A stretch of DNA of 64,000 nt, from NCBI GenBank assembly GCA_016182965.1, contig JACPFM010000195.1, forward strand, positions 62,001-126,000. The letters run 5' to 3'. Positions 1 through 64,000 of this stretch are shown one piece after another (the stretch's first letter is position 1; each line of letters opens with the position of its first letter). This DNA is from Deltaproteobacteria bacterium (GTDB lineage Bacteria > Myxococcota_A > Polyangia > Polyangiales > JADJMO01). A program made the position numbers and the translations under genes. The notes beneath the pieces were generated by a model, which was not told where the DNA came from, made no database searches, and saw only the letters and a list, made by a program, of their open reading frames with translations.

Positions 1-155
1 AGCTCTCCGACGCCGTCGACGTCATCATGCGCGGCCTCGACGCCCGTGCGCCGATCGTCGCCTTCCCGAAGCCGCTCGCCTCCGCGCTGGGCGCCACGCG
101 CATCCTGCCGGAGCGCGCGTACGTGCAGCTGGCGCGGAGGGTGATCGCGCGGTGA
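1..155 (+). CDS. SDR family oxidoreductase, C-terminal end only
   Basis: The last 50 codons of a gene that enters from the left edge, with codons starting at base 3. The visible tail reads IVAFPKPLASALGATRILP and then YVQLARRVIAR. Many short-chain dehydrogenases close with this Pro-broken hydrophobic segment after the Rossmann domain. The cofactor-binding motif and the YxxxK catalytic residues lie outside the window, so the assignment rests only on the tail and the substrate cannot be guessed. The gene points the same way as the indolepyruvate oxidoreductase genes but is separated from them by 324 bases, so it is probably a separate transcription unit. Confidence 0.5.
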   Translation, partial: LSDAVDVIMRGLDARAPIVAFPKPLASALGATRILPERAYVQLARRVIAR

Positions 156-479
156 GCTGCTGAGCCTCATGACCCTGGTCCGGGCGGGCTCGGGAGTCGA
201 GGACGAGCTCAGCCGATCGCCGCCTCCATATTGCGTGCAATATTGCGTGCGATTTGCGGACCGGCGCGACCTCAGCGGAGTCGAGCTGAGCCGATCCAGT
301 CATGACGCCGACGACGCGTGTCGGAAGTCATGACTCACCACACGCACACGATGTATCTCGCCGCGCGAGGCGCTCGATGTCGAGCGGCACTCGCACGTTG
401 AACAGCATTTCGCGCAACGTTTTCGTCATGCGCGTAACGCTCTTCGCGCCGCATGGCGCGTGGAGATCCGGAGGTCCAC
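156..479. promoter_or_regulatory. Intergenic region upstream of iorA with repeated motifs
   Basis: No convincing gene lies here. The stretch has an unusually AT-rich pocket. It contains two 11-base direct copies of ATATTGCGTGC (228-238 and 240-250) around a GCAATATTGC palindrome. It also contains two copies of AGTCATGAC (298-306 and 326-334), the second extended to the perfect palindrome AGTCATGACT (326-335). The two copies are 28 bases apart, start to start. These are candidate operator sites for the downstream ior genes. That is inference from position and symmetry, and no known regulator motif was recognised. A GGAGG Shine-Dalgarno sequence sits at 470-474. Confidence 0.35.
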
Positions 480-2144
480 ATGCCGATGAAGTTGCTCCTC
501 GGCGACGGCGGCGTCGCGCAGGCGGCGATCGACGCGGGCATCGGTGGAGCGTTCTCGTATCCCGGCACCCCGGCGACGGAGATCTTCGAGTACATTGCAG
601 ATCGCGCCCGCGAGGCGGGCGACGACGATCACGCCGAGGCGGCGGGCATCTCCGCGCACTGGTCGGCCAACGAGAAGGTCGCCTACGAAGAGGCGCTCGG
701 GATGTCCTACGCGGGGCGCCGCGCGATCGTCTCGATGAAGCACGTCGGCCTCAACGTGGCGGCCGATCCCTTCGTCAACTCGGCGTTGACCGGGATCAAC
801 GCCGGCCTCGTCCTCGCGGTCGCCGACGACCCCGGCATGCACTCCTCGCAGAATGAGCAGGACAGCCGCTACTACGGCGACTTCGCGCAGATCCCCGTCT
901 TCGAGCCGGCGACGCAGCAGGAGGCCTACGACTTCACGCTGCGCGCGTTCGAGTACTCCGAGGAGGTCGGGCTCCCGGTGATGGTGCGCCTGGTCACGCG
1001 CCTCTCGCACAGCCGCGCGAACGTCCGCATGCGCAACGGCGCGAACGGGGGCGAGAAGCCGGTCGTCGAGCAGCGCCCGCGGCCGACGGGCAACAGCTGG
1101 ACGCTCGTGCCCTCGATCGCCCGCACCCGCTACGCCGCGCTGGTCGAGGCGCAGCGGAGGCTGCACGAAGACGCGCAGAAGAGCCCGATGAACAAGCTGA
1201 CGCTCGCCGGTCGGCGCGGGGTCATCGCGTGCGGCATCGCGCACAACTACCTGCTCGAGGCGAAGTCCATGAGCGACGGCGGCGGAGGGCCGGGCGACCT
1301 CAGCATCCTGAAGATCGGCCACTACCCGGTGCCGACCTCGCTCGTGCGCGATCTCGTCGCCCACTGCGACGACATCCTCATCGCCGAAGACGGCTATCCG
1401 TTCGTCGAGAAGAAGCTCCTCGGCGTGCTCGGCGTGCCCGGCAAGCGCATCCGCGGGCGGCTCTCGGGCGATCTGCCGGCGACCGGCGAGCTCTCGCCCG
1501 ACCTGCTGGCGACCGCGCTCGGCCTCCCGGCGCGCGCCACGAGGTCGCACGACGATCTCGCCGCGCGGCCGCCTCAGCTCTGTCGCGGGTGCCCGCACAT
1601 CGACAGCTTCAAGGCGATCGTCGACGCCACCAGCGGCGCCGCGCCGTTCCTCTTCAGCGACATCGGCTGCTACACGCTCGGCGTCATGCCGCCCTATCGC
1701 GCCGTCCACTCGTGCGTCGACATGGGCTCCTCCATCGCCATGGCGCACGGGGCGGCGCGCGCCGGGGCGCACCCGGTGCTCTGCACCATCGGCGACTCCA
1801 CGTTCGCGCACTCCGGCATGACGCCGCTGATCGGCGCCGCGCAGCAGGACGCCAACATGACCGTGGTGATCCTCGACAACTCGACCACCGCGATGACGGG
1901 CGCGCAGGGCTCGCTCACCACCGGGCAGCGCCTGATCGACGTGGTGCGAGGGCTCGGCGTGAAGCCCGAGCACCTGCACGTCATCGATCCGCACCCGAGC
2001 AAGCACGCCGAGAACGTCGCGATCATCACGAAGGCCGTCGCCCACCGCGGTCTGTCGGTGATCATCTCGGATCGCGAGTGCATCCACCTCAAGGTCAAGA
2101 CCAAGGCCGAGGCCACGGCCGCCCACGTAGCCCCGAGCGCGTAA
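480..2144 (+). CDS. iorA: Indolepyruvate ferredoxin oxidoreductase, alpha subunit (lacks the ferredoxin domain)
   Basis: Thiamine diphosphate enzyme of aromatic amino-acid breakdown. The family oxidatively decarboxylates indolepyruvate and other arylpyruvates to arylacetyl-CoA while reducing ferredoxin. The N-terminal pyrimidine-binding region carries SYPGTPATEI (about residues 26-35) and SANEKVAYEEALG. The C-terminal ThDP domain has LCRGCPHIDSF (near 369) and a GDST...N metal/ThDP motif (near 437-470). At 554 residues it stops shortly after SVIISDRECIHLK, where family members usually continue into a domain with two [4Fe-4S] clusters. Only isolated cysteines remain here, so the electron exit route must differ. 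ATG 480 was chosen because GGAGG ends five bases before it; ATG 486 and ATG 453 are alternatives. The next gene follows 13 bases later and encodes the partner subunit. Confidence 0.92.
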   Translation: MPMKLLLGDGGVAQAAIDAGIGGAFSYPGTPATEIFEYIADRAREAGDDDHAEAAGISAHWSANEKVAYEEALGMSYAGRRAIVSMKHVGLNVAADPFVNSALTGINAGLVLAVADDPGMHSSQNEQDSRYYGDFAQIPVFEPATQQEAYDFTLRAFEYSEEVGLPVMVRLVTRLSHSRANVRMRNGANGGEKPVVEQRPRPTGNSWTLVPSIARTRYAALVEAQRRLHEDAQKSPMNKLTLAGRRGVIACGIAHNYLLEAKSMSDGGGGPGDLSILKIGHYPVPTSLVRDLVAHCDDILIAEDGYPFVEKKLLGVLGVPGKRIRGRLSGDLPATGELSPDLLATALGLPARATRSHDDLAARPPQLCRGCPHIDSFKAIVDATSGAAPFLFSDIGCYTLGVMPPYRAVHSCVDMGSSIAMAHGAARAGAHPVLCTIGDSTFAHSGMTPLIGAAQQDANMTVVILDNSTTAMTGAQGSLTTGQRLIDVVRGLGVKPEHLHVIDPHPSKHAENVAIITKAVAHRGLSVIISDRECIHLKVKTKAEATAAHVAPSA

Positions 2145-2157
2145 TCGGAGAATCGCC

Positions 2158-5142
2158 ATGAAACAGGACATCATCCTCGCCGGCGTCGGCGGTCAGGGCA
2201 TTCTCACGATCGCGGAGGCCATCTCGTCGGCGGCGCTGGTGCGCGGCCTCGAGGTCAAGCAGGCCGAGGTGCACGGCATGAGCCAGCGCGGCGGCGCCGT
2301 GCAGTCGCACCTGCGGCTGGCCGATCAGCCGATCTACAGCGACACCATCGGCCTCGGCCACGCCGACCTGGTCATCGCCGCCGAGCCGCTCGAGTCGCTG
2401 CGCTACACCCAGTACCTCTCGAGCCAGGGCATGCTGCTCACGAGCAGCAGCGCGTTCGTTAACATCGGCAACTACCCGCCCATCGAGTCGGTGCTCGAGA
2501 AGGTGGCCAGGTGGCCGCGCCACTGCCTGGTCGACGCCGAACGCATCGCGCGCGCCGCTGGCTCCGGCCGCGCGGCGAACATCGTGATGCTCGGGGCCGC
2601 GTCGCTCTTCCTCAAGATCGAGCCGCGCGAGCTCGAGGAGTCCGTCGCCCAGCGCTTCGCCAGCAAGGGCGCGCGCGTCGTCGAGGTGAACCGGCGCGCC
2701 TTCCGCTTCGGCCGCAACGCCGCCCAGGCCTATCTCAGCGGCCTCGAGCGCGGCGGCACGTCGGTCGCCGTCCGGCACTGGATCGAGACGCTGTCGGCCG
2801 ACCACCTCGCCCGCCCCGAGCCGCCCGACGCGCCGGTGTTCGATCCGGCCCAGACCGGCGAGGGCCTGACCGGCGCCGAGAGCCACGCCGTCGAGAACGC
2901 GCTGCTCCAGGCGTACGAGGAGCACCGCCCGCTCTTCGAGCACGAGGTCTACCAGATCGTGCAGCTGGTCGGCGCGATCAGCCCGCCGCTCCACGTGTTC
3001 CTCAAGCCCGAGGATCTCATCTCCGAGGAGCAGCTCGCGCAGTTCCCCGGAGACAAGGTCGTCCTCAAGATCGTCTCCCCGCAGCTGACCCACAAGTCCG
3101 ACGCGCAGGGCGTCATCTTCGTGCCCAAGCGCTACGACCTCGTGCGCGCGGAGATCGATCGCTTCATCGAGCGGCACCGCGCGAACGCCGAGGTGCGGGG
3201 CGTGCTGGTGGTGGAGTTCGTGGAGCAGGCGGCGAGCGGCTTCGGTCGCGAGCTGTTCGTCGGCATCCGCGCCACCCGCGAGTTCGGGCCGGTCATCGCC
3301 GCCGGCCTCGGCGGCGTCGACACCGAGTACCTGGCGGCCAAGATGCGCCCCGGCCTCGCGGTGGCCAAGGCGGTCGCCGCGGACCTGAAGGCCGAGGACT
3401 TCCTCGAGCTGTTCAAGAAGACGGTCGCCTACGAGATCCTCGCGGGCAAGGTGCGCGGTCACAAGCGCATCGTGTCCGACGGCGAGCTGCTCCGGTGCTT
3501 CCGCGCGTTCATCCACCTCGCCCAGAAGTTCTGCGTCGATCGCGGCGAGGTCGGGCCCGATCTCGCCGAGCTCGAGGTCAACCCGTTCGCCTTCCGCGGC
3601 AACGCGCTGGTCCCGCTCGACGGCCGCGCCCGGCTGAAGACGGCGGCCAAGGCGAAGCCGGCGCGCCCGATCGAGAAGCTCTCGAGCATGCTCGAGCCGC
3701 AGTCGATCGCCGTCCTCGGCGCCTCGGCGACCTCGGTGAACTTCGGACGCATCATCCTCCGCAACGTCATCGAGGCCGGCTTCGATCGCTCGCGCCTCTA
3801 CGCGATCAAGGACGGGCTGCGGGAGCTCGACGGCGCGCGCTGCGTCCCCACGCTGCGCGACGTGCCCGAGCGCATCGATCTCCTGGTCATCGCCGCGGCG
3901 GCGCAGCAGCTCCCGCAGCTGATCACCGAGGCGATCGACAGCGGCAAGGTGCAGTCGGTCATCCTCGTCCCCGGCGGCGTCGGCGAGACCGAGGGCACGT
4001 CCGATCTGGTCACCCAGGTCGAGGCGGCGATCGCCCGCGGGCGATCGCGCCCCGACGGCGGTCCGGCGTTCCTCGGCCCGAACAGCCTCGGCGTGCTGTC
4101 GCGCCCGGGCAAGTACGACACGCTGTTCATCCCGGCTTCGCGCCTCGACAAGCGGCTTCACGCGCCGGCGCGCAAGGCGGCGATCCTCTCGCAGAGCGGC
4201 GCGTTCATCATCACCCGCCTGAGCAACCTCGAGACGCTCGATCCGGCGTTCTCCGTCTCCATCGGCAACCAGCTCGACGTCACCGTCTCCGATCTGCTCG
4301 CCGCCGTCGGCACGCGCGACGACATCGCGGTGGTCGGGATCTACGCCGAGGGCTTCAACGACCTCGACGGCCTGTCGCTGCTGCGCCAGATCGCGGCCGT
4401 CACCAAGGCCGGCAAGGACGTCATCCTCTACAAGGCGGGGCGCACCGAGTCGGGCCGCAGCGCCGCCGCGGGGCACACCGCGTCGGTCGCCGGCGACTAC
4501 GACATCTGCCAGGCGGCCGCCGAGCAGGCCGGCGCGATCGTCGTCGACACCTTCAAGGAGTTCGAGCAGCTCCTCGAGCTGTGCACCGCGCTCCACGACA
4601 AGACCGTGTCGGGCGTCCGGCTCGGCGTCGTCTCCAACGCCGGCTTCGAGACGGTCGGCATGGCCGACGCCGTCCTGGGGCAGCGCTACCGCGTCGAGAT
4701 CGCCAAGCTCGGCGACGACACGCAGGCGCGGCTGCGGACCGCGCTCGAGAAGGGCGGCCTCGGCAAGCTGGTCAACGCGCGCAACCCCATCGACCTCACG
4801 CCGATGGCCAACGAGGCGACGTACGAAGAGGCCACGCGCGCGCTGCTCGAGGCCGACGACGTCGACGCCGTCATCGTCGGCATCGTGCCGCTGACGGCGA
4901 TGCTCAAGACCGTCCCCGGCGAGCTCGAGGCCGACGACGCGCTGCCCGCGAGGTTGGGGCGGTGCTTCGCCGACTCGAAGAAGCCGCTGGTCGCGGTCGT
5001 CGACTCCGGTCCGGCGTACGAGCCGCTGGCGCGCGCGATCCGCAAGGCGGGGCTGCCGGTGTTCCGGTCGTCCGATCAGGCGGTGCGGTCGCTCGGCAGG
5101 TACGTGTACCGACAGGCAGGGCACACGCTCGCGGCGGAGTGA
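2158..5142 (+). CDS. iorB: Indolepyruvate oxidoreductase beta subunit fused to ADP-forming acyl-CoA synthetase
   Basis: A 994-residue fusion of three parts. Residues 1-205 are the IorB/gamma-type 2-oxoacid oxidoreductase domain, with AGVGGQGILT at the N-terminus and the EVHGMSQRGG stretch. Residues about 235-485 form an ATP-grasp domain (beta part of ADP-forming acetyl-CoA synthetase, KIVSPQLTHKSDAQGV). Residues about 500-990 are a CoA-binding domain (SIAVLGASATSVNFGR) followed by the succinyl-CoA-ligase flavodoxin-like domains. The GHT motif contains the phosphorylatable His773. The expected chemistry is arylpyruvate to arylacetyl-CoA with IorA, then arylacetyl-CoA plus ADP and phosphate to arylacetate plus ATP. 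That pairing is known as separate enzymes in archaea; its fusion into one chain is the notable point. A GGAG precedes ATG 2158, and a strong hairpin follows the stop. Confidence 0.9.
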   Translation: MKQDIILAGVGGQGILTIAEAISSAALVRGLEVKQAEVHGMSQRGGAVQSHLRLADQPIYSDTIGLGHADLVIAAEPLESLRYTQYLSSQGMLLTSSSAFVNIGNYPPIESVLEKVARWPRHCLVDAERIARAAGSGRAANIVMLGAASLFLKIEPRELEESVAQRFASKGARVVEVNRRAFRFGRNAAQAYLSGLERGGTSVAVRHWIETLSADHLARPEPPDAPVFDPAQTGEGLTGAESHAVENALLQAYEEHRPLFEHEVYQIVQLVGAISPPLHVFLKPEDLISEEQLAQFPGDKVVLKIVSPQLTHKSDAQGVIFVPKRYDLVRAEIDRFIERHRANAEVRGVLVVEFVEQAASGFGRELFVGIRATREFGPVIAAGLGGVDTEYLAAKMRPGLAVAKAVAADLKAEDFLELFKKTVAYEILAGKVRGHKRIVSDGELLRCFRAFIHLAQKFCVDRGEVGPDLAELEVNPFAFRGNALVPLDGRARLKTAAKAKPARPIEKLSSMLEPQSIAVLGASATSVNFGRIILRNVIEAGFDRSRLYAIKDGLRELDGARCVPTLRDVPERIDLLVIAAAAQQLPQLITEAIDSGKVQSVILVPGGVGETEGTSDLVTQVEAAIARGRSRPDGGPAFLGPNSLGVLSRPGKYDTLFIPASRLDKRLHAPARKAAILSQSGAFIITRLSNLETLDPAFSVSIGNQLDVTVSDLLAAVGTRDDIAVVGIYAEGFNDLDGLSLLRQIAAVTKAGKDVILYKAGRTESGRSAAAGHTASVAGDYDICQAAAEQAGAIVVDTFKEFEQLLELCTALHDKTVSGVRLGVVSNAGFETVGMADAVLGQRYRVEIAKLGDDTQARLRTALEKGGLGKLVNARNPIDLTPMANEATYEEATRALLEADDVDAVIVGIVPLTAMLKTVPGELEADDALPARLGRCFADSKKPLVAVVDSGPAYEPLARAIRKAGLPVFRSSDQAVRSLGRYVYRQAGHTLAAE

Positions 5143-5163
5143 GCTTCACGCACGGGTTCGGGA

Positions 5164-5193
5164 GCGGAGGCGGGGTCCCGGAGCCGCCTCCGC
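5164..5193. terminator. Bidirectional hairpin between convergent genes
   Basis: Perfect 10-base arms GCGGAGGCGG (5164-5173) and CCGCCTCCGC (5184-5193) enclose a 10-base loop. The hairpin fills the 58-base gap between the stop of the iorB fusion on the plus strand and the stop of the DUF2505 gene on the minus strand. There is no T-run, as is common in very GC-rich genomes. Confidence 0.65.
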
Positions 5194-5200
5194 GCGCCCG

Positions 5201-5701
5201 TCAGCCCTTGGCGCGTTCGCGCAGGTACCTCCGCGTGAACTCCGCGGCGGCCTCGTAGCTCTTCTCGACGTCGTTCACCACGAACTTCTCGATGATGCCG
5301 CCGATCCCGAAGACCGACACCTTGATGTCGCCGGCGACGACGCGCTTGACGCCGTTGGGCGTGGCGACGAGCTCGAGCGTGCCCCGCGAGTCGATCTTCT
5401 CGGGCATGATGTTCGGGATCGTGCGCCAGCGGCCGCGCCCCTTGCCGATCTCGTACTCGAGCTCCTCGACGTAGGAGAACCTCTTTCCGCCGAGGAGCTT
5501 CGCGACCGGTCCGGGGATCTCGCGCGCGGGCTCGATGCGCGTGTGGCGGACGATGCGCTCGGGCGTGCGCTCGAGCTTCAGGACCTCGCGACCGAGCTTC
5601 GTCGCCTCGCACAGGGCGGCGTTGAACGCCTCGTCGAAGTGGATCGTCTCGTACTCGGGGAAGGTGACGCCCTCGTAGGCGTGCTCGACGCGGAATTGCA
5701 T
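5201..5701 (-). CDS. DUF2505 family protein
   Basis: A 166-residue soluble protein of the DUF2505 type, which belongs with the START/SRPBCC helix-grip proteins and has no assigned reaction. Visible family features are the N-terminal MQFRVEHAYEG strand, the central LERTPERIVRHT strand, the middle stretch PNIMPEKIDSRGTLELV and the terminal amphipathic helix FVVNDVEKSYEAAAEF. There is no signal peptide or membrane helix. It starts 27 bases after the Rieske/FAD gene on the same strand, so the two are probably cotranscribed. Their functional link is unknown. A hydrophobic-ligand binding role is family inference only. Confidence 0.75.
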   Translation of the reverse strand: MQFRVEHAYEGVTFPEYETIHFDEAFNAALCEATKLGREVLKLERTPERIVRHTRIEPAREIPGPVAKLLGGKRFSYVEELEYEIGKGRGRWRTIPNIMPEKIDSRGTLELVATPNGVKRVVAGDIKVSVFGIGGIIEKFVVNDVEKSYEAAAEFTRRYLRERAKG

Positions 5702-5728
5702 GGCGGGCGAGGATAGCCCCGAGGACGG

Positions 5729-7336
5729 TCAGTCGAACAGGCGCGCGACGGCGGCGAAGTCTCGGCGGCGCAGGGCGGCCTCCGCCTCGAGGCTCTCGCG
5801 ATCGCGGAAGATCGAGGCGAGGGCGACGATGCGCCCGGCGCGCTCGTAGCCGACGAGGCAGTCCTTGCCCTCGATGCTCCCCTTGATGCGGACACGATCC
5901 CAGCTCGTCGCGTGACCGACGTAGGCGATGGAGACGTCGTAGTGCCGGCTCCAGAAGAACGGCACGTCGCGGTAGGGCTCGGGGCGGCCGACCAGCGTGC
6001 GCGCGACGGACTGCGCCTGCCGCTCCGCGACGACCCAGTGCTCGATGCGAACGTGCTCGCCGGCGACCGCGTCGGGGTAGCGCGCGACGTCGCCGATCGC
6101 GAACACGCCGGGGTGGCTCGTCTCGAGGCGCTCGTCGACGAGGACCCCGCGATCGCACCGCAGGCCGGCGTTCTCGGCGAGCTCGGTGCGCGGGCGCACC
6201 CCGACGCCAGCGACGACCAGGTCCGCGGCCAGCGTCGTGCCGTCGTCGAGCGTCACCGAGGTCGGCTCGATCGACCGCGGTCTCCTGCCGAGGTGGAAGC
6301 GCACGCCGTGCTCCTCGTGCAGCCGGCGCACGAACGCTCCGAGCTCGGGGCCGAGGACGCGCGCGAGCGGCGCTGCGTCGGGGGCGACCACGTCGACCTC
6401 GAGCTCGCGCGCGCGCAGCGACGCCGCGACCTCGAGTCCGATGAAGCTCGCGCCGACGACGACCGCCCGCCGGCTGCGCTCGGCGGCGTCGCCGGCCCCG
6501 CCGGCGCCTGCTGCGTCGCCGGCCCCGCCGGCGCCTGCTGCGTCTATGATCGCGCGGCTGTCGGCGAAGCTGCGGAGCGTGAGCGCCCGCTCCGCGCCGG
6601 GGAGATCGAGCCGGATCGGTTCGGCGCCGGTGGCCAGGACCAGCGCGTCGAACGCGAGACGCTCACCGCTCGCGAGCGACACCGCCTTGCCGGCGAGATC
6701 GATCGCAGAGGCCCGCGTCGAGAGGCGCAGCTCGATGCGCTGCTCGGCCCAGTACTCGCTCGGGCGCAGCGGGATCCAGTCCTCGGGCGCGTTGCCGGCG
6801 AGGTAGTCCTTCGAGAGGTTCGGTCGATCGACGGGAGGCTCCTCGCCGAGCAGCGTGATGGCCCCGGCGTGTCCGAGCTTGCGCAGCTCTCCCGCCAGCA
6901 CGCCGCCGGCCGCGCCCGCGCCGACGATCAGCACCGAGCCGGTCGCGTTCGAGGCCCGGGGCGTCGGCGTGCGTTTGCCCGAGAGCACGTGACGTGGCTC
7001 GCGCGGCCGCGCTCGCACGAGATCGCCGCGGCGCTCGACGTTCCAGCAGGGCAGGGGGTCGAGCGCGGGGGCTCGGAGCGCTTCGCCCGTGCGTAGATCG
7101 AAGCAGGCGTGGTGCCACGGGCAGCCGACCTGCTCGCCGTCGACCAGGCCTTCGGCCAACGGCCCGCCGTAGTGCGTGCAGGTCGCGCCGACCGCGCTCA
7201 CCTCCTCGCCGCGGCGGAAGACCAATACCGGTTCGTCGCCGACGCGCGCGCGGAGCACGCCTCCGTCGGGCACGTCGGAAAGCTTCACCCCGGCCGCGAG
7301 ATCCGGTCCCTTTAGCTGGGTCGATCCACTGGCCAT
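5729..7336 (-). CDS. Rieske [2Fe-2S] / FAD-NAD(P) oxidoreductase fusion (AIFM3-like)
   Basis: A 535-residue cytoplasmic flavoprotein. An N-terminal Rieske domain has the cluster ligands Cys53-x-His55 and Cys72-Pro-Trp-His75 (CTHYGG...CPWHH). It is followed by a pyridine nucleotide-disulfide oxidoreductase: the FAD motif VGAGAAGGVLAGEL near residue 133, the NAD(P) motif VVVGASFIGLEVAASL and the FAD-proximal GVFAIGDVARYPD. No CxxC redox pair is seen, so electrons should pass from NAD(P)H via FAD to the Rieske cluster or to a partner, as in ferredoxin reductases of dioxygenase systems and AIFM3. Residues near 270-290 contain a duplicated AGAGGAGDA segment encoded by a 27-base tandem repeat (6488-6541). 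It is the first gene of a likely two-gene unit with the DUF2505 gene. Confidence 0.88.
   Translation of the reverse strand: MASGSTQLKGPDLAAGVKLSDVPDGGVLRARVGDEPVLVFRRGEEVSAVGATCTHYGGPLAEGLVDGEQVGCPWHHACFDLRTGEALRAPALDPLPCWNVERRGDLVRARPREPRHVLSGKRTPTPRASNATGSVLIVGAGAAGGVLAGELRKLGHAGAITLLGEEPPVDRPNLSKDYLAGNAPEDWIPLRPSEYWAEQRIELRLSTRASAIDLAGKAVSLASGERLAFDALVLATGAEPIRLDLPGAERALTLRSFADSRAIIDAAGAGGAGDAAGAGGAGDAAERSRRAVVVGASFIGLEVAASLRARELEVDVVAPDAAPLARVLGPELGAFVRRLHEEHGVRFHLGRRPRSIEPTSVTLDDGTTLAADLVVAGVGVRPRTELAENAGLRCDRGVLVDERLETSHPGVFAIGDVARYPDAVAGEHVRIEHWVVAERQAQSVARTLVGRPEPYRDVPFFWSRHYDVSIAYVGHATSWDRVRIKGSIEGKDCLVGYERAGRIVALASIFRDRESLEAEAALRRRDFAAVARLFD
6488..6541. repeat. 27-bp perfect tandem duplication inside the Rieske/FAD gene
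   Basis: Two identical, adjacent 27-base units (6488-6514 and 6515-6541), in frame on the minus strand. They add nine residues (AGAGGAGDA type) to a surface linker between the FAD and NAD lobes. Replication slippage is the simplest origin, and copy number may vary between strains. Confidence 0.85.
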
Positions 7337-7750
7337 CGGTCCTCAGAGTCGCGGCTGGCGGATCGGTTTCGCATTCGAGCTCGCGCGCAGCTCTCGAGCG
7401 GGGAGGTGTGCGTGCACACCCTCTCAGCGATCGGGTCTCGGCTGACGAGGCAGCTCGGGCTTCTGGAACGGATCCTCCGGTACCGCAGGCGTCGGCCGTT
7501 GCACGCCCCGATCGGCCGGGTCTGTTTCTTCGGGCTCGTGCACGGGGAGCGGAGGCTCGGGTGGATGGGTCGGCATCGGCATCGAGGGTCGTCGATGCAA
7601 GCACCTGGCCTGGGGGCGCTTGATGAGGCCGTCGATACGCAGCGTCCAATGGCAAGACGGCTCGCTCGCTCGCCACCCACGCGGAGTCTCGTCGTGATTC
7701 CAAAAGCAGGACATGTGCCCGTTTGGTGCGCCTGCTGTCATGATGACGAG
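7337..7750. promoter_or_regulatory. Divergent intergenic region with a 16-bp palindrome
   Basis: Spacer between the minus-strand Rieske gene and the plus-strand pilin-like gene. The clearest element is the near-perfect palindrome GGTGTGCGTGCACACC (7405-7420), 69 bases upstream of the Rieske start codon and well placed for a repressor site. A 52-codon Pro-rich frame on the minus strand (7424-7582) was judged too weak to call a gene. No promoter consensus was recognised. Confidence 0.35.
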
Positions 7751-8281
7751 GTGAGCAAATCGCATCGAACGAGCCAGGGGATGACCATCGTCGAGACAAT
7801 GATGGTGGTCGCGATCCTCGGAGTGATCGCGGCGCTGGCGACCGTCGGCGTCTCCGGGTACCTCCGACACGCGAAGACAGCCGAGGCGACGCGCGTCCTC
7901 GGCAACATCGAGATCGGCGCGCGGGCTCGCTTCGGGCAGCCGGTGACGCTGGTCGAAGGTGGCCCCTTCGTCCACACGTTCTGCCCGACCTCGACGATGC
8001 TGCCGGCCTCCGTGCCCAGAAGCCAGCGCGTCAAGGTCGATGCGGCCGAGTGGAGCGCGCCGACATGGCAGTGCCTGAAGTTCTCGATCAACGATCCGCA
8101 GTACTACGCGTATCGCCACGAGTGGAACGGCGAGAGCGGGACCGCTGCGCGCTACACCGCGACCGCATACGGCGATCTCGACGGCGACGGCTCGACCTCG
8201 ACGTTTCAGCTCATCGGTCGCGGCGGCACCGGAGGCGACGCGGAGCGCGTCTCGCTGATCATCACCCTCGAAGACGAGTGA
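7751..8281 (+). CDS. Type IV pilin-like protein with prepilin peptidase signal
   Basis: A 176-residue secreted protein with a class III signal. A ten-residue leader ends in SQG, followed by MTIVETMMVVAILGVIAAL. The leader thus has Gly at -1 and Glu at +5 in front of a hydrophobic helix, the signature processed by PilD-type peptidase. The remainder holds one distant Cys pair (FCPTST and WQCLKF) and a DLDGDGS loop that may bind calcium. No minor-pilin or pseudopilin partner lies nearby, so it could be a major pilin paralogue, a minor pilin or a type II secretion pseudopilin. GTG 7751 is the start that gives a normal leader. The GC-rich hairpin at 8323 ends the unit. Confidence 0.85.
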   Translation: MSKSHRTSQGMTIVETMMVVAILGVIAALATVGVSGYLRHAKTAEATRVLGNIEIGARARFGQPVTLVEGGPFVHTFCPTSTMLPASVPRSQRVKVDAAEWSAPTWQCLKFSINDPQYYAYRHEWNGESGTAARYTATAYGDLDGDGSTSTFQLIGRGGTGGDAERVSLIITLEDE

Positions 8282-8322
8282 CCTCCGGCCCTGCGCGCAC
8301 CGAAGGCGATCATCATCGATGC

Positions 8323-8354
8323 CGAAGGGCGCCTCCCGAAAGAGGCGCCCTTCG
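8323..8354. terminator. Bidirectional terminator hairpin
   Basis: Perfect 13-base arms CGAAGGGCGCCTC (8323-8335) and GAGGCGCCCTTCG (8342-8354) with a six-base loop CCGAAA. It lies between the convergent stops of the pilin-like gene and the minus-strand lipoprotein gene, so it can serve both. Confidence 0.85.
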
Positions 8355-8369
8355 TCCCGCTCGGCGGCG

Positions 8370-9827
8370 CTACCCGCCGGTTCCCGCGTCACCTCCGCCG
8401 ACGTTGCACGGGCAGAGTGGGCACGACGCGCTCGCCGACGCGCTCAGCGAGGCATCCGGGCCGCCGGTCGCCGACACCGAGTTGGTGAAGGACGCCTGGC
8501 AGGGGTTCGTGCCTCCGTCGTCGACCGCTCCCGGTATGTAGGTGCGGACACCCGCGTCGAAGCACTGCTGTCCGCCGAGGCTCCCGACGTCGTGCACACT
8601 CGCGTCGTGTCCGACCAGCTGATCGGTCACGACCACGTTGTTGACCGTACCGACGCCGCCGTTGCAGACGACCCAGCGGTAGCTGACCTGCGGGACGACC
8701 GCGGTGCCGCCGTCGATGGGGATGGTCGAGAGCGTCGTCCCGAGGCACTCCTTGGTGATGCTCAGGCTGCAGGTCGGGAACTCGCCGACGGCGATGTCCT
8801 TGAGGGTCGCGGTCGGCGACTGGGACGCACGCGTCTCGGCCGCGAAGCTGGACACGCAGTGCAGCCCCGAGAGCTGCGTCGCGTTGATGCCGCCCTCGAC
8901 GAAGCCGAGCGGCGGGATCGTGGGCTCGGTCGCGCTGGTGCCGTCCTTCGACTGGTAGGGCCAGTATGCCCGCACGGAGTTGGTTTTGTTCGTCGCGACG
9001 CACGCCGCGTCCGCGGGGATGGTGCCGGCCGCGGGGTTGCACACGCGCGTGGCGGTCGTCACGATCTCGCCGGTGAGCGCCACCAGCGTACCGGTGCTCC
9101 CGCAGAGGGCCGGGTTGGTGGTACCGCACGACCACTTGAACACCTGGAGGTGGTTCTCCGCGCCGCCCTTGAGGAAGTTGGCGAGGACGAGGAGATCTCC
9201 GTCCAGGTGATGGCCGCTGAACGTGCCGTCCTCCGACTCGCCCGAGTCCGACGGCGTGGGCACGAAGTGGACGTCGTCGCGGAAGAACCAGAAGCCCATC
9301 TGCGCGTCGCCGTCGGTCGCGAAGCGATCGGCGCCGAAGTAGATGATCAGATCGCCGTTCGTGTCGTTGTACGCGGCCGCGTAGGCGTTCACGATGTCGT
9401 CCTTGTCGGGGACGCTGCCCGTGTTGCTCTTCCACTTCCACTTCGACACGTCCTCGGGGTCCTTCGAGCCGCCGCCCGTGAAGATCGTCGTGTTGCTCAG
9501 GCCGTCGGCGAGGCGGGTCACCCGCGTGGCCGACGAGGTCTGCGTGCCGCCCTGAGCGGCCTCGCCGATCGTGTTCTGCCAGTCGTCACCCGGCGTCGAA
9601 CCGTTGATGGTGTTCGCGGGGTCGTCGATCTCGAACAGGTCGCCGATGCCGCCGTCCCCATGGACGGCCTGCCTCGCCTTGTCGGTCGGCGGCTCCGGCG
9701 CTTGTTGCTTGGTCGAGGTGCCGCCCTGCTGGCCGCACGCGACTCCCACTGCACCCGCGGCCAACAGCGGAACGCTGAGTAGCGCGATCTGCAACGCCCG
9801 TCGGGGCGCAGCCTTCCTCCATTCCAT
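8370..9827 (-). CDS. Secreted lipoprotein, acidic, function unknown
   Basis: A 485-residue exported protein. The N-terminus has basic residues, a hydrophobic stretch LLSVPLLAAGAVGVAC and then GQQGG, consistent with a lipoprotein signal with an imperfect lipobox. The mature part is rich in Asp, Gly and Thr. It contains repeated segments of surface beta-sandwich character (NTTIFTGGGSKDPED, DLIIYFGADRFATDG), a late VSYRWVVCNGGVGTVNNVVVTD region that resembles the conserved-repeat DUF11 type, and a Cys-rich end (CPLCPCNVGGG). No catalytic motif was seen. The start ATG has an AAGGGGGG Shine-Dalgarno five bases upstream. It stands alone between a terminator and a divergent spacer. Structural or adhesive surface roles are guesses. 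Confidence 0.8.
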   Translation of the reverse strand: MEWRKAAPRRALQIALLSVPLLAAGAVGVACGQQGGTSTKQQAPEPPTDKARQAVHGDGGIGDLFEIDDPANTINGSTPGDDWQNTIGEAAQGGTQTSSATRVTRLADGLSNTTIFTGGGSKDPEDVSKWKWKSNTGSVPDKDDIVNAYAAAYNDTNGDLIIYFGADRFATDGDAQMGFWFFRDDVHFVPTPSDSGESEDGTFSGHHLDGDLLVLANFLKGGAENHLQVFKWSCGTTNPALCGSTGTLVALTGEIVTTATRVCNPAAGTIPADAACVATNKTNSVRAYWPYQSKDGTSATEPTIPPLGFVEGGINATQLSGLHCVSSFAAETRASQSPTATLKDIAVGEFPTCSLSITKECLGTTLSTIPIDGGTAVVPQVSYRWVVCNGGVGTVNNVVVTDQLVGHDASVHDVGSLGGQQCFDAGVRTYIPGAVDDGGTNPCQASFTNSVSATGGPDASLSASASASCPLCPCNVGGGDAGTGG

Positions 9828-10207
9828 TCGTCCCCCCTTCCGGCCTCTCATGGTCGAGAAGCTCGAACGGGGGGACGGCGTCGCAAGGTACGTTCCCTTG
9901 TAGGAGCAGGTGCGCGGCTCGGTGCGACGACCGAACTGCACACGATCCGCGTCCGACGTGCTCGGCGCGCCTACGTCCGGTGGCCAGGGCTTGGGCAACC
10001 GAGCCGCCGCCGGCCCGAGATCGCGTCGTCGCGAACGACGTCGGCCCACGTTGTCGCGTTCGCAGCGCGGACCTGCCCGATCCGAGCGCGTCCACTGGCG
10101 CGACGCGCAGCCCCTGCCCCTCTGCGGGGGAGGCGCGGGGGAGGGGCAGGGGCGTGGCGATCGCTCACCCGCACGAGGGCCGCGCCCGCTATAGAAATGG
10201 ACACCCC
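9828..10207. promoter_or_regulatory. Divergent spacer with a strong inverted repeat
   Basis: No gene is apparent in this 380-base region between two outward-facing lipoprotein genes, so both promoters should lie here. The prominent structure is a perfect 13-base inverted repeat, GCCCCTGCCCCTC (10110-10122) and GAGGGGCAGGGGC (10141-10153). The 18-base loop is itself G-rich. It lies 55 bases before the lipase-like start codon, so it would fall in the leader mRNA or overlap the promoter. Confidence 0.4.
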
Positions 10208-12118
10208 ATGCGGCGGTCCTTTCGCTCTGTCCTGTCCACCTGCGCGGCCCTGGTCCTCCTGCAGGTCCCCTTCGCCGGCTGTTCGTCCGAGCCGAGCTAC
10301 ACCGCGCCCGATCGCCTCGCCGGCGAGCGCGCGCCGCGCACCGCGAAGTGCGACGACGAGGTCGATCCGACCGGGTGCTTGTTGCCGTGGCCGTCGAGCG
10401 TCTTCACGAGGCGCGATCCGAGCTCGCCCACGGGCGTGCGCCTGTCCGTCGATCTCACCTCGCTCGGGCCCGAGGACGACGCCACCTGGCTCAACCGCGC
10501 GGACGGGTTCTCCCGCCTGACGCCGATCGTCACCGCCTTCGACACGGAGCTCGACGCGTCGGCCCCCGACGCGATTCGATTGTTCCTCGCCGAGCCGGGG
10601 CGTGCGCACGAGGGCGAGGCCGTGCCGCTGCGCGTGTCGACGTTCCCGAGCTCCGACGAGGCGCCGCGTACGCTCCTCGTCGCCACGCCCAAGCGTCTGC
10701 TGGAGCCGAACGCGGAGTACCTCGTGGTCGTCACCGACGCGCTGCGCGCGAAAGGCGGCGGCGCGATCGCGCCGGAGCGGCCTTCGCGCGTGTCGCTCGG
10801 ACTCGAGAAGGCGTCGTCGCAGCCCGACGCAGATCTCCACGGTCATCATGCTCCCGCGCGCGCGCTGCTCCGCAAGGCCGGCGTCGATGCGAGCCGCGTG
10901 TTGCGCATGTGGACCTTCACCACGCGCTCGGTCGACGACGGCACGCGCCGTCTCCGCGCGATGCTCGCCGCGTCGCGTGCGGCCGTCTCCGCGGGGCGCA
11001 CGAAGGCGATCATCGACAAGGTGAAGCCGGGCAGCGGCTCGGTCGCCCTCGACATCGAAGGTCGCCTCGGCGGGCTCCCGGCGTTCGCTTCGGCGTCCGG
11101 CATCGAGCTCGACGCAGAGGGGCTGCCGGTCGAGAGCGGCACACGCGACGCGCCCTTCCGCGTCGCCCTCCCGAAGGGCTCCGGCGACTACCGCTTCGTC
11201 ATGTACGGCCACGGCACCGGCGGCGAGTTCCGCGACACCGCCTTCGACGAGGAGCTCGCGAAGGAGGGCATCGCGAAGGTGGGCATCCAGTTCCACGGCT
11301 GGACCACCGACGAGGCGCTCGCGACCTTCCTCAACTTGAAGAAGATGTTCACGGGCACGCAGCAGTCGAGCGCGTGGCTGATGCAGGCGGTCGCCGACGG
11401 GGCGGCGATCCAGGCCGCGATGACCGGTGCGATCGGCGAAGCGCTCGCCGCGGCGACCCTCGGCGGCGCGGCGAACCCCGCGGCCGGACGGAAGCCGGAC
11501 GGCTCCATCGCCGTCTGGGCCGGCGGCTCGCTCGGCGGCACCATGGGCCTCGTGTTCACCGCCGCCTCGCCGGAGATCCGCGCGGCGGTGCTCAACGTCC
11601 CCGGCGCCGGTTGGACCCATTTCATTCCGGAGTCGGTCCTCTACCCGAAGATCAAACCGTTCATCGTCGGCGGGTACGGCTACGATCTCGGCGTCCTCCA
11701 GGCGATGTTCATGAACCAGAGCAACTGGGACGACATCGACGGCGGCATCTGGAAGGAGGCGCTCGCCGATCGCAAGGTCACCTTCCTCGTGCAGGAGAGC
11801 ATCGGCGACACGGTGCTCCCCAACGTCGGCACCGAGAACGTCGCCCGCACCACCGGCTCCGTGCAGCTCGGCTCCGTGCTCGCGCCCATCGAGGGCGTCG
11901 GCACCACGGCCGAGGCCGAAGACCTCAGCGCGCTCACGCAGTACAAGGTCCCCCCGGCCTCGGACTACGACGTGCACGGCTTCGCAGCGAAGGACACGCC
12001 TGCCGGCATCGCAGCGCGCGATCAGATTCGCGCGTTCGTCGCCTCGGTCTTCGCCGGCAAGCCGCGCATCGTCGTCCCACCGGGATGCGCCGGCGGGAGC
12101 TGCGATTTCTCCAAGTGA
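10208..12118 (+). CDS. Lipase-like alpha/beta hydrolase lipoprotein
   Basis: A 636-residue exported protein with a clean lipobox (VLLQVPFAGC, mature Cys then SSEPSY). Residues from about 40 show the CLLPWPSSVFT motif seen at the start of the Pla-1/cef and VolA-like extracellular lipases. The C-terminal half has the alpha/beta-hydrolase elements: oxyanion segment YGHGTGGEF and nucleophile elbow GGSLGG (GxSxG). The rest of the catalytic triad (acid and histidine) cannot be fixed by eye; DYDVHG near the C-terminus may hold the histidine. It probably cleaves lipid esters at the cell surface; the substrate is unknown. ATG 10208 gives the correct signal peptide, and no good Shine-Dalgarno is visible. 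A gene remnant and the convergent PNGase-like gene follow. Confidence 0.72.
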   Translation: MRRSFRSVLSTCAALVLLQVPFAGCSSEPSYTAPDRLAGERAPRTAKCDDEVDPTGCLLPWPSSVFTRRDPSSPTGVRLSVDLTSLGPEDDATWLNRADGFSRLTPIVTAFDTELDASAPDAIRLFLAEPGRAHEGEAVPLRVSTFPSSDEAPRTLLVATPKRLLEPNAEYLVVVTDALRAKGGGAIAPERPSRVSLGLEKASSQPDADLHGHHAPARALLRKAGVDASRVLRMWTFTTRSVDDGTRRLRAMLAASRAAVSAGRTKAIIDKVKPGSGSVALDIEGRLGGLPAFASASGIELDAEGLPVESGTRDAPFRVALPKGSGDYRFVMYGHGTGGEFRDTAFDEELAKEGIAKVGIQFHGWTTDEALATFLNLKKMFTGTQQSSAWLMQAVADGAAIQAAMTGAIGEALAAATLGGAANPAAGRKPDGSIAVWAGGSLGGTMGLVFTAASPEIRAAVLNVPGAGWTHFIPESVLYPKIKPFIVGGYGYDLGVLQAMFMNQSNWDDIDGGIWKEALADRKVTFLVQESIGDTVLPNVGTENVARTTGSVQLGSVLAPIEGVGTTAEAEDLSALTQYKVPPASDYDVHGFAAKDTPAGIAARDQIRAFVASVFAGKPRIVVPPGCAGGSCDFSK

Positions 12119-12174
12119 GCGCGACGATCCTCGCGCATCGAGTACCGTCTCCCGGCCTGCGTTACGTTCGCGGC

Positions 12175-12369
12175 ATGCGGGCCCTCTGGGTGATCCTGCC
12201 GATCGTCGCGCTCTCGGCGAACGCGCGCGCGAGCGAGTGCGGCAGCATGGGGTCGGGGAGCCCCGTCAACCCGGTCAACGCCAGAGCACGAGGTAGGCGT
12301 TCATATGCACGTTGCCGTAGGCGCTGCCCGCCGCGGGGGCGCTCGTGCCGATCAACGCCTCGTAGCTGA
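12175..12369 (+). pseudogene. Truncated gene start: signal peptide plus a few mature residues
   Basis: A 64-codon frame opens with MRALWVILPIVALSANARA, a convincing Sec signal with an A-x-A cleavage site, followed by SECGSMGSGSPVNPVN. After that it runs antisense into the 3-prime end of the PNGase-like gene (stop at 12275) and becomes Arg-rich nonsense. Up to about 12285 the frame uses G or C at almost every third position, as real genes here do. The simplest reading is that the 5-prime end of a secreted-protein gene survives and the body has been lost by deletion. It could instead be a very small secreted peptide. Confidence 0.4.
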
Positions 12370-13930
12370 ACGTGTTGTCGCCGCCGAGGACGGCGTCCTT
12401 GGTGACGTCGGCGAGGAAGGGGCGCACGTCGAGGCCGGGGCACCAGCCGCCGCGGCCGAAGTACCAGGTGCCGTGCTGGTTCGGGACCACGCCCTCCTCG
12501 ACGCGCTTGCGGCAGCCGTCGTTCGACTTCGCCATCGGGAACTCGAGCGAGCGCCTCGTGCCGCCGTTGAGCGTGAAGTGGTGCGTGTGGTTGCAGAACT
12601 CGGCGCACTGATCGGTCTCGGAGCCGTGACCGGTGATCAGCGCGTAGAGCTCCGCCTTCTTGGTGCCGGTCGGGACGTCGACCTTCACCGGCGGGTGGGC
12701 GGCTCCGTACTTGTCGTTCAGCGCGCCGCCCTCGAAGAGGCGGACGGCGCTCACCGGGCGCATTCCCTTGCCCGTGTTCGACAGACGCAGCGAGAGCGAC
12801 GCGACGTAGTTGGCGGGCCGCGGGTCCCATTGCTTCGACGCGTACCAGCGCAGCGTCTTGCGGCCGCCGCCCTTCAGGAACGCGAGCATCCCGCTGATGT
12901 CGGTGACCCAACGCCCCTCGCGCCAGTAGGTGGTGATCCAGCGCGCGAGCTCGACGTCGCACGCGGGCTTCCCGCCGTCGGACGGGGCGTCGCCGCAGAG
13001 ACGCAGATCGGAGATGTAGTCCCATGCGCCGCACTCGCCGTCGCGGTGGTTGACGCAGTTCATCGTCAGGTCGACCTCGAGCGTGTCGAAGGTCGCCATG
13101 GTGGCCTCGTCGGGGAGCTCCACCTCCTTGTAGACGTCCTCGACCACCACCTCGTCCCTCATCATCGGGACGATCGTCGCCTTCACGGACGCGAGCTTCG
13201 CCTCGCGCGCGCGCTCGAACTCCCAGTAGAGCGGCTCCTGCGCAGCGAACGAGAGATCCGGCGTGATGCCGGCGCTGCCGCCGAGGCGACCGAGCATGCC
13301 GACCTCCCGCACGTGCTGGGTGCGATCGACGCCGAAGTGGATGCGGTCGTAGCGCTCATAGGGGAGCTTCGCCTTGGTGCGCTCGCGGAAGACGTCGCCG
13401 AGCCAGCCCTCGAGCTCGTCGGCGCGCGTGGTCACGAAGTGGACGCGCGCGGCCCAATGCTCGTCGAGGATCGGCGCGGCCGCCGCGACGAACGCATCGA
13501 AGGTGGCGCGATCGTCGCGGTAGAGGAAGAACCAGTGCATGTTCTTCGGCGACTGCGCGAGCAGCTTCTGCAGCGACAGGGGCTTGAACAGCGACTTGGA
13601 GTACGCGTTGGTCGACTGATACGCGACGAACACGTAGTGGTCCTCGCCGTCGAACTTCTCCTCGAACGACCAATCACCCGCGGTGGTCGGCGCGACGAAC
13701 GGTCCGGCCACGCTGCGCGGCGTCGTGCCGTACGGTCCCCTCTTGAACGGGGACGGCGCATCGACCGCGACGTCGTCATTGGCGTCACTGACGTCACTGA
13801 CGTCACTGACGTCGGCGGCGGCCTGCGTCGCCTCCTCGCGTGAGCAACCCCCGACGAATGGGACGAGGACGAACGGGAGGAGGACGAACGGGAGGAGGGC
13901 GAAGGGGAGGTGGGCGAGGCGCGCGCGCAT
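12275..13930 (-). CDS. PNGase F-like secreted lipoprotein
   Basis: A 551-residue lipoprotein (signal with repeated PF[VA]L units ending VPFVGGC). The C-terminal half resembles the paired beta-sandwich domains of peptide-N-glycosidase F: MNCVNHRDGECGAWDY followed by ELARWITTYWREGRW, then CAEFCNHTHHFTLNGG and GTWYFGRGGWCPG. PNGase F enzymes remove N-linked glycans from glycoproteins by cleaving the Asn-glycan amide. The N-terminal half (about residues 60-270) is an additional domain not recognised. Whether the PNGase catalytic acids (Asp60, Glu118 and Glu206 in the Flavobacterium enzyme) are kept needs an alignment. A Cys-rich, metal- or disulfide-stabilised fold is likely. The esterase gene lies 119 bases upstream on the same strand. 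The start could also be ATG at 13942. Confidence 0.75.
   Translation of the reverse strand: MRARLAHLPFALLPFVLLPFVLVPFVGGCSREEATQAAADVSDVSDVSDANDDVAVDAPSPFKRGPYGTTPRSVAGPFVAPTTAGDWSFEEKFDGEDHYVFVAYQSTNAYSKSLFKPLSLQKLLAQSPKNMHWFFLYRDDRATFDAFVAAAAPILDEHWAARVHFVTTRADELEGWLGDVFRERTKAKLPYERYDRIHFGVDRTQHVREVGMLGRLGGSAGITPDLSFAAQEPLYWEFERAREAKLASVKATIVPMMRDEVVVEDVYKEVELPDEATMATFDTLEVDLTMNCVNHRDGECGAWDYISDLRLCGDAPSDGGKPACDVELARWITTYWREGRWVTDISGMLAFLKGGGRKTLRWYASKQWDPRPANYVASLSLRLSNTGKGMRPVSAVRLFEGGALNDKYGAAHPPVKVDVPTGTKKAELYALITGHGSETDQCAEFCNHTHHFTLNGGTRRSLEFPMAKSNDGCRKRVEEGVVPNQHGTWYFGRGGWCPGLDVRPFLADVTKDAVLGGDNTFSYEALIGTSAPAAGSAYGNVHMNAYLVLWR
13784..13810. repeat. Three tandem 9-bp units GTCACTGAC in a coding linker
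   Basis: Perfect triplicate of a nine-base unit encoding Ser-Asp-Val repeats just after the lipobox of the PNGase-like lipoprotein. A few dozen bases further toward the start codon, the signal peptide itself contains degenerate repeats encoding PFVLL units. Both look like slippage-generated in-frame repeats. Confidence 0.85.
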
Positions 13931-14049
13931 GGCGGCCCACATCGTGACACGTCCGGCGCGCCAGGCCGCGCAATCAGGCGCTCCGCCGGCGCATCCCGTT
14001 GATCCGGAGCAGGGACCGCGACCGCGCGCCGCCGGCGGGTCGGCCAGGA

Positions 14050-15000
14050 TCACTGCGAGCGGAGGTTCGACCAGTGGAACGAGAGGTGACGCGGCAGCAG
14101 GGCGCGCCACAGCGGCCAGTCGTGGTCGCCCGGCGCATCGATCCACGCGCTCTCGACGCCGTGCGCGCCGAGCGTGTGGTGGACGGCGCGGCAGGTGTCG
14201 AGGTGCGGCTCGCCGTGGCCGGCCGACACGAGATGGCGCTGCTCGCGCATCGCGGGAGCGCAGGCGGCGATCGCGTCGAACGATCGCGCATCGTGGGAGC
14301 CGCTCATGCTGCCGATCGAGCGGAACACCTCCGGACGCGAGGCCGCGACGAGCGTCGAGGTGAAGCCGCCGGTGGACAGGCCGTCGAGCGCCCGATGGCG
14401 TGCGTCGGCGAGCGTGGGGAACTCGAAGTCGACGTGGCCGACCACGTCGCGCGCGAGGTAGTCGGCGACGCGCCCGTCGGCGCGGAAGAAGCCGCCGTTC
14501 TCGTACGGCATCACCACGATCATCTCGCCGATCGAGCCGTCGTCTCGGAGGCGATCGAGCGCGTCGGCGATCGCGCCCTTCTCGAGCCAGGTGCGCTCCC
14601 AGTCGAGGACGCCGTGGAGCAGATAGAGGGTCGGGAAGCGCTTGCCCGAGGTGTGGCCGGGCGGCAGGTACACCACGTAGCCGCGACGCTCGCCGAGCGC
14701 GGGCGAATGGAACTCGAGGTGGTGCACCGAGCCCCGGGCCGAGGTGAGGACGGAGTTGTCGCCGCCTGCCCGCAGCAGGTTCACCGGGTCGGGCGTCCAG
14801 CGCCCGTCGATGACGAACTTGTACTCGTGCTCGCCGTGGCCGACCGGGTGTTCGAAGAACCACCCCTCGTGGGTGCGGAGCATCGGGCGGCCCGGCGTCT
14901 GCCAGCCGAGGAACGAGCCGGTGACGCGGACGTCGTGAGCGTTCGGGGCGTGGACGAAGAGACGAGCGGTGCCGTCGGCGCGCACGTGACTGAACTGCAT
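14050..15000 (-). CDS. Esterase family protein with N-terminal CBM48/AMPK-like domain
   Basis: A 316-residue protein without a clear signal peptide. Residues 10-90 form an early-set sandwich domain (RLFVHAPNAHDVRVTGSF, then EHEYKFVIDGRWTPDP) like the glycogen-binding/CBM48 module. Residues about 105-310 are a PF00756-type esterase: RGYVVYLPPG, LYLLHGVLDWE, the nucleophile GLSTGGF (Ser near 210) and a late GDHDW histidine (near 293). Relatives include enterochelin esterases, feruloyl esterases and mycolyltransferases; the true substrate is not evident. It starts 55 bases after the MopE-type gene stop and precedes the PNGase-like gene on the same strand. A shared role in breaking down external glycoconjugates is possible but unproved. 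Confidence 0.8.
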   Translation of the reverse strand: MQFSHVRADGTARLFVHAPNAHDVRVTGSFLGWQTPGRPMLRTHEGWFFEHPVGHGEHEYKFVIDGRWTPDPVNLLRAGGDNSVLTSARGSVHHLEFHSPALGERRGYVVYLPPGHTSGKRFPTLYLLHGVLDWERTWLEKGAIADALDRLRDDGSIGEMIVVMPYENGGFFRADGRVADYLARDVVGHVDFEFPTLADARHRALDGLSTGGFTSTLVAASRPEVFRSIGSMSGSHDARSFDAIAACAPAMREQRHLVSAGHGEPHLDTCRAVHHTLGAHGVESAWIDAPGDHDWPLWRALLPRHLSFHWSNLRSQ

Positions 15001-15055
15001 GTGCTGCTGGTATCACGAGCGGTCGAGGGCTTCACGTGCCCGAGCGGGACGCGGC

Positions 15056-18463
<3,408 letters not shown>

Positions 18464-18657
18464 TCACGTGGCTCCTTGCGTCTGACAGACGAACCGGACG
18501 CTTTGGTCGAGTCTATCAAGCTCGACGCTGCGGCCAAGTCGAGTCCGCGCGAAAGGCGCTGCACGCACATCGGCATTCGTTGCCTCACCGCTCGCTACCT
18601 CGGCGTCGGCGCGTCTCGCCTTGCGACGAGAGGTCACGCCCACGAGGGCGCGCCGCG

Positions 18658-19755
18658 TCAACGAACGCGCGTCGTGCAGCCGAAGATCACGTCGACCTTC
18701 GTGCCGGGATTCTCGCGCGCGGCCTTGCAGGCGTCGCCGCAGAGCAGGATCTTCGTGCCGTCGGCGCTGTACTGCCAGCCGTTCGCGCCTCCGTCGCACG
18801 GCTTGGAGTTGTCCTGGAAGAGATCGGTCGGAGCGCCACCGGGGGGCGTGTAGGAGACGTTGACCTTGTTCCGATCGAGGGTCTCTCCCGCCGCCGGCTT
18901 CGGGATGGGCAGCCGGCAGACCACCTTCGTCACGAGCTCCGTGCCCATCTCGAGGAAGATGGGACCGTAGTCGGTCGCGCAGATCGGGAAATAGCGGCCG
19001 CCGGTGAGCTTCGTCAGCTCGAGGTACTCGGTTCCGACGTCGACGACGTCCGTCGCGCACTTCTTCGTCGGGTCACCGACGCTCGCGCCGATGATCGGAT
19101 AGAAGACGTAGTTCCGATCGGCGGCCTTGCCGAACGCACCGGAACCGCGCTTGAGGATCTCGTTGTCGAAGGTCTGCCAGTAGGGCGCAGGGGGCGGCTG
19201 CGTGGCGTTGTCGTCGGTGATCGGCACGAACGCCTTGACCGCGTTCTGCCGGACGTACTTCGACCAACCGATCAGCGGATCGACGCTGTCGTAGGTGCGG
19301 AGGTACAGCGAGAGCGCGTCGTTCGACATCACCTGCTGCGCCGACCGCTTGAAGCGCGGGAGGTTGTCGCCGCAGCCGTCGGCCCCGAGCGGCGGAGGGA
19401 TGCACACGCCGAACGCGTCGGGCCCCGGCCGCGCGATCATGATCACGCGATAGTCGAGCTTCGTCGCCGCCAGCAGGTCGGCGAGCTTGTTGATGTTCTT
19501 CTTGACCTGGTCGATCTCGGCGTCCATCGACTCCGACTGATCGATCGCGAAGATGAGGTCGACGGGCGGCGCGAACGCCTGGCTCTGGCTCGTCGCGCAC
19601 CCGGCTTCGGCGGGCTCGGTGTCCTCGATCCCGACGTCGAAGCCGCCCGAGGCGTCGTACCCGCTGTCGCCGCTCGGCGGCGTGAGCGGGTCGACGGGGC
19701 GATCGGCGCTGCAGGCCGCGCAAGCGAACAGGACGAAGAAGGTGGGGAGCCGCAT
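18658..19755 (-). CDS. VWA-domain lipoprotein
   Basis: A 365-residue exported protein with a short signal (FVLFACAAC then SADRP). After a linker, a von Willebrand factor A fold starts with LIFAIDQSESM, containing the DxSxS part of a MIDAS metal site. It continues with YRVIMIARPG and a late TKLTGGRYFPICATDYG segment. Myxobacterial proteins of this type are usually annotated as VWA or hypothetical lipoproteins; ligand and partner are unknown. ATG 19755 gives a minimal lipoprotein signal, while GTG 19776 would add seven residues; neither has a clear Shine-Dalgarno. The MopE-type gene lies 194 bases downstream on the same strand. Cysteine pairs in the C-terminal half suggest disulfides. Confidence 0.8.
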   Translation of the reverse strand: MRLPTFFVLFACAACSADRPVDPLTPPSGDSGYDASGGFDVGIEDTEPAEAGCATSQSQAFAPPVDLIFAIDQSESMDAEIDQVKKNINKLADLLAATKLDYRVIMIARPGPDAFGVCIPPPLGADGCGDNLPRFKRSAQQVMSNDALSLYLRTYDSVDPLIGWSKYVRQNAVKAFVPITDDNATQPPPAPYWQTFDNEILKRGSGAFGKAADRNYVFYPIIGASVGDPTKKCATDVVDVGTEYLELTKLTGGRYFPICATDYGPIFLEMGTELVTKVVCRLPIPKPAAGETLDRNKVNVSYTPPGGAPTDLFQDNSKPCDGGANGWQYSADGTKILLCGDACKAARENPGTKVDVIFGCTTRVR

Positions 19756-19832
19756 CGCCGCGATCGAGCATGACACGCCGGCAGGGCCGTCGTCACGCCA
19801 TCTCGCGAAGTGCGCGGAGTCGTCCGGTCACA

Positions 19833-19864
19833 CGCGCGCCTGCGCGTACGAGCGCAGGCGCGCG
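19833..19864. terminator. Hairpin downstream of the cupredoxin gene
   Basis: Perfect 13-base arms (19833-19845 and 19852-19864, CGCGCGCCTGCGC and its complement) around a six-base loop. It sits 11 bases after the minus-strand cupredoxin stop and before the VWA gene, so it likely separates the two units. Confidence 0.7.
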
Positions 19865-19875
19865 CCGGTCCTGCC

Positions 19876-20481
19876 TCACCGTACCGTGATCGTCCCGGTC
19901 ATGCCCTCCGCGCAGTGCGGAACGCAGTGGTAGGGGTACGTGCCCGACGTCGTGAACGTCTGCGAGTAGCTGCCCGACGAGCGCAGGCCGCTGTCGAACC
20001 TACCGTCCGGCGTGCAGGACGCGCCGGACGTGACGGTGTGCCCGGGGCCCTCCCACGTCCACTCGACGGTGTCGCCGACGTTGATCGTCAGCGTCCGCGG
20101 CGAGAAGAAGTTGTTCCCGACCTCCACGCGGTGGGTCATCGTCGTCGGGCCCGTGTCGAGGGGGCCGCCGGTGTCCGGCGTCCCGCCGGCGCCGGTGTCG
20201 GGCGGCTCCGGTGTCCCGCCGGTGCCGGTGTCCGCAGCGCCACCTGCGTCGGCGGCGCCACCTGCGTCGGTCGGGCCGGCGTCAGGCGCACCGGGCCCTT
20301 CACCCTCTTCGCCCTCCTCCTCCGGCGGCGTCTGCTCCGGAGGCGTCTGCTCCGGCGGCGTTTCGGTGCCATTCTGCGCGCCACCGCTTCGCCCCGGCTC
20401 CTCGTGACTCGAGCACGCCGTCTGCGATGCGAACGCGATCGGAACGCATAGCGCGACGATCTTCCAATACATGCTCCTCAT
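19876..20481 (-). CDS. Cupredoxin (plastocyanin/azurin-like) lipoprotein
   Basis: A 201-residue lipoprotein. The signal ends ASQTAC, followed by a long low-complexity linker with PPEQTPPEQT and ADAGGAADAGGA repeats. A C-terminal type I copper domain of about 95 residues follows (VEVGNNFFSPRTLTINVGD). The four expected copper ligands are visible: His in GPGHTV, and Cys, His and Met in YHCVPHCAEGMTG. It should carry single electrons outside the inner membrane; the partner is unknown. GGAGG lies four bases before ATG 20481; the internal ATG at 20472 has worse spacing. It is divergent from the PGAP1-like hydrolase and closed by the hairpin at 19833. Confidence 0.88.
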   Translation of the reverse strand: MRSMYWKIVALCVPIAFASQTACSSHEEPGRSGGAQNGTETPPEQTPPEQTPPEEEGEEGEGPGAPDAGPTDAGGAADAGGAADTGTGGTPEPPDTGAGGTPDTGGPLDTGPTTMTHRVEVGNNFFSPRTLTINVGDTVEWTWEGPGHTVTSGASCTPDGRFDSGLRSSGSYSQTFTTSGTYPYHCVPHCAEGMTGTITVR

Positions 20482-20732
20482 CTCGCCTCCTCCTTCAGCC
20501 ACGTCGGCCCTGTGGCTGCGATCTCTTGCCAGCGGCGTGCGCCGCACGGCTCGGCTCCCAAGGCGCGGCCGAGCGCCTCCCAAGCCGGCAGGTGCGCGCC
20601 CGAAACCCGCTCAGGTGTGCCCGAGAACGCGAGTCTTCCACCACGCAGACGTACGCGATTGCGACGCGACACGACGACGCGCCGTCCAGCGCGGAGCGCG
20701 CGGCGGGCCCCGTTCCGGACTACGCTGCCATC

Positions 20733-21950
20733 GTGGCGAAGAAGAAGCGAAGTCACACCGACGATCTCCGCGGCGCGACCCGGCTCGCCGTCGAGGCGAC
20801 CAAGGGCGTGACCGATGTGGTCGAGGCCATGCACCACGTCATCGGTGGCGGGCCGCCCATTCTCGGCCGCCCGCTCGCGGGGGCGGTGCGTCTCTTCACC
20901 GCGCCGGTGTATTGGAGCATTCGCGCGGTCACGCAGCTGGTCGGGGGCTCCCTCGACGTCGCGCTCGCGCAGCTCGCGCCGCTCCTCGGCGAGAGCGCGC
21001 CCGGACCGGTGCGAGGGGCGGTGATCGCGGCGCTCAACGGCGTGCTCGGCGATCACCTCTCCGAGTCCGGCAATCCGCTCGCGATCGAGATGCTGTTGCA
21101 CCACGAGGGGCACGCGCTCGAGCTCGAACGAGAGGCGCTGCGCGCGGCGATCCCCGCCGCCACGACGAAGGCGCTCGTCTTCGTCCACGGCTCCTGCATG
21201 AGCGTCGAGCAATGGAAGCGCGGTGAGCTCGATCTCGGCGGTTCGCTGGCGAGGGACCTCGGCTACACGCCCATTCACGTCCAGTACAACAGCGGCTTGC
21301 ACATCTCGACGAACGGGCGCGCGTTCGACGCGCTGCTCGAACAGCTCGTCTCGTCGTGGCCCGAGCCGATCGACGAGCTCTCGATCGTGGCGTTCAGCAT
21401 GGGCGGGCTGGTCACGCGCAGCGCATGCCACTACGCCGACGCGGCCGGGCACGCGTGGCGCACCAAGCAGCGCAAGCTGCTCTTCGTCGGCACGCCGCAC
21501 CACGGCGCACCGCTCGAGCGAGGCGGGAACTGGGTCCAGGTGCTCCTCGGCATCAGCCCATACAGCGCGCCGCTCGCTCGGCTCGGGAAGATCCGGAGCG
21601 CGGGCGTCACCGACATGCGGTTCGGCAACCTGCTCGACGAGCACTGGCATGGGCGCGATCGGTTCGCGCTCGGGGAAGATCGCCGCACGCCCGTCCCGTT
21701 GCCGGCGGGCGTCGAGTGCTTCGCGATCGCGGGCACGACCGCGGCCGCCGAGAGAGAGTCACTGCCGGGCGATGGCCTCGTCCCCGTGAGCAGCGCGCTC
21801 GGACGGCACGAGAGGCCCGAGCTCGCCGTGCAGTTCTCGGAGGAGAATCAGTGGATCGGCTACGGAATGGGGCACCTCGACCTGCTGTATCGCGCAGAGG
21901 TCTACGAGGTGCTGAGGTCGTGGCTCGCGCGCTCGACGGCGACGCCGTGA
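20733..21950 (+). CDS. Alpha/beta hydrolase (PGAP1/triacylglycerol lipase-like)
   Basis: A 405-residue, apparently cytoplasmic protein without a signal peptide. Hydrophobic helices near residues 45-95 might touch the membrane. The hydrolase core has the oxyanion segment KALVFVHGSCMS, the nucleophile elbow AFSMGG and LLFVGTPHHGAPLERGG, a pattern shared with PGAP1-like and class 3 lipases. The late MGHLDLLYR histidine fits the catalytic His. An esterase or thioesterase on lipids is the best guess; the natural substrate is unknown. GTG 20733 starts the only frame with a sensible N-terminus (AKKKRSHTDD). The gene ends in a hairpin at 21975 shared with the convergent DACNV gene. Confidence 0.78.
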   Translation: MAKKKRSHTDDLRGATRLAVEATKGVTDVVEAMHHVIGGGPPILGRPLAGAVRLFTAPVYWSIRAVTQLVGGSLDVALAQLAPLLGESAPGPVRGAVIAALNGVLGDHLSESGNPLAIEMLLHHEGHALELEREALRAAIPAATTKALVFVHGSCMSVEQWKRGELDLGGSLARDLGYTPIHVQYNSGLHISTNGRAFDALLEQLVSSWPEPIDELSIVAFSMGGLVTRSACHYADAAGHAWRTKQRKLLFVGTPHHGAPLERGGNWVQVLLGISPYSAPLARLGKIRSAGVTDMRFGNLLDEHWHGRDRFALGEDRRTPVPLPAGVECFAIAGTTAAAERESLPGDGLVPVSSALGRHERPELAVQFSEENQWIGYGMGHLDLLYRAEVYEVLRSWLARSTATP

Positions 21951-21974
21951 GCCAGTCGCAGGGGACGATGATTC

Positions 21975-21992
21975 CTGCCGAATTTTCGGCAG
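21975..21992. terminator. Bidirectional hairpin between convergent genes
   Basis: Arms CTGCCGA (21975-21981) and TCGGCAG (21986-21992) with an AT-only loop, in the 77-base gap between the hydrolase and DACNV stops. A weaker CCCGC/GCGGG stem follows. Confidence 0.55.
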
Positions 21993-22027
21993 CGTCGGCC
22001 CCGCGATGCGGGACCGGCGAGCTCGCT

Positions 22028-23266
22028 TCATCCGCGCGGCCCGGCGCCTCGCACGTCGAACGGCTGGAACCTCCAGAGCAGCACCGGCGACGCGTCCGAC
22101 TCGCGGAGCATGCACGCGAGCCCGCCGTCGGTGGAGGCGGCGAACACCACGCTGCCGAAGTGTGACGACGCGTACGACGCCGCAGCGTGATGGCGAGCGC
22201 CGCGGCGCTCGAGCATGAACTCGGCCCGGTGCTGCGCCTCGGCGTCGAGCGCCTCGACGACCGCGACGCGCGGCGCGATCGGGAGAACGACACCGAACCC
22301 ACGGACGCCGAGGGACCGGTCGAGGATCGTCGCGCCGTCGAGGGCCGTGAGCCGGCCGATCTCGGCGACCGTGCGCTCGATCTCGGCGCGCAGCGCGTCT
22401 CTGACGACCGTGCGCGCGGTGTCCTGCGAGGGTGAGGAGCCGATCCACGACTCCCGGGCGGTGGACGCGACGTCGTCACGCTCGACGTGCTGGAGCAGGA
22501 CGCACAGCGGAACGTCTGCGTCCGTGACGAACCCCTCCTCGTCCGCGAGCGCCGGATCGCGCTCGGCGCACACGACCAGAATGCCGCCGTAGCCGTGGGC
22601 AGCGACGCCGCGGACGAGGCCGGCGACCGCGGGGAGGTACCCGTCCGACACACCCTCGGTGCAGGCGAACGACTCGAGGGCGCGCCGCACCGGGCCTGCG
22701 GCGAGCAGCACGTTCTCGGGAGGCGTCTGCACGAAACCGCGCACGTACGCGAGCACCCGTGTCGATCCGCACCACACCTCGAGGGTCCCCGGCGAGGGCG
22801 CGACGACCTTCACGACGGCGCTCCCGTCCGTGAGGAAACCTTCCCGAGCGATGCCGACGATCTCGAGCGCGTCGCCGGCCAGCGCCACCATCGAGAAGAG
22901 GCGGTGGGACGAGGCCGCGCGCGCCAGCTTGACCAGATGGCGAGCGTCGAATCGCGTCGCGCGCCGGAACGGCAGCGCGCGCCATCGATAGTGCGCGGCC
23001 GCAACGGCGTCCGGTGCCGCAGGGATCGCCTCGCGAGAGCGATGGCCGACGAACGCGACGCGAATCGGATGGCGCTCGAGCTCCTCGCTCTGCAGGCTCG
23101 CGAAGAACACGATCGTGAGCAGGCGTTCGATCGTGACGTCCGCCACGGCGGCCAGCGCCGCGTGGTTCGAGACGCGCTCGCGCACGAGGCCGACGAGCTC
23201 GGGCGGCCAGCGCATGCCATCGTCGAGCGCGCGCGCCGCCTCGCCGAGCCGCTGCGTCTGGGCCAT
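22028..23266 (-). CDS. DACNV-type putative nucleotide sensor (diadenylate cyclase-like fold)
   Basis: A 412-residue soluble protein. Its C-terminal third resembles the DisA_N/DAC domain: LDGATILDRSLGVRGFGVVL near residue 310 and RRGARHHAAASYAS near residue 357. True diadenylate cyclases have DGA and RHR at these two places. Here DGA is kept but the second motif is RHH, matching the DACNV branch that has been proposed to sense nucleotides rather than make c-di-AMP. The N-terminal 290 residues form an unrecognised domain. It is a stand-alone gene; the GNAT gene upstream ends 82 bases before its start. Whether it retains cyclase activity cannot be told from sequence. ATG 23266 lacks a clear Shine-Dalgarno sequence. 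Confidence 0.7.
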   Translation of the reverse strand: MAQTQRLGEAARALDDGMRWPPELVGLVRERVSNHAALAAVADVTIERLLTIVFFASLQSEELERHPIRVAFVGHRSREAIPAAPDAVAAAHYRWRALPFRRATRFDARHLVKLARAASSHRLFSMVALAGDALEIVGIAREGFLTDGSAVVKVVAPSPGTLEVWCGSTRVLAYVRGFVQTPPENVLLAAGPVRRALESFACTEGVSDGYLPAVAGLVRGVAAHGYGGILVVCAERDPALADEEGFVTDADVPLCVLLQHVERDDVASTARESWIGSSPSQDTARTVVRDALRAEIERTVAEIGRLTALDGATILDRSLGVRGFGVVLPIAPRVAVVEALDAEAQHRAEFMLERRGARHHAAASYASSHFGSVVFAASTDGGLACMLRESDASPVLLWRFQPFDVRGAGPRG

Positions 23267-23348
23267 TCGCAGTGCAAGCAGTGCACGGCGTGTGCCTGCG
23301 CGAGCGCTGCAACGAGCGGCTGTCGAGCCCGAAACGGCGAAAGCCGAG

Positions 23349-23828
23349 TCAGAGCGGCCGCGCGTACCAGCGATCGCAGCCGAAGTGACCCGTCGCGCCC
23401 ATGGGCGCGCACAGCTTCTCGAACCCGGCCCGCGCGTACAGGTGCTGCGCGGCGTCCATGCCGGTGAGCGTCTCGAGGTACATCGTGCGATAGCCGGCGG
23501 AGCGCGCGTCACGCAGGCAGCGTTCGAGCAGCTGCTTGCCCGAGCCGGCGCCGCGCGCCGATCGCAGGAAGTACATCTTGCGCAGCTCGCAGACGCTCGG
23601 ATCGGCGCCCGCGAGCGGGCCGAATCCGCCGCCGCCGACCACGCGACCGCCGTCGTCCTCGACGACGAAGTAGGCGGCGCCCGGCCGGGTGTACGTCTCG
23701 TACATCGCGTCGACCTCCGCGTCGTGGATGGCGAAGCCCGCCCCGTCGGCGCCGTGCTCGGACATGACGGTGCGGATGATCGCGGCCACGGCCGCGTCGT
23801 CTCGAGGTGCGATCGGGCGGAGCTTCAT
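23349..23828 (-). CDS. GNAT family N-acetyltransferase
   Basis: A 159-residue cytoplasmic enzyme of the Gcn5-related superfamily, moving an acetyl group from acetyl-CoA to an amine. The acetyl-CoA-binding motif A is visible as ELRKMYFLRSARGAGSGKQLL, followed by the YRTMYLETL strand and the HLYARAGFEKL motif typical of the fold end. Substrate cannot be inferred; small-molecule GNATs of this length are diverse. It starts from a clear ATG and stands 82 bases ahead of the DACNV gene on the same strand, so they may be cotranscribed. Confidence 0.88.
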   Translation of the reverse strand: MKLRPIAPRDDAAVAAIIRTVMSEHGADGAGFAIHDAEVDAMYETYTRPGAAYFVVEDDGGRVVGGGGFGPLAGADPSVCELRKMYFLRSARGAGSGKQLLERCLRDARSAGYRTMYLETLTGMDAAQHLYARAGFEKLCAPMGATGHFGCDRWYARPL

Positions 23829-23912
23829 CGAGCGCCGATCCTACGACCGAGCGGCGCCGCAGGGCAGGCGCTCGCCCGGAGACCCGGACGCTCGGCTGCG
23901 CCGCGAGTTCGG

Positions 23913-24785
23913 CTACCGCACGCGGACGCGACGGCGCGCCCAGATCGAGCCGCCGCGGTCGTCTCGGGCGACCAGGAACACCTCGATCGTGGTGCCGGCC
24001 GTGTGCGGTCGGGCGATCCACCTGGTCTCCGGCAGCTCCACGGTGCGGACCTCGACGTCGAAGGTGCCCTCGGTGGCGTAGTACTGGATCACCAACTGCT
24101 CCGTATACGGCGTGCCGAGCTCGTCGACGCCCGACTCCACGCGCGAGGCGCGGACCTCGATGGCGTGGGCGTCGGGGCAGTCGTCGACCTTCTCCTCGGC
24201 GCACGTGCCGACCTCGGGGACGCGGTCCTCCGGCCAGTCGGCGCCGTCGAAGGTGACGCGATCGATCCGCGGGTTCTCGTTGCGATCGGTGGCGCGGAGG
24301 AGCACGCGCTTCATGCCGATCTCGAACTCGTTCGTCGCGAGATCGCGCGCGCCGTCGTTGCAGCGGAAGGGGACCTGACCGGGCACCTGCGCGAGCGTGC
24401 CGGGGCAGGCGATGGTCACCACGCCGATCATCGCGCCGCGCCCGACGCGCACGCTCGGTGGAACGGCGATGGTGTGGCTCGATGTCCCGAGCACGAAGGA
24501 CCCGGGGTCGAGGCTCGCGAGGCAGCCCATCACCGTGGCGGCGGCCGGGTTGGTGCACGTCGCCCAGCCCCAGCGGATCGCGCGACCGGCCGGATCGTGC
24601 GCCAGCGCCTGCAGCGTCACCGTCTCTCCGGCGTGGGCCCAGGGCTGGTCGGCGGTGACCGCGAGGAGGCGGAGCTTGGTGACGCGCGAGGGCGGATCGA
24701 ATTGGCTCCCGCAGCCGACGACCGTCGAGAGGAACAGACCGAAGAGCGCGTCTCGCCGGAGGCGAGCGCCCGCAGGGATGATCAC
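23913..24785 (-). CDS. Lipoprotein coupled to the TonB-dependent receptor
   Basis: A 290-residue exported protein with lipobox LSTVVGC and then GSQFDPPSRV. The mature part is beta-rich with Ig-like character (LRLLAVTADQPWAHAGETVTLQALA), four or more cysteines and a C-terminal FLVARDDRGG strand. No enzyme motif is seen. The start GTG overlaps the receptor stop by four bases (GTGA), a hallmark of translational coupling, so the protein probably works with the receptor at the outer membrane, perhaps as a substrate-capturing surface lipoprotein. In well-studied systems SusD-like and similar lipoproteins play that part, but this one is not SusD-like in sequence. Confidence 0.8.
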   Translation of the reverse strand: MIIPAGARLRRDALFGLFLSTVVGCGSQFDPPSRVTKLRLLAVTADQPWAHAGETVTLQALAHDPAGRAIRWGWATCTNPAAATVMGCLASLDPGSFVLGTSSHTIAVPPSVRVGRGAMIGVVTIACPGTLAQVPGQVPFRCNDGARDLATNEFEIGMKRVLLRATDRNENPRIDRVTFDGADWPEDRVPEVGTCAEEKVDDCPDAHAIEVRASRVESGVDELGTPYTEQLVIQYYATEGTFDVEVRTVELPETRWIARPHTAGTTIEVFLVARDDRGGSIWARRRVRVR

Positions 24786-27115
24786 AGCTCACCTCGCAAT
24801 CCGACGACGGGCAGGATGGGCAGACCGGCCACCGGCGCCGAGCGCGCGTAGTCGTACGAGTACACGACGCCCTCGGGGTTCTGCCGGTTGTAGACGTTGC
24901 GTACGTCGAGGTACGCGCCGAGCTTCATCGGGCCGACGACCCAGGTCTTCTCGCCGCGAATCGACAGCTCGTGGAAGGGGCCGGTCCGCGCGGCGAACGT
25001 GCGCCCGGGCACGGGCTCGTACGCGCCGGCGTCGAGATCGACCACCCCGCCGACGGTTGGCGTGTACGGCGTTCCGCTGGTGTAGCGGAATCGCGCGCCG
25101 AGGCTCCACCCGTGCCCGAGATCCCAGCTGCCGACCACGGAGAGGAGGTGGGTCTGATCCCACGCGAAGACGCGCAGCGGCTCGCCGTCGCGATCGCGCC
25201 GCTCGCTGCGCGAGAGCGTGTAGGCGATCCACCCGAAGAACCGCCCGCCCGGCTTCCAGCGCAGCAGCGTCTCCAGGCCGAAGACCCGCCCGGAGCCGCT
25301 GTTCTCGTAGGCCATTCCGACATGCTGCGTCGCATTCGGGCGCGCGACGATCAGATCGGTGAGGTGCTTGTAGAACCCCTCGAGCGAGACCTCGACACGC
25401 TCACCGAGCGTGCGCTCGATCCCCGCGCTCGCCTGCCAGGCGGTCGGGCTCCTGATCGAGCCGTCGCGCCACGGCTTGGCCGACTCTTCGAGCGGCGGCT
25501 GGTGGTAGACGCCGACGGCGCCCTTCAACGTGGTCCGCGGCAGCCCCCGGACGACGTCCCAGCGCAGGGCTAGGCGTGGGCCGACGTCGAGCCGTCGGGT
25601 CTCCGGCGTCCAGTCGACGCGCACGCCCGGGAGCACCTTCACGCCCGCCGCGGGCGCCCACTCGAGCATCGCGTAGGCGGCGGGGCGCAGGCTCGCGCCG
25701 CTGCCGCGGATCTCGGGCGTCGGACGACCGAAGAGCGGACCGGCCGTGTCGTTGAAGTCGGGCGGGAGCTTCAGCGTGACGTCGTAGCCGAGCCACATCA
25801 CGTCGGCGCCGACGATCGCGGTCGCCCCGCGCGCGATCCTGGTGCGCAGGTCGGTGCGTGCGTTGGCGATCGGCAACGACGTCTCGACGCGGTTGCCGCC
25901 GAGCACCACCGACTCGACGTTCTGCCCGTAGGACACCATGTTGACCCACCGGGTGTCGTCGTCCACGCGGGTGTCGAAGCGCAGCTGACCTCGCCAGAAC
26001 CGCACGTGCTGCGAGAACGTCCCCCCGAGCGCCGGATCGCCGGCGGCCGGCGAGTCGATGAACAGCACCATCTTGTCGTCCGACCCGAAGAACGCGAGCC
26101 GACCGGTCGTGCGCGCGCCGAGGTCGTGCTCCAACACGGCCTGCGCGTCGTAGTAACGCGGGGAGGTGCGCACGCTCTGCCCGCCGAGCTTCAGGTACGG
26201 ATCGATCCACGCGTCGACCCACGACCGACGCGCCGCGACGAGGAAGCGCGTCTTGTCGCCGAGCGGCCCTTCGACGAGCAGCCGGCCGTCGAGGATGTCG
26301 ACCTGCCCCATGCCGCCGAGGCGGTCCCGGCGCGGCGAGCGGAGGCCGAGGTCGACGATGCCGCCGAGCGCGCGACCGAACTCGGCGGAGAAGTTGCCGG
26401 GGTAGAAGTCGATCTTCGAGAGCACGTCGCCGGGGATCACCGAGGTGACGCCGCCGAAGTGATAGACGGCTGGGATCCACGCGCCGTCTACGAACACCTG
26501 CGTGTCGCGCGGAGCGGCGCCGCGGACCACGAGGATTCCGCTCATCGTGGGCGGACGCGCGACGCCGGGCATCGACTCGATCGCGCGGACCGGGTCGCCG
26601 CCCGTGCCGGGGAGCTTCCGGATCTCGGAGCCCTCGAGGACGTGCTTCGTGGGCTCGCGCGGCGGGCGTTCGCCGGCGACGGCGATCTCGACCGGTGTTT
26701 CGGGCGCAGGGGCAGGGGCAGGCGCAGGCGCAGGGGCAGTGGCAGGGGCAGGACCAGGGGCGGGCGCGGGCGCGGGCGCGGGCGCGAGGCTGAAGACGAA
26801 CTTGAAGGGGATCTTCGCGGGGATCGGCGCTCCGTCGCGGGTGGCAGGCGCGAACTCGAGCTTGCCTGCGGCTTCGATCGCGGAGGCGTCGGGGTCGTCA
26901 CCGGCCGACTGCGTCACGGCGACTTCGGTGACCTTCCCTTCTACGTCGATCGTGAGGAGCAACGACACCGTTGCCGCCTCGCCGGTCGCCTTCTTGCCTT
27001 CCGGGTAGACGGGCCCGGCCGATCTCTCGAGCTTGGGCGGAACGAGGTCGGCTCCGAGCGCGCGCGGCGGCGTGGCGAGCAGGGCAAGCGCGAAGAGGAC
27101 CGTGGCGTTGCGCAT
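24782..27115 (-). CDS. TonB-dependent outer membrane receptor with N-terminal TonB C-domain-like module
   Basis: A 777-residue outer-membrane importer. After a signal peptide (FALALLATPPRALG), residues 25-110 resemble the C-terminal domain of TonB itself (GEAATVSLLLTIDVEGKV, LEFAPATRDGAPIPAKIPF). An Ala-Pro linker of about 35 residues follows. The plug then begins (VEIAVAGERPPREPTKHVLEGS, GILVVRGAAPRDTQVFVDGA), and a beta-barrel runs to the C-terminus. The substrate is unknown; no heme or cobalamin signature was seen. The divergent ExbB-ExbD-TonB genes start 96 bases away and very probably energise it. The downstream lipoprotein overlaps the stop by four bases. ATG 27115 gives the signal peptide, with no strong Shine-Dalgarno. 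Confidence 0.9.
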   Translation of the reverse strand: MRNATVLFALALLATPPRALGADLVPPKLERSAGPVYPEGKKATGEAATVSLLLTIDVEGKVTEVAVTQSAGDDPDASAIEAAGKLEFAPATRDGAPIPAKIPFKFVFSLAPAPAPAPAPGPAPATAPAPAPAPAPAPETPVEIAVAGERPPREPTKHVLEGSEIRKLPGTGGDPVRAIESMPGVARPPTMSGILVVRGAAPRDTQVFVDGAWIPAVYHFGGVTSVIPGDVLSKIDFYPGNFSAEFGRALGGIVDLGLRSPRRDRLGGMGQVDILDGRLLVEGPLGDKTRFLVAARRSWVDAWIDPYLKLGGQSVRTSPRYYDAQAVLEHDLGARTTGRLAFFGSDDKMVLFIDSPAAGDPALGGTFSQHVRFWRGQLRFDTRVDDDTRWVNMVSYGQNVESVVLGGNRVETSLPIANARTDLRTRIARGATAIVGADVMWLGYDVTLKLPPDFNDTAGPLFGRPTPEIRGSGASLRPAAYAMLEWAPAAGVKVLPGVRVDWTPETRRLDVGPRLALRWDVVRGLPRTTLKGAVGVYHQPPLEESAKPWRDGSIRSPTAWQASAGIERTLGERVEVSLEGFYKHLTDLIVARPNATQHVGMAYENSGSGRVFGLETLLRWKPGGRFFGWIAYTLSRSERRDRDGEPLRVFAWDQTHLLSVVGSWDLGHGWSLGARFRYTSGTPYTPTVGGVVDLDAGAYEPVPGRTFAARTGPFHELSIRGEKTWVVGPMKLGAYLDVRNVYNRQNPEGVVYSYDYARSAPVAGLPILPVVGLRGEL

Positions 27116-27138
27116 CTCGGCGGGTCGTTCCCGGTCGC

Positions 27139-27151
27139 GAACGATTCGTTC
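27139..27151. promoter_or_regulatory. 13-bp palindrome in the TonB divergent promoter region
   Basis: GAACGATTCGTTC, perfect 6-base arms around a single T, lies in the 95-base spacer between the receptor and exbB start codons. One regulator binding here could control both transcripts. It does not match a recognisable Fur box. Confidence 0.4.
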
Positions 27152-27210
27152 ACGCGCGCCTCGATGAACGGCGCGGGGCCGACCGGGCACGCACGGTCGG
27201 AGGTCGATCC

Positions 27211-27849
27211 ATGAACGTGGTCGCGAAGTCGAAGACGCTGATGTTGGCGATGGGGGCGGCGCCGGTGATGTGGCTCATGATCGCGCTGTCGATCGTCAGC
27301 CTCGCCATCGTGCTCGAACGGCTCTGGTTCTTCCGAGCGATCGACGACGATCTGGAGTCGCTCGCGGACGCGCTGTCGCGCAAGCTCCGCGCCGGCGACC
27401 TCCAGGGCGCGCGCGGCGTGCTCGAGGCCTCGCCGTCGGCCGAGGCGGCGGTGGTCGTGGCGGGCGTGATCGAAGCGCCGAACGGCGTTGCGGCGGCGCG
27501 CGAGGCGATCGCCGGCGCGATGGCGATTCAGCGGATGAAGCTCGAGCGGCGGCTCGCGTTCCTCGGCACGCTGGGCAACAACGCGCCGTTCCTAGGGCTG
27601 TTCGGCACCGTCGTCGGCATCGTGATGGCCTTCGAGCGGCTCGGTCAGGCCGGCACGACCGCGGGTGCGCCCGCCGAGGTGATGGCGAGCATCGCGGAGG
27701 CGCTGGTGGCGACCGCGATCGGGCTCGCAGTGGCGATCCCCGCGGTCGCCGCGTTCAACTGGTTCCAGCGGAAGATCAAATCGATCGCGGGCCGCACCGA
27801 CGCGCTCTCGCGCGTGCTCCTCGCGCACCTCGAAGGAGACCGAGCGTGA
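27211..27849 (+). CDS. exbB: MotA/TolQ/ExbB proton channel protein
   Basis: A 212-residue inner-membrane protein of the ExbB/TolQ/MotA family, forming the proton-conducting pentamer that energises TonB. Three membrane segments are visible: near residues 10-32 (VMWLMIALSIVSLAIVL), near 113-135 (LGTLGNNAPFLGLFGTVVGIV) and near 155-180 (ALVATAIGLAVAIPAVAAF). The GLFGTV and TAIGL(A)VAIPA motifs are family hallmarks. CGGAGG ends seven bases before ATG 27211. The next gene overlaps its stop (TGATG). It is the first gene of an exbB-exbD-tonB operon, divergent from the receptor. Confidence 0.95.
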   Translation: MNVVAKSKTLMLAMGAAPVMWLMIALSIVSLAIVLERLWFFRAIDDDLESLADALSRKLRAGDLQGARGVLEASPSAEAAVVVAGVIEAPNGVAAAREAIAGAMAIQRMKLERRLAFLGTLGNNAPFLGLFGTVVGIVMAFERLGQAGTTAGAPAEVMASIAEALVATAIGLAVAIPAVAAFNWFQRKIKSIAGRTDALSRVLLAHLEGDRA

Positions 27850-28256
27850 TGGCCGCGAGCGCCGAACCGGGCGACGACGGCATCGTCGGCATCAACGTCA
27901 CCCCGCTCGTCGACATCATGCTGGTGTTGCTGATCATCTTCATGGTCACCGCCAGGCTGATCGTCTCTTCGGCGGTGCCGCTCGACCTGCCCAAGGCGGC
28001 GAGCGCGGGCGAGACGCAGACGGTGTTCGTCGTCAGCATCGACGACAAGGGCGTCGTCCGCGCCGATGGTCGTGAGGCGAAAGACGACGGTACGCTGCGC
28101 GCCGCGGCGCGCGCGGCCCTGCAGAAGACGCGCGAGCTGCGCACCGTGATCCACGCGTCGCGCGCGGCCACGCACGGCGCCGTGTTGCACGTGCTCGACG
28201 TGCTGCGCCTGGAGGGCGTGACCAAGGTGGCGTTCGGCGCGGAGAAGACGCTGTGA
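27849..28256 (+). CDS. exbD: Biopolymer transport protein ExbD/TolR
   Basis: A 135-residue protein with a single N-terminal membrane helix and a periplasmic C-domain. The helix contains the essential acidic residue in INVTPLVDIMLVLLIIFMV (the Asp of the LVD motif), which carries protons between ExbD and ExbB. The following VPLDLPKA and HGAVLHVLDVLR segments match the ExbD/TolR periplasmic fold. ATG 27849 shares a base with the exbB stop; a GTG three bases earlier is also possible. The tonB start overlaps its stop by four bases (GTGA). Confidence 0.94.
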   Translation: MAASAEPGDDGIVGINVTPLVDIMLVLLIIFMVTARLIVSSAVPLDLPKAASAGETQTVFVVSIDDKGVVRADGREAKDDGTLRAAARAALQKTRELRTVIHASRAATHGAVLHVLDVLRLEGVTKVAFGAEKTL

Positions 28257-29050
28257 CCCGCGTCGCGTTCGAGCGGGTGCTCGCGATGCGCGGCGGCCGC
28301 GTGTCGGGGTGGCTGATCGCGGCGACCGCGGCGCACGTCGCCCTCGCGTTCGTCCTCGCCCGCGACGCCTCGGCCGCGCGACCCGCGCCGCCGCCGGCGA
28401 TCGAGGTGGACCTCGTGCAGGAGCCACCGCCGCTGCCTGCGCGGGAGCCAGAGCCGCCGAAGCCGACGCCCGACGAGCAGCCGAGCGCACCCGCGACGCC
28501 TGCGCCCCTGAAGCCGATCGTGAACGCGGCGCCCGCTCCCGCGAAGGCCGGCGCCGTGCTCGTCGCGAAGGAGGAGGCCCCCACGCCGAAGGGCGAAGAG
28601 CCGGTGAGCTTCGTCACCGACGAGAACGGCGGCGAGTACGGGAGCGGCGTCGTCGCCAAGGGAGGGACCGCGGCGGTCGGCCTGCCGGGCGCGAAGTCGC
28701 CGGTCGCCGCCCCGGTCGCCTCCGCCGCGCCCGCCGCTGCGCCCAAGCCGTTCGTCGAGGCGCCGGTCGCGAACCTCTCGCGCAAGCCGTCGCTCGACGT
28801 CCCCGACGCCTGCAAGGGCTACTTCCCGGCGAGCGCCGAGGACGATCACGCGCTGGTCACGCTGCGCGTGATCGTGCGCGCCACCGGCGCGGTCGAGGGC
28901 GCGACGGTGATCGCGGAGACTCCGAAGGGCCAGGGCTTCGGCGCGGCGGCGCGCACCTGTCTCCTCGCGCGCACGTTCACCGCGGGATTGGACGAGGCCG
29001 GCCGGCCGGCGACGGCGCAGACGACCGTGAACGTGCGGTTCAACCGTTGA
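28253..29050 (+). CDS. tonB: TonB-like energy transducer
   Basis: A 265-residue protein with the TonB layout: a short cytoplasmic N-terminus, one membrane helix (near residues 19-38, GWLIAATAAHVALAFVLA) and a Pro/Lys/Glu-rich periplasmic spacer (PPPLPAREPEPPKPTPD). A C-terminal TonB domain follows (ALVTLRVIVRATGAVEG, ARTFTAGLDEAGRPATAQT), including a Cys pair (DACKGYF and ARTCLLA). It couples the ExbB-ExbD proton gradient to outer-membrane receptors. GTG 28253 overlaps the exbD stop by four bases. The C-terminal domain resembles the extra N-terminal module of the divergent receptor, a point discussed in the findings. Confidence 0.9.
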   Translation: MTRVAFERVLAMRGGRVSGWLIAATAAHVALAFVLARDASAARPAPPPAIEVDLVQEPPPLPAREPEPPKPTPDEQPSAPATPAPLKPIVNAAPAPAKAGAVLVAKEEAPTPKGEEPVSFVTDENGGEYGSGVVAKGGTAAVGLPGAKSPVAAPVASAAPAAAPKPFVEAPVANLSRKPSLDVPDACKGYFPASAEDDHALVTLRVIVRATGAVEGATVIAETPKGQGFGAAARTCLLARTFTAGLDEAGRPATAQTTVNVRFNR

Positions 29051-29083
29051 TGGCCCCGGTCGTCGAGGCCTCGGACTCGGCGA

Positions 29084-29455
29084 TCACCGGGCGCGCCGGG
29101 GCTTCGCGGCCTTGGGCTGCGCGTTCATGATCGCGCGGGCCCTCTCGTCGAGCCCTGCGCGGGTCTTCTTGCGGTCTTCGATGCGCGCCTCGATGCCGAG
29201 GTTGGTCTCGATGTCGTCGGCCAGCTCGTCGGCGACCAGCTCGCCGATCGCCTTCAGACGATCGCCGAGCCTTTCTCGGAGCCGCTCACGGATCGCCTCC
29301 GACACGAGCTGTCGCGCGGCGTCGCGCGCCAGCTGGCGGCCCTCCTCGACGAGGACCTGCGAGATCTCGAGGTCGAGGAACCGCGTGTCGCGAGGGCCGT
29401 CCTGCCGCTCGCGTGGACCGTCGTGCCGCTCCGGGTCTTGGTAACCGTCGCCCAT
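29084..29455 (-). CDS. Small charged helical protein, unknown
   Basis: A 123-residue soluble protein with an acidic/Arg-rich N-terminal 25 residues and then one long predicted helix region (ISQVLVEEGRQLARDAARQL, REELADDIETNLG type). No signal, membrane helix or known domain was recognised. Codon third positions are GC-rich as in neighbours, so it is likely real. It faces away from the kinase gene across a 327-base spacer and converges with the tonB operon. Confidence 0.55.
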   Translation of the reverse strand: MGDGYQDPERHDGPRERQDGPRDTRFLDLEISQVLVEEGRQLARDAARQLVSEAIRERLRERLGDRLKAIGELVADELADDIETNLGIEARIEDRKKTRAGLDERARAIMNAQPKAAKPRRAR

Positions 29456-29782
29456 CCGGGGAGCTTACCAAGTCGTCGCGGAGGTCCCATGGGTCTCGCG
29501 CCAGGGAAACGCGAGCGAGCGACGCACGGTCGAGCCACGCCAGGCCCTCGAGGTCCGCCCTCGGTCCCGGCGTGCACCGACGTCGGCTGCCGCCGATCGC
29601 GTCGGCTTCGAACTGGCCACGTCTCGGAGTGATCACGACGCCCGCGGCGTGCGCATGGCGGCGCGCGCCCCCGGTCACGGCGGGCAGGCCGGCGCACGCG
29701 CCATGCGCAACTTCGCCGCGGTCGATGCCCGGCCCGAGCCGACCCGTCCACGGGAACGTCGCTTGCGAGGGTCTTCGTCGTG
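29456..29782. promoter_or_regulatory. Divergent spacer before the protein kinase gene
   Basis: No convincing gene. An 11-base inverted repeat TGCGCATGGCG (29650-29660) and its complement CGCCATGCGCA (29699-29709) brackets 38 bases about 75 bases upstream of the kinase start. It could form an operator pair or a leader hairpin. Nothing else stands out. Confidence 0.35.
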
Positions 29783-31219
29783 ATGTCGAAGAGTGCCATG
29801 TTCCGTCAGGCGGCCGCTCGAGTCGGCAAGCGGGTCCGCGGCAAGTGGGTCCTCGAGGAGCTCGTGGGTTTCGGCGGCATGGCCGCCGTGTACCGGGCGC
29901 GGCACCGCAACGGCGCCCGCGTCGCGATCAAGATGCTCCACGGCAACTCCGCTGCGTCGCGGGACCTCCGCGCACGCTTCGTCGGGGAGGGGTACGCCGC
30001 GAACCGCATCGACCATCCCGCGGTCGTGCGCGTCCTCGACGACGACGTCGACGAGCAGGGCACCCCGTTCCTCATCATGGACTTCGTCGAGGGGCGGACG
30101 CTGACCGCGGCGATCGCCGACGGATGCTTCGACGACGACCAGCTCCTCGAGGTCGCCGAGCAGGTCTGCGGCGCGCTGTCCGCCGCGCACGGGGCGGGCG
30201 TGGTGCACCGCGACCTGAAGCCCGACAACCTCCTCCTCGAGCCGAACGGCCGCATTCGGGTGCTCGACTTCGGCATCGCGCGGCTGATCGAGGACGACGA
30301 GAGCTACTACGGCACCACCACGGGCGTCGCGTTCGGGACGCCCGGGTTCATCTCGCCCGAGCAGGCCCTCGGCTTGCGCGACCAGATCGGACCCTGCAGC
30401 GATGTGTTCGGGCTCGGCGCGACGCTGTTCCACCTCGCGACCACCGAGTACCTCCACGCCGCGCGGACCCGCCAGGAGCTGCTCGTCCTCGTCGCGACGA
30501 AGCCTGCGCGCGCGCTGCGCGACGTCGCGCCCCACGTCTCGCCCGAGGTCGCCGCGATCGTGGATCGCGCCACCCGGATGGCGGTCGACGAGCGATGGCC
30601 GTCGGCGGCCGCCATGCTGCAGGCGGTCCGCGCGGTGCGCCGCGCGCGGCCAGGCGCGTTCGGCGGGAGCGCTTCGACGCCTTCGACCCTGCCGCCTCCG
30701 CCGCCGGAGCCGTCGCGCCCGAGGATCGCGGCGAGCGCGCTGCGCCGGCGGCGGGCCGCGCTCTCCGTCGCCTGCGCGATGATGCTGCTCGGCATCGGAT
30801 CCGCGTTCGCAGCGTCCGGACCGACGCGCGACGCATCCGCGGACGGGGCGGTCGAACCCGTGTCGGACGCGCCCCTCGTGGCGATGGACACGGCGATGGA
30901 CAAGGCGATGGACACGGCGATGAACACGGCGATGGACACCGAAGCCCGCGCCGCTCGGCCGCCGCGCGCCGTCGTCGACGACATGCGCGCCTCCGCGTGC
31001 ATCGACGGACCTCCGGCGGCGATCGGCGACGCGCGCGTCGTCCATCGGCCCGCGACGAAAGCCGCCCGTCCACCGATCAAGCCGCGCGCGCCCGGCAAGG
31101 CGGTGGTCGTGCCCAACCCCGTGCTGGTCGCCGAGACGCTGCGACTGAAGGATCAGCGGGACCTGGCCTTCGCGTGGAAGGATCATCGCTACGCGGCGCT
31201 CGCGATGTCGCGCCGGTGA
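29783..31219 (+). CDS. Serine/threonine protein kinase with C-terminal membrane helix
   Basis: A 478-residue Hanks-type kinase. Visible motifs are the glycine loop LVGFGGMAAVY (residues 28-37), the ATP lysine in VAIKML (Lys50), the catalytic VVHRDLKPDN (near 140), the DFG motif (near 162) and FGTPGFISPEQA in place of the usual APE. A Pro-rich linker leads to one membrane helix near residues 324-346 (LSVACAMMLLGIGSAFAAS). The extracytoplasmic tail of about 130 residues contains a four-fold MDTAM-type repeat from 12-base DNA units and ends with basic residues. It probably phosphorylates cytoplasmic targets in response to an external or envelope cue. ATG 29783 follows a GTG, so the exact start is uncertain. 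No partner phosphatase is adjacent. Confidence 0.92.
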   Translation: MSKSAMFRQAAARVGKRVRGKWVLEELVGFGGMAAVYRARHRNGARVAIKMLHGNSAASRDLRARFVGEGYAANRIDHPAVVRVLDDDVDEQGTPFLIMDFVEGRTLTAAIADGCFDDDQLLEVAEQVCGALSAAHGAGVVHRDLKPDNLLLEPNGRIRVLDFGIARLIEDDESYYGTTTGVAFGTPGFISPEQALGLRDQIGPCSDVFGLGATLFHLATTEYLHAARTRQELLVLVATKPARALRDVAPHVSPEVAAIVDRATRMAVDERWPSAAAMLQAVRAVRRARPGAFGGSASTPSTLPPPPPEPSRPRIAASALRRRRAALSVACAMMLLGIGSAFAASGPTRDASADGAVEPVSDAPLVAMDTAMDKAMDTAMNTAMDTEARAARPPRAVVDDMRASACIDGPPAAIGDARVVHRPATKAARPPIKPRAPGKAVVVPNPVLVAETLRLKDQRDLAFAWKDHRYAALAMSRR

Positions 31220-31336
31220 GGCGCGATCCGCGTAATCTTCACTCGCGCTCGTCCGCCGAGACGCGGAAGCCCCGCGCGGCTCGACGGGTCGAGCTCGAGC
31301 GTCCGCTCGACGACGGGTCCTGGCACGTGCCTCGCT

Positions 31337-31909
31337 GTGCTCGATGCCGTGTTCCCCACGCGCTCACTCGCTCTCGGGTTCGCGGCTCTGCTTCCGCTCG
31401 TCACGAGCGCGTGCGCAGGTCGGCGCGGCGCGTCTCCGGGCGCCTCGGCTGTGACCGCCTCGCACCTCGAAGCGGCGGAGAGCCCGATCGTCTCGTCCGG
31501 CACGAGCTTCCGCGCGCGCCTCGAGGGGCCGCTCTCGTCCGACCGGGCGCGCATCGGCGAGCCGCTGACCGCGCGCCTCGACGAGCCGCTGGTCGCCGGC
31601 GACGGCACGGTCGTGGCGCCGCGTGGAACCAGGCTCACCGGTCGTGTGCTCGAGGTCGAGCGCGACCACGTGATCGCGCGCTTCGATCGGCTGCACGTCG
31701 ACGGCCGTGCGTACCCGATCTTCCCGACCCTGGTCCGCGCGGATCGGATGCCGCCGCGCACCGGCGGCGGGCCGGCGGCGGAGGACACTCCGGCCGACAC
31801 GCGCGGCCCGGCCGTGCCGATCGTCCTCGCGCGCCCGTTCGCGCTCCCTCCCTCGACGACGGGGCAGGAGGTCCAGGGCGCCGGCGAGGTCGATCGCACG
31901 TTCCAGTGA
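31337..31909 (+). CDS. Small lipoprotein with TrbI-like beta domain
   Basis: A 190-residue exported lipoprotein (lipobox region LLPLVTSAC). The mature domain reads GTSFRARLEGPLSSDRARIGEPLTARLDEPLV and then VAPRGTRLTGRVLEVERDHV. This alternating strand pattern is seen in many small bacterial lipoproteins and, more distantly, in the VirB10/TrbI barrel edge. Function is unknown. GTG 31337 is taken as the start, and GTG 31349 would also give a usable signal. It lies 117 bases after the kinase stop. Confidence 0.68.
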   Translation: MLDAVFPTRSLALGFAALLPLVTSACAGRRGASPGASAVTASHLEAAESPIVSSGTSFRARLEGPLSSDRARIGEPLTARLDEPLVAGDGTVVAPRGTRLTGRVLEVERDHVIARFDRLHVDGRAYPIFPTLVRADRMPPRTGGGPAAEDTPADTRGPAVPIVLARPFALPPSTTGQEVQGAGEVDRTFQ

Positions 31910-32040
31910 AGCGTGCCGATCGCGACTCGCGGGCGCGGGCTCGCGCCGCGAGCCCCGGGCGTGATCAGCACCGGCGCGAAGCGCCTTCGGCGCGGTCGCC
32001 GGCGATTCGCCCGTCCAGCGCTCGGTGCTAGGAAGGGACG

Positions 32041-33585
32041 ATGCTCCGGCGCCTGGTTCCTTCCCTCTCCGCGTTCGTCCTCGTCGTCGCGTGCTCGTCG
32101 CCCTCCGACGACACACCCGCCCGCGCTCGTTTCACGCCGCTGCCGCGCCTCGCGAGCGCGCCGACGACCGTCGACCGGATGCTGAGCCCGACCGCTTCGA
32201 AGCAGAAGTACACCGACGGCCCCAACCCCGCCGATCCCGACGCGCTCGCGAGCTACCTCACGCGCGGCTTCGGAGATCTCGCGCCCGCCGCCGGCGAGCC
32301 GCACGCGTCTCGCGCGATCGACGGGTCCACCCCGCCGCCCGCCGGGCCCCGCGCCAAGCGCCTCGTGCGCTTCGCCCACCTCGCCGATCTGCAGCTCGCC
32401 GACGACGAGTCGCCGAGCCGGCTCGCGCGCTTCGACTCGGCGGGCGCGACGTCGTCGGCCGCCCGGCCGCAGGACATGTACCTGTGCCGCATGGCCAACG
32501 CCGCCGTGCGCACGATCAACGCGCTCCACGTGAAGGACCCGATCGCGTTCACGCTGATGGGCGGCGACAACGCCGACGACGCGCAGACCAACGAGGTCGA
32601 TTGGGTGCTCGGCATCCTCTCGGGCGCGTCGGAGCTCGAGTGCGACTCCGGCTCCGACGACGATCCCGTCGCGGGGCCGGACAACGACGGCAAAGATCCC
32701 TTCGCCGCCGAGGGGCTCTCGATGCCCTGGAAGTGGGTCACCGGCAACCACGACATCCTCGTGCAGGGCAACCTCCCGGTCGACGCCGAACGGCGCGCCA
32801 CGACGGTCGGCAACTACGCCGCCGCCGGGACGCGTGACTACCTGACCGGAGGGAAGATCGAGACCGGCGAATTCGTCGTCGCCGACCCCAAGCGCGCGCT
32901 GCTCAACGGTGTCGAGCTGATGGCGAAGCTCGCCGCGCACGGCGACGGCCACGGCATCGGCGCCCCTCAGAAGGCGTCGGGCCGCGCGACCTACACGTTC
33001 GACGTCGCTGACACCCCGCTCCGCGTCCTGGTCATCGACACCGCGCACGAGAACGGCGGGTCGGAGGGCGTCATCCGGCAGTCGCACTTCGACGCGGAGA
33101 TCAAGCCGGCCCTCGACGAGGCCAAGGCCAAGGGCAAGTGGGTCATCCTCGCGTCGCACCACGCGACGAGCAGCCTCGGCGACGGCACGGGGTTGGGCGG
33201 CACGAAGGTGGCCGACGCGCTGACGCCGACGCAGTGGGAGACGCTGCTCGCCGGATACCCCAACGTCATCATCAGCATGGTCGGGCACTCGCACCGGCAT
33301 CGGGTGAACATCATCGGGACCGAGGCTGGTCATCGCTACTGGGAGGTGATGACCAGCGCGATCGCCGACTGGCCGCACCAGTTCCGCGTCGTCGAGATCT
33401 TCGATCAGGACAACGGTTGGCTGATGATGCGCGCAACCTGCGTCGACCTCGCCGTCGAGGGCGATCGCGTCGCCGAGGACGGTCGCCGCGCCGGCGTCGT
33501 CGATCTGATGTCCGGCTGGCTGCCGAAGGATGCGGCCGCAGTCGCCGACCGCAACGTGGAGCTCTGGATCAAGAAGCCGCTGTAG
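32041..33585 (+). CDS. Metallophosphoesterase lipoprotein (TIGR03767-like)
   Basis: A 514-residue exported protein with lipobox FVLVVAC and then SSPSDD. Two-metal calcineurin-like motifs appear in order: FAHLADLQLADD, LMGGDNADDA, VTGNHD, ILASHHATSS and MVGHSHRHRV. This set and the length match the actinobacterial/myxobacterial metallophosphoesterase family often labelled PPA1498. Substrate is unknown; phosphodiester or phosphomonoester hydrolysis outside the cytoplasm is expected. ATG 32041 has a strong AGGAAGGGA Shine-Dalgarno. A T7 run (33648-33654) 60 bases after the stop may mark its terminator. Confidence 0.86.
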   Translation: MLRRLVPSLSAFVLVVACSSPSDDTPARARFTPLPRLASAPTTVDRMLSPTASKQKYTDGPNPADPDALASYLTRGFGDLAPAAGEPHASRAIDGSTPPPAGPRAKRLVRFAHLADLQLADDESPSRLARFDSAGATSSAARPQDMYLCRMANAAVRTINALHVKDPIAFTLMGGDNADDAQTNEVDWVLGILSGASELECDSGSDDDPVAGPDNDGKDPFAAEGLSMPWKWVTGNHDILVQGNLPVDAERRATTVGNYAAAGTRDYLTGGKIETGEFVVADPKRALLNGVELMAKLAAHGDGHGIGAPQKASGRATYTFDVADTPLRVLVIDTAHENGGSEGVIRQSHFDAEIKPALDEAKAKGKWVILASHHATSSLGDGTGLGGTKVADALTPTQWETLLAGYPNVIISMVGHSHRHRVNIIGTEAGHRYWEVMTSAIADWPHQFRVVEIFDQDNGWLMMRATCVDLAVEGDRVAEDGRRAGVVDLMSGWLPKDAAAVADRNVELWIKKPL

Positions 33586-33720
33586 GCCTGCTCGCCCTCC
33601 ACGGCTCGCGGATCGGGATGGCGGCACCCGCGGGATCCGGCGTTTCGTTTTTTTCGAAGGCGGCGAAGATCGTGCAGCGCGGGTGAACCAACGCGCGTAG
33701 GCTCGCGCGCGGAGGGGAGC

Positions 33721-36700
33721 ATGAATCGAACCGCGCTGTTGCTCGCGATCGTCGGGCTCGGCTGCAACAGCGCGCACTCGGGCACGGACCTGCCGGTGGC
33801 CTCGGCCGCCGGCGCGTTCGAGGTGCTCGGCGCGACACCGGCTCTCGCCGGATCGGTCGAGGGCGCGTGGCCGCTGACGCGAGTCGGCGAGGGGTTTCAG
33901 GGCCCCCGAGGCGGGCCCCTCGCCGTCGACCTCCCCGGCCGAGCGGGTGGTGTCATGCACCTCTCGAACACGGCGACTCCCGACGCCTGGGTCGACGTCG
34001 CGCCCGAGGGCGTCGAGGCGGTGGCGGCGTCACTCGCCCCGCGCGGCGTCGCGTTCGTCGGCGCCCTCGACGACGGTGACATCGCGCTGCTCGCATCGCC
34101 GCTGTTCGTCGAAGACGCTCGCATCCTGCGCGGGGCGGGGCGGCACGTCGCCCGCTATCGGCTGGGCCTCGGCCCCGCCGTCGCCTCCGTCCGGGCGCGC
34201 GAGGGTCGGATCGAGTGCGTCGACGCGCGCGGCAAGGTCCTGCTCGGCACCGCGCCGATCTTCGCGGTCGACGCCGGTGGCACGCGCGTCGAGCTCTCGC
34301 CGCGGGTCACGATGGGCGATCGAGGCGCGCACGTCGAGATCACCCTCGACGCGCCCGGGCTCGTGCCGCCGATCGTGATCGACCCGGTGTGGAGCACCGT
34401 CAGCCCGATGGCGCAGCCGCGCTGGTCGCCGGGGACGGTGGTGCTCTCCGACGGGAAGATCTTGGTCGCGGGCGGAAACGACGCGACGAGCACGACGACC
34501 AGGAGCGCCGAGGTCTACGATCCGGCCTCGAACACCTGGACCACCGTCGGGTCCATGCTCAACGAGCACGCCCGCCTTCGGCTCGTGCTGCTCGCGAGCG
34601 GCCGCGTCTTGACGGCAGCCAACATGCCCGAGATCTACGATCCGGTCTCCCGATCGTGGTCGCCAGCGGGCGCGTCGTCGCCGAGCTACGTCGGGAGCGC
34701 CGGCTTTCTCGCCAAGACCGGCAAGGCCGTCACGTTCTTCCACTATGGCGACTCGCCCGCCGCGATGGCGTTCACGCGCATCTACGACGAGGGCTCCAAC
34801 ACCTGGAGCAGCGGCGCGCCGCTCCCTACGCGCGCGGCGGCACCAGCGAGGCCATGCTCCCCGACGGCCGGGTGCTCGTCGTCGGCGGCTACGACTCCAA
34901 CAAGGGCACCGGCTACTCGAACGCCGATCTGTACGATCCGGCGACCGACACCTGGACGGCGACGACGCCACGTCCGGTGCGTGCCGCGTATGCCGCGCAC
35001 GTCGCGCTGCCTTCCGGGAAGGTCCTCGTCGCGGGCGGGCACATCCCGCTCGCCGGCGGCACGTCGACCGCGCAGCTCTTCGATCCCGCAACCGCCACCT
35101 GGACGTCGGTCGCGGCGCTGCCCCTCTACGATCCGGGGCTGACCGCGATCGGCGCCGGACGCGCGCTTCTGACGCCGAGGTGGTCCACGCCGATCGAGCC
35201 GACCTTCGTGTTCGACGAGCTCGGTGGGGCGTTCCGGTCGACGACCGACGCGCCGCTGCTCGCGGCGGCGGCGATCCCGCTCGGCGGTGGGCGCGTGCTG
35301 CTCGCGGGGGGCCAGCTGTCCACGGGGACGATCGTGGCGACGGCGGCCATCTGGCAAGGCGCTGCGCTCGGCGTGACGTGCACGGCGGATCGCGTCGGAG
35401 ACTGCGCGTCGCTGTTCTGCGCGGACGGCGTGTGCTGCGACAAGGCATGCACCGGACCGTGCGAGCAGTGCGCCGCGAGCGGCAGCAGCGGTTCGTGCAC
35501 GGCGATGACCGGCGCGCCCCACGTGGGGCGCAGCTGTGCGCCCTTCGCGTCGTGCTCGGCCGGGTCCTGCGCCGCGACGTGCGCCGCGGACACCGACTGC
35601 ATCACGACCGCCTACTGCGTCGGCGCGGCCTGTGTCGCTCGGAAGGGCGCCGGCGCGACCTGCACCGCGACGAGGGAGTGCGCCGCCGGTTCGAGCTGCG
35701 TCGACGGCGTGTGCTGCGGCTCCGCGTGCACCGGTCAGTGCGAGGCGTGTGACGTGCCCGGCTACGAGGGCACCTGCACCGCCGTCGTCGGCGCGCCGCG
35801 AGGCAGTCGCGCGCCGTGCACCGACTTCGCGAAGGAGTGCGGTCAGGTGTGTGACGGCACGACCACCGCGACCTGCGTCTACCTGCCGGCCGGACGACGG
35901 CCCTGCGGCAAGAACGCGTGCGTCGACGGCAAGGAGACGCACGCGAGCCTCTGCGACGACAAGGGAGCGTGCGCCGACGCGCCGAAATCCTGCGGCGCCT
36001 ACGCGTGCGGCGTCGCGTCGTGCCTCGCGGCCTGCGCGACGAAGGCCGAGTGCGCCGCCGGCAACGTCTGCGTCCTCGGCGCGTGCGTCCCCGCGCCCGG
36101 GCTCGGTGAGCCGTGCAAGACCGGCGCGGAGTGCTCGACCGGGTTCTGCACCGACGGCGTCTGCTGCGGCCTGCCGAGCTGCGGCGCCGGTGCCACCTGC
36201 GCGACGCCTGGCAAGGCGGGCACCTGCACGAAGCTCGCGGGCGTCGCCTGCCTCGGCAAGGACGAGTGCGCGTCGGGCAAGTGCGTCGACGGCGTGTGCT
36301 GCGACAGCGATTGCACGGGCCAGTGCGAGGCCTGCGACGTGCCGGCGCTCACCGGCAAGTGCTCGCCCGCGCGAGGGAAGCCGCGCGGCGGCCGGGCGGC
36401 GTGCGCAGGCGGCAGCGGCCTCTGCGATGCGCGGTCGTGTGACGGCAAGGAGGCGACGTCGTGCGCGGCGTTCGCCGGCCCGGAGGTCTCGTGCCGCGAG
36501 CCGAGCTGCAAGGACGGCAACGCCAGCGCGCCTGCGTCCTGCGACGGCGCGGGCGCGTGTCCCGCGGTCGTCACGAAATCCTGCGGCGGCTTCGCGTGCG
36601 ACGCGGAAGGCATCGCATGCCGCGAGACGTGCGCCTCCGATGAGCACTGCCTCGCAGACTTTCGCTGCAACGGCGGCGTCTGCCGCCCCGCGGCGCCGAC

Positions 36701-36968
36701 GTGCTCGACCGATTTCGCGAGCCGCATCGGCGTCGACGGCGTGACCACGCCGTGCGCCCCGTTCCGCTGTCGCGCGGGCGAGTGCCCGACGACGTGCGGC
36801 ACCTCGAGCGACTGCGTCCCCGGAACGGCCTGCGCGGACGGCGCGTGCGTGAGCGCCGAGACGTCGACCGACGACGGCGGCTGCACGTGGTCGCCGCGCG
36901 CGCGCGGACCCTCCGGCGGCCTCGCGCTCGTCGGGCTCGCGATGCTGCTCGTATTGCGGCGGCGGCGA
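33721..36968 (+). pseudogene. Kelch/Cys-rich surface protein with MYXO-CTERM-like end; one-base frameshift
   Basis: About 1080 residues if repaired. A lipoprotein-like start (LLLAIVGLGC) has a GGAGGGGAG Shine-Dalgarno. It leads to a beta region and then Kelch-type repeats (VVLSDGKILVAGGND, AEVYDPASNTWTT). At about 34825 the frame breaks: ATG 33721 runs on into Arg-rich nonsense, while the Kelch sequence resumes one frame back as YARGGTSEAMLPDGRVLVVG. An extra C in the CCC at 34824-34826 would restore APLPYARGG. Cys-rich modules (FCADGVCCDKACTGPCEQC and similar) follow. A MYXO-CTERM-like tail ends the domain: Gly-Gly-Cys, a hydrophobic helix and RRRR (to 36968). No stop follows; the frame continues into the next protein. 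Either a sequencing error or a genuine pseudogene. Confidence 0.75.
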
Positions 36969-38510
36969 TCGCCGCTCGGGTTCTTCGGCCTCGCCGCGTG
37001 GCTCGCGGCGTGCAGCCCACGCGAGGAGCGCCCGCTCCCGACGGCCCGCGTGGCGCAGCCGATGATCCTCGGAGGCACGACGACCTTCGCGTATCGCAGC
37101 CCGTACGGGATCGGCCTCGCCGGGGGCGGCGCGCTCATCACCGACAACGCGAACAGCCACCGCGAGCGCCTCGGCCCGACGGGCAGCTGGAAGGATGTCT
37201 CTGCCGCTCGCTGGTTCCAGGTGCCCGTATCGATCGGGGGGGGCGACGGCCTCGTGTTCTCCGTGATCGATTCGACCCCGGGCGCGGAGATCCTGGCGAC
37301 GGAGGTCTTCGATCCCGTCACCGACACCTGGACCGCGAAGGCTCCTCCGCCGAGGCCGCACCTGTTCGGTTGGAGCGCGCGCGTCGGGGCCGGCAAGGTC
37401 CTCCTCGGCAACGGCAGGCCGAGCGCGGCGACGTCCGCCTGCACCGCGGCCGTCGACCTGTACGATCCGGTGGCGAACAGCTGGACCAGCGTGGCCCCGA
37501 CGTCGGTGCCCCGCTGTGGGGCGGCGGTCGTCACGCTGCCGGACGGCAAGGTCGTCGTCGCGAGCGGCGGCGACATGACCGGCTTCGTCTCCACCGCCGA
37601 GCTCTTCGATCCGGCGACGAATGCGTGGTCGAGCGCCGGCGCCATGGACAGCGGACTGCAGTCCCCGCAGGGCGTCCTCGTCGGCAGCAAGGTGCTCGTC
37701 GTGGGAATGTCGGCGTTTCTCTACGACCCGACGACCAACACCTGGACCAACGTGCCGTCGCGCACGCGCATGCAGCCCGGCATGGCGGTCCTGCCGTCGG
37801 GCCGCGTGCTGCTGGTCGGAGGCACCGGCGACGACGCGGTCGAGGTCTTCGACCCGACGACGAAGACGTTCCTCCCGGCGGGCCGGAGCGCGTTCGTGCG
37901 GAAAGAGACGACGGCCATCGCGATGACGGACGGCCGCGTCGTGATCGTCGGCGGGAGCATGGACGGCGTCGGCAGCATCCTCGAGGCCGAGATCTTCACC
38001 GAGCAGCCGATGGGCAGCGCCTGCGTCGCCGACGGCGAGTGTACGAGCGCGCACTGCGTCGACGGCCGCTGCTGCGACAAGGCGTGCAACGGCGCGTGCG
38101 AGGCGTGCAACCTCGCGGGCAAGCTCGGCACCTGCAGCCCGGTGACCGGCGCTCCAGCCGCGGGCCACCCGAGCTGTGCGCCCGCCGCCACCTGCGCCGC
38201 GGGCGCGTGCAAGACCTCGTGCACCGCGGACACCGAGTGCTGCGTGACCCGCGATCTCTGCTGCAGGCGGCGTTCGCGGCGCGTCGCCGCCGTGGCGCGA
38301 CGAGAGACGGGTGCGCGCCACCCGACCGCTCGTCCCCCCCGCGCCCCGGGGGCGGCACCCCCGGTTCGCCGATCTCCTCCGGCGAGAGCTCCTGAGCAAC
38401 CAGCCGACCTCCGCGCTCGCATGCCCTCGCACGGCGGCCGAGTGCCTGCCCGGCATGCAGAACCATGGCGACGCCGCTCCCGAACGCAAGTCGTTCACTC
38501 TGCCGTGTGA
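36954..38510 (+). CDS. Second Kelch-repeat lipoprotein, fused in frame behind the first
   Basis: A Kelch protein of about 518 residues if started at TTG 36954, which yields a textbook lipoprotein signal (RRRRSPLGFFGLAAWLAAC then SPREE). ATG 36942 is the nearest alternative. It has at least five Kelch-type blades (FDPVTDTWTAKAPPPRP, LYDPVANSWTSVAPTS, VLPSGRVLLVGGTGDD) and one Cys-rich module (HCVDGRCCDKACNGACEAC). Its reading frame is the same as that of the upstream MYXO-CTERM protein, with no stop between. After TADTECCVTRDLCC the sequence turns Arg/Pro-rich, and a CCGGGGG/CCCCCGG hairpin (38346-38364) lies inside the frame. The true C-terminus is therefore probably lost or earlier. It may bind carbohydrate or protein at the surface. 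Confidence 0.7.
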   Translation: MRRRRSPLGFFGLAAWLAACSPREERPLPTARVAQPMILGGTTTFAYRSPYGIGLAGGGALITDNANSHRERLGPTGSWKDVSAARWFQVPVSIGGGDGLVFSVIDSTPGAEILATEVFDPVTDTWTAKAPPPRPHLFGWSARVGAGKVLLGNGRPSAATSACTAAVDLYDPVANSWTSVAPTSVPRCGAAVVTLPDGKVVVASGGDMTGFVSTAELFDPATNAWSSAGAMDSGLQSPQGVLVGSKVLVVGMSAFLYDPTTNTWTNVPSRTRMQPGMAVLPSGRVLLVGGTGDDAVEVFDPTTKTFLPAGRSAFVRKETTAIAMTDGRVVIVGGSMDGVGSILEAEIFTEQPMGSACVADGECTSAHCVDGRCCDKACNGACEACNLAGKLGTCSPVTGAPAAGHPSCAPAATCAAGACKTSCTADTECCVTRDLCCRRRSRRVAAVARRETGARHPTARPPRAPGAAPPVRRSPPARAPEQPADLRARMPSHGGRVPARHAEPWRRRSRTQVVHSAV

Positions 38511-38603
38511 AGCATCGACTTCGATGACGGCGGTCACGCAACGGGGACGAATACGCCAAGAAAGCCGATGACACGGCTGCATGGCCGGCCGTACCTTGAG
38601 CCG

Positions 38604-38960
38604 ATGAGCGAGTTCAACATGAAGGATCTGTCGCCGGGAGCGTTGCTCTCCGCAGTCACCACGGGCGAGGGCTTCACCAATCCTCGCCTCGTCGCGCTCG
38701 CCGCCGCCGGTCTCGGCGTCCTGCTGGCCGCCGGCAACTTCGTCCTGATCTTCGTTCTCAATCGGTACTACCCGTACCTCCTGGGCGTCGCGCCGATCCT
38801 CGTCCTCGGCGGCGTGTTCATGCTCGCCACCGGCGAGCCGAAGTTCCGCGGCGAAGGACAGACCGCCCCGATGTGGACGCGCGCCGGGCTCGCCGGATCG
38901 ATGATCCTCGGCCTCGCCATCGGCGCTGCCCTCGTGTTCCTCGTTCACTGGGGGCCGTGA
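38604..38960 (+). CDS. Small integral membrane protein, three helices
   Basis: A 118-residue protein with three hydrophobic segments: near residues 29-53 (LVALAAAGLGVLLAAG), near 57-77 (LLGVAPILVLGGVFMLA) and near 95-117 (LAGSMILGLAIGAALVFLV). A GEPKFRGEGQTAP loop joins the second and third. No family was recognised. Start ATG 38604 is plausible, although the Shine-Dalgarno is weak. It converges with the YceI cluster after a gap of only 26 bases. Confidence 0.62.
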   Translation: MSEFNMKDLSPGALLSAVTTGEGFTNPRLVALAAAGLGVLLAAGNFVLIFVLNRYYPYLLGVAPILVLGGVFMLATGEPKFRGEGQTAPMWTRAGLAGSMILGLAIGAALVFLVHWGP

Positions 38961-38986
38961 AACCGTCGCGCGAAGCCACGGCCAGC

Positions 38987-39175
38987 TCAAGGCGCGCTCG
39001 TCGAAGGCGCGGTGCCTGACGCACTGCTTGGTGCGCTCGGGTAGGGGATGTCGCTCGGGTCCGGCGTATGCGCGCGGGGCTCTCCGCCACCGCACGCGGT
39101 CAGCGCGCGGCCGCAGGCGAGCGCCAACGCGAGTCCACAAGCGATCACCCAACCGACCGACCGGAGCGCGCGCAT
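38987..39175 (-). CDS. Very small lipoprotein, Ser/Pro-rich
   Basis: A 62-residue exported protein: a signal with two possible lipoboxes (LALALAC or RALTAC) followed by GGGEPRAHTPDPSDIPYP and an Ala/Ser/Pro tail. It starts 36 bases after the YceI stop on the same strand and uses GC-rich third positions. It was too short to find by length alone but has the full look of a small lipoprotein. Function is unknown; it is likely cotranscribed with yceI. Confidence 0.55.
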   Translation of the reverse strand: MRALRSVGWVIACGLALALACGRALTACGGGEPRAHTPDPSDIPYPSAPSSASGTAPSTSAP

Positions 39176-39211
39176 CCCTCGTTCGAGCGAGTCACCGCCG
39201 AAGGCGTTGCG

Positions 39212-39898
39212 CTACTTCTTCTCGCGGGTCGCGTTCAGCGCGAGCTCGACCTCGACGGCGTCCTGCACCGCGATGGCGCCGCCCATCTTCCGATATGGCT
39301 TGATTCCGAAGTCGCTCTGCCGAAACGCGACCTTGCCGTTGACCGCGAGCCAATCGCTCGACCACTTCGCGGCGACGGGGATCGAGATCCGCCTCGTCTG
39401 GCCGTGCAGGGTGAGCGTGCCGACCAGCTTCCCGCGAAGGACGCCCTTCGCCGCATCGAGCGCTCCGGGGGCGAGCTCGAGCCGCTCGAGCTCGAAGCGA
39501 ACGGTCGGGTGCCTTGCAGCGTCGAGGACCTCCGGGCCCTGCACCTGCGCGTTGACCTTCGCGAGGTCCTTCTCCGAGAGCGCGGGCTGCTGATCCCGGA
39601 GCGAGCTCGCCTGCACGGTCACGGTCGCGCGCGTGTCGCCGGGCCGATCGGGATCGAAGCTCGTGCGCGCGTTCCAGTTGGTCGCCGCGAAGTGATGATC
39701 GTGCAGCAACGGCGAGAAGGCACCCGCGCGGAACACGTGCACCATGAGCTTGCTGCGCTCGGCGTCGACGACGTACTCACCGGACCCTGCGCCCGCGGGC
39801 AGCTCGTACCCGAGCGCGCTCGCCGCGAATGCCGTCGCCACCGCGACCCGAAAGCGTGTGCGCCGCGCGAGCCCCGCGGCGGCCTGGTCCTTGGCCAT
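39212..39898 (-). CDS. YceI family periplasmic protein
   Basis: A 228-residue exported protein. After the signal (RFRVAVATAFAASALG), the lipocalin-like YceI domain shows GEYVVDAERSKLMVHVFRAG, SPLLHDHHFAATNW, FELERLELAPG and LTLHGQTRRISIPVAAKW. The end is AFRQSDFGIKPYRKMGGAI. YceI proteins bind polyisoprenoid or other hydrophobic ligands in the periplasm; the ligand here is unknown. A GGGGGTG lies upstream of ATG 39898. The small lipoprotein gene follows and a thioredoxin-fold gene precedes it on the same strand. Confidence 0.88.
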   Translation of the reverse strand: MAKDQAAAGLARRTRFRVAVATAFAASALGYELPAGAGSGEYVVDAERSKLMVHVFRAGAFSPLLHDHHFAATNWNARTSFDPDRPGDTRATVTVQASSLRDQQPALSEKDLAKVNAQVQGPEVLDAARHPTVRFELERLELAPGALDAAKGVLRGKLVGTLTLHGQTRRISIPVAAKWSSDWLAVNGKVAFRQSDFGIKPYRKMGGAIAVQDAVEVELALNATREKK

Positions 39899-39984
39899 CA
39901 CGTCACCCCCGCACCAACGACTGCACCGCACGTGCCGTGCGCCGTCGCGTGCACGCTCGAGCATCGTACGCGCGAGCCCGGCCA

Positions 39985-40500
39985 TCACTTCGACGCGTCG
40001 AGGAATCTCAGGACGGCCCTCGCCTCGGGCGCGTCCACGGTCGCGTGCGCGACCGCGACGACGCGGCCCTGCGCGTCGAGCGCGAACGCCCACGGCACGT
40101 CGCTCTCGGACACCGAGAGGACCTTCGCGATCCCGAGGTGCACGTCGAGCAGGTTGTCGTGCCAGTGCTTCATCGGGATGCTCTCGCGCGCTCGCGCGCG
40201 CGCGTACGAGTCGCTGATGAAGAAGGGCACGCGAATGGAGATGAGCCCCTTGAGCCGTACGGCCGGCGCGCGCTTCTCTGCGTCTTGGAACCACGCTCGC
40301 ATCGCGTCGCTCGCTCGACGATCGGTGATGGCGACGACCAGCGTCGGCGCGCCGCGCCAGGTCGCCGTGCTCTGCCGCTGCCCGGTGACGTCCCGAGCGA
40401 TGAACAGCGGGAACGGCTCGGGCGGCTTCGGCGCGGCCGCGGCCGCTGTCGTCGCCGCCAGGGCGACCGCGAGCGTGCCCCAGCGAATCGCCGCGTGCAT
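39985..40500 (-). CDS. Exported thioredoxin-fold protein without CxxC
   Basis: A 171-residue exported protein (signal RWGTLAVALAATTAAAAA). The layout FPLFIARDVTGQRQSTATW, GAPTLVVAITDRRASDAM and WAFALDAQGRVVAVAHATV matches the thioredoxin/TlpA fold, but no CxxC pair is present. It may be a degenerate redox protein, chaperone or ligand binder. It ends 86 bases before the yceI start, so a three-gene unit with yceI and the small lipoprotein is likely. Redox activity is doubtful. Confidence 0.7.
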   Translation of the reverse strand: MHAAIRWGTLAVALAATTAAAAAPKPPEPFPLFIARDVTGQRQSTATWRGAPTLVVAITDRRASDAMRAWFQDAEKRAPAVRLKGLISIRVPFFISDSYARARARESIPMKHWHDNLLDVHLGIAKVLSVSESDVPWAFALDAQGRVVAVAHATVDAPEARAVLRFLDASK

Positions 40501-40663
40501 GGCCCATCGGGGCAGCAAGAGACGCGCCGCTGCAGGACGATGTGGTGCGACGCCCGCGCGCGATGGCAGCCGAGCGCAACCCCGATCGAGCCGCGCGCCA
40601 TCGCGGGCGCTGCGCCACGGGTTCGCAGCGAGCGCGGCGCTCCGGCATCGCAGACACCGCATC

Positions 40664-41113
40664 GTGAGCGTCCTGTCTGTTCGCCAGATCGACCTCGGCG
40701 GCGTCGCGCTCGCCGGCGTCATCGCCGGTTACGTGATGGCGCTCGCCGGGCTCTGGGCAGGACGCGTCCGCGGCCTCGCGTCGGTCGACATCGCCGACTT
40801 CGGGCGTCGCTACATGGTCTCCGATCGGCCGAGCGCGTGGATGCTCGGCCTCGTGTCGCACCTCGCCAACAGCGTGATCCTCACGCTGGCCTTCGCGACG
40901 GTGATCGAGCCGAGCCTCGCGTGGCCGCGTTGGGTCGAGGGGGCGGCCTTCGGCGCGTTCCTCTCCCTGACGCTCGCCGGCGCGCTGGTCGCGCCCATGG
41001 CCGGGCTCGGGTTCATGGGTCGCAAGACGGGATCGTGGTCGTACCCGCTGACCAATATGCTCATTCACCTCGGATGGGGCGCGCTCGTCGGCCTCCTGTA
41101 CGTGCCGCGGTGA
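40664..41113 (+). CDS. Membrane protein, four helices
   Basis: A 149-residue inner-membrane protein with segments near residues 9-30 (VALAGVIAGYVMALAGLW), 60-82 (LGLVSHLANSVILTLAFA), 93-115 (AAFGAFLSLTLAGALVAPM) and 128-147. It resembles small DUF6789-type membrane proteins, but no function is known. GTG 40664 is supported by the frame, and the Shine-Dalgarno is weak. It ends four bases before the glycosidase start, indicating an operon. Confidence 0.66.
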   Translation: MSVLSVRQIDLGGVALAGVIAGYVMALAGLWAGRVRGLASVDIADFGRRYMVSDRPSAWMLGLVSHLANSVILTLAFATVIEPSLAWPRWVEGAAFGAFLSLTLAGALVAPMAGLGFMGRKTGSWSYPLTNMLIHLGWGALVGLLYVPR

Positions 41114-41117
41114 GCCG

Positions 41118-43229
41118 ATGCCCGCGCGGATCCCGCACCCGATCGAGGTCCTGCACGGCGGCGGCGTCGGGCTCGCGTGCGCGCTCGACGGGCACCTCGA
41201 CGCAGAGCAGCTGCACGGCCTCTTCGCGGGCGACACCCGCGTATTGTCGACGTATCGGTTGAGCCTCGCCGGCCATCCGTTCCAGGTGCTCTCGCGCGTG
41301 CGCCGCGGCCCGTCGGAGGCCGAGTGGCACATGCAGAACGCGACGGTGCAGCACCCGGCCGGCGTCGTCCCGGAGGGGACGGTCTACCTGCGCGTCCTGC
41401 GCCGCGTGGACGGTGGCCTGCGCGACGAGCTGACCCTCGGCAGCTATCTGCGCACCCGCGCGCCGCTCCGGTTCGTGCTCCGCCTCGACGCCGACTTCGC
41501 CGACCTGTTCGAGGTGAAGTCGGGGACGATCTCGCCGCGGCTGTCGGTGCTGCGCCTGCCGCAGCCGGACGGGATCGACTTCCTCTACGAGCGCCGCGGC
41601 TTCCGCCGTGGGCTCCAGATCCGGATCGACGCGACTTCGGGGCCGCCGGAGCGCGTCGCCAGCCTGCTGGTGTTCGACCTCGACCTGTCGGCGCACGCGG
41701 AGTGGCGGTGTCGAATCGACGCGTCGCCGGTCGTCGACGGCCGGGTGCTGCGCGTCGCCGAGCGCGCGACGGAGCCGGAGCGCGCCCCCGACGGACCGAT
41801 CGTGAGAGAGGCGGGGCCGCTCGCTCCTGCGTTCCGTGCCGGGCAACGCGATCTCGCGCGGCTCGAGATCCCGCAGCCCGATGCGCCACCGTTCGTCGCA
41901 GCGGGCGCGCCGTGGTTCCTCGCGCTCTTCGGCCGCGACACGCTCGTCACCGCGCTGATGACGTCGCTCCTCGGCCAGCCCCGCACCATCGGCGCGCTCA
42001 CGGCGCTCGCGCGGCTCCAGGCGACCGACCGTGATGATTTCCGTGACGCCGAGCCGGGCAAGATCCCGCACGAGCTGCGGATCGGCGAGCTCGCGCGATC
42101 GGGCCGCATCCCGCACACGCCGTACTACGGCACGCACGACGCTCCGGCGCTGTTCGTCCTCGCCTTGTGGAACGCGTGGCGCTGGACGGGCGATCGCGCG
42201 CTCCTCGATCGATTCCTCGCCCCCGCGCGCGCGGCGCTCACCTGGTGCGACGGCCCGGCGGATCTCGATGGCGACGGACTCATCGAGTACCGCACGCGCA
42301 GCCCCCTCGGGTACCGCAACCAGGCGTGGATGGACGCGGGCGACGCGATCGTGCGCGCCGACGGCCGCCCGGCCGACGCGCCGATCGCGACGATCGAGCT
42401 CCAGGCGTACCTGTTCGCGGCGCGCCTCGCGATGGCGGAGCTCCTCGCGGCGGCGGGAGACCAGGGCGAGGCGGCGCGCCTCCGAGCCTCTGCGCGCGCG
42501 CTGCGGGAGGTCGTCGAGGAGCGCTTCTGGATGGAGGACGAAGGGACGTACGCGGTCGCGCTCGACGGGGCGAAGGCGCGCGTCGCGAGCATCGGCTCCA
42601 ACCCCGGGCACGTCCTGTGGTGCGGTCTGGCGCGTCCCGAGCGCGCGCGCCGCGTCGCTGCCAGGCTGCTCAGGGACGACATGTTCTCGGGCTTCGGCGT
42701 GCGCACGCTGTCCTCGAAGAACCCGGCCTACAACCCGCTCTCGTACCAGCTCGGCTCGGTGTGGCCGCACGACACCGCCCTCGCGGCCGCGGGCCTCTCT
42801 CGCTATGGGTTGCGTGACGAGGCCGCTACGCTGATCGAGGCGGTCCTCTCTGCGGCCGCCGGCTTCGAGGACGACAGGCTACCCGAGCTGTGGTGCGGCT
42901 TCCCGCGCGAGGGCGGATCACCCGTGCCCTACGAGCGCGCGAACAGTCCGCAGGCCTGGGCCGCGGCCGCGCCGATCCTCGCCGCGCAGCTGTTCCTCGG
43001 CCTCTGCCCCGACGCGCCACGCGGCCGAGCGCAGGTGGCTCCGTGGCTCCCTTCGTGGCTGCCTGCGCTGGCGATCGATCGCGTGCCGATCGGCACCGGC
43101 ACGGTGGACTTCCGTCTCTCGCGCGCGCGTGACGGACGGGTCGCGCTGGAGCGCAGCGGCGACGGAGGCCTCGCCTGGATCGAGGGCGTCGAGCCCGCGC
43201 CGCTCTGGGGAGCGCCGCCCGGGTGGTGA
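41118..43229 (+). CDS. Glycogen-debranching-like glycoside hydrolase
   Basis: A 703-residue cytoplasmic protein. Residues 8-200 match the N-terminal beta-sandwich domain of bacterial glycogen debranching enzymes (HGGGVGLACALDGHLDAEQL, GLFAGDTRVLSTYRL). Residues about 265-690 form an alpha/alpha toroid with motifs seen in amylo-alpha-1,6-glucosidases: PWFLALFGRDTLVTALM, GKIPHELRIGEL, GYRNQAWMDAGDAI and QLGSVWPHDTALAA. Such proteins hydrolyse branch-point alpha-1,6 bonds or related oligosaccharides. Catalytic acids need alignment. It follows a membrane protein by four bases. The neighbouring esterase with a CBM48-like module is too far away to link. Confidence 0.84.
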   Translation: MPARIPHPIEVLHGGGVGLACALDGHLDAEQLHGLFAGDTRVLSTYRLSLAGHPFQVLSRVRRGPSEAEWHMQNATVQHPAGVVPEGTVYLRVLRRVDGGLRDELTLGSYLRTRAPLRFVLRLDADFADLFEVKSGTISPRLSVLRLPQPDGIDFLYERRGFRRGLQIRIDATSGPPERVASLLVFDLDLSAHAEWRCRIDASPVVDGRVLRVAERATEPERAPDGPIVREAGPLAPAFRAGQRDLARLEIPQPDAPPFVAAGAPWFLALFGRDTLVTALMTSLLGQPRTIGALTALARLQATDRDDFRDAEPGKIPHELRIGELARSGRIPHTPYYGTHDAPALFVLALWNAWRWTGDRALLDRFLAPARAALTWCDGPADLDGDGLIEYRTRSPLGYRNQAWMDAGDAIVRADGRPADAPIATIELQAYLFAARLAMAELLAAAGDQGEAARLRASARALREVVEERFWMEDEGTYAVALDGAKARVASIGSNPGHVLWCGLARPERARRVAARLLRDDMFSGFGVRTLSSKNPAYNPLSYQLGSVWPHDTALAAAGLSRYGLRDEAATLIEAVLSAAAGFEDDRLPELWCGFPREGGSPVPYERANSPQAWAAAAPILAAQLFLGLCPDAPRGRAQVAPWLPSWLPALAIDRVPIGTGTVDFRLSRARDGRVALERSGDGGLAWIEGVEPAPLWGAPPGW

Positions 43230-43402
43230 GCTCCCCACGTGTCGTGCGGACGTGACATGTCCCGCGAACGCGCGGAGCGCAGGAGGACCGCAGAGGGCGC
43301 AAATCACGGGCCTCCCGGGGGTCGGCGCGCGGCTTTCGTCGAAATGTCCAGCAGGAGTGCGCCTACACGGCTGCGGTACGGCGCGTGCTGTTGCGTTCGG
43401 GC

Positions 43403-44587
43403 ATGCAACACCGCTCGATCGCCACCCTCCGCTCGATCCGCGTCCTCCGTCACGCCGCGCTGCTCGCGGTGATTCCGCTCGGCGCCGGCTGCGCGATCGG
43501 CGCCGCGGACGACGACGACGACCGCGAGTCGGAGTCGTTGGTCTGGACGGCGAACCGCTGGCCCGATCCGAAGAACATCAACGTGTGCATCCTCGATCGC
43601 GGCGGCGTCTCGGACGAGATCGTCAACGACGTGCGCAGCTGGGTGACGAACGACTTCAATCGTACGGCGCTCCGCTTCGTCGGCTGGGGCGCGTGCGGCC
43701 CGCAGCACCAGAACGTGCCGGCGATTCGCATCCAGTTCTCGAAGGAGCACGACTGGACGACCAACGGCGGCGCCTCCGCGGGTGGAGGTTGGTCGTACCT
43801 CGGCAAGGCCCAGGGCGATTGGCGGAGCCCGTCGATGCACCTCAAGATCGGGAACACCGGCGCGTACCCGGCGGGCAAGTGGTACCGGGACTGGGCGATC
43901 GCGTCGACGCGCGGCACGGCCGTCCACGAGTTCGGGCACGCCGCAGGGCTCGGCCACGAGCACACGCGCACCGACTCCCCGCAGTGCGGCGGCGACACGA
44001 AGCGCCAGGCGAACGGCGCCGACGGCTACGTGTACATCGGCGCGTACGACGCGAAATCGATCATGAACTACTGCAACGGAGGCGGCGTCACGACCATGTC
44101 GCCGACCGACGTGGCGGGCGTGAACTTCCTCTACCCGCCGGGCGGCGGCTCGTCGGTCGGCAGCGGCGCGAAGGTCCGACTCGTCTCCGCCCACAGCGGG
44201 CGGGTCGCCGACGTCGCCGACCGGAGCACCGCCTCGGGCGCGCGGCTGATCCAGTGGTCGTGGTGGGGCGGCGGCAACCAGCGGTTCACGCTCCGCAACG
44301 CGGGCGCCGGCTACGAGATCGTGAGCGCGCACGCCGGGAAGTGCTTGGACGTCGACGCGTGGAGCAAGGACAACGGCGCGCGGATCATCCAGTGGGACTG
44401 TCATCGGGGCCAGAACCAGCTGTGGACGCTGCGGCCGCACGCCGACGGGACCGTGTCGCTCGTCTCGGTGCACTCCGGCAAGTGCCTCGACGTGACGGAG
44501 TGGAGCTCCAACGACGGCGCGCCGCTCCAGCAGTGGGACTGTCACTACGGCGCGAACCAGCGGTGGCGTCTGGAGCGCGTCGACTGA
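43403..44587 (+). CDS. Metzincin zinc protease with ricin B-type lectin domain
   Basis: A 394-residue exported lipoprotein (lipobox PLGAGC). The protease domain has the zinc motif HEFGHAAGLGHEH (near residue 174) and the Met-turn KSIMNYC, defining a metzincin of the astacin/matrixin type. The C-terminal 140 residues form a ricin B-like trefoil with repeated segments (VRLVSAHSGRVADV, YEIVSAHAGKCLDVDA, VSLVSVHSGKCLDV) and QxW ends. It probably cleaves proteins bound to carbohydrate at the outer surface, fitting a predatory or saprophytic lifestyle. The propeptide seems very short, so regulation is unclear. ATG 43403 was preferred over an upstream GTG. Confidence 0.9.
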   Translation: MQHRSIATLRSIRVLRHAALLAVIPLGAGCAIGAADDDDDRESESLVWTANRWPDPKNINVCILDRGGVSDEIVNDVRSWVTNDFNRTALRFVGWGACGPQHQNVPAIRIQFSKEHDWTTNGGASAGGGWSYLGKAQGDWRSPSMHLKIGNTGAYPAGKWYRDWAIASTRGTAVHEFGHAAGLGHEHTRTDSPQCGGDTKRQANGADGYVYIGAYDAKSIMNYCNGGGVTTMSPTDVAGVNFLYPPGGGSSVGSGAKVRLVSAHSGRVADVADRSTASGARLIQWSWWGGGNQRFTLRNAGAGYEIVSAHAGKCLDVDAWSKDNGARIIQWDCHRGQNQLWTLRPHADGTVSLVSVHSGKCLDVTEWSSNDGAPLQQWDCHYGANQRWRLERVD

Positions 44588-44590
44588 GCG

Positions 44591-44618
44591 TCGCTCCTCG
44601 ACTTCATGAGGGGAGCGA
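44591..44618. terminator. Bidirectional hairpin after the metzincin gene
   Basis: Arms TCGCTCC (44591-44597) and GGAGCGA (44612-44618) lie between convergent genes, abutting the minus-strand stop. Confidence 0.5.
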
Positions 44619-45887
44619 TCAACGGCGCGCCGGCTCGCCGCGGAAACAGCGGTCGACCAACGCCTCCGCGTATTCGACCACCGTCTCGACCGAGGTGAAC
44701 GCGAGGACCTCGCCGCAGTAGAACGTCGCGTGGCGACCCTGCAGCCGTTCGACCCGTTCGTACCAGCCGCGCGCGAAGTCCTCCGGACCGACGTGCGGGA
44801 AGTAGCGCCAGCGCATCGCGACCTCGGCGCCGAGCAACGTGCCGCCCAGGCGATCGATCGTCTCGCGCGCCGCGGCGACGGCGGCCGACTCCCACGCCGG
44901 CTCGCGGGCGTAGCCGTAGAAGAAGGACAGGCCGCTGCCGGGCCAGCGTTGATACGCGAAGGTCGGTTGACCGAGCTGCTCGCGCGAGAAGTTGCGCGGG
45001 AAGAAGAGGCAGCGCGCGCGTGGCAGCGCCTTCACCGACAGCCCGAGCGCGTAGTAATCGAAGTACCGGATGCTCGAGAAGAGCTCGCGCTCCTCGGCTC
45101 CCGCGTCGAGGAACCGCAGCGCGTCGTCGAGCCCGCACGTGACGACGAGCGCGTCGCAGTCCAGCGTTCCGCGGCTGGTCTGCACGCGGATCGCGCGTTC
45201 GTCGCGCTCGACCCGCTCGACCGAGACGTCGAGGCGCAGGTCGACCCCCGTCAGCGCGTCGGCGACCTTCTGCCACAAGCCGCCGTAGCCGGTGTCGAGC
45301 AGCTCGAAGAGCGGAGCCCGGAACAGCGGTAGGTACTTCAAGACGTACGCGGCGGGGACCTCGGCGTAGGGTCCGTAGCCGAAGCCCGTGATCCAGGGCT
45401 CGAGCATCGCGCCGACGCGCTCGAGCCCTCTCGCGCGGCAGAAGTCCGCGAACGACACCCACAGCTCGGGGCGCACGTGGGAGAAGCCCGGCCGCCGGAG
45501 GTGGCGGTGCCGGAGCAACTCGAGCGCGAGCCGCGCGCTCTCTGCGGCGATGCCCCGATCGAGCGAGAACGGTGGCAGCACGGTGCGTGTGCCGCGATCG
45601 AGATCGACGAAGAGGTTGCTCATCTTGGGCACCGCGCGCACGCCCACCTCGTGCATCAGCGCGCGCACCTTGCGATACGCCGGCGTGACCGCGCCGGCTC
45701 CGAGCTCGTAGGTGCGTCCCTCGTGCACGATCGTCCGGCACTTCCCGCCGACGCGCGGCTCCCTCTCGAGCAACGTGATTCGTTGGTACCCGAGCCGCTC
45801 GAGCTCGTGCGCGACCGCGAGGCCCGAGGCGCCGGCGCCGACGATGCACACGCGCGAGTCGAGGGACGGCGGTCCGACGGAGCTCAC
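44619..45887 (-). CDS. FAD-dependent amine oxidase-fold enzyme (fatty-acid isomerase-like)
   Basis: A 422-residue flavoprotein. The dinucleotide motif CIVGAGASGLAVAHELE and the RVGGKCRTIVHEG loop place it in the amine oxidase/phytoene desaturase group. Later features (WITGFGYGPYAEVPAAYVLK, FYCGEVLAFTSVETVVEYAE) resemble the bacterial polyunsaturated fatty acid isomerase. Its likely role is oxidation or isomerisation of a lipid-like substrate. GTG 45887 lies eight bases after the stop of the hybrid kinase, whose stop overlaps the GAGG Shine-Dalgarno sequence, so the two are an operon. Why a large sensor kinase is paired with this enzyme is not evident. Confidence 0.78.
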   Translation of the reverse strand: MSSVGPPSLDSRVCIVGAGASGLAVAHELERLGYQRITLLEREPRVGGKCRTIVHEGRTYELGAGAVTPAYRKVRALMHEVGVRAVPKMSNLFVDLDRGTRTVLPPFSLDRGIAAESARLALELLRHRHLRRPGFSHVRPELWVSFADFCRARGLERVGAMLEPWITGFGYGPYAEVPAAYVLKYLPLFRAPLFELLDTGYGGLWQKVADALTGVDLRLDVSVERVERDERAIRVQTSRGTLDCDALVVTCGLDDALRFLDAGAEERELFSSIRYFDYYALGLSVKALPRARCLFFPRNFSREQLGQPTFAYQRWPGSGLSFFYGYAREPAWESAAVAAARETIDRLGGTLLGAEVAMRWRYFPHVGPEDFARGWYERVERLQGRHATFYCGEVLAFTSVETVVEYAEALVDRCFRGEPARR

Positions 45888-45895
45888 GGCAGGCC

Positions 45896-48800
45896 TCAGT
45901 GGAGCCCGGGCCGCGCCGCGGGCGGTCGGATGCGCAGCGGCGTCGAGGGGCGAGTCGGCTCGGACTTCGCGAGCGGCAGCGCGACCGAGAAGGTGCTGCC
46001 CCGACCGACCGCGCTCTCGACCCAGATGCGGCCGCCGTGCTGATCGACGATCGACTTGCAGATGTACAGCCCGAGCCCGAGCCCCGTGCGCGAGCCGCTC
46101 TGCACCTCGATGCCGGTCACGCGGTAGAAGCGCTCGAACACGTGGGCGATCTGCTCGGGGGAGAGCCCCGGGCCGTGGTCCCTCACCGCGAGGACGGCCT
46201 CCTCGCCCGAGCGCGTCAGCGACAGCACCACGGGGCTGTCCTGCGGCGAGTACTTGAGCGCGTTCGACAGCAGGTTGGTGATGATCTGGAGGACGCGCGG
46301 CGCGTCGATGAGGGCCTCGATCGGCTCGTTCGGGAGCTCCAGCGTCACGGCGCGACCCGAGAGCAGGATCTGCTCCTCGGCCGCTTCCCGGCAGATCGGG
46401 ATCAGATCGTGGCGCCCTCGCTCGAGGCGGAGCTTCCCGGCCTGGATGGCGGAGACGCTCAGGAGCTCCTCGATCAGCGACTCCATGCGCGCGATCGACT
46501 TTCGGATCGCGGCGAGCCGGGGCACCGCCGGCGACCCGGTCCCCTCGAGCGCCCGCAGCGCGATCTGTATCTGGAGGCTCAGGCTGGTCAGCGGCGTGCG
46601 CAGCTCGTGGGAGGCGATCCCGAGGAACGCGTCCTTGAGCTGGGACTGCGCCGCCTCGCGACGCGCGCGGGACAGATCGAGGTGCGTGCGTACGCGCGCG
46701 AGGAGCTCGCGCGCCGAGAACGGCTTGATCAGGTAGTCGTCGGCGCCGCAGCCGAGGCCCTCGAGGGCGGCCTCCTCTCCTGCGCGCGCCGAGAGCAGCA
46801 CCACCGGGATGGCTTGCGTGGCGACGTCGCTGCGGAGCGCGCGCAGCAGCGCGAACCCGTCGAGGCGTGGCATGACGACGTCGCTGAGCACGAGATCCGG
46901 CGGATGGGCGCGCGCGGCGGCGAGCGCCGCCTCGCCGTCGGACGCGGTCTCCACGTCGAAGCGCGGACGGAGCAGGCGCGCGAGGTACGAGCGCACGTCA
47001 GCGTTGTCGTCGACCACCAGCACCCGTTCGCGCGGCACGGCGGGCGGCTCGCCGCAGATACACTCGCCCGGCGCCGGTTCGGTGTCGCGATCGGACAGCC
47101 AGCTCTGCGCCTCCTCGATCCAGGGCGTGACGACGCGCGGCGCGGGCGCCGGTACGACCTTGCCCTCGTCTTGCGCGGCGACTTGCGGGGCCGGGATCTC
47201 GACCGTGAAGATGCTCCCCCGACCCGGGGCGCTCGTCGCCGTCACGCTCCCGCCGTGGAGTCGCGCGAGCTCGTGGACGAGCGCGAGTCCGATGCCGGCG
47301 CCCTCGGCGGAGCGCGCGCCGGCGGCGCCACGCACGCGGTAGAAGCGCTCGAAGACGTGAGGGAGGTCCTCGGCGGAGATCCCGATCCCGGTGTCGCGGA
47401 CGGTGAGCTGCACGCGCGAATCGACCATCCGCAGCGTGACGGCGATCTCGCCGCGCTGCGTGTACTTCAGCGCGTTCGACAGCAGGTTGAGCACGATCTT
47501 CTCCCACATCTGCCGATCGACGGCGACCGCGCGCCGAAGCGGCGGGCAATCGAGCGTCAGCCGGAGCCCCGCCTGCGTGACCGCGGTCTCGAACGCGCCG
47601 GCGAGCTCGCGGGTGAACGCAGCGAGATCGGTCGGCTCCGGGGCGAGCTCGAGGCGACCCGCCTCGATGCGCGCGAAGTCGAGCAGCCCGCTCACGAGGC
47701 GCGACAGGCGCAGCGCGTTGCGGTGGACCGTGTCGAGCTGCTCTCGCTGCGCCTGCGTGATCGGTCCGTTCACGCCGCGCAGCAGGTCCTCCACGGGCCC
47801 GAGCAGGAGCGTCAGGGGCGTGCGGAGCTCGTGGCTGATGTTGCTGAAGAACGTGCTCTTGGCGCGATCGAGCTCCGCGAGCTTCTCGACCCGCTCGCGC
47901 GCGTCCTGGTATGCGCGGGCGCTGCCGAGCGCCGCCGCGACGTGACCGGCGACCATCCGGAGGAAGCTCCGATACGCGTCGTCGAAGATCACGCGCGCGC
48001 CGAGCCCCACGACGAGGGCGCCGGCGGGGCGGTCCTCGCCGAGGCGGGCGATCGGCAGCACCATGGCGTCACGGGGCGGGATGCGTCGCGAGACGATCGT
48101 TCGCACGTCGACGCGCGCAGGGAAGTCCTCGACCAGCTCCGATTCGCCCGTGCGCAACACCCGCGCGATCGGCCACACGACCTCGCTCGTCGGTTCGTCC
48201 GCGAGCGTCACCCGCTCGGGGCTCGCCGTGGGGTGTCCGCGCTCGATGGCGTGCGTCGCCGCGAGCGTCGCGAACGATCCGTCGGGGGGCACGAGGTAGA
48301 GGAGGACGAAGCGCACGTCCCACGGGTTGGTCGCGAGCGCCGCCAGCGCTTCGCGGCACGCCTCCTCGACGGTGCCGACCTGCGCTGCGCGCTCGGCCAG
48401 CGCGCGCAGCGTCGCGAGGCGTCGCGCGCCGAGCACGCGGGGCGTCGTCTCGAGATACGTATTGAGCAACCCGAGCACCGCGCCGTCGTCGCCGATGAGC
48501 GGGCTCAGCGAGAACCGGAAGAACGCGTCCTCGAGGGAGCCGCGGCGGTCGATCGCGAGGCGTTGATCGTCGCCGTTGAAGGGGATGGCTGTCTTCCAGA
48601 TGTGGTCGACGAGCTGCTCGACCGGCGTGAGCTCCCAGAACTCCGGGAAGTTCTGGCGCGCGGACCGGCCCATCGCGGCCGGGTGCTTGCGGCCGAAGAC
48701 GGGCAGGGCGGCGTCGTTGTAGATCTGGATGAGCTCAGGCCCCCAGTTCACGACCATCGGGAAGCTCGTTCCCAGGCACAGGCTGACGGCGGACTGGAGG

Positions 48801-48931
48801 CTTCGCGGCCAACGGGCGAGCGGACCGAGCGGCGTGGATGCCCAGTCCAACGCGGCGATCATCGCGCCAGCTTCGCCGCCGTACGACAGGGCGCGCGCGA
48901 GCTGTGCGGTGACGTCCCGGTCGTGTTCCAT
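45896..48931 (-). CDS. Hybrid histidine kinase: PAS/GAF-kinase-receiver-kinase
   Basis: A 1011-residue soluble signalling protein with domains in this order. First a PAS-like region (near residues 20-150, SLCLGTSFPMVVNWGPEL). Then a GAF-like region (near 155-330). A first HisKA has FFSNISHELRTPLTLL (phospho-His near 362), with an HATPase (NLLSNALKYTQRG, DTGIGIS). A receiver follows (VLVVDDNADVRS; Asp near 684 in LSDVVMPRLDG; lysine in LIKPFSAREL). A second HisKA has GIASHELRTPLTS (near 770), with an HATPase (NLLSNALKYSPQD, DHGPGLS). This double-kinase form is unusual among hybrids. No membrane helix is seen. GAGGGGG lies ahead of ATG 48931. It is followed in the same unit by the FAD enzyme. 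Confidence 0.92.
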   Translation of the reverse strand: MEHDRDVTAQLARALSYGGEAGAMIAALDWASTPLGPLARWPRSLQSAVSLCLGTSFPMVVNWGPELIQIYNDAALPVFGRKHPAAMGRSARQNFPEFWELTPVEQLVDHIWKTAIPFNGDDQRLAIDRRGSLEDAFFRFSLSPLIGDDGAVLGLLNTYLETTPRVLGARRLATLRALAERAAQVGTVEEACREALAALATNPWDVRFVLLYLVPPDGSFATLAATHAIERGHPTASPERVTLADEPTSEVVWPIARVLRTGESELVEDFPARVDVRTIVSRRIPPRDAMVLPIARLGEDRPAGALVVGLGARVIFDDAYRSFLRMVAGHVAAALGSARAYQDARERVEKLAELDRAKSTFFSNISHELRTPLTLLLGPVEDLLRGVNGPITQAQREQLDTVHRNALRLSRLVSGLLDFARIEAGRLELAPEPTDLAAFTRELAGAFETAVTQAGLRLTLDCPPLRRAVAVDRQMWEKIVLNLLSNALKYTQRGEIAVTLRMVDSRVQLTVRDTGIGISAEDLPHVFERFYRVRGAAGARSAEGAGIGLALVHELARLHGGSVTATSAPGRGSIFTVEIPAPQVAAQDEGKVVPAPAPRVVTPWIEEAQSWLSDRDTEPAPGECICGEPPAVPRERVLVVDDNADVRSYLARLLRPRFDVETASDGEAALAAARAHPPDLVLSDVVMPRLDGFALLRALRSDVATQAIPVVLLSARAGEEAALEGLGCGADDYLIKPFSARELLARVRTHLDLSRARREAAQSQLKDAFLGIASHELRTPLTSLSLQIQIALRALEGTGSPAVPRLAAIRKSIARMESLIEELLSVSAIQAGKLRLERGRHDLIPICREAAEEQILLSGRAVTLELPNEPIEALIDAPRVLQIITNLLSNALKYSPQDSPVVLSLTRSGEEAVLAVRDHGPGLSPEQIAHVFERFYRVTGIEVQSGSRTGLGLGLYICKSIVDQHGGRIWVESAVGRGSTFSVALPLAKSEPTRPSTPLRIRPPAARPGLH

Positions 48932-49205
48932 GCCCCCTCGTCCCTTGGATGGACGCCAGCACGAGCTATCGCTCGCAAGATCCTGGCCTTGGCCGCGGGC
49001 TGAACGCTGCCGGCCAGGATCACGGCGGTCCCGGACGCGGATTCGAGGCGAAGCGGACATGTCCCGCCGCCTCTCGCTCGCCGAGGTCGGATCGGCGCGC
49101 GCGCGTCCCGTTCGCAGATTTCTGTAGGATATGAATGTTCGTCGACCGGATGCGTCGAATCGCACTGGTCGATCCGATGACGGCTCTCTTACGAGCGAGG
49201 TTGCC

Positions 49206-50962
49206 GTGAAGCGCACGCTCCACACCTTCCTTCCCCTTGTCTCCTCGTTCCTCTTCGCCGCGTGCGGGGGGGCCGCGTGTGGGGGCGCATCGAACGCCTC
49301 GGTGTTCGACGAGGACGTCGGCCTCGGCGGCGACGCGACGACCGACGCCTCGAGCGCCGACGGAGCCGACTCGAGGGCACCTGGTCCGACTGGAGCGTGT
49401 GCACCGACGAGAAGGGCTCGTGCAGCCCGGGCGCGATCGAGACCGAGAAGTGCGTCGACGGCCGCACGCGCACGCGCACCTGCGAGGCGACGTGCGAGTG
49501 GGGCGCCTTCGGCGACTGCGCCGGCGATCCGACGTGCACCGCCGGCAAGACCGAAGAGCTCGCGTGCGGAAGGTGCGGCAAGCAGGTCCGCGTCTGCGGC
49601 GGCGACGGCAAATGGTCCGACTGGAGCACCTGCTCGGGCGAGGGCGTCTGCGCGCCGGGTGCGAAGGACGCGCAGCCATGTGGCATCGGCGGCACCAAGA
49701 CCCGCACCTGCACGACGAGCTGCGCGTGGGGCGACTTCGGCGTCTGCGTCGGCGACCTCCTCGGGTGCACCGCGGGCGCGAGCGAGACGCAGGCCTGCGG
49801 CAAGTGCGGCAAGCAGACGCGCGTCTGCGGCGCCGATCTGAAGTGGTCGGATTGGAGCGTCTGTGGTGGCGAGGGCGTGTGCGCGCCGGCGACCACGCAG
49901 GAGGAGGCGTGCGGCATCGGCGGCAAGCGCTCGCGCACGTGCAGCGACGCGTGCGGCTGGGGCGCGTGGGGCACCTGCGTCGGGAGCAAGGAGCCGACGG
50001 AGCTGTGGGTCGCGAAGGTCACGCTCCCCTCCAGCGGCAGCACGAGCTCGGCGCCGGTGAGCATCGATCGCATCGATCTGGCGACCGACGCGGTCCTCGG
50101 CTCGATCACGCTGCCGTCCACCACGATGCCGCCCGGGCGGCCGCTGACGCTCTCCGGCGGGTCGACCAGCGGCGACGGACAGCTGCTCCGCACCGCGAAC
50201 GGCAAGTACGTGATCATCGCAGGCTACGCGACGGCGGCCGGCACCGCCGACCCCGTCGGCACGTCGACGTCGACCGTGCCGCGGGTCATCGCGCGCATCG
50301 ACGCGGCGCGCACGATCGACACCAGCACCACGACCACGAGCTTCAGCTCCGCCTCGATCCGCGGCGCCGGATCGTACGACGGCACGTCGTTCTACGCCTT
50401 CGGCTCCGCGGGCATCGTGTACGTGCCGTTCGCGGGGGCCGGTCTCGCGACCTCGATCGCCGACGGCGACATCGGCCTCGCCGGGTTCTTCGGCGGCGAG
50501 CTGTACTACAACCGCTACCTCGCGACCGCGGCGACGGTCTTGTTCTGGCCGGTGACCGCGCCGACGACGAAGATCGGCGCGACGGCGGTCCTCGACTCCA
50601 ACGCCGGCGGCACCGCCGATCCTTGGGGAATGGTGGCGCTCTCGATGTCCGGCACGACCATCGACCGCATCTACATCGCCGACGAGCGCAGCAGCGCGCC
50701 GGGCGTCGAGCAGTGGTCGAAGGGCGCGTCGGGTTGGGCGAAGACCAAGACGATCCCCGTCCCCTCGAGCGACACCATCCGCCACGTGACCGGCTACGTC
50801 CGCGGCACCGAGGTCGTGCTCTTCGCGTCGATCAGCAACAGCTCGTCGTCGAAGCTGGTGAGCTGGGTCGACGCGGGCGGCACCGCGCCGGCCACGCAGC
50901 GCGTGGTGCGCACGGCGCCCTCGCTGCAAGTCTTCCGGGGCGTCGCCTTCGCGCCGCAGTGA
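49206..50962 (+). pseudogene. TSP-like Cys-rich lipoprotein with beta-propeller region; one-base frameshift
   Basis: About 585 residues if repaired. GTG 49206 opens a lipoprotein signal (RTLHTFLPLVSSFLFAAC). About 56 residues later, at 49375-49377, the frame shifts back by one. The downstream sequence begins GTWSDWSVCTDEKGSC and continues for more than 500 residues. Changing GGG to GGGG restores an unbroken DSRGTWSDW junction. Five or more segments with WSDWS, EGVCAPG, CGIGG and RTC elements resemble thrombospondin type 1 repeats. A C-terminal beta-propeller-like region follows (TAGYATAAGTADP type turns, SIRGAGSYDGTSFYAFGSAG). It may be a surface adhesin. A sequencing error and a true mutation both remain possible. 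Confidence 0.72.
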
Positions 50963-51065
50963 CATCTTCCGGCGCCGCCGAAACCGACTCCGACCCGGCG
51001 CGTATCGCTGTCGTTCCCGCCGCTCCGCAGTCGCGCGGAGTCGCGTGGCAATCGAGGAGAACGAC

Positions 51066-51197
51066 ATGGCAAAGATGTGCCCGATGTCCGGCTGCAAGTC
51101 GCACGAGGGGATGTGCGCCCACGACAAGCTGATGATCGGAATGGCCCTGCTCGCGATGCTCGGCGCCGTCGCGCATTGGGGGTTGCACCTGATCTGA
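51066..51197 (+). CDS. 43-residue Cys-rich single-helix membrane peptide
   Basis: A very short gene. The protein starts MAKMCPMSGCKSHEGMCAHD and continues as one hydrophobic helix (about residues 22-41). Three cysteines and two histidines cluster in the N-terminal 20 residues, which could bind a metal or form disulfides. A textbook AGGAG (51055-51059) lies six bases before ATG 51066. It lies 103 bases after the TSP-like gene and 149 before the next lipoprotein. The function and family were not recognised. Confidence 0.6.
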   Translation: MAKMCPMSGCKSHEGMCAHDKLMIGMALLAMLGAVAHWGLHLI

Positions 51198-51251
51198 CGG
51201 TGCATCACGCCTCGCTGGGGATCGTCGGTCGGCCTCGGCCCTCCTCGCGGC

Positions 51252-51272
51252 CTCGGCCCTCGTTCGGCCGAG
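51252..51272. terminator. Hairpin after the 43-aa peptide gene
   Basis: CTCGGCC (51252-51258) and GGCCGAG (51266-51272) with a seven-base loop. An upstream 12-base repeat of GCCTCGGCCCTC suggests local slippage. Confidence 0.4.
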
Positions 51273-51346
51273 TCTCGCGGCGACCGACGAACCCCTCATG
51301 CCCTCGTCGGGCCCATCGCCGGGTGTTTTGCGGTAGCGTCGCCGCC

Positions 51347-52402
51347 ATGCGCTGGCCCCTCGCTCTCCTGGTGCTGTCGACCCTGCTCGCCTGCAAGCGC
51401 GAGGCGCCCAAGGAAGACGCCGCCCCGGCGAAGTCCGCGGCGCCGGTCGCCGCCGCGGCGCCCAAGGCGAAGAAGAAGGTGAAGGTCGCGGCGCCGCCCA
51501 TCTCGGCGGAGTCCGACAAGGCGATCACGTTCGCCGGCAAAGACACCAAGGTCGTCGTCTGCAAGCTCGACGAGTCGGCGCCGCCGATGATCGACAAGGA
51601 CTGGTGGCACCACTCGCTCACCGGCATGGCCGTGGCGAGAGACGGCACGCTCTACGTCGTCGACCACGAGCAGAAGCTCCGCCACTACGTGAACCAGTCC
51701 GAGGGCGGCTGCGAGCTCGCGCTCGACGAGTCCTTCGGCAAGGGTGGCGTCATGGACTTCCAGTCGTCGCGCGGCTCGGTGATCAACGACGTCGCGACCG
51801 ACGACAAGGGCGCCGTGTACTTCTCGTGGCACAAGGCGCCGAAGAAGATCGTCGGCAACGAGGTGACCGAGCACTGCAGCGACTTCATCCGCGCCGACGC
51901 CTGGTCGCCGCTGGTCGTCGCCGACGGCAACGTCACCCGCGGCGAGGGCTGCACCGGCAAGTACGCCAAGGGCCTCCTGAACGGCTTCGACCCGTCGGTG
52001 CCCCAGTACGATCAGCCGAAGGTCGTCGGCTTGTTCGGCGAGGAGCTCGTCTCGCACGGCGTCGACATCGAGAAGGGCAAGTCGGTCCACAAGGTCGGCG
52101 TGCACGGGCTCGACGGCAAGCGCCGGCTCGTCCTCGGCGGTCACGCCGACGACGCGATGTACTCGATCAAGCACGCGACGAGCTGCGGCGGCGATCTCTG
52201 CGTGCTCGACTCGCCGCTCTCGAGCACCTCGCTCCTGCGCTGGACCAAAGACGGCAAGTTCCTCGGCAAGGTCACGCTGACCGACCTGTCGATGAACGGC
52301 TCCGAGATCGGCTGGTCGAAGGCCGGTCTCTACGTCGGCGGCGCGATCCGCGGCGAGAAGAGCGAGTGGGTCGGGGTGATCGTGCTGCTGCCGGGCGCCT
52401 GA
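51347..52402 (+). CDS. Beta-propeller-like lipoprotein
   Basis: A 351-residue lipoprotein (LLVLSTLLAC then KREAPK). A Lys/Ala/Pro linker leads to a domain with repeated motifs of NHL/six-bladed-propeller character (GMAVARDGTLYVVDHEQK, INDVATDDKGAVYFSW, HADDAMYSIKHATS, GWSKAGLYVGGAI). No enzyme motif was seen; ligand binding or a structural role is probable. ATG 51347 gives the best signal peptide. A gene fragment lies convergent 15 bases past its stop. Confidence 0.72.
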   Translation: MRWPLALLVLSTLLACKREAPKEDAAPAKSAAPVAAAAPKAKKKVKVAAPPISAESDKAITFAGKDTKVVVCKLDESAPPMIDKDWWHHSLTGMAVARDGTLYVVDHEQKLRHYVNQSEGGCELALDESFGKGGVMDFQSSRGSVINDVATDDKGAVYFSWHKAPKKIVGNEVTEHCSDFIRADAWSPLVVADGNVTRGEGCTGKYAKGLLNGFDPSVPQYDQPKVVGLFGEELVSHGVDIEKGKSVHKVGVHGLDGKRRLVLGGHADDAMYSIKHATSCGGDLCVLDSPLSSTSLLRWTKDGKFLGKVTLTDLSMNGSEIGWSKAGLYVGGAIRGEKSEWVGVIVLLPGA

Positions 52403-52417
52403 CGTCGGCGAGCGCGC

Positions 52418-52570
52418 TCACAGATTGAGGTTGCCCTCGCTCCAGAGATCGTCTGCGCCGCTGGGAGTCGCCATCGCCTGGCGCGCGATCTGCAGCTGCT
52501 GGGTCAGCTCCGGGTACTTCGCGATCTCCTTGGCGAGGTGCGTTCCAAGCCGGAAGGCGCGTGATACGTC
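52418..52570 (-). pseudogene. C-terminal remnant of a gene, no start codon
   Basis: A 50-codon open frame with strongly protein-like content ends in a stop at 52418. It includes FRLGTHLAKEIAKYPELTQQ and ATPSGADDLWSEGNLNL. It is preceded in frame by a TGA at 52571-52573 and has no ATG, GTG or TTG, so it cannot be translated alone. Balanced residue composition and GC third positions show that it was once coding. It is probably what is left of a larger gene after a deletion or frameshift, located between two plus-strand lipoprotein genes. Confidence 0.5.
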
Positions 52571-52621
52571 TCATGGCCGCGCGCGTGCGCACCACGCATG
52601 GACCCTCTTCCGGAGCTCGCG

Positions 52622-52999
52622 ATGACCTCGATGCGAAGCGTGATCCTCGTCTTGGTTGTGGCGGCGTGCGCGGCATGCCGGAGCGTGCCGCCGACCACGA
52701 CGCCCCTCGCCGCGCCGGCGGTCGACGCGCGCGTCGTCGGCGTGACGGGTGGCCTCGAGAGCGTGCCGCGCTACGCCGTCGAGATCGAGCTCGCGAACCG
52801 CGGCGAGCGGCCGTGCACCGTGACGAGCTACCGCGTGACCTGGAGCGGCGGCGAGAAGCAGCTGACGCCCGAGACGGAGCTCGTCGTGAAGCCGGGAGAG
52901 ACCATCAAGCGCACCGCAGCGCTCGGCGTGATGCCTCCAGCGGATGCGGACAAGGTGCGGACGTCCGGTCTCGTGACCGCGACCTGCGCCACGCCCTGA
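52622..52999 (+). CDS. Small LEA14-like lipoprotein
   Basis: A 125-residue lipoprotein (LVLVVAACAAC then RSVPP). Its single beta-sandwich domain (AVEIELANRGERPCTVTSYR, LVVKPGETIKRTAALGV) resembles the LEA14/WHy fold. Function is unknown. CGGAG six bases before ATG 52622 settles the start over ATG 52598. It is followed by a DNA stretch with 15-base repeats and the universal stress gene. Confidence 0.68.
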   Translation: MTSMRSVILVLVVAACAACRSVPPTTTPLAAPAVDARVVGVTGGLESVPRYAVEIELANRGERPCTVTSYRVTWSGGEKQLTPETELVVKPGETIKRTAALGVMPPADADKVRTSGLVTATCATP

Positions 53000-53008
53000 C
53001 GGCCATTC

Positions 53009-53052
53009 CGGTCGCGTTCGCTCGGTGCCCGTTCGCCCGGTACCCGTTCGCC
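53009..53052. repeat. 15-bp degenerate tandem repeats
   Basis: Three imperfect units related to CGGTACCCGTTCGCC (starts near 53009, 53023 and 53038). They occupy the gap before the universal stress gene. They may be a regulator array or slippage product. Confidence 0.55.
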
Positions 53053-53112
53053 CGGTGACCGAGGGCGACGGTGAGCTCGGTGCGGCACGTCGATTGAACG
53101 TGAGCCAGGGGC

Positions 53113-53565
53113 ATGGCCCACATCCAGAAGATCCTCGTGCCCGTCGACGGCTCGCCGGCGTCGATCGCGGCGCTCGAGCAGGCGGTCACGCTCGCGGATG
53201 ACCTCTCGGCGACGGTGGACGTGCTTCACATTCGCAAGCGCGGTGCAGCCGAGACCGACCGCGACATGGACGACGCCGTCGCAGCAGCCAGGAGCCGGCT
53301 CGGCGGCCGGTTCGCGATGCGAACGGAGAGCGGCGATCCCGTCGGGAAGATCCTCGAGGTCGCCGATGCACAGCGACCCGATCTCATCGTGATGGGAACC
53401 CACGGACGGGTGGGGCGCCTGCGAGCGCTCGTCGGTAGCGTCGCGGAGTCCGTCGTGCGCAACGCGCCGTGTCCCGTGTTGACGGTGCGCCGTTCGGTCG
53501 GCGACGAAGAGTCGTTCAGCGAGCGCATTCATCACCGGACGGGCGTGGCGCGCCCCTCGTACTGA
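53113..53565 (+). CDS. Universal stress protein (UspA family)
   Basis: A 150-residue cytoplasmic protein with the UspA fold. KILVPVDGSPASIAALEQAV opens the nucleotide-binding region, and the ATP motif GTHGRVGRLRALVGSVAE (G-2x-G-9x-GS) is intact, so it should bind ATP. Members of this family aid survival under starvation or redox stress. A short C-terminal extension after the fold is rich in Glu, His and Arg. Repeats upstream could be regulatory. Confidence 0.92.
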   Translation: MAHIQKILVPVDGSPASIAALEQAVTLADDLSATVDVLHIRKRGAAETDRDMDDAVAAARSRLGGRFAMRTESGDPVGKILEVADAQRPDLIVMGTHGRVGRLRALVGSVAESVVRNAPCPVLTVRRSVGDEESFSERIHHRTGVARPSY

Positions 53566-53661
53566 GCGCTGGCCGCCTGAACGCTGGCCGCGCGGGACAG
53601 CGGGCGATGGGCACGGCGTTTGCGACCTCGGTCTGCAATGGCGAGCCGGGGAACGACACCG

Positions 53662-54003
53662 ATGAGAGCCGACGAGGGGAAGTTCTACGCCCGCGCCTCC
53701 GCGCGACTGCGCCGCGCGCTCGGCGAGCGGCCGACGCGCGAGCAGGTCCGTCGTCACCACGAGGACGCCGAGGCCGCCTTCTCGCGCGGCCAGGCGGGAG
53801 CGCACGAGTGGATGGGCGGGCCCGACGAGGCCTGGGCGGGCGACTACGATCGCGAGTACGAGCGCGAGGCACCCCCGCGCTTCGGCGCGTGGCACACACA
53901 CGCGACGCGGTACGAGGAGGGGCGCCCGCCGCCCGACGCGGCGTACGGCGGGTACGGTCACCGCATCGGCGATCCCGACGCGCCGTATCGCGGCCGGCGC
54001 TGA
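53662..54003 (+). CDS. Small hydrophilic protein, unknown
   Basis: A 113-residue soluble protein with an Arg/Glu-rich helix (FYARASARLRRALGE) followed by a Tyr/Asp/Gly-rich tail (WAGDYDREYEREAP, GGYGHRIGDPDAPY). No domain was recognised. Third positions are GC-rich as in neighbours. ATG 53662 is preferred over upstream ATGs (53620, 53641) because it gives a compact protein. It lies 51 bases before the radical SAM gene. Confidence 0.5.
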   Translation: MRADEGKFYARASARLRRALGERPTREQVRRHHEDAEAAFSRGQAGAHEWMGGPDEAWAGDYDREYEREAPPRFGAWHTHATRYEEGRPPPDAAYGGYGHRIGDPDAPYRGRR

Positions 54004-54054
54004 TCTCGCGGGGCTGTCCCGCCGGCGAAAACGGCGCTACCTCCTCGCCGAGGC

Positions 54055-55002
54055 ATGGCGCTCTCGGACGTAGCCAACACGCTGGGGCGTCACTACCTGC
54101 GAAGGTTCGGCGTGCGCGTGCACAAGCTCGCGATCGACGCCGGGTTCACCTGTCCGAACCGCGACGGCACCAAGGGGCGGGGCGGGTGCACCTTCTGCAA
54201 CAACGCCTCGTTCAGCCCGAACGAGGGCGCTTCGCCCTCGGTGCCTTCGCAGATCGCGTCAGGTCGCGCCGTCGTCCGGAGGCGCACCGGCGCCGAGCGG
54301 TACGTCGCGTACTTCCAGGCCTACACCAGCACGTACGGCGACGTGTCGTCTCTGCGCGCGCTCTACGACCAGGCGCTCGCCGAGCCGGACGTGATCGGGC
54401 TCTCCATCGGGACCAGGCCCGACTGCGTGCCCGACGAGGTGCTCGATCTGCTCGCGGAGCACCGCGATGCGGGGCGCGAGGTCTGGCTGGAGCTCGGCCT
54501 GCAGTCCAGCTTCGACGAGACGCTCGAACGCGTCCGCCGCGGCCACGACTTCGCCACCTACGTGAGCGCCGTGCGGCGCGCGCGGGCGCGGCGCCTGCCG
54601 ATCTGCACGCACCTCATCATCGGTCTCCCGGGCGAGAGCGACGCGCACGCGCGCGTGTCGCTCGATCGCGTCCTCGACCTGGGCGTCGACGGTCTGAAGC
54701 TCCACCCGCTGCACGTCGTCTCCGGCACCGTGCTCGCAGCGGCTCTCCGGCGCGGGCACTACGAGCCGTGGACGTTCGACCAGTACGTGACCACGGCGGC
54801 GGACCTCGTCGCGCGCACGCCGGAGCACGTCGTGTTCCACCGCTTGACCGCGACGGCGAAGCCGCCGCTGCTGCTCGGGCCGGATTGGTGCGCGTCGAAG
54901 TGGCGCGTCCTCAACGGCATCGAGGCGGAGCTCCGACGTCGGGGGCAGGTGCAGGGCGAGGCGGTCGCGGCGGAGTCGGTCTGGCGAGTGCGTGCGTCCT
55001 GA
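54055..55002 (+). CDS. Radical SAM protein (TIGR01212/YhcC-like)
   Basis: A 315-residue enzyme of the radical SAM class. The iron-sulfur ligands appear in GFTCPNRDGTKGRGGCTFC. The GLSIGTRPDC, LELGLQSSFDETL and HLIIGLPGE segments match the TIGR01212 family, which is widespread but has no firm reaction. It should reductively cleave S-adenosylmethionine. No companion is obvious. It converges with the histidine kinase gene. Confidence 0.92.
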   Translation: MALSDVANTLGRHYLRRFGVRVHKLAIDAGFTCPNRDGTKGRGGCTFCNNASFSPNEGASPSVPSQIASGRAVVRRRTGAERYVAYFQAYTSTYGDVSSLRALYDQALAEPDVIGLSIGTRPDCVPDEVLDLLAEHRDAGREVWLELGLQSSFDETLERVRRGHDFATYVSAVRRARARRLPICTHLIIGLPGESDAHARVSLDRVLDLGVDGLKLHPLHVVSGTVLAAALRRGHYEPWTFDQYVTTAADLVARTPEHVVFHRLTATAKPPLLLGPDWCASKWRVLNGIEAELRRRGQVQGEAVAAESVWRVRAS

Positions 55003-55041
55003 CGCCTCGTCCTGACGCGTGCACGGGCAGCGGCGAGCGCG

Positions 55042-56736
55042 TCACTCGGGACGCTTCGGCCGATCCGCGGGCGGATCACTGCGGAACCGCACGATCCTCC
55101 GCACCAGCTCCTCGCCGTACGCATCCTCCGGCCCCGACTTCGGGACCTGCACCGGCTGCACCGGGAAGTGCGCCCAGAACGTCGTCCCGAGACCCACCCG
55201 TGACGTCACCTCGAGCCGGCCGCCGATCTCCGCGAGCAGCTGCACCACCGTCGACAGCCCGACCTTGCTCGGCCGACCGCGTGCGTCGCGCGCCGGCTCC
55301 GCGGGCGTGCGGAAGATCTCCTGGATGCGATCCTCGTCGATCCCGCGCCCGGTGTCGGTCACCCGCACCGACAGCTGCTCGGCGTCGCCTCCGAGCTCGA
55401 CCTCGATGCGACCGCGATCCGTGTACTTGACCGCATTCGTCAGGAGGTTGTCGACCACCCGGTCGAAGACGAGCGAGTCCACCTCGATCGCGGTCGGCGC
55501 GGCGCCGGTCGCGGTGACGGCGACGCCGATGTCGCGCGGGTAGACCAGCGCGCGCAGGCGGCTCTGCAGCCGGTCGACCATCGGCGCGATCTCCAGGTGA
55601 TCGGTCGCGCGCGCGATCTTCGTGCCGTGGACCGCGCGCACCAGCTCGTCGACCAGGCGATCGAGCTGATCGACCGCGGCGGTGTGGTCGTCGAGCATCT
55701 CGCGGTGGCTCGGGTCGTCGTGGAGCGCGCGGCGCAGCTGCCACTCGAGGAGCACGAGCGTCGAGATCGGGTTGCGCAGGTCGTGCGACACGCCGCGGAC
55801 GGTGTGCGCGTGCGCCTCGCGCTCCGCGGCGAAGCGCGCGATCAGCCGCTGCGACGCCGCGACGCGCTCGGCGAGCTGCGCCTCGACGTGACGGGTCCAC
55901 TTCTGTTGCCGCTCGTGCAGCTCGACGAGCTCTCGCCGCGCCTCCGCCTCCTCGAGCACGAGGTCCCGTAGCGCCTGCGCCGATTGCGCGGCGAAGTCCC
56001 GGTGGGCGCGGGCCTCGCGCTCGCGGGCCCACGCGCGACCCGCGAGGAACCCTGCGAGCGGCAGCGAGACCATCGCGAGCTGCGTTCCGTACGCGCGCGC
56101 GCTCACGAGCGCGACGGTCAGGCCGAGCGCGAGCCCGAGCACCTCGGGCAGCAGCCTCCGTCGCTCGGGGACGTGCACGTGGTAGATGCAGTGCGGATCG
56201 CCCCACGCGATGCACGCGCTCTCCTCGAAGAGTGCCGGCGGCAGCCCCCACACGGTGGGCAGCGCCGCCAGCTGCCCGATGCGCGAGAGGCAGACGAGGC
56301 GACTCTCGACGCGATCGCTCCAGTAGCGGACGCGAAGCCGACCGCGCCCGACCTCGGTCACCTCCGCGTGGCTGATGCTCGACAGCGTGTCGATCGACCG
56401 GAGCCCGCGCACGAACAGCTCCATCGGCGAGGTCGCCCACGCGAGGTAGCGCATCGGGCCGAGCGTCTCGGCCAACCGGTAGCCGAACGCCTCGGTGAAG
56501 CGGTCGTCGTCCGGGTAGTGACGGCGCGCGTTCGCGAGGAGGCGCTCGAGCTCGTCGAGCGGAGCCCAGTGCCCGCGCGCGACGTCCTCGCGCGTGATGT
56601 GCGTCTCCTCGAGCACCTCGGCGACCACGGCGGGACCCGCGGTCTCCTCGAGGTGCCGGAGGAGACCGCCGACGATACGGAGGCTCAGCTCGCCGCGTCC
56701 GCGGTCCGCGTCCTCGGACGGGGGTGCATCGATCAT
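55042..56736 (-). CDS. Sensor histidine kinase with unusual N-terminal domain
   Basis: A 564-residue kinase. Residues 1-195 form a domain not recognised, with the features LLRHLEETAGPAVVAEVLEE, FGYRLAETLGP and ESACIAWGDPHCIYHV. The last of these resembles V4R/heme-NO-binding (HNOB) layouts. Two membrane-like segments (near 205-245) lead to a coiled coil. The HisKA motif is VSHDLRNPISTL (phospho-His near 316). The HATPase has NLLTNAVKYTDRG and DTGRGI. The start ATG overlaps the response regulator stop (ATGA), so the two are a cognate pair. The ligand is unknown. Confidence 0.88.
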   Translation of the reverse strand: MIDAPPSEDADRGRGELSLRIVGGLLRHLEETAGPAVVAEVLEETHITREDVARGHWAPLDELERLLANARRHYPDDDRFTEAFGYRLAETLGPMRYLAWATSPMELFVRGLRSIDTLSSISHAEVTEVGRGRLRVRYWSDRVESRLVCLSRIGQLAALPTVWGLPPALFEESACIAWGDPHCIYHVHVPERRRLLPEVLGLALGLTVALVSARAYGTQLAMVSLPLAGFLAGRAWAREREARAHRDFAAQSAQALRDLVLEEAEARRELVELHERQQKWTRHVEAQLAERVAASQRLIARFAAEREAHAHTVRGVSHDLRNPISTLVLLEWQLRRALHDDPSHREMLDDHTAAVDQLDRLVDELVRAVHGTKIARATDHLEIAPMVDRLQSRLRALVYPRDIGVAVTATGAAPTAIEVDSLVFDRVVDNLLTNAVKYTDRGRIEVELGGDAEQLSVRVTDTGRGIDEDRIQEIFRTPAEPARDARGRPSKVGLSTVVQLLAEIGGRLEVTSRVGLGTTFWAHFPVQPVQVPKSGPEDAYGEELVRRIVRFRSDPPADRPKRPE

Positions 56737-57353
56737 CCCGTCCGTTCGCCGAAGACGTTGCGATGGATCTCGGAGACGGCGTCCGCGAGGGCGTTCTTGT
56801 GCACCTTGCGCAGCAGGTTGCGCACGATGGTCTTCGTCGTCGTCTCCTCGACGCCCAGGGCGTCGGCGAGCTCGTGGCGCTGCACGCCCGACGCCGCGAG
56901 CCGCAGTGCCTCCTCCTCGCGCGGAGATAGCGCATGCTTCTGGCTGAACGCGCGGACGTCCTCCAGCAATTGGTCGTGCAGTCGGGTCCGCTCGCGGCGG
57001 CTCCGCTCGACGAACGCGAGGAGGTTCGCCTGGCGCGGCGGCTTCGGCAGGTAGTACGCGTCGGAGAGCTGGGCCTCCGCGATGACCTCGGTGCCGCGGT
57101 TCGCCGTCAGCACCAGCGCCGGCACGCGCACTCCGGCGGCGCGCACCCTCCGCAGCCAGTCGAGGCCGGAGCCGTCGCCGAGCCCCACGTCCACGAGCAG
57201 CCCGGTCATCCCGTGCAGCCTCGGCATCGCCGCGTCGGCCGCAGCGATCGACGGCGCGACCTCGACGGCTCCGAACTGCGAGAGGTAGCGAGCGAGCGTG
57301 CGCGCGAGCGCAGTGTCGTCCTCGACGACGAGGAACAGGAACGGGGGGCTCAC
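56733..57353 (-). CDS. LuxR-type response regulator
   Basis: A 206-residue two-domain regulator. The receiver shows LVVEDDTALARTL, phospho-acceptor Asp55 in LLVDVGLGDG and a lysine in YYLPKPPRQ. The C-terminal LuxR helix-turn-helix (LSPREEEALRLAASGVQRHE, ALGVEETTTKTIVRNLLRK) is intact, so it should bind DNA. GTG 57353 was chosen from the fold start; ATG 57416 would add 21 residues. The histidine kinase gene overlaps the stop by four bases. It lies 63 bases downstream of the second RsbT/RsbW-like gene. Confidence 0.88.
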   Translation of the reverse strand: MSPPFLFLVVEDDTALARTLARYLSQFGAVEVAPSIAAADAAMPRLHGMTGLLVDVGLGDGSGLDWLRRVRAAGVRVPALVLTANRGTEVIAEAQLSDAYYLPKPPRQANLLAFVERSRRERTRLHDQLLEDVRAFSQKHALSPREEEALRLAASGVQRHELADALGVEETTTKTIVRNLLRKVHKNALADAVSEIHRNVFGERTG

Positions 57354-57416
57354 TGCGGCGCAGTGTACGTCGCCCGCGGCGCGAGCGTCACCGTTTGTCG
57401 CATCGCGCACGTGCAC

Positions 57417-57908
57417 CTAGCGCTGCCTACTTCGCCCGAGTTGATGCAGATCTACGTATCGGACAACGCGGATCTCCTTTCCGCCGGCGAAAGCCATGTG
57501 CTCGAACGTGTGCGTCATCCGCGCGATCGCGCCGAGCCCCGTGCCCAGCCCTGCGTGGCGGACGAGGCGGTCGGGCGGGATCGGCCCGGTGTCGTCGCAG
57601 CCGTCCAGCATCGCCGTCGGCAGGTCGTGGATCGGTCTCCCCGAGTCGCGCGCGACGGCCTCCACCCCGACGCCCCGCTCCGGATCATCCACAATTCGGA
57701 CACGCAGCTCACCCGACCCCGCGTGTCGCAGGATGTTCGTGCAGAGCTCGGTGGCGACGATCGCGAGCTCGACCTGGCCGCGCGCCGGGAAGCCCGCGAG
57801 CACCGCCTTGCGGCGGGCGGCCTGGGCGGCGACGTGCACGTCGCCCCACTCGCGCACCGCGACGGTGTAGGTCGCGTCAGGGGCGGTCGGTGCGTTCTTT
57901 TCGGGCAT
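57417..57908 (-). CDS. RsbT/RsbW-type ATP-binding protein (second copy)
   Basis: A 163-residue GHKL ATPase of the anti-sigma/switch kinase type. The N-box is VATELCTNILRHA and the G-box GLGTGLGAIARMTH. Members phosphorylate STAS antagonists, turning the partner switch off or on. It overlaps the RsbR-like gene by 32 bases, which supports cotranscription. Whether it acts as RsbT (stressosome kinase) or RsbW (anti-sigma) cannot be told; no sigma factor gene is present in the window. Confidence 0.82.
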   Translation of the reverse strand: MPEKNAPTAPDATYTVAVREWGDVHVAAQAARRKAVLAGFPARGQVELAIVATELCTNILRHAGSGELRVRIVDDPERGVGVEAVARDSGRPIHDLPTAMLDGCDDTGPIPPDRLVRHAGLGTGLGAIARMTHTFEHMAFAGGKEIRVVRYVDLHQLGRSRQR

Positions 57909-58521
57909 GACGCCGCGCCACCCAGAACCGGAGGCCGTCGCGGAGGCTCCGGTGTGTCTGTACGCCTTGAAGATCGACGCCGATGTGCACGACGGTCTGC
58001 GCGATCGCCGGGCTGAGGCCGGTGAGGAAGCAGTGCGCCCCGAGGAGCCGCACCGACTTTGCCATGCGCAGGAAGTGATCGGCCGTTCGGGTGTCCATCA
58101 CCTCGATGCCGGTGATGTCGATGATGGCGCACTCCGCCTCCTTCGCGACGATCGCCTTGAGGAGCTCCTCGGTCATCTCGGCCGAGCGGTGCGAGTCCAT
58201 GACGCCGACCACCGGCAGGCAGAGCACGCCGTCCCACACCTCCATGATCGGGGTGGACAGATCGCGGATCGCCTCGCGTTGCAGCTCGATCGTCGCGAGC
58301 TTGTCCTCGAGCTCCGCCTGGTAGGCGCGCGCGCGCTCCCGCTCCTCCGCGAGCGACGCCACCATCTCGTTGATGGCGACCCGCAAGGCGCCGAACGGGT
58401 CGGACTCCGGCAGATCGGTCGACAGCCGGACCGCGTAGTCGCCGGCGCCGACGTCGGCGAGCGTCAGCAGGATGTCGGCGATCGAGCCCGACACGTCCAT
58501 GATCGGTTGCATCGTGTCCAA
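57877..58521 (-). CDS. rsbR: RsbR-like stressosome protein (STAS domain)
   Basis: A 214-residue protein. The N-terminal 85 residues form a HAMP-like or helical linker (ADILLTLADVGAGDYAVRLS, then a coiled coil). The C-terminal STAS domain has LCLPVVGVMDSHR, VMDTRTADHFLRMAKSVRLL (Thr144 matches the phosphosite Thr171 of Bacillus RsbR) and LTGLSPAIAQTVVHIG (Thr176 may match Thr205). No globin domain is present, so the sensor part differs from Bacillus. The AGGGAGG Shine-Dalgarno five bases before TTG 58521 favours this start over ATG 58512. It lies 10 bases after the 190 aa gene. Confidence 0.84.
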   Translation of the reverse strand: MDTMQPIMDVSGSIADILLTLADVGAGDYAVRLSTDLPESDPFGALRVAINEMVASLAEERERARAYQAELEDKLATIELQREAIRDLSTPIMEVWDGVLCLPVVGVMDSHRSAEMTEELLKAIVAKEAECAIIDITGIEVMDTRTADHFLRMAKSVRLLGAHCFLTGLSPAIAQTVVHIGVDLQGVQTHRSLRDGLRFWVARRHARKERTDRP

Positions 58522-58531
58522 AGCAGCCTCC

Positions 58532-59104
58532 CTACGACCAGTCGATGTCGAAGCGCCATCCCGACGAGGCCGCGCCGTTCCCGAGCGGCCCGTAGCGCAC
58601 GCGCACGTCGGCGAAGCCCATCGCGGCGAAGACCCCCTCCATCCACCCCGCCGACACCGGCGCCACGTGCGCGAAGCCGTCGACGTCGCGCAGGGTCATC
58701 ACCGCCGTGCCCTGGCCGAAGCCCGACGGATCGCACTCGAAGACGCCGAACGAGAACATCCGCGGCCAGATGTCGCCGGCCTTCTTCAAGAACATCGGCG
58801 GCGTCAGCACCTTGAGCACGAGGCGCATGAAGGTCCCCGTCGCGGCGTCCGAGATGAAGCGGCCGAGCGCGCGCGCCTTGCGCTCCCCCTCCTCCGGGTC
58901 CGAAACGACGGCGACCATCGCGTCGAGGAACGCGACCTGATCGGCGATCGGGTACCAGTCGCCCGTCCGCAGCGCGCGGAGCCGCGCCTTGAGCTCCTCG
59001 GGCAGGCGCGCGTGGATGCGATCGCGCTCCTGCGCCGAGAACGCGCTGTCGATGAAGAGCAGCGTCTGCTCGAGGTTGAATCCCTTGGTGAGCCGATCCG
59101 TCAT
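58532..59104 (-). CDS. 190-residue protein embedded in stressosome operon, possible sensor
   Basis: Not assigned to a known family. Features: helical N-terminus (FNLEQTLLFIDSAFSAQERD), WYPIADQVAFLDAMVAVV, RFISDAATGTFMRLV and a late sandwich part (WPRMFSFGVFECDPSGF, AGWMEGVFAAMGF). The overall layout looks like the unrecognised N-terminal domain of the downstream kinase. Both have a helical start, then a GxFxEG-like turn, a strand with bulky aromatic residues and a late WxEGVF/WGDPHC type feature. A GGAAGGGAGG lies seven bases before ATG 59104. It lies between rsbS-like and rsbR-like genes, so it is a good candidate for a partner or sensor of the switch. Confidence 0.55.
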   Translation of the reverse strand: MTDRLTKGFNLEQTLLFIDSAFSAQERDRIHARLPEELKARLRALRTGDWYPIADQVAFLDAMVAVVSDPEEGERKARALGRFISDAATGTFMRLVLKVLTPPMFLKKAGDIWPRMFSFGVFECDPSGFGQGTAVMTLRDVDGFAHVAPVSAGWMEGVFAAMGFADVRVRYGPLGNGAASSGWRFDIDWS

Positions 59105-59126
59105 GCCGCGCCTCCCTTCCGGTTCC

Positions 59127-59570
59127 TCACCGCTCCTCGACGTCGAACGCGAACTCGCCACGAACGGCGCCGACGCGATCGTCGACGCGCAGGTCGATGT
59201 CGTCGCGCTCGACCACGCGTCGGAGCCCGACCAGCTCGAGCGCGTTCGCCAGCGTGCGAGCCGTGTCGACGTGCGGCATGTCGATGCCCATCGTCTGCAC
59301 CGTCAGCGCCGCCTCCGGGCTCATCCCCGAGAAGACCGTCCGCGTCCCCATCAGCGCGGCCGACGTCGCCAGCCGAGAGAGCACCGCGCAGAGGTGGCTG
59401 TCGATCATCCACGCGCCCGTGAGGTCGATGACCAGCGCGTGCACGCCGCCGCGGTGGATGCGCCCGAGCACCTCCTCGCAGAGGTCGACGGCGAGCCGAT
59501 CGTGCACCTCGCCCTGGATGGGGACGAGGAGGACGTTCCAGAACGAGAGGATCGGGATGCGTTCGGTCAC
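59127..59570 (-). CDS. rsbS: RsbS-like STAS protein
   Basis: A 147-residue single STAS domain. The N-terminal stretch IPILSFWNVLLVPIQGEVHD, then ALVIDLTGAWMIDSHL and SGMSPEAALTVQTMGI, match RsbS of the stressosome. The conserved phospho-acceptor Ser (Ser58, like Ser59 of Bacillus RsbS) is present in MIDSHL. It should be phosphorylated by RsbT and dephosphorylated by RsbX. GTG 59570 overlaps the upstream phosphatase stop by four bases (GTGA). Confidence 0.9.
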   Translation of the reverse strand: MTERIPILSFWNVLLVPIQGEVHDRLAVDLCEEVLGRIHRGGVHALVIDLTGAWMIDSHLCAVLSRLATSAALMGTRTVFSGMSPEAALTVQTMGIDMPHVDTARTLANALELVGLRRVVERDDIDLRVDDRVGAVRGEFAFDVEER

Positions 59571-60139
59571 GGGGCCCTCACGTCGGCGACGAGCACCGAG
59601 GCGTCGTCGTGCGGGTAGGCGAAGCGTTGGACGATCGCGCGGCAGGCCGCCTCGGGATCGAGCGCGCGCAGCTCGTCGAGTCGCAGGCGGGTGCCGGAGA
59701 CGCCGTCGCTGAAGAGCAGCACGCGCGATCCCCGCGGCACGGCCCCTTCGAAGCTGCGGAACCTCCGCACCGAGCTCCCGAGGATCCCCGGGCTGAGCAC
59801 CACCGGGACGCTCCTCGGATCGGTGCGCAGCTCGACGTTGCCGACGCCGCAGCCGGTGAGCCGCTCGCCTTCGAGCAGGCACACCATCGCCGCCGCGCCG
59901 CGCGTGCCGCGGAGCGCGTCGTTCAGCTCGGACTGCACCCCGACGGCACCGCCGTCGAGCGCGACGCGCGCGAGGCAGGTCAGGGCGAGCGAGGTCACCT
60001 CGGCGGCGAGCGGCCCGTGGCCGAGCGCGTCGACCACCGCGAGCAGGGTCCGCCCGCCCTCGTCGCGCACGATCGCGCCGTCGCCGCAGGCGACCTCGCC
60101 GACGCGCGGGCGCACGAGGTGGAAGCGCGCCGCGTTCAC
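59567..60139 (-). CDS. rsbX: RsbX-like PP2C phosphatase
   Basis: A 190-residue SpoIIE/PP2C-type phosphatase. Metal motifs GDGAIVRDEGG, LAVVDALGHGPLA and DDASVLVADV are visible, and VLLFSDGVSGT supplies another conserved Asp. It should reset RsbR and RsbS by dephosphorylation. GTG 60139 overlaps the upstream RsbT-like stop by four bases, and its stop overlaps the rsbS-like start by four. Confidence 0.88.
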   Translation of the reverse strand: MNAARFHLVRPRVGEVACGDGAIVRDEGGRTLLAVVDALGHGPLAAEVTSLALTCLARVALDGGAVGVQSELNDALRGTRGAAAMVCLLEGERLTGCGVGNVELRTDPRSVPVVLSPGILGSSVRRFRSFEGAVPRGSRVLLFSDGVSGTRLRLDELRALDPEAACRAIVQRFAYPHDDASVLVADVRAP

Positions 60140-60780
60140 GTGCGCACCTGCACGTCGACCTCGGTCCCGCTCGGTCCGGTCTTCACGGCGAAGGACTCCG
60201 ACAGGCGCTTGGTGCCGAGGAGGCCGAGGCCGAGCCCCGTCGCGCTCCGATAACGTCCGCTCATGATCTCCTGCAGGTTGGGGATGCCGCGCCCCCGATC
60301 GCGCGCACGGATGCAGACGATCCGCCGGTCCTTGGCCTTGGGCTCGAGCTCGATGGTGCCTCCCGGCGTGTAGGAGACGATGTTGCGGGCCAGCTCGGCG
60401 ACGACCGTGGCGACGCGCTGTGTCGCGAAGCTCCCCGCGCCGATCTCCTCGCAGAGCTCGCGCGTCGCGCTGCGCGCGACCACGATGTCGTCCTCCGACC
60501 GGATCTCGATCCGGCGCACGGTGGGCGCCGGCGGGGGCACCGTTCGGCCGGTCGGCGGCGTCAACGACATGAGCTCGTCGCGGAGCCGCGTCGGATCGAC
60601 CGAGCCGAAGAGCTTCAGCGCGCGCTGCAGGTCGGGGAGGATCTGGGGCACGTGATCGAGGCGCATGTCCGTCGACGCGATCCCGCGACGTCGCAGCGCC
60701 GCCCCGAGCGCTCCCTCGGCGTTGAGGCGCGACACGTGCTTCGACAGCACCGCGACGACCCTCGAGTGAGCCTGGTTCAT
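60136..60780 (-). CDS. rsbT: RsbT-like switch kinase with N-terminal extension
   Basis: A 214-residue protein. Residues 1-90 form a helical extension (VVAVLSKHVSRLNAEGALG, LPDLQRALKLFGSV) not found in Bacillus RsbT. The rest is a GHKL ATPase with ELARNIVSYTPGGTIEL, ARDRGRGIPNLQEIM and TGLGLGLLGTKRL, closely RsbT-like. GGTGGAG lies seven bases before ATG 60780. It starts 23 bases after the ketoacyl synthase stop, so it is probably part of the same transcript. Confidence 0.9.
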   Translation of the reverse strand: MNQAHSRVVAVLSKHVSRLNAEGALGAALRRRGIASTDMRLDHVPQILPDLQRALKLFGSVDPTRLRDELMSLTPPTGRTVPPPAPTVRRIEIRSEDDIVVARSATRELCEEIGAGSFATQRVATVVAELARNIVSYTPGGTIELEPKAKDRRIVCIRARDRGRGIPNLQEIMSGRYRSATGLGLGLLGTKRLSESFAVKTGPSGTEVDVQVRT

Positions 60781-60803
60781 GCTGGCGCTCCACCATCCGG
60801 AGC

Positions 60804-61880
60804 TCAGAGCGCGCGGGGACCGAGGGCGGGCTCGTTCCAGCGCATGACCGCGGCCGCCGCGGACGACGCGCTGCCGATCGACTGCACCATGACGAGATCG
60901 CCGCGCCGCAGCCGACCGAGCCGCGCGGCGTGGTGGAGGTTCGCGGGCATGAGCGCGGGCCCGATGTTCGCGGTCCACGCGTTCACCGACGTGGTGCGCT
61001 CGGGCGCCACCCCGAGCACCCTCGCGGCGAAGGGCGCGAACCAGGGGACCGGCGTGTGGAAGACGAAGAGCTCGATGTCCGACAGGCGCACGCCGGCGCG
61101 GTCGGCGGCGCGAACGCAGCACTCGCGCACGTACTTCTCGGCCGTCTCGGCGAGCACCCGACCGGTCGAGGGGGAGGCGACCATCCCGATCCTCGGATAG
61201 CCCTCCTCGTCGACCTCGAGCTCCCAGGAGAAGGTGCCGCACGTGTCGGCGGAGTGGATGGACGTCCCGCCGAGGTAGCCGAGGCCCTCCTCGACCGGGC
61301 CGACGACGAACGCGCCCGCGCCGTCGCCGAGGAACCACGAGAGCGTGTCGCGCTCGTCGACGTAACGCGAGTAGGTGCACGAGGCGACGACGAGCACCTG
61401 CCGGTGCTCGCCGGAGCGCACCAGCGCCGAGGCGGTCTGCAAGCCGACGACCGATCCGGAGCAGGCCGTCTCCAGGTTCCACGCCGCGCATCGCGCGCCG
61501 ATCGCCTCGGCGAGCCGCGGCGCGTTGCCGACGCCGATCTGGTTCGGCAGGAACGACGCAACGATGATGCAGTCGACGTCGCGGCCGCCGAGCCGCGCGG
61601 CGGCGAGCGCCTCCTGCGCCGCCTTGAGCTCGATCGAGAGCGCCGACTCGTCGGGCGCGAGCACGCGCCGCTCGACCGCACCGCGGAACGGGTCGGCCAG
61701 GTAGGGCTCCATCTCCGAGGCGAACGGGTTGCGCGGCGCCCCCTTCTGCCAGAGCCGCGCGAGCGCCTTCTCCTCTGCGGCCGCGACGACCTCCGGGTGT
61801 CGCTCGCGGAAATGGGCGTTGTTGCGCACGATGCGCGGGAACGCGGTCGCGAGTGACCGCATGCCGACCGAGATGCTCAT
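60804..61880 (-). CDS. 3-oxoacyl-ACP synthase III family protein
   Basis: A 358-residue thiolase-fold enzyme. The nucleophile Cys140 lies in WNLETACSGSVVG, with His275 in FVFHTPVPWF and Asn305 in WTANIGPALM, giving the Cys-His-Asn triad of FabH-like synthases. It therefore should catalyse condensation or acyl transfer with a CoA or ACP thioester. Substrate is unknown. ATG overlaps the ThDP enzyme stop (ATGA). Not the housekeeping fabH by context, since no fatty-acid genes are near. Confidence 0.9.
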   Translation of the reverse strand: MSISVGMRSLATAFPRIVRNNAHFRERHPEVVAAAEEKALARLWQKGAPRNPFASEMEPYLADPFRGAVERRVLAPDESALSIELKAAQEALAAARLGGRDVDCIIVASFLPNQIGVGNAPRLAEAIGARCAAWNLETACSGSVVGLQTASALVRSGEHRQVLVVASCTYSRYVDERDTLSWFLGDGAGAFVVGPVEEGLGYLGGTSIHSADTCGTFSWELEVDEEGYPRIGMVASPSTGRVLAETAEKYVRECCVRAADRAGVRLSDIELFVFHTPVPWFAPFAARVLGVAPERTTSVNAWTANIGPALMPANLHHAARLGRLRRGDLVMVQSIGSASSAAAAVMRWNEPALGPRAL

Positions 61881-63625
61881 GACTCGTCTCCCGTCCTCTG
61901 CGCGATCCCTTGATCGATCAGGCTCGAATTGCGCTTGCGCGTGGGCGCGTCCTCGTCTCCGGCGAGGTCGACGTCGACCACGAACGGCCCGGCCGCGTCC
62001 ATCGCCTCGGCGAGCGCCGCGTCGAGCTCGAGCTCGCTGCGCACCCGGAGACCGCGCGCGCCGACCGCCCGCGCGATGCTGGCGAAGTCGGCGCGTGGGA
62101 TCCGCGTGGCGAAGGGCGCGAGCCCGACCGACCGCATCCCCTGCTCGATCATCCCGTACTGGCTGTCGTTGAGCACGATCCACACCGCCGGCACGCGGTG
62201 CTCGACGGCGGTGCTCACCTCGCTGTTCATCAGCATCGCCCCGTCGCCGACCACGGCGATGGCCTTGCCGCCGGCGGCGATCGCCGCGCCGACGACCCCG
62301 CAGGTCGCGTGCCCCATCGAGCCGAAGCCCGTGCTGGCGCGGTGCACCGGGCGCGAGAAACGGAGCGAGTGCGTCGTCCACGCGAACGAGTTGCCGGCCT
62401 CGGCGAGGACGGGCACCTCGCCGCGCGCGTCGAGCACGCGTTGGAGCGACGCCATCAGCACCCGCGCGCGCACCGGGCCGCCCGAGCGCGGGGCAGGGGC
62501 GGCTCCGAACGGTGAGGCCGAGGGCGCGGGCGCGCGAGAGACGAGCCTTCCCCGCGCACGTTCGAGCAGCCCGTCGAGCAGCTCGCCCGCGTCGGACACG
62601 AGGGCGGTGGTCGCGACGTCGGGGTAGGCGCCGCCGAACGCGGTCTCGTCGACGTCGACGTGGATCAGCCGCTCGCGCGGCAGCATCCGCCGATCCCAGA
62701 ACGAGGTCATCTCGCCGAGGCGCGAGCCGAGCACGACGATGCAGTCCGGCCGGTGCGCGGCGAGGTACTCGTCGACCGCGGCGTGCCCGCCGAGCCCCGT
62801 CACGCCTAGGTAGAGCGGGTGCCCCTCGGGGAAGATCCCCTTGCCGCGCGGCGTGCTCATCACCGGCGCGCGCGTGGCCTCGGCGAACCTCCGGACCTGC
62901 TCGGGGCACCGCGCCGCGCCCGCGCCGACCCACAGGACGAACGAGCGCCCGGCGAGCTGATCGACGACGCGATCGAGCATCGCCGGGGCGCACCCGAGCG
63001 GCCCGGTGTCGTGGCGCACCGCCCGCAGCATCGAGGGCGCCGGCGCCGTCTGCGCCGCGATCGAGATCTGGACGTGCGCGAGGAAGGGGCCGGGGCGCGC
63101 GAGGCCGCGCGCGAGGGCCGGCGCCACCGCCGCGAGCGCCGCCGGATCGTCGACGAGCGCGGAGTAGTCGAACAGCGACTCGCCGGGCGCGAGCCCGCGG
63201 ACGTCGAACCCGTGCGTCTCCTGGAACGCGCGCCGACCGCGGTTGGCGGGCGCGGTGGCCGGAGAGATCAGCACCACCTTCGCCCCCTCCCAACGCGCGG
63301 CCGCCATGCCGGCGACGACGTTGGCGAGGCCGGGGCCCGCGGTGGTGAACACCACGACCGGGCGCCCGCTGGCGAACCACGCCTCGATCGCCGCGAAGGC
63401 CGCGCCGGACTCGTGCCGGAAGTGCACGAGCTCGATCGCGCTCTCGTTCAGCGCATGCGCGATCGGCGCGACCGCGCCTCCGATCAGCCCGAACGCGTGC
63501 CTGACGCCGGCGTCGGTCAGCGTGCGCACGAGCTCGCTCGCGACCGTGCGCGGAACGGCGATGCGGGTCTGCGACGACGGCCTCTCGGAGAGCGGGATCG
63601 CCGCCTCGAAGACCGGGGAGCTCAT
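61877..63625 (-). CDS. ThDP-dependent carboligase/decarboxylase (acetolactate synthase-like)
   Basis: A 582-residue enzyme with the three-domain layout of acetolactate synthase and pyruvate oxidase. The activator Glu is in HFRHESGAAFAA (Glu72), the central domain has VGAGAARCPEQVRRFAEAT and the ThDP/metal motif is VGDGAMLMNSEVSTAVEH with NDSQYGMIEQ. It should form or cleave C-C bonds next to a carbonyl. Product is unknown. ATG 63625 overlaps the upstream hydrolase stop by four bases, while ATG 63634 is a weaker alternative. Together with the ketoacyl synthase and hydrolase it forms a small biosynthetic trio. Confidence 0.88.
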   Translation of the reverse strand: MSSPVFEAAIPLSERPSSQTRIAVPRTVASELVRTLTDAGVRHAFGLIGGAVAPIAHALNESAIELVHFRHESGAAFAAIEAWFASGRPVVVFTTAGPGLANVVAGMAAARWEGAKVVLISPATAPANRGRRAFQETHGFDVRGLAPGESLFDYSALVDDPAALAAVAPALARGLARPGPFLAHVQISIAAQTAPAPSMLRAVRHDTGPLGCAPAMLDRVVDQLAGRSFVLWVGAGAARCPEQVRRFAEATRAPVMSTPRGKGIFPEGHPLYLGVTGLGGHAAVDEYLAAHRPDCIVVLGSRLGEMTSFWDRRMLPRERLIHVDVDETAFGGAYPDVATTALVSDAGELLDGLLERARGRLVSRAPAPSASPFGAAPAPRSGGPVRARVLMASLQRVLDARGEVPVLAEAGNSFAWTTHSLRFSRPVHRASTGFGSMGHATCGVVGAAIAAGGKAIAVVGDGAMLMNSEVSTAVEHRVPAVWIVLNDSQYGMIEQGMRSVGLAPFATRIPRADFASIARAVGARGLRVRSELELDAALAEAMDAAGPFVVDVDLAGDEDAPTRKRNSSLIDQGIAQRTGDES

Positions 63626-64000
63626 GGGTTGCATGCGACCTCGCGGATCGACGGACGGCCGGCGTCGAGGAAGTCGAACGTCGCGGACCAGAGCTGCTCT
63701 CGCCCGGGCTCGAACGGCAGGGAGTGCGCCCCACCCTCGATCACGCGGAGCGACGCCGGCCCGCCGTAGGCCGCCTGGAACGCGGCGACGTCCTCCGGCG
63801 GCGTCACCGGATCGGCGGTCCCCCAGATCTGCAGCATCGGCGCGCGGGCGAGCGACGCGTCGAACAGCGGGAGCGTGAAGCCCTCGAGGGTGGGCCCGGT
63901 CGCGTACGTGCCGGGGAGCGCCGTGCTCAGCCAGGTCACCGCCGCGGGCTCGCTGTTCGACAGGAGCAGCCCGTACGCCTCGGGCGTCGTCGCGACGTAC
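63622..64000 (-). CDS. Alpha/beta hydrolase, C-terminal part
   Basis: Continues beyond the right edge. The visible 125 residues hold the catalytic Asp region (WGTADPVTPPEDVAAF) and His (EGGAHSLPFEPG) of an alpha/beta hydrolase. The nucleophile lies outside. Its stop overlaps the ThDP gene start by four bases, placing it in the same operon. Confidence 0.78.
   Translation of the reverse strand, partial: YVATTPEAYGLLLSNSEPAAVTWLSTALPGTYATGPTLEGFTLPLFDASLARAPMLQIWGTADPVTPPEDVAAFQAAYGGPASLRVIEGGAHSLPFEPGREQLWSATFDFLDAGRPSIREVACNP

Follow-up and report, generated by a model that had tools for sequence, protein, structure and literature searches.

A Myxococcota variant of the stressosome, with a detachable ligand-sensor subunit and a two-component output and dedicated to a metabolite operon, is the reading that we propose for this locus, at a probability of roughly 0.5. 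The locus was found in a window of 64,000 nt (the whole stretch of DNA analysed, contig positions 62,001 to 126,000 of the forward strand) from Deltaproteobacteria bacterium (Myxococcota_A; Polyangia; Polyangiales; JADJMO01; assembly GCA_016182965.1, contig JACPFM010000195.1). RsbT, RsbX, RsbS, U, RsbR and T2 follow each other on the minus strand, in the order given by a preliminary description of this DNA, and they are part of an eleven-gene block, HYD-ThDP-KASIII-T-X-S-U-R-T2-RR-HK (Table 1). The contig ends about 0.9 kb past HYD, the first gene of the block.

Table 1. Genes of the block from first to last, with positions in the window and the basis of each assignment.
Gene	Assignment	Position	Strand	Basis
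HYD	alpha/beta hydrolase, probable lipoprotein	63622..64000, continues to ~64740 beyond the window	-	Pfam Hydrolase_4, 1.5e-10
ThDP	thiamine-diphosphate enzyme, ScyA-related (acyloin-forming type)	61877..63634	-	TPP_enzyme N/M/C over cut-off
KASIII	FabH-like condensing enzyme	60804..61880	-	ACP_syn_III, 8e-18; C-terminal domain, 3e-12
RsbT	RsbT-like switch kinase	60136..60780	-	HATPase_c_2, fold, tree
RsbX	RsbX-like PP2C feedback phosphatase	59567..60139	-	SpoIIE, 6e-11
RsbS	RsbS scaffold, phosphosite Ser58	59127..59570	-	domain match and solved RsbS
U	V4R/DUF2378-superfamily-like, putative ligand sensor	58532..59104	-	Pfam matches of relatives, RsbR fusion, HK homology
RsbR	HAMP-like N-terminus and STAS domain	57877..58521	-	domain and solved RsbR matches
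T2	second RsbW/RsbT-family ATPase	57417..57908	-	HATPase_c_2, 5e-8
RR	REC and LuxR-type HTH, directly 3' of T2	56733..57416	-	Pfam domains
HK	histidine kinase, V4R/DUF2378-like N-terminal sensor	55042..56736	-	HATPase_c, 5e-22; U homology

The four core proteins named in the preliminary description are all present, with E-values well beyond chance against solved structures or Pfam families. In the case of RsbT, the HATPase_c_2 domain scored over the Pfam cut-off, the AlphaFold model (pLDDT 92.5) matched the fold of SpoIIAB/RsbW, and domain, fold and clade together identify a GHKL-type switch kinase as found in stressosomes. The protein has an 80-residue N-terminal extension of four helices, which is common to Myxococcota RsbT; RsbU_N was discarded as the identity of this extension, since none of 7 sequences gave a Pfam match and the fold search matched the kinase domain alone. 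RsbX matched the RsbX-type phosphatase structures 3zt9 (1e-18) and 3w40 (1e-9), as expected of the PP2C feedback phosphatase of a stressosome. RsbS consists of a single STAS domain with a phosphorylatable serine, Ser58, which aligned with the site in solved RsbS (6jhk, E 1e-20). The STAS domain of RsbR matched solved stressosome RsbR (7o0i, E 9e-28) and contains the phosphorylatable Thr144, also aligned with the known site, and a second phosphosite, Thr176; both sites reported earlier, Ser58 and Thr144, are thus intact. RsbR starts at a TTG or at an ATG at 58512, and its N-terminus, the variable part of such proteins, gave a HAMP-like match that was weak (E 0.009) and below the Pfam cut-off. 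The domain search found no globin match in RsbR, in agreement with the earlier statement that it lacks a globin sensor.

T2 also scored over the Pfam cut-off for HATPase_c_2, with an altered G1 box (D-x-G-R-P). In most other phyla its counterpart and RsbX form one fused protein (more than 50 loci); that the second ATPase is a standard stressosome partner had been overlooked before.

The junctions between the genes are tight, if not uniform. The four-base overlaps reported earlier hold for T/X and X/S only; S and U are separated by 22 bp and U and R by 10 bp, and R and T2 overlap by 32 bp. T2 and RR directly abut (0 bp), RR/HK and KASIII/ThDP overlap by 4 bp each, and 23 bp lie between KASIII and RsbT; the true start of RR may be downstream of 57416. 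A scan for consensus promoters and terminators gave no match, and it is uninformative because the genome is GC-rich. A defence-system reading was dropped, as PADLOC returned no match.

The same eleven genes were found in the same order in a member of another genus of the same family (L234), with 77.8% nucleotide identity to the window over 9,871 bp. The similarity begins at a palindrome before HYD and ends at the stop codon of HK, the last gene of the block, and the DNA outside both ends is unrelated. L234 keeps the T/X, X/S and RR/HK 4-bp overlaps as well as the 32-bp R/T2 overlap. Identity between the two is 91% for R, 85% for S and 80% for U, against 70% for HK and RR and 69% for HYD. Neither RsbT nor KASIII had a close match in a same-genus genome. 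The palindrome itself, ATCCTCCC-AGC-GGGATGAT, is near-perfect and lies about 80 nt before the HYD ATG, just outside the window; the two carrier genomes contain a single copy each and 3 relatives none, the search pattern having been derived from the two carriers.

The gene order is not an oddity of this locus, contrary to what the preliminary description had implied. The T-X-S(-R-T2) order is seen again in a Myxococcota branch that is well supported in the RsbT tree, and T-X-S-R-T2 and other permutations were found across this clade, so the idea of a unique order was abandoned. Some T-X-S stressosomes of other families adjoin related enzymes in different arrangements: in L275 and L276 the neighbours of T2-T-X-S-R are ThDP-KASIII-HYD and a LuxR-type regulator, in L274 they are ThDP-KASIII, and in L249 HYD adjoins T2-T-S-R. 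The regulators of L275 and L276 are only weakly similar to the RR of the window. KASIII-RsbT pairs within 5 kb were observed 5 times, against 0.046 expected under random placement.

The three metabolite-enzyme genes upstream of RsbT, at the start of the putative operon, had escaped the preliminary description. ThDP matched NF035927 (7e-190, under the strict cut-off of that family) and BbmA (PDB 8x3x, 2e-62), but reached neither the curated cut-off of ScyA (NF035923; 593 bits against 1020) nor that of the ScyA-related subfamily (632 against 1000). KASIII matched FabH structures (3e-25). Similar enzymes are known from other clusters: in the scytonemin cluster the acyloin-type ThDP enzyme ScyA stands beside the two-component system NpF1277/NpF1278 (PMC2726228), and CqsB3/CqsB1 of the carbazole pathway represent a pair of ThDP and KASIII-like enzymes (PMC7466098). 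Unlike the window locus, these clusters are described without a stressosome (PMC2726228, PMC7466098), and their sequences are only related.

The gene U, left as unknown in the preliminary description, encodes a ligand-sensor-like protein. U itself has no significant match to any Pfam family, V4R (PF02830) and DUF2378 (PF09536) included, and is therefore classified only as a distant relative of these two. Among 17 relatives, 4 matched V4R (best 3.7e-5) and 3 matched DUF2378 (best 1.5e-4) at E-values up to 1. Minus-strand hits were excluded from the U homologues. A fold search was not meaningful, as the single-sequence model was poor (pLDDT 52). A U-RsbR fusion occurs in L243 (U part 31% identity, E 1.5e-15; R part 53%, E 1e-59), and in L084, L235 and L247 the U gene lies beside rsbR. 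In a comparison which included negative controls, the U family proved homologous to the sensor domain of HK (HHalign probability 99%, 192 columns). From these sequence relationships U is a putative detachable ligand-sensor subunit of the stressosome, and the locus points to sensor domains being able to detach from RsbR and exist as a subunit of their own.

No sigma70 region 2 was detected in the 64,000-nt window, and along the contig the nearest one is found at a distance of about 103 kb (48 in the whole genome), which bears out the earlier statement that no sigma factor is nearby and eliminates a neighbouring one as output. The domain search found neither RsbU nor RsbV among the genes of the window; the RsbU-RsbV-RsbW-SigB cascade of a sigma-B operon is thus not encoded here, and there is good support for a stressosome module that lacks SigB. 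The earlier suggestion of the adjacent response regulator as output gained support, because RR and HK lie inside the precisely bounded conserved block; two-component outputs are also usual for stressosomes outside the Firmicutes (PMC9237108, PMC10014275). Against this output, HK is without the RsbT-like domain that canonical outputs carry, and no target domain of the RsbU_N type turned up.

In the model suggested, the genes from HYD to HK would form one operon-like unit. RsbR and RsbS would assemble into a core holding RsbT, with U providing the ligand-sensing input in place of the fused N-terminal domain of other RsbR proteins. On ligand binding RsbT would phosphorylate Thr144 of RsbR and Ser58 of RsbS and be set free, and RsbX, probably with T2, would reset the core. 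The freed RsbT, or T2, would modulate the adjacent HK/RR pair instead of an RsbU/sigma-B cascade, and RR may regulate the operon through the palindrome that precedes it, so that the enzymes making a metabolite, probably of the acyloin type, would come under stressosome control. In this lineage, the locus suggests, what stressosomes control may be the synthesis of a metabolite or the response to it, and not a stress sigma factor. It is a doubtful, speculative extension that U and the HK sensor both bind the acyloin-type product of ThDP, KASIII and HYD as their ligand and that the stressosome integrates a quorum-like or feedback signal, a role of which we found no description.

Alternatively, a functional stressosome may merely accompany a metabolite operon and two-component pair to which it is unrelated, its real output being unlinked (for example any of the sigma factors, of which the genome has 48, or some remote target of RsbT or T2). 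This is possible, though we consider it unlikely. The T-X-S-R-T2 loci of the same clade are mostly without HYD/ThDP/KASIII and two-component neighbours, an RR-HK pair immediately behind the stressosome occurs only in the two carriers of the block, and relatives of HK and of the enzymes are often located elsewhere (HK relatives mostly without a neighbouring stressosome or matching RR, ThDP-KASIII pairs often without a stressosome). However, the exact bounds and the overlaps kept between two genera argue against mere carriage, as do the differently arranged loci that again combine the same enzymes with T-X-S stressosomes, and the membership of U and the HK sensor in one superfamily.

The latter homology would also suit a scheme of parallel inputs, in which U and HK, each as the sensor of a related ligand, act independently on the operon; HK has no RsbT-interaction domain, and most stressosome loci of the T-X-S clade have no adjoining HK. 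This scheme seems rather improbable: the hybrid kinases behind RSTX in other phyla carry an RsbT-like domain, which points to direct hand-over, and in Vibrio deletions of the two-component kinase and of RSTX had similar phenotypes (PMC10014275). The permuted order and the altered G1 box of T2 might finally be taken for signs of a non-functional or decaying remnant, but by sequence the phosphosites and the motifs for catalysis look intact, R, S and U are better conserved in the other genus than HK and RR, and the permuted order is old and common to a clade, so that decay is very improbable.

The proposed stressosome with two-component output resembles RSTX with VvD1/VvD2 of Vibrio vulnificus (PMC9237108, PMC10014275), which likewise combines RsbR, S, T and X, lacks sigma-B and RsbU/V/W, and has RsbX encoded within the module and a two-component pair directly downstream, the latter feature being kept in L234 as well. 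In contrast to the R-S-T-X order and heme-globin RsbR of V. vulnificus, the window locus has T-X-S-U-R-T2 and a HAMP-like RsbR, together with a separate V4R-like U, a second ATPase and metabolite enzymes upstream; the output is cyclic-di-GMP in V. vulnificus and would be an RR of the REC-LuxR type here. The sigma-B stressosome of Bacillus subtilis shares homologues of RsbR, RsbS, RsbT and RsbX with their phosphosites, but the window locus lacks RsbU, RsbV and sigma-B, differs in order and has additional genes. The putative RsbRST clusters of Sorangium cellulosum are also myxobacterial and have SpoIIE-type phosphatases; in the part of that report available to us, nothing is said of gene order, of U or of a link to enzymes (PMC2887360).

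The question of stressosome input and targets outside the Firmicutes can be approached here: a conserved, precisely bounded gene order ties the stressosome to a putative sensor, a switch and enzymes, which makes its signal, output and target accessible to tests at a single locus. In cyanobacteria, Pseudomonadota, Acidobacteriota and others, R-S-T-(T2+X)-(RsbT-like+HK+REC) modules (more than 50 loci) have the same five components and a two-component-type output, but differ from the window locus in the fused T2+X, the canonical order and the RsbT-like domain on the HK hybrid, and their RsbT forms a separate clade. The locus sets apart a permuted branch of Myxococcota stressosomes that coexists with the canonical kind in one genome: the genome of the window itself has a canonical R-S-T-(T2X) locus (L093), whose RsbT belongs to the R-S-T-(T2+X) branch.

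The six genes of the locus were confirmed on the minus strand at the positions proposed in the preliminary description, as were the phosphosites Ser58 of RsbS and Thr144 of RsbR; the latter protein has a second threonine, Thr176. The closest structural relatives of RsbR and RsbS are solved stressosome proteins (7o0i, E 9e-28, and 6jhk, E 1e-20, respectively), and those of X are RsbX-type phosphatases. We assign the locus as a stressosome with a probability of about 95%. The four-base overlaps described earlier hold for T/X and X/S but not for the other junctions, S and U being separated by 22 bp, U and R by 10 bp, and R and T2 overlapping by 32 bp. The reported lack of a nearby sigma factor was upheld, no sigma70 region 2 being found within the 64-kb window. 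In T2 of the block (L234:8544-9035 in the matching block of another genus) D-x-G-R-P replaces the D-x-G-x-G motif, because of which its nucleotide binding may be altered. A universal-stress-protein-like ORF (window 53113-53565, plus strand) lies downstream of the block on the opposite strand.

Stressosome genes of the window
Gene	Position	Strand
RsbT (T)	60780-60136	minus
RsbX (X)	60139-59567	minus
RsbS (S)	59570-59127	minus
U	59104-58532	minus
RsbR (R)	58521-57877	minus
T2	57908-57417	minus

The rearranged gene order had been regarded as a peculiarity of this locus, which was not borne out. Myxococcota RsbT proteins with an 80-residue four-helix N-terminal extension form a clade of their own, within which a 24-row subclade (support 100/96) includes the RsbT of the window and every permuted order sampled, T-X-S(-R-T2) predominating. 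The module of cyanobacteria, Pseudomonadota, Acidobacteriota and others has the order R-S-T-(T2 fused to X), and a protein with RsbT-like domain, HK and REC usually comes next. With over 50 loci showing the T2-X fusion, the second ATPase counts as a standard component, which elsewhere is joined to RsbX by fusion. The window's genome carries a second stressosome of this canonical order (L093, G000:C134:1-14000), whose RsbT belongs to another clade; a REC domain lies about 1 kb downstream of it.

The KASIII gene is located 23 bp before T and shares a 4-bp overlap with the ThDP gene, which in turn overlaps the hydrolase gene (HYD). In another genus of the family (G435) all eleven genes, HYD-ThDP-KASIII-T-X-S-U-R-T2-RR-HK, occur in the same order with 77.8% DNA similarity across 9,871 bp; the similarity has abrupt limits, from a palindrome before HYD to the HK stop, and the flanks are unrelated. 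Conservation is highest in R (91%), S (85%), U (80%) and T (79%), and lower in RR, HK and HYD (about 70%). The eleven genes very probably constitute one conserved unit, and the block is accessory, because a genome of the window's own genus has no close RsbT or KASIII matches. The palindrome, ATCMTCCC-N3-GGGATGAT, is present once in each carrier genome and in 0/3 relatives' genomes; as the pattern was derived from the carriers themselves, only its absence elsewhere is informative.

ThDP-KASIII pairs also recur without a stressosome. In G127 and G069 the pair diverges from T2-T-X-S-R and has HYD and a LuxR-type regulator behind it; the G095 pair adjoins T2-T-X-S, and in G063 HYD precedes T2-T-S-R. 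In the tree, G127 and G069 RsbT are not sisters of the window's, so the enzyme link does not simply reflect descent from a single arrangement. Five KASIII-RsbT pairs at most 5 kb apart were observed, in at least two lineages, against 0.046 expected by random placement, a rough figure which treats genomes as independent. The ThDP enzyme is ScyA-related and structurally nearest to BbmA. ScyA-type and carbazole ThDP enzymes yield acyloins, and in carbazole pathways they are partnered by KASIII-like enzymes (PMC7466098, PMC2726228); the chances that the window's product is of acyloin type are about even.

U itself had no significant match to V4R, DUF2378 or any other Pfam family; 4/17 members of its family weakly matched V4R and 3/17 DUF2378. 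V4R domains of phenol-sensing regulators bind phenolics (PMC10715001). U adjoins rsbR in three further loci (L084, L235, L247), and in L243 the two are fused into a 400-aa U-linker-STAS protein. Profile comparison aligned the U family with the N-terminal domain of the HK over 192 columns (99% probability); no match was obtained with seven unrelated profiles or with a reversed control. The putative sensors of the stressosome and of the adjacent kinase therefore share one superfamily. U is rather likely a sensor. Just beyond the window, upstream of HYD and outside the block conserved in L234, lies a paralogue from the U family whose Cys motif is V4R-like (G000:C50:126824-127390; L089:16825-17391, minus).

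In the best supported scheme, ligand information would enter the RsbR-RsbS core through U, RsbT would phosphorylate the core and depart, RsbX and T2 would reset it, and the output would reach the operon via the RR-HK pair. Of these steps, the transfer of the signal to HK/RR is the least secure, because an HK neighbour is absent at most stressosome loci of the window's clade and the window's HK has no RsbT-like domain. The pair shares the conserved block; that it is the stressosome output is about as likely as not, the rivals being an output unlinked to the locus, or stressosome and two-component system as two parallel inputs. That the circuit senses its own product is unlikely.

Several other arrangements were seen. 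Small proteins of about 150 aa recur near permuted Myxococcota stressosomes (L109:205-657, 1452-1946, 4322-4810; L276:6379-6831, 13454-13894), those tested having no Pfam match. At L107:8968-11112 and similar loci of many phyla, RSTX is followed by a hybrid histidine kinase with an N-terminal RsbT-like domain, which suggests that the output kinase docks there on the stressosome via this domain. In a Nannocystineae MAG (L104:7138-8835) a methyl-accepting chemotaxis protein gene immediately precedes T-X-R-T2-S-R, possibly a different output or input of the stressosome.
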